DNA of 22,119 nt from a virus, in the IMG/VR virus record IMGVR_UViG_3300017517_000006, positions 1 to 22,119 of that record; one strand, 5' to 3'. This document shows, piece by piece, positions 1 to 22,119 of this stretch. The notes beneath the pieces were generated by a model. It made no database searches. It was not told the origin of the DNA and saw only the letters and a program-made list of their open reading frames with translations. Made by a program: the position numbers and the translations under genes. Positions within the stretch are counted from its first letter, which is position 1, and every line of letters starts with the position of its first letter.

Positions 1-1
1 C

Positions 2-19
2 CGTGGAGGTGTGGACTGA
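2..19 (+). CDS. 3' end of an upstream gene (partial)
   Basis: Reading frame 2 is open from the window edge to a TGA at 17-19, giving the C-terminal residues RGGVD. The TGA overlaps the ATG of the next gene (TGATG), the same junction used repeatedly in this window, so this is probably the tail end of a preceding operon gene. Too little is present to assign a function. Confidence 0.5.
   Translation, partial: RGGVD
5..11 (+). promoter_or_regulatory. Shine-Dalgarno sequence of the first complete gene
   Basis: GGAGGTG lies 7 nt before the ATG at 19. It matches the anti-SD at the 3' end of haloarchaeal 16S rRNA and fixes the start of the first gene. Similar G-rich SD stretches precede most genes in this window that overlap a neighbour. 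Confidence 0.6.
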
Positions 20-480
20 TGGGTCTGGACGACGCCGCCGACTGGGTCAAAGGCGCCGACGCGCCGATCCGACGCTGGTTCGAAGACGACACCGGGCGCT
101 ACGCCTTCAAAACCACCATCGACGGAACGGACTACATAGTCGCGGCAAAACAGTATCTTCACGACGGGACCGCCAGCGTGTTCCGCCGGCTGGCCCTGCG
201 CGCCGCCGACACCGACAGCCTGATCCTCTTGTGGGTCGACCAGTCCGGTCGGCGGCTGGTCTTCGACGCCAGCGCGATCCTGTCACACGGCGACGACCGC
301 GCGACGCGGTCCGACGAACGCCAGAACCGACAGGAGCGATGGGTCGACTTCCCCGCCCGCTGGGGCGTGGACCTGGTCGACTACGTGGAGGGCCGGGACA
401 CGCCCACCGACACCGACGACATCAAGCACAGCGACGGCGGCGCGACCAGCCTGGACGACTTCGGGGGTGGGTTCCGGTGA
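19..480 (+). CDS. Hypothetical acidic protein
   Basis: A 153-residue acidic protein that I do not recognise. The ATG overlaps the preceding stop and has a good SD (GGAGGTG). The first two thirds (about residues 1-120) look like one compact alpha/beta domain with alternating hydrophobic strands (YAFKTTIDGTDYIVAA, SLILLWVDQSGRRLVF). The last 30 residues are acidic and Gly-rich and are probably disordered. No Cys, signal peptide or membrane segment is seen. Its stop overlaps the GTG of the next gene, so the two are probably translationally coupled in the same operon as the methyltransferase downstream. No function is proposed. Confidence 0.75.
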   Translation: MGLDDAADWVKGADAPIRRWFEDDTGRYAFKTTIDGTDYIVAAKQYLHDGTASVFRRLALRAADTDSLILLWVDQSGRRLVFDASAILSHGDDRATRSDERQNRQERWVDFPARWGVDLVDYVEGRDTPTDTDDIKHSDGGATSLDDFGGGFR

Positions 481-773
481 AGCGCGACCAGCGCGTTCGG
501 CTCCAGGACCAGGACGACGGCGACCCCGACGACACCGTCTATGTCGCACACTACGACGCCGACGGCGCCAGCGCCCACCAATATCACGAAGCCGGCTGTC
601 GCTACCTGACCCGCGCCCGGAACGGTGGCCGCGAAGACCCCGACCAGATGACCCGGGAGGGCGCGCAACTCCGATGGCTGGCGCCCTGTCGCGCCTGCGT
701 CCTGGGAGACGCCGGGTTCCCGCTGTCCGACACCGAACGCGACAGCGCGCAGAGCGACGCGGGGGAATCCTGA
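477..773 (+). CDS. Small HCCC zinc-motif protein (paralogue of the 2201 gene)
   Basis: A 98-residue protein starting at a GTG that overlaps the previous stop (GTGA), preceded by GGGGGTGGG. The core reads YHEAGCRYL ... MTREGAQLRW ... PCRACVL, giving one His and three Cys in a YHx4C and PCxxC arrangement, which suggests a single zinc site. The same arrangement appears in the 112-residue protein at 2201-2539 (YHEDADC ... MTRADAQAAW ... PCRTCVL), so the two are paralogues lying either side of the methyltransferase. Small Cys-rich proteins are common in haloarchaeal viruses, and nucleic-acid or protein binding is plausible but not shown. A longer upstream reading in this frame overlaps the first gene and was not used. 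Confidence 0.75.
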   Translation: MKRDQRVRLQDQDDGDPDDTVYVAHYDADGASAHQYHEAGCRYLTRARNGGREDPDQMTREGAQLRWLAPCRACVLGDAGFPLSDTERDSAQSDAGES

Positions 774-774
774 C

Positions 775-1392
775 GTGTCCCGACCGAACGACCCCGACAC
801 CGACCCGTTCCCCTACGGCTGGCCCGACGGTGGCGACCTGGACATCGTGGACTCCCCGCCGCCCGCCGCCTACGGCGTGGCGACGCGACCCGCGACCCGC
901 GCGACGCTGGTCAGCGAACTGTCGACCGTCATAAAGCGCCATCAGGACGACTTGTCGAAAGCGACCATCTGCGCCACGCTGGTCGACGTGGCCGATATGA
1001 CCGCCGAACTGTACGGCGTGGAGCGCCGCCCCGTCACGATCCCCGTCGGGGCCGTCGACCAGCGCCCGCGTATGGGTGCGGTGTGGTGGCCCGACGCCGC
1101 CGACCGTGGCGTCCTGACGCCGGTGAACATCGACCTGGCCGAAGGGATCGCTCCCGGCGCCGACGCCGCGCCGGACCGCTTCGAACGGTACGGCCCCGAC
1201 GACCTTCCCAGCACGCCCGAAGACGCCATCCAGCCGACGCTGGAGGCCGCTGTCCTGGACCGTGACGCCCTGGTCCCCGCCGCCGACAGCGTCCCGGATC
1301 CGCGCGACCTGGCCGTCCTGGACCCGTACCGGGGGGAGCGCGACCGAATCACCGGCGACATCTGGACCGGAGCGGGGGACGGCGATGAGTGA
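775..1392 (+). CDS. Hypothetical protein
   Basis: A 205-residue acidic protein, not recognised. The start is a GTG one base after the previous stop, with GGGGGAA upstream as SD. Residues about 40-80 form a probable helical segment (LVSELSTVIKRHQDDLSKATICATLVDVADMTAELYGV), followed by a Pro/Asp-rich strand region and a disordered acidic tail. One Cys, no zinc motif and no membrane helix are present. It overlaps the methyltransferase start by 8 nt, so it belongs to the same operon and may be co-translated with it. Confidence 0.7.
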   Translation: MSRPNDPDTDPFPYGWPDGGDLDIVDSPPPAAYGVATRPATRATLVSELSTVIKRHQDDLSKATICATLVDVADMTAELYGVERRPVTIPVGAVDQRPRMGAVWWPDAADRGVLTPVNIDLAEGIAPGADAAPDRFERYGPDDLPSTPEDAIQPTLEAAVLDRDALVPAADSVPDPRDLAVLDPYRGERDRITGDIWTGAGDGDE

Positions 1393-2002
1393 CGGCGACG
1401 ACGACCGTCCCAGCGCCGACCCCGCGAACGCGGGCGGCTATTCCGACGAAAAGCGGGCGCTGTTCACGTCCGCCCGGACCGACACCGGGACCGACGAATA
1501 CGGAACGCCCCGGCGACTGTGGGAACCGATAGCGCGCGCCTGCGGGTCCGACCAGTTCGACCTGGACCCCTGCGCCCGCCAGCGTGACGGCCCCATCGGA
1601 CAGACGTGTCTCACAGACGCCGACGACGGCCTGGCGCACGACTGGCACGGCGACGTATGGGTAAACCCGCCGTTCAGCGACGCCGGGGAGTGGGCGCGCT
1701 ACGCCCGGGACCAGGCCCAGCGGGACGCCGTCGACCGCGTGTTCCTTCTGCTCCCGAACCGGAGCGACACGTCCTACTACCACGACGTGATCGACCAGGT
1801 CAGCCTGAAGGCCGAAGTCGGCCCCGAACCCGTGTCGTTCGACGGCGCCGACGCGAACGCGCCGTTTCCCGTGATCATCCTCCTGTTCGGCCCACCGAAC
1901 GACGACATCCGCGCCGCCTTCGACCGCCTGGGCGCCGTGCTGGAACCCGTCACAGACATCCGCCCTACACAGACCGACCTGGGGGACTTCGACCGTGACT
2001 GA
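1385..2002 (+). CDS. Phage-type DNA N6-adenine methyltransferase (Dam family)
   Basis: A 205-residue protein that should transfer a methyl group from S-adenosylmethionine to adenine N6 in DNA. Family signatures of the phage Dam group (PF05869 type) are readable in order: EYGTPRRLW at residues 38-46, FDLDPCA at 58-64, DDGL at 80-83, then W.GDVWVNPPFS at about 87-98, where NPPF is the catalytic (D/N)PP(Y/F) motif. A hydrophobic strand FLLLPNRSDT follows. The length suits this short family, which has no separate target-recognition domain. The ATG at 1385 was preferred over an earlier in-frame start because it fits the operon overlap and the family N-terminus. Likely roles are protection from host restriction or marking of viral DNA. 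The recognition site cannot be read from sequence. Confidence 0.9.
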   Translation: MSDGDDDRPSADPANAGGYSDEKRALFTSARTDTGTDEYGTPRRLWEPIARACGSDQFDLDPCARQRDGPIGQTCLTDADDGLAHDWHGDVWVNPPFSDAGEWARYARDQAQRDAVDRVFLLLPNRSDTSYYHDVIDQVSLKAEVGPEPVSFDGADANAPFPVIILLFGPPNDDIRAAFDRLGAVLEPVTDIRPTQTDLGDFDRD

Positions 2003-2201
2003 CCCGAACACCGTCCTGACCGTCGACATCGACGCCATCCAGGACGCCGTCGAAGCCCTGGACGACGCTGACGTGGCTGTAACCGACGTAGAGCGCGTCC
2101 AGGCCGAAGACGACGGCCATATCACCTTCGACCTGTCCTGTCGCGCAGAGCGGCGCACAGCCGACGTGACGGACTTCAGCACCGACGGGGGTGACGGCTG
2201 A
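1995..2201 (+). CDS. Small acidic hypothetical protein
   Basis: A 68-residue protein that starts at GTG 1995, overlapping the methyltransferase stop by 8 nt, with GGGGGA upstream. The predicted pattern is a beta-helix-beta fold: TVDIDAIQDAVEALDDADVAVTDVERV then HITFDLSCR. It is very acidic, with a single Cys and no recognisable motif. Its stop overlaps the ATG of the zinc-motif gene at 2201 (TGATG). The tight overlaps on both sides argue that it is a real gene. Function unknown. Confidence 0.65.
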   Translation: MTDPNTVLTVDIDAIQDAVEALDDADVAVTDVERVQAEDDGHITFDLSCRAERRTADVTDFSTDGGDG

Positions 2202-2539
2202 TGCGCCGCCAGGAGCGCGTCGCCCGCCAGGAGCGCGACGAAGGCGACGCCCAGGACACCGTCTACCTGCCGGAGAACCCCCGCGGGAGCGGGAAAGGCG
2301 AAGCGTACCACGAAGACGCCGACTGTCCCCAGCGCCAGGGCGCCAGAGACGACGGCGTTCAAGAGATGACCCGCGCCGACGCACAGGCCGCCTGGTTCAC
2401 CCCCTGCCGGACCTGCGTCCTGGACGACGTGGACCGCCGGAACCCCGCGCCCGACGACGACCCGACCGACGCCCGGACCGGCGCCCTGGAGGACCTGGAC
2501 CCGTCCGACCTGGGGCTGACTGACACCGGAGCGCGCTGA
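2201..2539 (+). CDS. Small HCCC zinc-motif protein (paralogue of the 477 gene)
   Basis: A 112-residue protein with an ATG overlapping the previous stop and a GGGGGTG SD. The N-terminal 20 residues are Arg/Glu-rich. The core carries YHEDADC, then MTRADAQAAW, then FTPCRTCVLDD, so one His and three Cys form a probable zinc site. The order, spacing and flanking words (DTVY before, AQ..W in the middle, PCR.CVL at the end) match the 98-residue protein at 477-773, which marks a gene duplication. The tail (about residues 80-112) is acidic and probably disordered. It may act as a small DNA- or protein-binding factor, but its function is not known. Confidence 0.75.
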   Translation: MRRQERVARQERDEGDAQDTVYLPENPRGSGKGEAYHEDADCPQRQGARDDGVQEMTRADAQAAWFTPCRTCVLDDVDRRNPAPDDDPTDARTGALEDLDPSDLGLTDTGAR

Positions 2540-2706
2540 TGTGGGTCACCGAACGGCTCACGTCGCTACTCTACGGCGCCGCGTCCGGCGCCGCCATCGT
2601 CGCCCTGTCCGACCTGCCACCCACGACCATCCTGGCGCTGACGTGGACCGCCGGCCTGGCGACCGAACTATACCGCGGCTGGCGCTACGGGGACGACGAC
2701 CCGTGA
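2539..2706 (+). CDS. Small two-helix membrane protein
   Basis: A 55-residue ORF from an ATG that overlaps the preceding stop (TGATG) to TGA at 2704-2706. It contains two hydrophobic stretches, about residues 7-24 (LTSLLYGAASGAAIVALS) and 27-44 (PPTTILALTWTAGLATEL), separated by a short Asp/Pro turn, and ends with a charged tail. This looks like a helical hairpin in the membrane. The overlap with genes on both sides supports it. A holin-like or envelope role is conceivable, but the sequence gives no specific family. Confidence 0.65.
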   Translation: MWVTERLTSLLYGAASGAAIVALSDLPPTTILALTWTAGLATELYRGWRYGDDDP

Positions 2707-2918
2707 CCACGCTGACCGCCGCCGACCTGGCCGACGCCCACCCCGAACTTCCGGACGGCTGGCGCCGGTCGATGGTCCAGGTGAAACGACGGGGTGGTCC
2801 CTGGGCCTGCGGGACCTGCGGCGCCGCCAGCCTCCTGTGCTACCGCTGTTCGAAGTGTGGCCGCGACCTGGCGACCGACACGAACACGAACGCCGGACGC
2901 GGCCCGACCGGCGGCTGA
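2703..2918 (+). CDS. Small zinc-ribbon protein
   Basis: A 71-residue protein starting at a GTG that overlaps the previous stop (GTGA). The second half holds WACGTCG and, 11 residues on, CYRCSKCG, so two CxxC knuckles (with an extra Cys) form a typical zinc ribbon. The N-terminal part (LTAADLADAHPELPDGWRRSMVQVKRRGGP) is more basic than its neighbours, which could suit nucleic-acid contact. It is the last gene of the first operon, followed by a repeat-rich noncoding gap. Exact function unknown. Confidence 0.7.
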   Translation: MTTLTAADLADAHPELPDGWRRSMVQVKRRGGPWACGTCGAASLLCYRCSKCGRDLATDTNTNAGRGPTGG

Positions 2919-2920
2919 CG

Positions 2921-2955
2921 CGACGACCGACGACCGACGACCGACGACCGACGAC
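2921..2955 (+). repeat. Five perfect tandem copies of a 7-bp unit
   Basis: The unit CGACGAC is repeated five times without a mismatch in the gap after the zinc-ribbon gene. It starts 3 nt after the stop codon and is outside any supported gene. It could be a replication-slippage microsatellite or a protein-binding array. Confidence 0.85.
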
Positions 2956-2976
2956 CCGCTCCACCGGGGACAGATG

Positions 2977-3018
2977 GCACGCTCCGCGTGCTGTCGAACC
3001 CGGTGGGGCGCCTTTTTT
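2977..3018 (+). terminator. Hairpin plus T-run, probable transcription terminator
   Basis: GCACGC-TCC-GCGTGC (2977-2991) is a perfect 6-bp stem with a 3-nt loop. A T6 run follows at 3013-3018 directly after GGCGCC. Archaeal RNA polymerase terminates mainly at T-runs, and this one lies between the end of the first operon and the packaging operon. The hairpin is 21 nt from the T-run, so the two elements may be unrelated. Confidence 0.45.
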
Positions 3019-3055
3019 CATCGCTCCCCGCGCCGACGCGCCGACCAGCCGGGGA

Positions 3056-3066
3056 CCTAACAGCCT
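3056..3066 (+). promoter_or_regulatory. Probable promoter of the packaging operon (class A, CTAACAG)
   Basis: CTAACAG at 3057-3063 has its TAA about 28 nt before the ATG at 3086. That is where an archaeal TATA element would sit for a leaderless transcript. The same heptamer occurs at the same distance before the gene at 13490. The gap upstream has no genes, so a promoter is needed here. Confidence 0.45.
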
Positions 3067-3085
3067 GGGACGAAAACAGCGGCGT

Positions 3086-3877
3086 ATGGCTCCCGATGGC
3101 GGGGACGACAGCGGCGACAGAGACGACCAGGACGACCAGCGGCTCCCGGAGGGCCACCCGGCGCACGCCATCCAGAACAGCGACGGGGAGTGGGTGTGTG
3201 GCCGGGAGACGGCGAACACGGCGGACGTGTGTCAAATGCCGGTCGACGGACCCGCCGAAGTCTGTCACGTTCATCCCGTGGACGGGTCCGGGCCACCGGA
3301 CGGCCACGGGAGCGCGCCCCAGGACCACGGACGGAACGTCGGTGACACGTCGAACCTGGACCTGGCGCCTGACCGCCCGGGCTTCAAGCACGGCCTGTCA
3401 ATCGTGGAAGACGAACCGACGGGCGTGCTGGAGTGGATACGCGACCACGATCAGGCGGGCCACGCCTGGGTCCGTGCGAAGTACGACGGCTATCTGGACG
3501 TGGCGGACTTCGGACGCGACGACGCCCGCGCCGACGACATCCTTCACGCGGTCCTGATGTTCTATTGTGTCCGCCAGGCGCGAAAGCGCCAGGTCGAACG
3601 CGGGCTTTCGGAGGTAATGACCGTCACGACAGACACCGGGACAGCCGAAGTCGAAGCGGAGATCCCCGTGAACCTCCCCGCGAACAGGATCGCCCGCGAA
3701 GCGCGCCGGATGCTGTCCGACCACGATGTCTTCGGGAGCGACGACGGCGGGGACGGGTCCGACGCCGACTGGGTGGCCGCGGCGAAGCGCCGCGCCGACG
3801 CACAGGGCCAGACGGGCGCAGACGACGACGTGATAGACGTGAACTATCGGGACGACCCAGACACCACAGACAAATGA
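3086..3877 (+). CDS. terS: Probable terminase small subunit
   Basis: A 263-residue protein and the first gene of the packaging operon, three genes before the large terminase, so a role in recognising viral DNA for packaging is likely. Residues about 25-60 carry a Cys/His pattern (W.CGRETANTADVCQMPV...EVCHVHPVDGSGPPDG), then HGRN and FKHGL. This resembles the N-terminal C..C..H.HGG.. patterns seen in phage and haloviral small terminases. The middle (HAVLMFYCVRQARKRQVERGL, NRIAREARRMLSD) is helical and could be the DNA-binding/oligomerisation part. The ATG at 3086 was preferred to an earlier in-frame start at 2837 because it follows the CTAACAG promoter and avoids crossing the terminator region. 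The assignment rests mainly on position and is not certain. Confidence 0.6.
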   Translation: MAPDGGDDSGDRDDQDDQRLPEGHPAHAIQNSDGEWVCGRETANTADVCQMPVDGPAEVCHVHPVDGSGPPDGHGSAPQDHGRNVGDTSNLDLAPDRPGFKHGLSIVEDEPTGVLEWIRDHDQAGHAWVRAKYDGYLDVADFGRDDARADDILHAVLMFYCVRQARKRQVERGLSEVMTVTTDTGTAEVEAEIPVNLPANRIAREARRMLSDHDVFGSDDGGDGSDADWVAAAKRRADAQGQTGADDDVIDVNYRDDPDTTDK

Positions 3878-3969
3878 ACGACCACAGCGCGCCACACAGC
3901 GGCGCACAGCGACGACGGCAGACGCACAGGACCAGGACCAGGACCAGGACCGGGAGCGCCGACCGATGA
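3874..3969 (+). CDS. Basic micro-ORF with Arg-Thr repeat
   Basis: A 31-residue ORF that exactly bridges the gap between the small terminase and the resolvase. Its ATG overlaps the upstream stop (ATGA at 3874) and its own stop overlaps the downstream ATG (ATGA at 3966). The peptide is Arg-rich with an RTRTRTRT stretch, so it is strongly basic among acidic neighbours. The repeat comes from four CAGGAC hexamers (3927-3950). It could be a real DNA-binding peptide, or simply a coupling ORF that keeps ribosomes moving between the two genes. The double overlap is the main argument that it is translated. Confidence 0.4.
   Translation: MNDHSAPHSGAQRRRQTHRTRTRTRTGSADR
3927..3950 (+). repeat. Four tandem CAGGAC hexamers
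   Basis: Four perfect copies of CAGGAC in the short gap between the small terminase and the resolvase. A second run of the same hexamer (three perfect, one CAGGAT) is at 11479-11502 inside another gene, where it encodes an Asp-Gln repeat. Confidence 0.8.
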
Positions 3970-4517
3970 ACGGGTCGCAAATGGAGCGCGACCTGATTCA
4001 CGTCCTGCGCGACCACGGGTGGTCGGCTATGCGGTCGCCCGGGAGCGGAACCGGCGACTGGCCGATGCCGGACGTGGTCGCGGCGAAGTGGGGATATACG
4101 GCGACCGTCGAACTGAAGTCCGGCGACCCGCCGGGGAACGTCTTTCCGCAGGAGATCGACGCCCTGCGCCAGTTCAGCGCCGGGTTTTGGGCGGTCCCGT
4201 TCATCGGCGCGCGCTACTCCGGCGAACGGACCTTCTACCTGGTCCGCCCGGACGACCTGGGGCGGACCGGGAGCGCGCGGGCGTCGATCCCACGCGACGG
4301 GACGCTCCTGGAGCGCGCGCTGTGTCTCCCCTACGGCAAAGGCGCCGACGGCGTCAGCGCCGGGGACCAGTTCGTTCAGGACCCGGACCGCGACGCGGAG
4401 ACGCTGGTTCAGGCCGTGGCCGCTGACCAGTTCGACATCCAGCGCGACGACCCTGCGGCCCGCCCGCCGGGCCTGGACGGCGCTGTCGACAGCGACGCGG
4501 GGGACAGCGATGGGTGA
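3966..4517 (+). CDS. hjc: Archaeal-type Holliday junction resolvase (Hjc family)
   Basis: A 183-residue nuclease that should cut four-way DNA junctions symmetrically. The N-terminal 100 residues show the Hjc signature: MERDL with the first acidic ligand E7, GWSAMRSPGSG (17-28), PMPDVVA with D36, VELKSG with E49 and K51 (the ExK motif), then QEIDALRQFS and FIGARYSGERTFYLV. All expected catalytic residues are present. The C-terminal 80 residues are an extra acidic tail beyond the usual Hjc length of about 120-140. The gene is coupled to its neighbours and sits between the small and large terminases. This suggests it clears branches from replicating DNA before packaging, as T7 gp3 or T4 gp49 do in bacteriophages. 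Confidence 0.88.
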   Translation: MNGSQMERDLIHVLRDHGWSAMRSPGSGTGDWPMPDVVAAKWGYTATVELKSGDPPGNVFPQEIDALRQFSAGFWAVPFIGARYSGERTFYLVRPDDLGRTGSARASIPRDGTLLERALCLPYGKGADGVSAGDQFVQDPDRDAETLVQAVAADQFDIQRDDPAARPPGLDGAVDSDAGDSDG

Positions 4518-4974
4518 CGGCGACCCGGACCCGGACGCGGACGGGTCCGACGACAGGCCCGACGGCTGGACCGACCGACACGACAGGGCGGAACTCCACA
4601 GGGCCGCCAGACGGATCCGACGGCGACGGCGGCGCCAGCGGCAGGCCGACGCCGACGACGCCGACAGCGTGGCGTCTGCGTCGCTCCCGGCTCCGCTCCG
4701 CGAACGCGCGCAGACCGACGGCGGCGACCGCGACCGACTGGAGCCGACGGGCTGTCCACACGGCTCCTGTCGTGGGACGCTCCAGGACACACCCGCGGCG
4801 CCGAACGTGTGGGCGTGTGACACCTGCGGCGACTGGGTTATGCGCGCGACCAGCGACACGGACGGGGACGACAGCGACGGGGACGACAGCGACGGGGACG
4901 GGTCCGGCGACGTGATGGCCGCCTGGAGCGACGACAGCGACCCCACACACAGCGCGCGGGTGGGTCGACGGTGA
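4510..4974 (+). CDS. Zinc-ribbon protein with basic N-terminal patch
   Basis: A 154-residue protein, ATG at 4510 overlapping the resolvase stop, with GGGGGA upstream. It has three parts: an Asp-rich start with an unusual basic block RRIRRRRRRQRQ at about residues 35-46, a zinc ribbon GCPHGSC ... WACDTCG at about 81-107, and an acidic repeat DGDDSDGDDSDGDG near the C-terminus encoded by a 15-bp DNA repeat (4861-4900). Alternating basic and acidic low-complexity regions around a zinc ribbon suggest nucleic-acid binding. Its position directly before the large terminase suggests a packaging accessory role, but that is inference. Confidence 0.7.
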   Translation: MGDGDPDPDADGSDDRPDGWTDRHDRAELHRAARRIRRRRRRQRQADADDADSVASASLPAPLRERAQTDGGDRDRLEPTGCPHGSCRGTLQDTPAAPNVWACDTCGDWVMRATSDTDGDDSDGDDSDGDGSGDVMAAWSDDSDPTHSARVGRR

Positions 4975-6590
4975 CGCCACCGGGCGACGCCGGCGCCGGC
5001 GACAGCACCGACTGGGACCCGTCAGAAGCGGACCTGGCGCGGCTCCAGGACCGCTACGCAGACGACCCGGCGGCGTTTTTCACGGACGCCGGCTTCGACC
5101 TGGCCGACACGCAGGTCCGGATGCTGAACGCCGTCCAGACCCACGACAGGATCCTGGTCCAGTCAGGGAACGGGACGGGGAAGACCGCCGGCGCGATGCT
5201 GGCGGTCTACTGGTTCGTCCTGCTCCGGTACAACGCCCTGGGGCTAGTCACGTCGGGGAACTACGGCGTCCTGAACGACACGGCGTGGCCGTTCCTCCAG
5301 ACGGTTCACCGGCGCTGTCAGGCCGCATACCCAGCGATCCCTGCGGAGCCAAAACAGTCACCGCCGCGCCTGGACATCCCGGGCGCTCCGGAGTGGTTCG
5401 TCCGGTTCCGGTCCCCGACCTACGCAGAGAACCTGGAGGGCCGCCACGCGCGGCGGGCTATCGTGGTCATCGATGAAGCCGATAAGCGGGACGTGACGGC
5501 GTCGCACTTCGACAGCGCCACGTCGACAGCGTCCAGCGACGACGACGTGGTCATCGCCATAGCGAACCCGCCGGAGACGAAGTCGAACGTCGTCTACGAT
5601 AAGTTACGGTCGGACCGCTGGGAGACGGTTCAGTTCAGTTCGTTCGACAGCCACAACTGTCGGATCGACACCGGGGACCTGTCCGCGGACGACCCGCGCG
5701 GGCGGATCCCCGGCCTGGTCGACCTGGACTTAGTCGTGGAAGATTACGAAGCGTGGAACGGCTATCCGTGGCCGGGCGTGGAGGCGGCGCGGTCGGCGGT
5801 GGGCGTCGAAGACGGTCAGCCGGTCGCGCGCCCGGACCACCATCGGGACTTAGACCCGCGGTGGTACAGAAAGCGCCTGGGGGTCATCCCGCCACAGGGC
5901 GGCGGTGTCCTGCGCCCGTGGTATGAACAGGACGTAGACGACGCTGTGGAGCGGTACAGGGCGCTTCAGGACGACGGACGGGTCCGGGCCAGCGTCCGCG
6001 GCGCAGAAGTCGCGCAGGTCGGGACCGACATCGCCCGCGACGGCGGCGACCGGACCGTCAGCGTCGCGCGGCTGGCTAGCCCCGACCGCCTGCGCGTCCT
6101 GGTCGACACCCGCCCCGGCGACCACGAACGGAACCACGACATCTTACGCGACGCCGACGACAGCGTGGACAGACGCGGCCCGTGGCCGGTCGACGCGAAC
6201 GGCGAAGGGTCTGGCGTGGCCGACCGCCTGCGCGCCCGCAGGAGCGGCGTCAGGCGCTTTGACGGCGGAAAGAACGCACAGAACGACGACGACTGGTATA
6301 ACCGCGCCAGCGAAGCCTACGCGGCGCTGGGCCGGTGGCTGAAGGACGGCGGCGCGGTCCCGCCGAACAGCGACCTGGAGCGTGAACTACGGGCCGGGGC
6401 GCGGGTGCTGACGATGAACGAACGACAGTTACGCGGCGGGACGACCCTGCGCGTCGACGGCAAAGACGACCTGAAAAACGCCGAATACCTGGGGCGCTCC
6501 CCGGACGTGCTGGACGCGGCGGCGCTGGCGTGCGACGACGCCTACCAGTCCGATTATCAGGACGTGGACCTGTCCGGGGTGGTCGGCTGA
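4971..6590 (+). CDS. terL: Terminase large subunit (packaging ATPase and nuclease)
   Basis: A 539-residue packaging motor. It starts at a GTG overlapping the previous stop (GTGA). ATPase domain: adenine-binding Q48 region (DTQVRMLNAV), Walker A SGNGTGKT at 65-72, Walker B IVVIDEAD at 164-171, coupling motif IAIANP at 195-200. Nuclease domain (RNase H fold): GTDIARDGGD at 351-360 with first acidic D353, VDANGEGSGVADRL at 407-420 with D408, and SPDVLDAAALA at 510-520 with D512. This is the complete two-domain layout, and the length is normal for the family. It translocates viral DNA into the prohead through the portal encoded by the next large gene. It overlaps the next small gene at TGATG. Confidence 0.95.
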   Translation: MTPPGDAGAGDSTDWDPSEADLARLQDRYADDPAAFFTDAGFDLADTQVRMLNAVQTHDRILVQSGNGTGKTAGAMLAVYWFVLLRYNALGLVTSGNYGVLNDTAWPFLQTVHRRCQAAYPAIPAEPKQSPPRLDIPGAPEWFVRFRSPTYAENLEGRHARRAIVVIDEADKRDVTASHFDSATSTASSDDDVVIAIANPPETKSNVVYDKLRSDRWETVQFSSFDSHNCRIDTGDLSADDPRGRIPGLVDLDLVVEDYEAWNGYPWPGVEAARSAVGVEDGQPVARPDHHRDLDPRWYRKRLGVIPPQGGGVLRPWYEQDVDDAVERYRALQDDGRVRASVRGAEVAQVGTDIARDGGDRTVSVARLASPDRLRVLVDTRPGDHERNHDILRDADDSVDRRGPWPVDANGEGSGVADRLRARRSGVRRFDGGKNAQNDDDWYNRASEAYAALGRWLKDGGAVPPNSDLERELRAGARVLTMNERQLRGGTTLRVDGKDDLKNAEYLGRSPDVLDAAALACDDAYQSDYQDVDLSGVVG

Positions 6591-6772
6591 TGGCGCGACG
6601 CAGGCGCGGGCCAGCGACCAGCCTGTGGTTCCCGGTGGCGGTGGCGCTGACGGTGACGGTCCTGTCCTATTCGACGCTGGCGCTGATCACAGGTGACGCG
6701 GTCGGCGGCTGGCCGTTTGGGCTGGCGGCGCTGGTCCTGGCGGTCCTGGCGGTCTTCGCGTCGATGGCCTGA
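6590..6772 (+). CDS. Small two-helix membrane protein
   Basis: A 60-residue protein starting at an ATG that overlaps the large terminase stop (TGATG). The N-terminus MARRRRGP is strongly basic, followed by two hydrophobic helices at about residues 11-32 (LWFPVAVALTVTVLSYSTLALI) and 39-59 (GWPFGLAALVLAVLAVFASMA). The positive-inside pattern places the N-terminus in the cytoplasm. It has the size and topology of small phage holins, but the position between terminase and portal is not typical for one. A function in anchoring or lysis cannot be decided from sequence. Confidence 0.7.
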   Translation: MARRRRGPATSLWFPVAVALTVTVLSYSTLALITGDAVGGWPFGLAALVLAVLAVFASMA

Positions 6773-6800
6773 CCACCGCCATCGCGTCACGGTGGTTAAA
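6772..6800 (+). promoter_or_regulatory. Promoter of the portal gene (class B box plus TTAAA)
   Basis: CCATCGCGTCACGGTGGTT (6779-6797) is repeated exactly before the RHH gene at 10668, and its core recurs before 14779 and 21072. The box starts 51 nt before the ATG at 6830. The TTAAA at 6796-6800, about 30-34 nt before the ATG, is the TATA candidate. ACCACCG (6772-6778) and CGGTGGT (6790-6796) also form a 7-bp inverted repeat around an 11-nt loop. Confidence 0.6.
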
Positions 6801-6829
6801 GCGCGGACAGGCGCGACGCTCCGGCAGAG

Positions 6830-9800
6830 ATGGACCCGGCAGACCCCGGCGACGCCGCCGACGACGCCGACGGCGAACTGGCCGGTACGGCGCCGACGGC
6901 GGGAGACGGACAGGGAACGGACGGGTCCGGCCTTCCGGTCGTCCTATCGGAAGACCTGGTCGAACAGGCCCGCGCCGAAGGCGTGGACGTAGAGCGGCTG
7001 AAGGACGCGGCGGTCCCGGACGCGCCGGTAAACGTGGGCGTGGATGTGGACCTGACGGCGAACACGCACACGGACGGGTCCGCCACGGTCCCGGTCCAGG
7101 ACCACCGGAAGACGGACCTGACGAACCGCCTGCGACGCGACACCGACCTTCAGTTCATCCAGGACGACCAGGTCCGGCGCCTGATCGACCAGGGCGTGAA
7201 CTATACCGAACGGATCGGCCAGTTCTTACTGTCCAGAGACGACCTAATCCCGACGGTCAAAGAGCGGCTGAAGTCGCTGATCACAGGCGAAACCGGGATG
7301 ATGGTCGAACCCGCCGACGCCGATAGCGACGCCGACCAGCGGCTGGCCGACCACCTGTCCGCGAAGTACGACAGCCGCGTCCGCCCGTCGGAAGTGATCG
7401 ACCGGATCCTCGGGGAGAACCTGATGAACGCGCGGGCGGTCCTGCGGTCGACCGACCTGAAGGAACTGGACTTAGCGGAACTGGACTACCTCCGCGACGG
7501 CGTCACCGGGGAGGAAATATACGTCCAGGACCGGGCGACAGTCTACACCTTCGACGTGGACGACCCGGACGCGGACGGGGACGGGTCCGACGCGACCACC
7601 GACGACAGCGCGCTTCAGACTGGCGACACGGCGCAGGACGCGCTGACGGGGATCGACCTGGAGCGGGAGACGGTCGACGCACAGCCGCTAGTGATCGGGG
7701 ACCACGTCTTCGACATCAGTCTGTACGACACGCCGCCGCTGGAGGCCGTGGCCGACACGGCGGTCAATAAAATGGTCCTTCAGCGGCTGAAGGCGCGGAA
7801 GGCGGAGATCACATCCTTCGGCGCTGTGTACGCGACGGTGGCGCCGCCGTCCTACCTTCCCGAAGACCAATACTTCGACCGCGTCCAGGACGACGACTTC
7901 GACGGCGACGGACAGCCGCCGACAAAACTGGAGCGTGCGATGCGCCAGAACATCCAGAACGCCTTTGACACGCTGAAGGACTTTCAGTCGGGGACGGTTA
8001 TGTCGGTCCCGGACTTCTGGGAACTTGAACAGTTAGACATCCCGGAGACGGGCCAGCCGCTGGACGACCAGATACGCGGGTATAACCGCGACATCAGCCG
8101 GCGGCTCCTGGTCCCGCTGGACCTGATCGAACTTCAGAGCGGGTCCGAACTGTCGCGCGAAACCATGTTCCGGACGCTAATGACCACTATCGCCGGCTGG
8201 CGGCGGGAGATCGTCCGGATCTTCGACCAGTTCGCACAGGTCCAGGCGGAGATTCACGATATAGACGGGGAGGTGGAACACAGGTTCCCGCCGCTGAAGG
8301 ACGCAGAGACGAAACAGGTCATCAGCGCGCTTCAGTACGCCGGCGTGGCGGGGCTGTCCCAGCCCGAAGTCCGGCAGATGCTGAACACGGTCCAGGGGGT
8401 CGACCTGGAGACGGACCCCGACAGCGGGCCGGACGGGTCCGACACACCGCTCCCGCCGCAGGGCGGGCCGGAGGCCCCGGACGACCGGAGCGACCAAATG
8501 CGGGAGATGCTGGACGACCAGCGCCGGGGCGAAGGGTCGCCCTACGGCGGTGGCGACGACGGCGACGACAGCGGTGGCGGCGCGGAGACGTTCGACAGCG
8601 AACAGGCCGCCCGGGAGCGCGCCGACGAACTGGGGTGTCAGGGCGCCCACCAAATGGAAAACGGCGACTGGATGCCGTGTGACAGCCACGACAGTTACCA
8701 GCGGGTCAGCGGCGCACAGGCCACAGACGGCGCTGACAGCGCCACAGCGCGCGTCGCGGACCAGCGGGTGGCGACGGCGCAGGACGACAGCGACGTGGAC
8801 CTGACGGTTCCTGACGCGGCGCAGAACGCCGCACAGGACGCCCTGGACGCACGCGACGACCCAGACGTGACGGTCGACGGGATGACCGACGTGGGGTGGA
8901 GCCGCGCCGAAACGCTGGCCGACGGCGGCGAACTGGACCCAGGTGACATCGTCGGGTCGACCGACGCGATGGCGAACTGGTGGGCGCGACACGCCGACCA
9001 CACGCTGGACACGTCCGGCGACCAGACGACCCTGGACGCGCCGGACGACGGGAACCCGTGGGCCGACGCCAGTTATACCGCGGGGAAGGGCTGGGGCGGC
9101 GTGGCCGGCGCGCGCTTTGCCTGGTCGAAGGCGGCGGCGCTGACGGACGCGGAGAACTGGCGCGACCACCTGGACCGACTGGAGGCCGCTTCAGCGGCGA
9201 CACAGCGCGTCCTGGACAGCGCGCCGATGCTCCCCGACGCGGGCGCCGGCGACGACGTGACGCTGTCGGCGCCGGTCCTGAAGACGTGGCTGGCGTGGTC
9301 GATGGCCGACGGGGAGCGCGTGGCCGCGTTCGACCCGGCGCTCCACCCACGCGGTGATGACGGCCAGTTCGTGGAGCGTCCGTATGACATCCCGGACGGC
9401 GCCCGCGACCGGATCCGCGACCTGTCGACCGCGGAGACGCTTCAGGAGCTAGTCCGGACGGACGGGTCCGGCCTGGACGACGACGGGCTTCAGACGCTCC
9501 TGGACGACGACAGCGTCAGCATCGACGGCGTGGACGCCGACAGCGTGGCTGACCTGGGAGACGGACAGGACGACACGGACACCGACACCGACACGGACGG
9601 GGCGCCGGGCGCGTCCTGGTCGACGCCAGACGCTGGCGACCTGCGCCCGGACGAAGCGGAGACGGTCGAACCGCTGGCGTCCGACCCGGACGCGAAGTCG
9701 GGATCGGCGGCGCAAAATATGGAGATCGCACGGTTCGAAGACGGGCGAACCGGGTTCGTGAAGCGGTTTCGGGCCGACCGCGACGGGCCGCGGTCTGACG

Positions 9801-10135
9801 GCGAAAAGCCGACGCTGGCCGAACGCGAAGTCGCGGCGGACACGTTCATCGCGGAGTGTGTCGACCGCGACCCCGACGCCGACCGGCTGACGACGGCGGA
9901 CGCCCACCGCCGGTACGCCGCGTGGTGTCGGGAGAACGGCCTGGACCCCGTCGGCCAGCGGGAGTTCACGAACACGCTGAAGGACGAAGACGTCGGCTAC
10001 AAGTCCGGCGTCCGGATCGACGGGAAGTCCCAGCGCGGCTACAAGGCCCTGGGGCTGTCCGACGACGTCCCCGACCTGGACGACACACCGGAGCGGGCCA
10101 GCCCCGACGACGCCCGCCAGGACAGTCTGTTCTGA
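6830..10135 (+). CDS. Giant portal protein with C-terminal fusion modules
   Basis: An 1101-residue protein, about twice the usual portal length. Residues about 90-560 are the portal: helical N-terminus (RLIDQGVNYTERIGQFLL), beta region, and a typical wing/stem motif NRDISRRLLVPLDLIEL at about 418-434. It should form the dodecameric DNA entry vertex. Four additions follow. First, a GCQGAH...PCDSHDSY cassette (602-622) known from phage head proteins. Second, a VGWSRAETLADG ... GWGGVAGARFAW domain (688-762), also phage-associated. Third, the linker motif HPRGDDGQF at about 839. Fourth, a domain at 1000-1085 (TFIAECV, TTADAHRRYAAWCRENGL, REFTNTLKDE, RGYKALGL) that matches the pattern of the D5/P4-type primase C-terminal DNA-binding domain. 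Acidic linkers separate the modules. The portal call is firm; the last domain is pattern recognition only. Confidence 0.85.
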   Translation: MDPADPGDAADDADGELAGTAPTAGDGQGTDGSGLPVVLSEDLVEQARAEGVDVERLKDAAVPDAPVNVGVDVDLTANTHTDGSATVPVQDHRKTDLTNRLRRDTDLQFIQDDQVRRLIDQGVNYTERIGQFLLSRDDLIPTVKERLKSLITGETGMMVEPADADSDADQRLADHLSAKYDSRVRPSEVIDRILGENLMNARAVLRSTDLKELDLAELDYLRDGVTGEEIYVQDRATVYTFDVDDPDADGDGSDATTDDSALQTGDTAQDALTGIDLERETVDAQPLVIGDHVFDISLYDTPPLEAVADTAVNKMVLQRLKARKAEITSFGAVYATVAPPSYLPEDQYFDRVQDDDFDGDGQPPTKLERAMRQNIQNAFDTLKDFQSGTVMSVPDFWELEQLDIPETGQPLDDQIRGYNRDISRRLLVPLDLIELQSGSELSRETMFRTLMTTIAGWRREIVRIFDQFAQVQAEIHDIDGEVEHRFPPLKDAETKQVISALQYAGVAGLSQPEVRQMLNTVQGVDLETDPDSGPDGSDTPLPPQGGPEAPDDRSDQMREMLDDQRRGEGSPYGGGDDGDDSGGGAETFDSEQAARERADELGCQGAHQMENGDWMPCDSHDSYQRVSGAQATDGADSATARVADQRVATAQDDSDVDLTVPDAAQNAAQDALDARDDPDVTVDGMTDVGWSRAETLADGGELDPGDIVGSTDAMANWWARHADHTLDTSGDQTTLDAPDDGNPWADASYTAGKGWGGVAGARFAWSKAAALTDAENWRDHLDRLEAASAATQRVLDSAPMLPDAGAGDDVTLSAPVLKTWLAWSMADGERVAAFDPALHPRGDDGQFVERPYDIPDGARDRIRDLSTAETLQELVRTDGSGLDDDGLQTLLDDDSVSIDGVDADSVADLGDGQDDTDTDTDTDGAPGASWSTPDAGDLRPDEAETVEPLASDPDAKSGSAAQNMEIARFEDGRTGFVKRFRADRDGPRSDGEKPTLAEREVAADTFIAECVDRDPDADRLTTADAHRRYAAWCRENGLDPVGQREFTNTLKDEDVGYKSGVRIDGKSQRGYKALGLSDDVPDLDDTPERASPDDARQDSLF

Positions 10136-10171
10136 CGCGGTCGGCCACACCGTCCACGTTCGCGGCCCCAC

Positions 10172-10188
10172 CGTCCACACTTCTCCGG
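10172..10188 (+). repeat. 17-bp direct repeat, copy 1
   Basis: CGTCCACACTTCTCCGG is identical to 10385-10401, 213 bp apart. It extends the iteron CGTCCACA by a shared CTTCTCCGG flank. Confidence 0.85.
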
Positions 10189-10265
10189 CTACCGACACAC
10201 CACAGACAGCGGGTAGCGTCCGTGACGCCGCCGAACCGGGTTCTATACCTCACAGGGCCGACAGA

Positions 10266-10284
10266 TGTGGACGATGTGGACGGT
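10266..10284 (+). repeat. Paired 9-bp iterons, left arm of a 19-bp inverted repeat
   Basis: TGTGGACGATGTGGACGGT consists of two 9-bp units in tandem. It is the exact reverse complement of 10374-10392. The arms are separated by 89 bp of comparatively AT-rich sequence. Confidence 0.85.
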
Positions 10285-10330
10285 GGGTCCGCAAAAGTCG
10301 CGTTTGGCAGCTGGATTTCTATCAGATACC

Positions 10331-10340
10331 ACATATAAAG
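10331..10340 (-). promoter_or_regulatory. Candidate TATA box inside the noncoding region
   Basis: ACATATAAAG on the + strand reads CTTTATATGT on the - strand, close to the archaeal box A (TTTATA). It lies almost in the centre of the inverted iterons. A minus-strand transcript from here would run antisense towards the portal 3' end. It could equally be just the DNA-unwinding part of an origin. Confidence 0.3.
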
Positions 10341-10373
10341 CCGGATGTGTAGAAAAGAAAGATGCCGGGGGGG

Positions 10374-10401
10374 ACCGTCCACATCGTCCACACTTCTCCG
10401 G
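10374..10401 (+). repeat. Paired iterons, right arm, overlapping 17-bp direct repeat copy 2
   Basis: 10374-10392 (ACCGTCCACATCGTCCACA) is the reverse complement of the left arm at 10266-10284. 10385-10401 is the second copy of the 17-bp direct repeat at 10172-10188. Confidence 0.85.
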
Positions 10402-10500
10402 ACTGTGATAGGTCCGGGCGGACCAGGCCGGCGGGACGACGTCGATCCACACCGGCGCGGCGGTCGGCGTGACCACGTCCGCGACCGCGGGGGAACTGAA

Positions 10501-10518
10501 GCGGGCCGTGTGGCCCGC
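10501..10518 (+). repeat. Hairpin with 7-bp perfect stem
   Basis: GCGGGCC-GTGT-GGCCCGC is a perfect inverted repeat with a 4-nt loop. No T-run follows, so it is not a typical terminator. It may be an operator or RNA structure. Confidence 0.6.
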
Positions 10519-10572
10519 AATCCGATGGTGGAGACGGGACGGCTTGAAACCTCAGGTGTGGCAGAAACCCAG

Positions 10573-10586
10573 CAGACCGCGGTCTG
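10573..10586 (+). repeat. 14-bp perfect palindrome
   Basis: CAGACCGCGGTCTG is fully self-complementary and lies 82 nt before the RHH start codon. A dimeric regulator could bind it. Confidence 0.7.
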
Positions 10587-10609
10587 AACGCGGCGCAGGG
10601 TCCCCCCCG

Positions 10610-10639
10610 CCATCGCGTCACGGTGGTTCAATAACCACC
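10610..10639 (+). promoter_or_regulatory. Promoter and operator of the RHH gene (class B box plus inverted repeat)
   Basis: 10610-10628 repeats the 19-bp box found before the portal gene exactly and starts 58 nt before the ATG at 10668. Its 3' end forms an inverted repeat GGTGGTT-CAAT-AACCACC (10622-10639) that includes an AT-rich TTCAATAA about 34-41 nt before the ATG, so TATA and operator would overlap. This arrangement suits autoregulation by the RHH protein. Confidence 0.55.
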
Positions 10640-10667
10640 CATTCCATCGCCTATACGGAGTAGAAAG

Positions 10668-10847
10668 ATGAGTGAAGGCCAGAACGAACCGTTGAACCGA
10701 AGCGTGAAGATCACGCCGTCGACCCACACCGCGCTGAAGCGCGCGCGACGTGGCGACATGACGATGGACGACGTCATCGCGGACGCCCTGCGCGACTACG
10801 AACCGTACAATCCCGACCCTGCCGTCGTGCTGGACGACGACGTGTGA
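10668..10847 (+). CDS. Ribbon-helix-helix (CopG/VapB-like) DNA-binding protein
   Basis: A 59-residue protein with ATG at 10668. Residues about 10-44 (NRSVKITPSTHTALKRARRGDMTMDDVIADALRDYEP) show the ribbon-helix-helix layout: a short beta strand with alternating basic/polar residues (RSVKI), helix A (STHTALKRAR), a turn with Gly, then helix B (TMDDVIADALRDY). A short acidic tail follows. Such proteins bind palindromic operators as dimers; here inverted repeats lie immediately upstream (10573-10586 and 10622-10639). It may repress its own operon or the class B promoters. An antitoxin role is possible in this family, but no toxin-like partner is recognisable downstream. Confidence 0.8.
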   Translation: MSEGQNEPLNRSVKITPSTHTALKRARRGDMTMDDVIADALRDYEPYNPDPAVVLDDDV

Positions 10848-10849
10848 TT

Positions 10850-11176
10850 ATGACCGGCGACATCACCCACACCCGTGTTCAGGCCGCCGAACAGCTGCTG
10901 AACGGGCGCGAACGCATCGCCGCGAAGGAACAGGACGTGTCCGTCGTCCAGGCCGCCCGCGACCAGTACGGGGCCGACGCCCTGGCCGCCGTCGAAACCG
11001 CGCTGGATCCGGACGACGACCGTGTCAAACTGACTCACAGCGTTCTAGCCGCCATCCGCGACGGCGACGACCTGGACAGCATCACCGCTGGCGCGACCGA
11101 CGTGGACGGGCGCGTCTACCGGCTCCACGGCGTCGCCGCCGACGACCACGGGCTGGCGGGCCGGGAGGGGCTGTGA
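10850..11176 (+). CDS. Hypothetical protein, paralogue of the next gene's N-terminus
   Basis: A 108-residue protein. The ATG at 10850 was chosen; an in-frame GTG at 10844 overlaps the RHH stop and would add two residues. Residues about 10-75 (RVQAAEQLLNGRERIAAKEQDVSVVQAARDQYG...VKLTHSVLAAIRDGDD) align by eye with residues about 8-78 of the 11179 protein (KTLLGGRGRIKAKAHGLTPVQAARRWYG...VELTDDLLAAIRDGDD). It is therefore a tandem partial duplication. The shared unit is helical with a conserved VQAARxxYG core. No catalytic motif is seen. It lies in the same operon as the RHH and MuF genes. Function unknown. Confidence 0.7.
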   Translation: MTGDITHTRVQAAEQLLNGRERIAAKEQDVSVVQAARDQYGADALAAVETALDPDDDRVKLTHSVLAAIRDGDDLDSITAGATDVDGRVYRLHGVAADDHGLAGREGL

Positions 11177-11178
11177 CC

Positions 11179-12114
11179 ATGTCGACACCCAGCGACGACC
11201 ACGACCTGGACGCCGTCCGCGAACAGGCGGCAAAAACGCTCCTAGGGGGGCGTGGCCGGATCAAGGCGAAGGCGCACGGGCTGACGCCCGTCCAGGCCGC
11301 CCGCCGCTGGTACGGCGACGACACCCTGGACACTATCGGAGCGACGCTGGAGCAGGACCACGTCGAACTCACCGACGACCTGCTGGCGGCTATTCGGGAC
11401 GGCGACGACGGGGAGATCGACATCGACCTGGACCAGGTCCTAGCCGACGCCCGCGCCGCCGCAGGCCGCGCCGACGACCAGGACCAGGACCAGGATCAGG
11501 ACGGGTTCGGCGGCGGCGAACGCCGGAACCCGAACCCGCCGGACACGTCCCGACCGCACGAAAACGACACGTTCGGGACGCGCGACCCGGAGGCGCCGGC
11601 GACCCGGGCGTCAGCGTCGGCGGAGTACGCCGAAGGTGACAAAGTCGACGTGGACGGGTCCGACGCGGTGGTGGTCGAAGTCTGGACCGACGGCGAACAC
11701 GAAGGCCCCGACGGGGAGATGTACGAACCGACCGACGACAGCCCGGTCTACGTGGTCGGAACGCAGGACGGCGCCGAAGCCGTCAGCGGGTCGGACGTGT
11801 CCGCGTCCGACTGGGGGTCAGACGTGGACAGCCCGGACCAGTCGCTGGCCGACAGCGTGGCGGGCGACGCCGAAGCCGGGCGCCTGGAGGCCAGCCCGTT
11901 CGACTTCGACATCCCCGACAGTTGGGAGGAAAGCGAAACGCCGAACCGGCTGATCCTTCTGGACGCCTGGGCCGGTATGGGCGGCCAGTTCGACTGTGGC
12001 GGTGGGTGCTGTAAAGGAACGATGATGTCGTCGGGGATGGGAGATCGGGCGTCAGACCGCTTCTGCGCGGCTATGAAGGACCGCGTCCTGATGTGGGAGG
12101 GGTGGCGCGGATAA
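11179..12114 (+). CDS. Hypothetical protein with duplicated N-terminal unit and Cys-rich C-terminus
   Basis: A 311-residue protein. The ATG at 11179 has GGGAGGGG 8 nt upstream; an in-frame GTG at 11173 is too close to that SD. Three parts: residues about 1-80 are paralogous to the preceding gene, residues about 95-245 are acidic low-complexity including a DQDQDQDQD run and a small beta region (DKVDVDGSDAVVVEVWTDGE...SPVYVVG), and the last 50 residues are conserved-looking: AGMGGQFDCGGGCCKGTMM ... RFCAAMKDRVLMWEGWRG. The four Cys suggest a metal site, and the FCA..KDRVL...WRG ending resembles short motifs in phage structural proteins. The gene lies between RHH and MuF, so a head or injection role is possible but unproven. 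Confidence 0.7.
   Translation: MSTPSDDHDLDAVREQAAKTLLGGRGRIKAKAHGLTPVQAARRWYGDDTLDTIGATLEQDHVELTDDLLAAIRDGDDGEIDIDLDQVLADARAAAGRADDQDQDQDQDGFGGGERRNPNPPDTSRPHENDTFGTRDPEAPATRASASAEYAEGDKVDVDGSDAVVVEVWTDGEHEGPDGEMYEPTDDSPVYVVGTQDGAEAVSGSDVSASDWGSDVDSPDQSLADSVAGDAEAGRLEASPFDFDIPDSWEESETPNRLILLDAWAGMGGQFDCGGGCCKGTMMSSGMGDRASDRFCAAMKDRVLMWEGWRG
11479..11502 (+). repeat. Four CAGGAC-type hexamers (one variant)
   Basis: CAGGAC x2, CAGGAT, CAGGAC in tandem, encoding an Asp-Gln repeat in frame. It is the same hexamer as the noncoding or micro-ORF run at 3927-3950. Confidence 0.75.
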
Positions 12115-12380
12115 TGGACACGAAGGACCCGCGGGACCTGATCGACCACCTAATGAGCCGGGGTGTGCTGGGGTCGATGCTGGTCGGGACCGGCGTCGGG
12201 AAGGTGGTAGAGCATCTGGTCGTCCTGGCGACGGGATCGACAGTCTCCAGTCTGATCGGGTGGAGCGTGGCGACGGTGGCGTTCGTGTCGCTGTACGTGT
12301 TTTGGGCGGACTTCAGCGACTACGTCACAGACGCCGCTGAAGACGCCACAGAGGCGCTGGAGGACAGCGGGGATGGATGA
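12114..12380 (+). CDS. Small membrane protein
   Basis: An 88-residue protein, ATG at 12114 overlapping the previous TAA by one base. It has two hydrophobic helices, about residues 18-42 (GVLGSMLVGTGVGKVVEHLVVLATG) and 44-65 (VSSLIGWSVATVAFVSLYVFWADF), then an acidic soluble tail (DAAEDATEALEDSGDG). The first helix is Gly-rich and amphipathic, and the second is a clear transmembrane segment. It overlaps the MuF gene by 8 nt, so the two are probably co-translated. Holin-like or DNA-injection roles are possible; no family is recognised. Confidence 0.7.
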   Translation: MDTKDPRDLIDHLMSRGVLGSMLVGTGVGKVVEHLVVLATGSTVSSLIGWSVATVAFVSLYVFWADFSDYVTDAAEDATEALEDSGDG

Positions 12381-13431
12381 CACCCGCGACGGCCTGGACT
12401 GTGGCTGTGGGCGGCTGACGGCGGCAGACGACCGAATCACACGCGACGACGCGGCCACGTCGAACGTGACGGACCTGCGGCGGGCGCGACAGCGCGCCCG
12501 GGCGACGATGCGGAACGTGCTGGACGCGATCCTGTCGTGGCTGGGACAGAACACAGGCGGGTCGTTCCTGACCGCCCCGTCCGACGCGCGGCGGGCGAAC
12601 CAGGCGCTGACCGCTATCGCCAGTCAGCGGCTCCGCGAAGACCTGGCGACGTGGCTGGACGAACGCCACCGGATCACTATGGGCCGCGCGGTCCGGGCGG
12701 CGAACGACCAGATGGCGGGCGCGCTCCCGTCGGGGATGGACCGCGACGACCTGACCGGGCGCCGCGACTTCGGGCCGCTGGAGCGTGAAGCCGCGCGACA
12801 GGTCGCGCAGGTCGACGCCGGCTTACTGTACGACACCGAACTGGCGGAGGAACTGGGGCTGAACGAACCGCTGGCACAGGAGCTAGGCGACGACCTGACG
12901 CGGACGCTCCGGCAGGGCGTGCGACAGGACGAACCAGTCCAGACCGGGCGCCCGGACCAGACCAGCCTGACCGACCGGGTCCGTGGCGTCCTGACCGACG
13001 CCGGCGCCGACGTTCGGGAGGGAACGAACGTGTCGGGTCAGACGAAGCGGTCGAAGGCGGAACTGATCGCACACGACAGCGTCCAGGACGCCTATAATCA
13101 GGCGGCGCGGGGGCGCTACCTGCGGAACGGCTTTCGGTTTGCCGTCTTCGACGCGACGGTGGACACGAAGACGACCGACCTGTGTCTGCGGATGGACGAA
13201 ACCGTCATCGACCTTCGGGATGACCCGTTCCTGGTCCCGCCGCTTCACCCATACTGTCGAAGCGGGATCCGCCCGACGCTGGAGGCGGACCCGTCCGACC
13301 GCGTGGAGCGCGACGACATCGCGGACGACTTTCTGTCGACTATCGCACAGACGAAGTCCTACCGCCCGCCAGCGGACGCGGCGGGACAGTTCGAACCGAC
13401 GGCTATCACCCGGGAACTGGGACAGACCTGA
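12373..13431 (+). CDS. MuF-like minor head (head morphogenesis) protein
   Basis: A 352-residue protein of the Mu gpF / SPP1 gp7 group (PF04233 type). The C-terminal part has the expected signature: ELIAHDSVQDAYNQAARGRYLRNG (about 230-253), FAVFDATVDTKTTDLCLRMDETVI with C271, then VPPLHPYCRSGIRP with H292 and C295. The N-terminal 220 residues are helical, and the extreme N-terminus carries DCGCG. MuF proteins interact with the portal and act in head assembly or DNA entry. Here the gene is separated from the portal by the noncoding locus and four small genes, rather than directly adjacent as usual. No toxin-type C-terminal extension is present. This is the last gene of its operon. Confidence 0.88.
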   Translation: MDDTRDGLDCGCGRLTAADDRITRDDAATSNVTDLRRARQRARATMRNVLDAILSWLGQNTGGSFLTAPSDARRANQALTAIASQRLREDLATWLDERHRITMGRAVRAANDQMAGALPSGMDRDDLTGRRDFGPLEREAARQVAQVDAGLLYDTELAEELGLNEPLAQELGDDLTRTLRQGVRQDEPVQTGRPDQTSLTDRVRGVLTDAGADVREGTNVSGQTKRSKAELIAHDSVQDAYNQAARGRYLRNGFRFAVFDATVDTKTTDLCLRMDETVIDLRDDPFLVPPLHPYCRSGIRPTLEADPSDRVERDDIADDFLSTIAQTKSYRPPADAAGQFEPTAITRELGQT

Positions 13432-13454
13432 CCTGACGCGGGCGCGCCGGCGGC

Positions 13455-13466
13455 AAAGACTAACAG
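13455..13466 (+). promoter_or_regulatory. Promoter of the 13490-14715 cassette (class A, CTAACAG)
   Basis: CTAACAG at 13460-13466 lies with its TAA 29 nt before the ATG at 13490, preceded by purine-rich AAAGA. The same heptamer is at the same distance before the small terminase gene. This fits a TATA-like element for a leaderless transcript. Confidence 0.45.
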
Positions 13467-13489
13467 GCGCGGAGTGACAGCGCCGGGAT

Positions 13490-14011
13490 ATGACACCGCC
13501 AGGCGGACCGAACAGCGGACCACCGTCACCGTGGGGGAGACGGCCCTACGCGACGGCGGCGGCGCGGGAACTACTCAACGACATCAGCCGCCAGATAGCG
13601 CGGGAGCGCCCGCAGAGCGTGGGGGATCCGGACGACCCGACGCTGGCCGACGTGGTCAGGTACGCGCCGGTGGCGCTTCGGCGGACGGGCGCAGACGACG
13701 ACGGCGACGCTGACCCGAAGGCGGTGGCGCTGTCGACGCTGATCGGGGACTACGGCCTGGACTACCGCGAAGCGGTCCTGTGGTATTGGTTCAGGTACGC
13801 GGGGATGGGCCTGACGCAGATACACTACGCTATCACCGGGAGCGACGCCGGCGGCGACCCGCAGGAGCGCGTCGACAGTATCCGGAACATCCTGGCCGCG
13901 CTCCGGAGCGCCGCACAGACGGTCCCGAACGCCAGCACAGCCGACGTACCGTCGATGACCGACCTGGACCTTCCCGCAGACACCGCCGGCGGTGACGGGG
14001 GTGACGCCTGA
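13490..14011 (+). CDS. Hypothetical protein with possible helix-turn-helix
   Basis: A 173-residue protein, first gene of a two-gene cassette. The ATG at 13490 sits 29 nt from the CTAACAG element with no clear SD, consistent with leaderless translation. Residues about 78-140 (AVALSTLIGDYGLDYREAVLWYWFRYAGMGLTQIHYAITGSD...QERVDSIRNILAALRSA) read as a multi-helix bundle with a plausible HTH (LTQIHYAI as recognition helix), reminiscent of sigma-70 region 4-like folds. Both ends are Pro/Gly/Asp-rich and probably disordered. It may be a regulator of the structural genes, but this is weak pattern matching; the safe call is hypothetical. Confidence 0.6.
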   Translation: MTPPGGPNSGPPSPWGRRPYATAAARELLNDISRQIARERPQSVGDPDDPTLADVVRYAPVALRRTGADDDGDADPKAVALSTLIGDYGLDYREAVLWYWFRYAGMGLTQIHYAITGSDAGGDPQERVDSIRNILAALRSAAQTVPNASTADVPSMTDLDLPADTAGGDGGDA

Positions 14012-14715
14012 TGGCTGGCGGTGTGATCGGGTTCCTGGGGAACCTGATCGCCCCGTGGGTGGCGCTGGTCGCGGCGTGGGTCCTGTACGGCGTGCTGGGG
14101 AAGGGCGTGCTGGGGGCCGACGACGACCTGTGGAACCAGGTTCGACGGCGGACGCTCCCGGTCCTGGACCGGATAGCGACGGCGCTACCGGGAGGCTACG
14201 CGGAGCGCCGGAGTTCTATGCGGGAGCGTGTGGGCGTGGTCCACGCCGACCTGGACGAAGTCGAACGGCTCCTGATGTCGCAGGACTACACGCGGAACCC
14301 GCTGGCGTCGCTGAAGACGAACCCGAAGGGGTGGACGGAAGACGGATCGTGGGCGCGACGCTACCGTGGGCCGCGGTGGTTCGGGACGCGCGTGCGACGG
14401 TGGGCGAACGACCGCGGACGGGCGGCGTGGCCGGTCGGCGTGGTCGGGCGGCTAGCGCAGGCGGTCGGGGACGTGGTGGCGTTCCGGCAGGTCCACGTAA
14501 CGCTATTCCGCGACCGTGGCGACCCGTCGAAGACGTGGCTGTACGCCCACACCGAACCGAACGCGCTGAACCCGCTGGTCGCGTGGCGACACTACCGCGC
14601 CGCAGGCGTGGACGTACATCGCGGCGTCGGGGCCGTCAGGCGCGACCTACGGCGCGCAGGGCTGGACCTGTCCCGCGTGCGTCACCCACCGGACCGGACC
14701 GACGAACCGTCCTGA
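14011..14715 (+). CDS. Membrane-anchored hypothetical protein, unusually basic
   Basis: A 234-residue protein whose ATG overlaps the preceding stop (TGATG), with GGGGGTGACG as SD. The N-terminus is a hydrophobic helix (about residues 4-30, GVIGFLGNLIAPWVALVAAWVLYGVLG). The rest is soluble and rich in Arg and Trp (SWARRYRGPRWFGTRVRRWANDRGRAAWP; RAAGVDVHRGVGAVRRDLRRAGL), so it is much more basic than other proteins here. A strand pair VHVTLFRD...TWLYAHTEPNALNP is readable. It is inserted between the MuF gene and the protease/scaffold, under its own promoter, which is typical of a moron-like cassette. Function unknown; an envelope-associated or superinfection role is possible. Confidence 0.65.
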   Translation: MAGGVIGFLGNLIAPWVALVAAWVLYGVLGKGVLGADDDLWNQVRRRTLPVLDRIATALPGGYAERRSSMRERVGVVHADLDEVERLLMSQDYTRNPLASLKTNPKGWTEDGSWARRYRGPRWFGTRVRRWANDRGRAAWPVGVVGRLAQAVGDVVAFRQVHVTLFRDRGDPSKTWLYAHTEPNALNPLVAWRHYRAAGVDVHRGVGAVRRDLRRAGLDLSRVRHPPDRTDEPS

Positions 14716-14723
14716 CGCGGCGC

Positions 14724-14745
14724 CCATCGCGTCACGGCGCTTTTT
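14724..14745 (+). promoter_or_regulatory. Promoter of the head/tail operon (class B box plus T-run)
   Basis: CCATCGCGTCACGG (14724-14737) matches the boxes before 6830 and 10668 and starts 55 nt before the ATG at 14779. CTTTTT at 14740-14745 is 34-39 nt before that ATG. The T-run could serve as TATA-like element, as terminator of the preceding cassette, or both. Confidence 0.5.
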
Positions 14746-14778
14746 CACAGCGTGGCGGCGACTGTGGAGCGTAGCCAA

Positions 14779-16872
14779 ATGACCGACGACAGACGACGCG
14801 CGTTCGAAGCCGCGCGACTACTCCAGGCGCAGACGACCGGGTCCGCGCCGCGCGTGGCGGCGGCGCAGGTCGACGGCTACCGCGTGACGGACATCCCGTC
14901 CGACGCAGAGTTTACCGACGCCGACTGGGACGGGTCCGACGCAGAAGCGTCCTACCCGAACCCGACGGCAGACGACACGGACATCGACTTTCTGGCGGAT
15001 CACTACCTGTTCCCACCGTCCGATATGGGCGGCGACGACCCGCCACCGAAGTCAGCGTTCAAAGGCCCGATCCGGCTGGGGGTCGGCGGTCCGATCAGTA
15101 CCGGCGCGCTCCTGGCGAACGTCCAGGCGATAAACGGCGCCCGCGGTGGGTTCGAAGACGTGTCGATGGACACGCTCCGGGAGGGCTTCGACACAGCCGT
15201 CCAGGGGCTAGTCGACGCGGGCTTTTACGACAGCGCCGACGACGCGCCGGACTTCGAAGGCGAAGCCGCCCGCGTCACCGCTGAATACGGCTTCGACACC
15301 GGCGACACCGTCACCTGGGCCGAAGGAACCGTCAATCAGGCATACGGGGTCATCCGCGACCGCGCACAGGACGGGTCCGGGAACTTCGGGGACCGGATCG
15401 ATGGCGACTTCGCCCTGGACGCGACGGAGGAGAACCCGGCATACCTGATTGAGATCGCACAGGAGCGCGACGACGGGTGGGTTACGACCGGGACGATGGT
15501 CGGCCACCGACAGGACACCCTGTCGGCGTGGGATCCGGACGGCGGCGTGTCTGATTCGATGGACGCCTGGGAGGCGACCGAAGCGACGGCGACGCTGACG
15601 CTGACCGCCAGCGACGGCGACGGTGACGGTGGCGCGACGCTGACCGGGGTTATCTGGGGCGCTGGCGACCACGACTTAGCCCTGGGAGGCGACGCGACGC
15701 CGGTCCGCGTCCCGCAGGAGACGATAGAGCCGACCTTTCGGGCGCTCCAGGACGACATCGACGCCGGCGACGTGACGCTGGGGTTCGACCACCCGGACCC
15801 GGACAGCGTGGCCGCACAGACCGGGATCGTGGACATCGGCGTCGCGGACAGCGCGGCGCTGACGGCAGACGACCGCCAGATAGTGCTGACCGACAGCACG
15901 CTGACGGCTGATCGGGCCGCGGACGCGGCCCGGAACGGCCAGTTCGATGACCTGGACTGGTCTGTCGTGGCCGACGTGGCGGTCCGCCGGGACGCGGACG
16001 GGTCCGTCCAGAAGGACGACGGGCGCGTGGTCTTAGACGCGGTTCGGATCCGCCGGATCGACGCTGTGGAGACGGGAGCCGTCGACGCGGCCAGCATCGA
16101 ACGCGACCGGGCGGCGCTCCCGGACCTGCGCGAACAGACGCGACGGGTCAGGAACGCCGCACAGGGCGCGACACCGACGACGACAGCCGCTGACGCGCTC
16201 CGCGCGTCGGCGCAGACCATACAGACTATGGACACCATCAGCACAGACCCCGACGACCTGGAGGGCGCACAGCGCCAACTGGAGGCCGCCGGGGACATCA
16301 TCGACCGACAGCGGGACGAACTGGAGACGGCGCAGGCCGCCGTCGACGCCTTCGAAGACGTGCTGTCCGCCCACGGGGTGGACCGCGACGACTTCGACAG
16401 CGCGACCGCGGCGGCGCAGGCCGTGATAGACGAACAGACCGAAGCGACGCGCCGGGAGATCGCAGAACTGGAGGCCGACCTTCCCCAGTACGACACGTCC
16501 GACGTGGACAGCCGTGTGTCGGACCTGGCCGGGAGCGCGCCGCAGGACCTTCAGAACACGCTGAACGCCCGGAAGGCGACGGCATACGACGCCGAACAGA
16601 CGCGCCAGTCCAAAGCGCGGGCGACCGCGAAAGACGACAAACGCGGGCGCGTCAGCGCCACGGACAGGTCCGGCGGGGGCCAGACCGACGCTGACGCCGA
16701 CGACGTGGCGCTGGGAGCGATGGACGGCGGCGACCGGATCGAAGCCGAAGCCGCCGGGATCGCCCCCGCAGACTACGTCCGCGAACAGTACGGGCTGGAC
16801 GCCAGCCAGTACGACGCGGCGGACGAACTTCACGCAGACATCATCCAGAGCATGAACGCAGGTGACAACTAA
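14779..16872 (+). CDS. Prohead protease/scaffold fusion protein
   Basis: A 697-residue multidomain head-assembly protein. The ATG at 14779 was preferred to a GTG at 14752 because promoter spacing matches the other class B genes. Domains in order: an N-terminal phage head cassette (KSAFKGPIR ... TGALLANVQAINGARGGF, about 91-130), a small beta domain with FDTGDTVTWAEGTVNQAYGVI (about 170-250) that resembles DUF2945/HVA1-like modules, a protease-like region (about 275-450) with GFDHPDP at 335-341, a long coiled-coil scaffold (about 490-570), and a basic/acidic tail ending in a small helical domain (YVREQYGLDASQYD). It should guide capsid assembly and be cut during maturation. The catalytic residues cannot be assigned with confidence; H338 is a candidate. 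Confidence 0.75.
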   Translation: MTDDRRRAFEAARLLQAQTTGSAPRVAAAQVDGYRVTDIPSDAEFTDADWDGSDAEASYPNPTADDTDIDFLADHYLFPPSDMGGDDPPPKSAFKGPIRLGVGGPISTGALLANVQAINGARGGFEDVSMDTLREGFDTAVQGLVDAGFYDSADDAPDFEGEAARVTAEYGFDTGDTVTWAEGTVNQAYGVIRDRAQDGSGNFGDRIDGDFALDATEENPAYLIEIAQERDDGWVTTGTMVGHRQDTLSAWDPDGGVSDSMDAWEATEATATLTLTASDGDGDGGATLTGVIWGAGDHDLALGGDATPVRVPQETIEPTFRALQDDIDAGDVTLGFDHPDPDSVAAQTGIVDIGVADSAALTADDRQIVLTDSTLTADRAADAARNGQFDDLDWSVVADVAVRRDADGSVQKDDGRVVLDAVRIRRIDAVETGAVDAASIERDRAALPDLREQTRRVRNAAQGATPTTTAADALRASAQTIQTMDTISTDPDDLEGAQRQLEAAGDIIDRQRDELETAQAAVDAFEDVLSAHGVDRDDFDSATAAAQAVIDEQTEATRREIAELEADLPQYDTSDVDSRVSDLAGSAPQDLQNTLNARKATAYDAEQTRQSKARATAKDDKRGRVSATDRSGGGQTDADADDVALGAMDGGDRIEAEAAGIAPADYVREQYGLDASQYDAADELHADIIQSMNAGDN

Positions 16873-17312
16873 TGCCGGGACGGTCGATCCTGTTCCACCC
16901 GGGCGACGAAGTGCCAGTCCGGACGGAAGACGCAGGGAACGGCGTTCCGACGGAAGGTGACGTGGTCGAAGTGACCGGCGAAGGGGCAGACCTGACGACG
17001 GTCGGAAAGGTACAGAGCCAGGGGACCGCCGGGATCGGTGTCGTGGTCGACACGCCATCCGACGAAGACGGGAACCTGATCGCAGGCCCGGCGTCGGTCC
17101 TTCTGTCGAAGCCGGTGGTCGGCCTGACCGAAACGTCCGCCGGGAGCGTCACGGCAGGCGACGAAGTTCAAGAAGACGCCGGCGGGACTATCGTCGGCTA
17201 CGCAGGCGCCGGGACACAGACGAATACGCCGCTGGGACAGGCCTTCGCGGCGAACGCCGGCAAATACGGCTTCACCGCCGTCGGTGAAGTCGCAGTCGCA
17301 CTTTACAGGTGA
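16872..17312 (+). CDS. Capsid decoration (cement) protein
   Basis: A 146-residue protein directly before the major capsid gene, ATG overlapping the previous TAA by one base, with CAGGTGA as SD. It is almost all beta strand and Gly-rich: GDVVEVTGEGADLTTVGKVQSQGTAGIGVVVDTP, then SAGSVTAGDEVQ, GTIVGYAG and a C-terminal VGEVAVALYR. This pattern of small beta modules with G.V...G.V.. resembles DUF2190-type capsid cement proteins, which stabilise the expanded HK97-fold shell. No Cys and no membrane helix are present. The position between scaffold and major capsid protein is the usual one for this role. Confidence 0.72.
   Translation: MPGRSILFHPGDEVPVRTEDAGNGVPTEGDVVEVTGEGADLTTVGKVQSQGTAGIGVVVDTPSDEDGNLIAGPASVLLSKPVVGLTETSAGSVTAGDEVQEDAGGTIVGYAGAGTQTNTPLGQAFAANAGKYGFTAVGEVAVALYR
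17307..17312 (+). promoter_or_regulatory. Shine-Dalgarno sequence of the major capsid gene
   Basis: AGGTGA, 8 nt before the ATG at 17321, overlaps the stop of the decoration gene. It decides the start of the major capsid gene, one of the few genes here with a spacer instead of an overlap. Confidence 0.55.
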
Positions 17313-17320
17313 ACTAACAG

Positions 17321-18418
17321 ATGGCCTTCACACTTCAGGACGCGAACCTCCACAGTCCGGAGGCGGTGATGAACCGGATCGTCCGGCAGATAGACCAGAT
17401 GGAAGACGACGGGCGGCTGGTCACGAACGACATCTTCCCGCTGGTCGAACTGTCGGACACGCAGGAAAAACACTTCACACACGTCGGGGTCCGCCCCGGT
17501 ATGCGCGAAACCGCTATCGCCAGCGAAAGCCCCGTCGGAGACATCGAAGGGCTGGGGGAGCGGGACGTGTCCGTCGACACGTTCAAAAAGAAGATTCAGC
17601 CCGAAAAGGGGGTGAACACCGAACTGAACACCCAGCAAGAGATCCTCAATCTGTTCAACGCCGTGTCTGACGCGCTCATGGAGGACATCCTTCTGACCCG
17701 CGCGACGATGGCGTGGCGCGGACAGGGGACCGTCGACGGCCTGGTCGGCCCGCAGGGCGCGACCGCCCACCCGGAGATCGATAGCACCCACGTCAGAACG
17801 CCCGGGACGGCGTACAGCGACACCGCGAACAGCACGCCGATAGCAGACTTCATCGACGCGGAGTTCCGGATCAACGAAGACGGGTCCGCGCTGGGACAGG
17901 CCGGGTCGATGACGGCATACGTCACGCCGTCGATCCTCCGGGATCTCAAACTGAACGACGACATCCAGAGCGAATACGATAACGTCCGCGCGCTGGACCA
18001 GGACCAACTGTCCGACGCTTTCCAACTGGACCGGATCCGCGTCATCCGGACGCAGGTCGCCCGAACGAACGACAGCGGCGTCCCGCTGGACAGCGACGGG
18101 AACCAGGTCGACCGCTTCGAAGACGCGGCCCGGGATAACGTCCTGGAGCCATACGACCCGGTGGCCGGCGAACGGATCCGGAACGTGGTCGTAATGCCGC
18201 CGGGCCAGGTGACGGCCTTTCAGCCGTGGTTCCTGGACCGGCTGGCGGAAATGGGCGGCGCGTCACCGACCGGCGACGTGTCGATGGACAGCACGAACGG
18301 CTGGATGACGCAGACGTGGACCGAACCGGACCCGCTGGCGACGTGGTTCAAAGCCGCACAAGAAGTCGGGTTCCACGTTATGCGTGGAGATAATATCTAC
18401 GTCATACAGGACATCTGA
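17321..18418 (+). CDS. Major capsid protein (HK97 fold)
   Basis: A 365-residue protein that forms the icosahedral shell. The length, position after protease/scaffold and decoration protein, and beta-rich composition fit an HK97-fold major capsid protein. Readable landmarks are an N-terminal helix (SPEAVMNRIVRQIDQMEDDG), the DIFPLVELSD segment, a long spine-helix region (TELNTQQEILNLFNAVSDALMEDILLTRATMAWRGQGTVDGLVGPQGA), the P-domain part (SMTAYVTPSILRDLKLNDDIQSEYDN) and a C-terminal VGFHVMRGDNIYVIQDI that typically ends such proteins. No long N-terminal delta domain is present, consistent with a separate scaffold in the upstream gene. Confidence 0.88.
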   Translation: MAFTLQDANLHSPEAVMNRIVRQIDQMEDDGRLVTNDIFPLVELSDTQEKHFTHVGVRPGMRETAIASESPVGDIEGLGERDVSVDTFKKKIQPEKGVNTELNTQQEILNLFNAVSDALMEDILLTRATMAWRGQGTVDGLVGPQGATAHPEIDSTHVRTPGTAYSDTANSTPIADFIDAEFRINEDGSALGQAGSMTAYVTPSILRDLKLNDDIQSEYDNVRALDQDQLSDAFQLDRIRVIRTQVARTNDSGVPLDSDGNQVDRFEDAARDNVLEPYDPVAGERIRNVVVMPPGQVTAFQPWFLDRLAEMGGASPTGDVSMDSTNGWMTQTWTEPDPLATWFKAAQEVGFHVMRGDNIYVIQDI

Positions 18419-18420
18419 CC

Positions 18421-18801
18421 GTGGTCCGGCTTCGCTGGCCCGAACACCGCGGACGCTTCACCGACCGCGCGCCGGAGCGCGTCGGGGACGAACAGCGGCG
18501 TGTGATCAGGCCGGGGGAGACGGTCGACGTGGACGCAGACGTGGCGGATCACTACGTGGAACGCGGGTTCAAGCGGGTGGCCGCTGGCGGGGACGGGTCC
18601 GGCGACTTCGACCCGGTGGCGTTCACCGACCGGACGCCGGTGGCCGACGTGGCCGCGGAGATCCGCGCCGGCGACGCCGACGGCCACTTAGACGATGTCG
18701 ACGCCGCCGAACGGCGCGGACGCGACCGCGTGACGGTCCAGGACGCCGTCGAACAGCGCCGCCAGACCCTGCGGGAGCGCGCCGGTGACGCCGATGGCTG
18801 A
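18421..18801 (+). CDS. Head-tail connector-region protein
   Basis: A 126-residue protein from GTG 18421, two bases after the capsid stop. The N-terminal half (residues 1-55) is beta-rich and basic (VVRLRWPEHRGRFTDRAPERVGDEQRRVIRPGETVDVDADVADHYVERGFKRV). The C-terminal half (VAFTDRTPVADVAAEIRAGDADGHLDDVDAAERRGRDRVTVQDAVEQRRQTL) is helical and resembles a short domain common in haloviral head-completion proteins (G..D.hLd...e.E..g..R..V..ai..R). Its position after the capsid gene suggests a head-completion or vertex role; the exact function is not established. Confidence 0.65.
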   Translation: MVRLRWPEHRGRFTDRAPERVGDEQRRVIRPGETVDVDADVADHYVERGFKRVAAGGDGSGDFDPVAFTDRTPVADVAAEIRAGDADGHLDDVDAAERRGRDRVTVQDAVEQRRQTLRERAGDADG

Positions 18802-19159
18802 CCCCGCCGCTGTCGTCGCACAGGCCGGCGTCGCGCCGGTGATCGACAAGTACGGCGTTCCGGTGGCGCTCCTGTCGCTCCTGGTCTATAACGGGTATGA
18901 GATCCGGAAGGGCCGGGTCGACACGCTCCTGAAGCGGACAGAGGAGAACCGCGCGTCGATGCGCGCGCTGGCGATAGCGGTCTACCGCGTCGGCCAGATG
19001 ACAGACGGGATCGACCCCGAAGCCGTGCGACAGGAGGTGTCCGAAGCGTGGCCGGAAGACGTGGTCTTCCCCACCGACTTCGACCACAGGTCAGGACGGG
19101 TCGACGGTGGTAACGTGACGATGAGAGATCAACGCGACACAGGCGACACGGATGACTGA
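18794..19159 (+). CDS. Small membrane-anchored protein
   Basis: A 121-residue protein. The ATG at 18794 overlaps the preceding stop and has GGTGA 5 nt upstream; an in-frame GTG at 18785 would add three residues. It has one hydrophobic segment at about residues 12-33 (VAPVIDKYGVPVALLSLLVYNG), followed by a charged helical part (YEIRKGRVDTLLKRTEENRASMRALAIAVYRVGQM) that may be a short coiled coil. The layout of one N-terminal helix plus cytoplasmic coiled coil recalls XhlA-like holin partners or phage spanin-like anchors. The location among connector genes is unusual for lysis. Confidence 0.6.
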   Translation: MADPAAVVAQAGVAPVIDKYGVPVALLSLLVYNGYEIRKGRVDTLLKRTEENRASMRALAIAVYRVGQMTDGIDPEAVRQEVSEAWPEDVVFPTDFDHRSGRVDGGNVTMRDQRDTGDTDD

Positions 19160-19628
19160 AATAACCGACAGCGACCTGGGGGATCAATACTGGGCGACGA
19201 CCGAACAGGTCCGGGAGCGGTTCCGCCTGGAGCGACAGAACGCCGAACCGGACCACGAACAGCGGATCGTGGAGGCGACCGACGCCATACAGGCGGATTG
19301 GGCCGAAGCCAGCGGCGGCGACATCCCGGACGACTTCCCGGACCCGGTCCCGGACTTACTCCAGTACGCGACCGCATACGAAGCCGCGGCGAACGCGCAA
19401 CTCCAGTATTCCCAGAACGTCACCGGGGAGAACAGCGACGACCAGCGCCCCGCTGACCTGCGGTCGATGGCGGATCGTATGTTCGACCGCTGGACAGCAC
19501 AGGCGGACTTCGACCCGGGATCCGAACAGGACGGTGACGCCAGCGACACCGTCACCGCGAAGTCAGGTGTGATCGGTGGCGTGTCACGGTCGCCAATTGA
19601 CCGCGGCGGGAGGTACGACAGGTACTGA
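19152..19628 (+). CDS. Probable head-tail adaptor (connector) protein
   Basis: A 158-residue protein, ATG overlapping the previous stop by 8 nt. Residues about 1-100 are helical (TEQVRERFRLERQNAEPDHEQRIVEATDAIQADWAEASGG ... DLLQYATAYEAAANAQLQYSQN), which fits the helical-bundle adaptors (HK97 gp6 / SPP1 gp15 type) that attach below the portal. The C-terminal part is Asp/Ser/Gly-rich and ends in SPIDRGGRYDRY. The next genes are gp10-like and tail-terminator-like, so the order head adaptor, gp10, terminator is the classical siphovirus one. The function is inferred mainly from gene order. Confidence 0.6.
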   Translation: MTEITDSDLGDQYWATTEQVRERFRLERQNAEPDHEQRIVEATDAIQADWAEASGGDIPDDFPDPVPDLLQYATAYEAAANAQLQYSQNVTGENSDDQRPADLRSMADRMFDRWTAQADFDPGSEQDGDASDTVTAKSGVIGGVSRSPIDRGGRYDRY

Positions 19629-20158
19629 TGGCCGACATCGACCTGGAGGTGTCCGTCGCTGACGCCGTCCAGGAACTACGGGACGGGTCCGACGCGGTGG
19701 ACCAGGGCGCGGAACGCGCTGTCCGACAGCTAGCCGTGCTGGCCGAAGGCGCGATGAAAGACGAAGCGCCGGAGGGCGCAGGCCGCGACCAGCATATGCG
19801 GGACACCGTCGACACGCGCTTTCGCAGGGGCGGCAAACGCGCGAACATCGGCGCCCGAAAGCGGACGAACGACGGGCGGCTCTTAGCGGAGATCGTGGTC
19901 GAAGGAACGGACCCGTCCAGTTACACGCTGGACGACCCGCCGCCGGTGGGGCCGCTGATGGACTGGGCGGACGCAAAACTGGGCGACCCCGACGCCGCGT
20001 GGGCTATCCGCCGGAGCATCGCACAGACGGGACACGAAACGCTCCCGAACCCGTTTGTGGCCCGGGCGTTCGAAGACTGGTCAGACCAGGTCGAAGACGT
20101 GGCCGGGGAGGCCGTCAGGGACGCGCTGTCGGACTTTGTCGGTGGAGGTGGGGGCTGA
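19628..20158 (+). CDS. HK97 gp10-like head-tail joining protein
   Basis: A 176-residue protein with ATG overlapping the previous stop (TGATG) and GGGAGG as SD. It shows the pattern of the HK97-gp10-like family: an N-terminal helix ending in LAVLAEGAMKDEAPEGAGRDQHMRDTVDTRF (the ...AP..tG.Lr.sI... region), a beta region around RLLAEIVVEG, then a C-terminal segment NPFVARAFEDWSDQVEDVAGEAVRDAL where the P-F-hydrophobic-helix ending is typical. It probably joins the connector to the tail. A Gly-rich tail (VGGGGG) ends the protein. The next gene starts 4 nt after its stop. Confidence 0.75.
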   Translation: MADIDLEVSVADAVQELRDGSDAVDQGAERAVRQLAVLAEGAMKDEAPEGAGRDQHMRDTVDTRFRRGGKRANIGARKRTNDGRLLAEIVVEGTDPSSYTLDDPPPVGPLMDWADAKLGDPDAAWAIRRSIAQTGHETLPNPFVARAFEDWSDQVEDVAGEAVRDALSDFVGGGGG

Positions 20159-20161
20159 CCT

Positions 20162-20656
20162 ATGCCCGTCGACCTGGCGACACAGACCGGCTTTAACGAC
20201 TTCTGGGAGGGTGTGGTCGGGACGTTCCGGCGCGTGGCCGTGGACGACCCGATGAACGGCGGGAACCTGGACGGCGTCACGACACACCTGAAGGGCGCGG
20301 TCGACCAGGACACGCTTCTGAACCAGCACGCCTACCCGGTGGTGTGGAGCGTCCCGCTGAACCACAGTCCGAACTACGCGACGGTCGACAGCGACCAGGG
20401 GACGCTGTCCATGCGCGTGGTCGTCTTAGCCGCCGACGTGGACCCCGAAACGGCGTTCCGGAAGTCCCGGACGCTGGCCGGTCGGATCGTGAATAACGTC
20501 GAAGGGACGGCGCTGGTCGACCAGAACGGCGACGCACAGGCGTCGAACGTGGAACTTCAGGACTTTCAGATGGACAGCCGACCGCTGACTTCGAAGGGCG
20601 CACAGGTCAAATTCGCAGAAGTCCAGTTCAGCATCGACGTGGAGCGACGGTACTAA
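20162..20656 (+). CDS. Tail terminator / tail completion protein
   Basis: A 164-residue protein with GGTGGAGG upstream of ATG 20162. It has an alpha/beta pattern with beta strands AYPVVWSVPLNH, GTLSMRVVVLAAD, a helix ETAFRKSRTLAGRIVNNVEG, and a C-terminal strand QVKFAEVQFSIDVERRY. This matches tail terminators (HK97 gp10-following gene, lambda gpU type), which cap the tail tube and contact the head. Its location between the gp10-like protein and the tail tube fits well. The overlap with the next gene is one base (TAATG). Confidence 0.65.
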   Translation: MPVDLATQTGFNDFWEGVVGTFRRVAVDDPMNGGNLDGVTTHLKGAVDQDTLLNQHAYPVVWSVPLNHSPNYATVDSDQGTLSMRVVVLAADVDPETAFRKSRTLAGRIVNNVEGTALVDQNGDAQASNVELQDFQMDSRPLTSKGAQVKFAEVQFSIDVERRY

Positions 20657-21012
20657 TGCCACGACACCTTCCCACCGACGACAGCGGACAGGACTTCATC
20701 CAGTACCGCGGGCCACAGACCAGCGTCACGGTCGACAGCGTGGGTGTCCACTTCGGGACCGAACACCGGAACGGGCGGGTCGCACACCGCCCGCTCCCGG
20801 TGGTCGAAGACGACGCGGACCCGTCCGACACGCCAGCCGACGCCGTGGCGCGGTCCGTCGCGGCGGCGCTGGTCGAACAGACCCCGCTGGTCGCCTGGGG
20901 CGTCGCCTGTGAGCGGTGTGGCGATGTCTTCGACGGACGGCGGGCGGTGAACAGTCATCAGTCGGCGCACAGCACGGCGCAGAGCGGGTCGGGCGCCGGC
21001 GGGGGAGCGTGA
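20656..21012 (+). CDS. C2H2 zinc-finger protein
   Basis: A 118-residue protein, ATG overlapping the previous TAA. The C-terminal third has CERCGDVFDGRRAVNSHQSAH (about residues 85-105), a classic C-x2-C-x12-H-x4-H finger. The N-terminal part (VTVDSVGVHFGTEHRNGRVAHRPLPVVEDD) is beta-rich, and a short helical segment DAVARSVAAALVEQTPLVAWGV links the two. A Gly-rich tail ends the protein. C2H2 fingers of this single-finger type are frequent in haloarchaeal viruses, where DNA binding or protein contact is assumed. Its place just before the tail-tube promoter could suit a late regulator or a tail accessory protein. Confidence 0.75.
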   Translation: MPRHLPTDDSGQDFIQYRGPQTSVTVDSVGVHFGTEHRNGRVAHRPLPVVEDDADPSDTPADAVARSVAAALVEQTPLVAWGVACERCGDVFDGRRAVNSHQSAHSTAQSGSGAGGGA

Positions 21013-21015
21013 CAC

Positions 21016-21038
21016 CCATCACGTCACGCCCGCTTTAG
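21016..21038 (+). promoter_or_regulatory. Promoter of the tail-tube gene (class B box plus CTTTAG)
   Basis: CCATCACGTCACG (21016-21028) is a one-mismatch version of the class B box and starts 56 nt before the ATG at 21072. CTTTAG at 21033-21038 lies 34-39 nt before the ATG as TATA-like element. Confidence 0.5.
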
Positions 21039-21071
21039 ACCCGCGCACAGACACCACAGGACAGACACACG

Positions 21072-22076
21072 ATGACTATCGGAACACTTCCCCAGTCCTT
21101 CCGCGGTTACGTCGGGCTGGCAAAAGAACAGACCTTCGGAGACGGAACAGCGCCCGTCTACTACGTGGACGCCACGTCGGACGGGTTCAGTCAGGATAAC
21201 CAGGTCGACTACCAGAACACGACACGGTCCCGCGCCGCACACAAAGGCGAAGCCGGCGCGTTCGAAGATAGCGGGAGCATCGACTTCCCGGCGAACCCCG
21301 AAAACGGCCTGGGGCTGTTACTCCTGGCCGGCTTCGGCGGCGAAACCTTCAGCGCGCAGGACCCCGACGGCGATAACACGGACGAAGTCGGGGAACACGT
21401 CTTCACACCGGCGGACACGCTCCCCAGCCTGTCCGTCGAAGTCGACCGGGACACCGATGTCGTGCGACACGTCGGCGTCGGTGTCGACACGCTAGAACTG
21501 TCACACACCGCCGAAGAACGGCTGGCCGCCAGCGTCGACCTGCCGGCGCAGGCCCCGGACGGGTCCGTGTCCAGTTCGGAGCCTGCGTACAGCGACCTGC
21601 GGAACTTCCGGTTTCACGACATCGACCTGTCCGTGGCCGGGACGCCCCGAAACGCAGACGTTCGGGACCTGACGCTGACCGTCGAAAACGACCTGGGGAG
21701 TGAATACCGCGGGAACCGGACGCTGTCGAAGATGTCCGTCGGGGAGCGGACGGTCACAGCGACGGCGACGCTGGACTTCGAAACCACCGAACTGTACGAA
21801 CAGTTCTTAGGACAGACTGGCGCCGCCGGCCCCCAGGACCAACTGGCGAACGTCGGGATGGATGTGACGTGGACGACGCCGGAGACGGTCGAAGACACGG
21901 GGACGAACTACGCGCTCCGGTGGTATATGCCACGCTGTACGATGAACACGCACGAAGCGACGCTGAACGGGAACGACGCCATCGCGGAAGACGTGGAGTT
22001 CCGGGCGCTCTACCAGCCGGAGATCGGTGGCGAAGCCGAAGTGACGCTGACAAACGGCGTCATGTCGCCATACTGA
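21072..22076 (+). CDS. Tail tube protein
   Basis: A 334-residue beta-rich protein with its own promoter. The start FRGYVGLAKEQTFGDGTAPVYYVDATSDGFSQDNQ is typical of the phage tail-tube family (an N-terminal strand with G.kee.tyGt...p...l...). Later strands VRDLTLTVENDLGSEYRGNRTLSKMSVGERTVTATATLDFETTELYEQFLG match the conserved two-sheet core and its ....G.r....i..g...v....l.. motif. It would polymerise into the tail tube, with the tape measure and tail-tip genes expected just downstream of the window. A contractile-tail tube is not excluded, but no sheath gene is seen before it. Confidence 0.82.
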   Translation: MTIGTLPQSFRGYVGLAKEQTFGDGTAPVYYVDATSDGFSQDNQVDYQNTTRSRAAHKGEAGAFEDSGSIDFPANPENGLGLLLLAGFGGETFSAQDPDGDNTDEVGEHVFTPADTLPSLSVEVDRDTDVVRHVGVGVDTLELSHTAEERLAASVDLPAQAPDGSVSSSEPAYSDLRNFRFHDIDLSVAGTPRNADVRDLTLTVENDLGSEYRGNRTLSKMSVGERTVTATATLDFETTELYEQFLGQTGAAGPQDQLANVGMDVTWTTPETVEDTGTNYALRWYMPRCTMNTHEATLNGNDAIAEDVEFRALYQPEIGGEAEVTLTNGVMSPY

Positions 22077-22079
22077 ACG

Positions 22080-22097
22080 CGCAGACGCTTTTCTGCG
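22080..22097 (+). terminator. Hairpin with T-rich loop after the tail-tube gene
   Basis: CGCAGA-CGCTTT-TCTGCG is a perfect 6-bp stem with a 6-nt loop and a T4 stretch, 3 nt after the tail-tube stop. It may attenuate or end the highly expressed tail-tube transcript, a common place for such a signal. Confidence 0.4.
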
Positions 22098-22119
22098 GAC
22101 AGACGCCCCAGACACCGGC

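What the first reader, a model, noticed from the sequence alone, without database searches (positions are those of the whole stretch)
10136..10667. Iteron-bearing noncoding locus inside the structural module
Six copies of CGTCCACA/TGTGGACG occur at 10151, 10172, 10266, 10275, 10376 and 10385 (the 10151 copy ends in G). Copies 3-4 and 5-6 are 9-bp tandem pairs, forming a perfect 19-bp inverted repeat (10266-10284 and 10374-10392) around an AT-richer core with ATATAAAG. The arrangement resembles iteron origins, partition sites or multi-site operators, and it sits next to an RHH gene. A noncoding stretch of 532 bp is exceptional in this compact genome.
Basis: partly seen in the sequence, partly recalled or inferred. 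Interest (0 to 1): 0.75.

Follow-up and report, generated by a model that had tools for sequence, protein, structure and literature searches.

The report
Captured replication origin inside virus head genes
A salt-loving archaeal virus carries, in the middle of its head-building genes, a copied replication start site together with the DNA-reading end of the replication protein that recognises such sites, now fused to the virus's portal protein; this shows how viruses mix replication and particle-building parts, and the paired repeats offer a clear signature for finding such start sites across archaea and bacteria.

Summary
The repeats are real and correctly placed. They match, site for site, a layout found directly after P4/D5-type primase-helicase genes in haloarchaea: two single sites, then a 9-bp tandem pair, then the same pair inverted, around an AT-richer core. 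The repeat word differs between elements (CGTCCACA here, CGACTACA in Salinibaculum, GCACCACA in another), but all six copies change together. Inverted 9-bp tandem pairs occurred after the gene in 7 of 34 regions, against 0 of 2040 shuffles and 0 of 86 control regions. The link is physical: the last 100 codons of the 1101-codon portal ORF, ending 15 bp before the first site, encode the primase's C-terminal winged-helix domain (60% identical to its nearest relative). So about 570 bp (primase gene end plus origin) were captured in frame into the portal gene of an HHTV-1-like tailed virus. Eleven related viruses lack it. The element is of the same kind as the P4 crr and the SaPI/PICI and pRN1 origins. 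Whether it still fires, and what a portal carrying an origin-binding domain does, are untested; no full-length primase is in the 22-kb contig.

The parts
6830..8578 (+). portal core (residues 1-583 of the 1101-aa ORF 6830-10135)
   Evidence: 41% identical to HHTV-1 gp12 and 60-70% to portal ORFs of viral contigs L102-L104
9287..9634 (+). conserved linker/docking segment (FDPALHPRGDDGQFVERPYDIP...) that in related viruses precedes variable C-terminal cargo domains
   Evidence: tblastn to L101-L112 cargo ORFs
9833..10129 (+). C-terminal winged-helix origin-binding domain of a P4/D5-type primase-helicase, fused in frame to the portal ORF (stop codon 10133-10135)
   Evidence: PF03288 and phrog_1156 hits; 60% identity over 100 aa to the C-terminus of haloarchaeal primase L154; AlphaFold winged helix with fold matches to RFX DBD, AsfvPrimPol and Orc1
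10151..10158 (+). iteron 1 (single site, CGTCCACG)
10172..10179 (+). iteron 2 (single site, CGTCCACA followed by CTTCTCCGG)
10266..10273 (-). iteron 3 (left tandem pair)
10275..10282 (-). iteron 4 (left tandem pair, 9 bp from iteron 3)
10285..10373 (.). core between the inverted iteron pairs, 50% G+C in a 69% G+C contig; AT-richest 25 nt at 10315-10339 (24% G+C), candidate unwinding element
10376..10383 (+). iteron 5 (right tandem pair)
10385..10392 (+). iteron 6 (right tandem pair, 9 bp from iteron 5)
10250..10408 (.). whole inverted-repeat element, 35-nt arms
   Evidence: single-strand DNA fold z = -6.9
10349..10398 (.). block conserved at nucleotide level with the origin downstream of the L119 primase (GTAGAAAAGAAAGATGCCGGGGGGGA + iteron pair + ACTTCTC)
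   Evidence: local alignment score 48 against at most 27 in 200 shuffles
10265..10317 (.). block conserved with the Salinibaculum origin L117 (left iteron pair + CGCRAAAGTCGCGT + GCTGGNTT)
   Evidence: score 31 against at most 24 in 200 shuffles
10622..10639 (.). 18-bp palindrome GGTGGTTCAATAACCACC just upstream of the RHH-like gene; possible operator, not part of the origin
10668..10847 (+). 59-aa RHH-like protein gene; not part of the captured element as far as can be shown
   Evidence: codon usage is coding; no relative found; fold inconclusive
11173..12114 (+). ORF whose residues 147-312 match HHTV-1 gp12 residues 680-851: the downstream part of a portal ORF that is continuous in HHTV-1 lies on the other side of the locus
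   Evidence: 53% identity

Best explanation
The locus is a P4/SaPI/pRN1-type iteron origin of replication. It was captured, together with the last ~100 codons of its own primase-helicase gene, as one ~570-bp segment (about 9833-10400) into the variable cargo region of the portal gene of a haloarchaeal tailed virus. In its source replicon, the C-terminal winged helix of the primase-helicase binds the six sites, loads the SF3 helicase between the two inverted 9-bp-spaced pairs and melts the AT-richer core. Shown here: homology of the winged-helix domain, homology and identical layout of the sites, co-variation of site words between elements, in-frame fusion to the portal, absence from related viruses. 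Inferred: that the domain binds these sites, and that the element is or was an active origin. In this virus it most likely persists as a recombinant origin usable only if a full-length cognate primase is supplied, by the unseen part of the genome or by a co-resident element, or as a recent remnant.
For: Residues 1002-1100 of the portal ORF match the extreme C-terminus of haloarchaeal P4/D5 primases (Pfam Pox_D5, phrog_1156 DNA primase; 52-60% identity), with a predicted winged-helix fold. Directly after the stop of those primase genes the same six-site layout occurs. Positions after the stop: window 16+,37+,132-,141-,241+,250+; L117 21+,40+,92-,101-,196+,205+; L119 26+,46+,140-,149-,266+,275+. 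The site words differ (CGTCCACA, CGACTACA, GCACCACA), but within each element the copies agree (one final-base mismatch in the window), including the single sites that no hairpin explains. Perfect inverted repeats of 11 nt or more are in 43% of 30 downstream regions, 1.4% of shuffles and 3.5% of control regions. Inverted 9-bp tandem pairs are in 7 of 34 regions, 0 of 2040 shuffles and 0 of 86 controls. Nucleotide homology with two of these origins exceeds all 200 shuffles. P4 crr lies directly 3' of the alpha gene, with TGTTCAC(C/A) sites, a 9-bp-spaced pair and opposed sets. In PICIs the region just 3' of rep is the origin, with two iteron sets flanking an AT-rich region, and it drives replication (PMC6092414).
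Against: No full-length primase-helicase is in the 22-kb contig, and six related records lack Pox_D5 and DUF5906 matches. GC skew shows no switch at the locus. For pRN1, the authors saw no specific binding of the replication protein to the corresponding region (PMC4234260), so direct site recognition is not proven for that relative. About half of the haloarchaeal primase genes surveyed show no clear inverted sites downstream. No replication or binding data exist for this virus.
Confidence: 0.86

Rival explanations
1. Active main origin of this virus: the virus has its own P4/D5-type primase elsewhere in its genome, and this is where its replication starts.
For: All six sites and the symmetry are intact. 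In haloarchaeal provirus L154 and in VapE phages such as L081, a primase/helicase-origin-terminase order is found, so this origin type does serve tailed viruses next to packaging genes.
Against: None of the six related virus records searched with PF03288 and PF19263 has such a primase; there is no skew switch; the rest of the genome is unseen.
Confidence: 0.3
2. Non-functional remnant of a recombination with another replicon; the winged helix is a passive tail on the portal.
For: Absent from all related viruses; sits in a segment where related viruses carry unrelated cargo domains.
Against: The perfect 19-bp symmetry, five of six exact sites and an intact ORF with genome-typical codon usage argue for recency or continued use.
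Confidence: 0.4
3. Stem-loop (cruciform) origin recognised by shape rather than by sequence, as proposed for pRN1.
For: The strand folds into a long hairpin (z = -6.9); [quoted passage not shown]
Against: The two single sites outside the stem change word together with the stem in L117, L118, L119 and the window. Each pRN1 arm is itself a 9-bp tandem repeat, TGTCCAtagTGTCCAact.
Confidence: 0.12
4. Multi-site operator of the adjacent RHH-like regulator, or a partition site.
For: A gene of DNA-binding type starts 260 nt downstream, and there is a TATA-like sequence in the core.
Against: The element keeps its layout next to primase genes, and no relative of this RHH gene was found; the RHH-like gene has its own palindrome at 10622-10639; no ParA/ParB among the ORFs scanned.
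Confidence: 0.05
5. Terminal inverted repeats of a small transposable element (MITE-like).
For: 35-nt inverted arms around ~90 nt.
Against: No other copies in phage or plasmid records; no target duplication seen by eye; the six-site layout recurs with different words after primase genes.
Confidence: 0.02

Closest known systems
SaPI/PICI replication origin (region 3' of rep; two iteron sets flanking an AT-rich region; PMC6092414)
   Same: Position directly after the Rep C-terminus coding end, oppositely oriented iteron sets, AT-richer centre, element-specific site words
   Different: Archaeal virus; only the origin-binding domain is present, fused to a portal protein; no full Rep in the contig; activity untested
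Phage P4 crr and ori1 type-1 repeats with alpha protein
   Same: crr lies directly 3' of alpha; 8-bp sites (TGTTCAC[CA]) with a 9-bp-spaced tandem pair and opposed orientations; alpha binds the repeats through a DNA-binding domain
   Different: P4 has two 120-bp crr copies plus a distant ori1; different primase type
pRN1 origin of Sulfolobus (3' of orf904; PMC4234260)
   Same: Archaeal; inverted arms of 21 nt around 58 nt directly after a P4-family primase gene; arms are 9-bp tandem repeats; winged helix at the protein C-terminus
   Different: Described as a stem-loop without iterons; no single sites noted; no specific binding seen in vitro
ICP1 origin-directed nuclease Odn (PMC8263062)
   Same: A virus carries the origin-binding domain of a foreign replicon fused to another protein
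   Different: Odn uses a RepA_N domain on a nuclease that destroys a satellite origin; here the partner is a portal protein and the origin itself came along

Membership tests
P4/SaPI-type iteron origin | directly 3' of the coding end of the cognate Rep/primase origin-binding domain | tested here: met
   winged-helix coding region ends at 10135, first site at 10151
P4/SaPI-type iteron origin | two sets of short iterons in opposite orientation | tested here: met
   pairs 10266/10275(-) and 10376/10385(+)
P4/SaPI-type iteron origin | AT-rich region between the sets | tested here: met
   core 50% G+C in a 69% G+C contig; 25 nt at 24% G+C
P4/SaPI-type iteron origin | homologous elements after full-length primase genes with the same layout | tested here: met
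   L117, L118, L119
P4/SaPI-type iteron origin | full-length cognate SF3 helicase in the same replicon | tested here: inconclusive
   absent from the 22-kb contig, but the contig is a fragment
P4/SaPI-type iteron origin | drives autonomous replication; bound by Rep | not testable with these tools
   needs bench work
P4/D5-type C-terminal winged helix (Pox_D5) | profile match and winged-helix fold | tested here: met
   PF03288 above its cut-off, phrog_1156 1.2e-8, AlphaFold core pLDDT about 90, fold matches (best fold E 1.8e-3)
RHH operator | sites travel with the RHH gene | tested here: not met
   layout recurs without relatives of this RHH gene
ParB/parS partition site | ParA/ParB genes adjacent | tested here: not met
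   no such hits among the ORFs scanned
Orc1/Cdc6 ORB origin of haloarchaea | ORB motifs and orc1/cdc6 gene | not tested
   no motif scan was run; the sites do not look like ORBs as recalled

The most novel reading that the evidence does not exclude
The portal-fused origin-binding domain is functional: a virion (portal) protein that recognises replication origins of P4/D5-type replicons, either recruiting its own origin-bearing genome to the portal or occupying and blocking the origins of competing satellites or plasmids. The cis origin would be its binding platform or a by-product of the capture.
Probability: 0.12. Interest if true: 0.88.

Novelty: new variant of a known kind. Interest (0 to 1): 0.66.

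Why it matters
It extends P4/SaPI-type origins, located by a simple rule (just after the primase gene, inverted 9-bp tandem pairs whose word differs per element), to haloarchaea, and suggests that the pRN1 'stem-loop' origin is the same kind of site array. That makes origin prediction and origin/initiator specificity testable across many archaeal viruses and integrated elements. It is also a clear case of a replication initiator's DNA-binding end and its origin being moved as a unit into a virion-protein gene.

Tried and rejected
Exact 17-mer scan of viral contigs: 96 hits, mostly single and scattered, but it also led to VapE phages with the same kind of site array. Exact 17-mer in 391 haloarchaeal genomes: six single hits, none in a multi-site cluster, so the same site word was not found at another origin. 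TerL, RHH and pre-domain segment searches in viral contigs found no relatives. Blastn of the locus to phages and plasmids gave only chance hits. Rfam and tRNA searches: nothing. Hidden coding sequence: codon scores negative or near zero in all frames across 10136-10667, no significant Pfam hits. A leaderless micro-ORF at 10362 was considered and dropped (codon score -0.05). Assembly chimera: unlikely, because virus genes flank the segment on both sides, the ORF stays open across the junction and both flanks match HHTV-1-type genes, but it was not testable with reads. GC skew: no switch. RHH fold: inconclusive. Loci on the minus strand had to be turned before analysis.

Full report
OBSERVATION. 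None of 500 dinucleotide shuffles of the locus gives an inverted repeat of 19 bp, and the longest elsewhere in the window is 13. The 532-nt gap stands alone (next largest 88 nt) and no frame in it looks coding.

SURROUNDINGS. The window is a 22-kb fragment of a haloarchaeal tailed virus related to HHTV-1. The 1101-aa ORF just upstream is the portal: residues 52-583 are 41% identical to HHTV-1 gp12 and 60-70% to contigs L102-L104. What is the downstream part of the same protein in HHTV-1 lies here in a separate ORF, 11173-12114 (53%). So the whole stretch from about 8.58 to 11.6 kb is an insertion or rearrangement relative to HHTV-1. Related viruses carry large variable cargo ORFs in that place, and none carries the repeats.

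THE KEY LINK. The last 100 residues of the portal ORF match the C-terminal winged-helix domain of P4/D5-type primase-helicases: Pfam Pox_D5, PHROG DNA primase. A haloarchaeal relative, Salinibaculum sp. KK48, has 52% identity at the end of an 872-aa primase. Further relatives reach 60% over 100 aa. The predicted structure is a confident winged helix, closest to RFX and the ASFV PrimPol C-terminus and to Orc1 among solved structures, with modest E-values. In 391 haloarchaeal genomes close matches to this domain sit in long ORFs of primase size (one 60-aa fragment aside), and none of the related viruses has the domain, so the portal fusion is so far unique.

THE ELEMENT. Immediately after the stop codon of those primase genes lies the same element. 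Salinibaculum (L117) and its close relative L118 have two single GACTACA-type sites, then TGTAGTCGATGTAGTCGGG, then its inverse after 77-82 nt. L119 has the same layout with GCACCACA. All six positions correspond to those in the window, and the single sites change word together with the pairs. Around the right pair the window and L119 share a 50-nt block, scoring 48 against at most 27 in 200 shuffles; around the left pair the window and L117 share another, 31 against 24. Across 30 haloarchaeal primase genes, perfect inverted repeats of 11 nt or more occur in 43% of downstream regions, against 1.4% of shuffles and 3.5% of control regions. Inverted 9-bp tandem pairs occur in 7 of 34 regions (the 30, the window, P4, pRN1 and one VapE phage), against 0 of 2040 shuffles and 0 of 86 controls. 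Many of the more distant primases do not show the full layout, so it is a feature of a subgroup, with looser versions elsewhere.

COMPARISON WITH KNOWN SYSTEMS. P4 crr lies directly 3' of alpha with TGTTCAC(C/A) sites, including a 9-bp pair in opposed orientation. PICI origins lie directly 3' of rep, with two iteron sets around an AT-rich region, and drive plasmid replication (PMC6092414). The pRN1 origin is a required stem-loop 3' of its P4-family primase (PMC4234260). That paper says it lacks iterons and saw no specific binding, yet its arms read TGTCCAtagTGTCCAact, a 9-bp tandem. Proteobacterial-type VapE phages (L081 and relatives) have GTCCACAC-type arrays between the helicase and terminase genes. 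I found no paper describing such origins in haloarchaea in the library searched.

MECHANISM. Shown: homology of the domain, homology and layout of the sites, word co-variation, in-frame fusion, absence from relatives. Inferred: recognition of the sites by the domain, helicase loading between the inverted pairs, melting at 10315-10339, and origin activity now or in the source. The simplest history is capture of about 570 bp (primase gene end plus origin) into the portal's variable region. Whether the virus uses it is open: no primase-helicase is in the fragment, related viruses lack the family, and the GC skew does not turn there.

ALTERNATIVES. A pure hairpin does not explain the co-varying single sites. 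An RHH operator or a partition site does not explain the element's recurrence after primase genes. A functional role for the portal-borne domain, in packaging or against competing replicons, is possible, with a loose precedent in the phage nuclease Odn (PMC8263062), but there is no direct evidence for it.

Noticed in passing
L160 (pRN1, NC_001771) 5084-5183: The arms of the pRN1 origin stem-loop are 9-bp tandem repeats (TGTCCAtagTGTCCAact), although the published description says the origin lacks iterons.
   Followed up: partly
L013, L030, L058, L081, L087: VapE-helicase phages have arrays of CGTCCACAC/TGTCCACAC-type sites in the gap between the helicase and terminase small subunit genes, very like the haloarchaeal sites.
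   Followed up: partly
L154 (G248:C175) 90-4739: A haloarchaeal contig has the order P4/D5 primase - six-site origin - small genes - terminase large subunit, so this origin type sits next to packaging genes in a provirus.
   Followed up: partly
L129, L130, L138: A second origin architecture after primase genes: four single sites in alternating orientation (AAAGTGTC; ATCAAGGA) instead of inverted tandem pairs.
   Followed up: no
window 8580-11610: A ~3-kb insertion relative to HHTV-1 splits what is one portal ORF there; related viruses L102 and L103 hold very large ORFs with HExxH (zincin-like) motifs in the same place, a variable cargo hot spot.
   Followed up: partly
window 8591-8689 (portal residues 588-620): A DUF3721 match (1.5e-12) inside the portal extension.
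   Followed up: no
window 10622-10639: Perfect 18-bp palindrome GGTGGTTCAATAACCACC 28 nt before the RHH-like start codon, a likely operator for that gene.
   Followed up: no
window 10844-11176 and 11173-12114: The start of the second ORF looks like a copy of the first (AAxxLLxGRxRIxAKxxxxxxVQAAR), seen by eye.
   Followed up: no
window 1262-2002 and 3966-4517: Dam-type adenine methyltransferase and archaeal Hjc-type resolvase genes precede the terminase gene.
   Followed up: no
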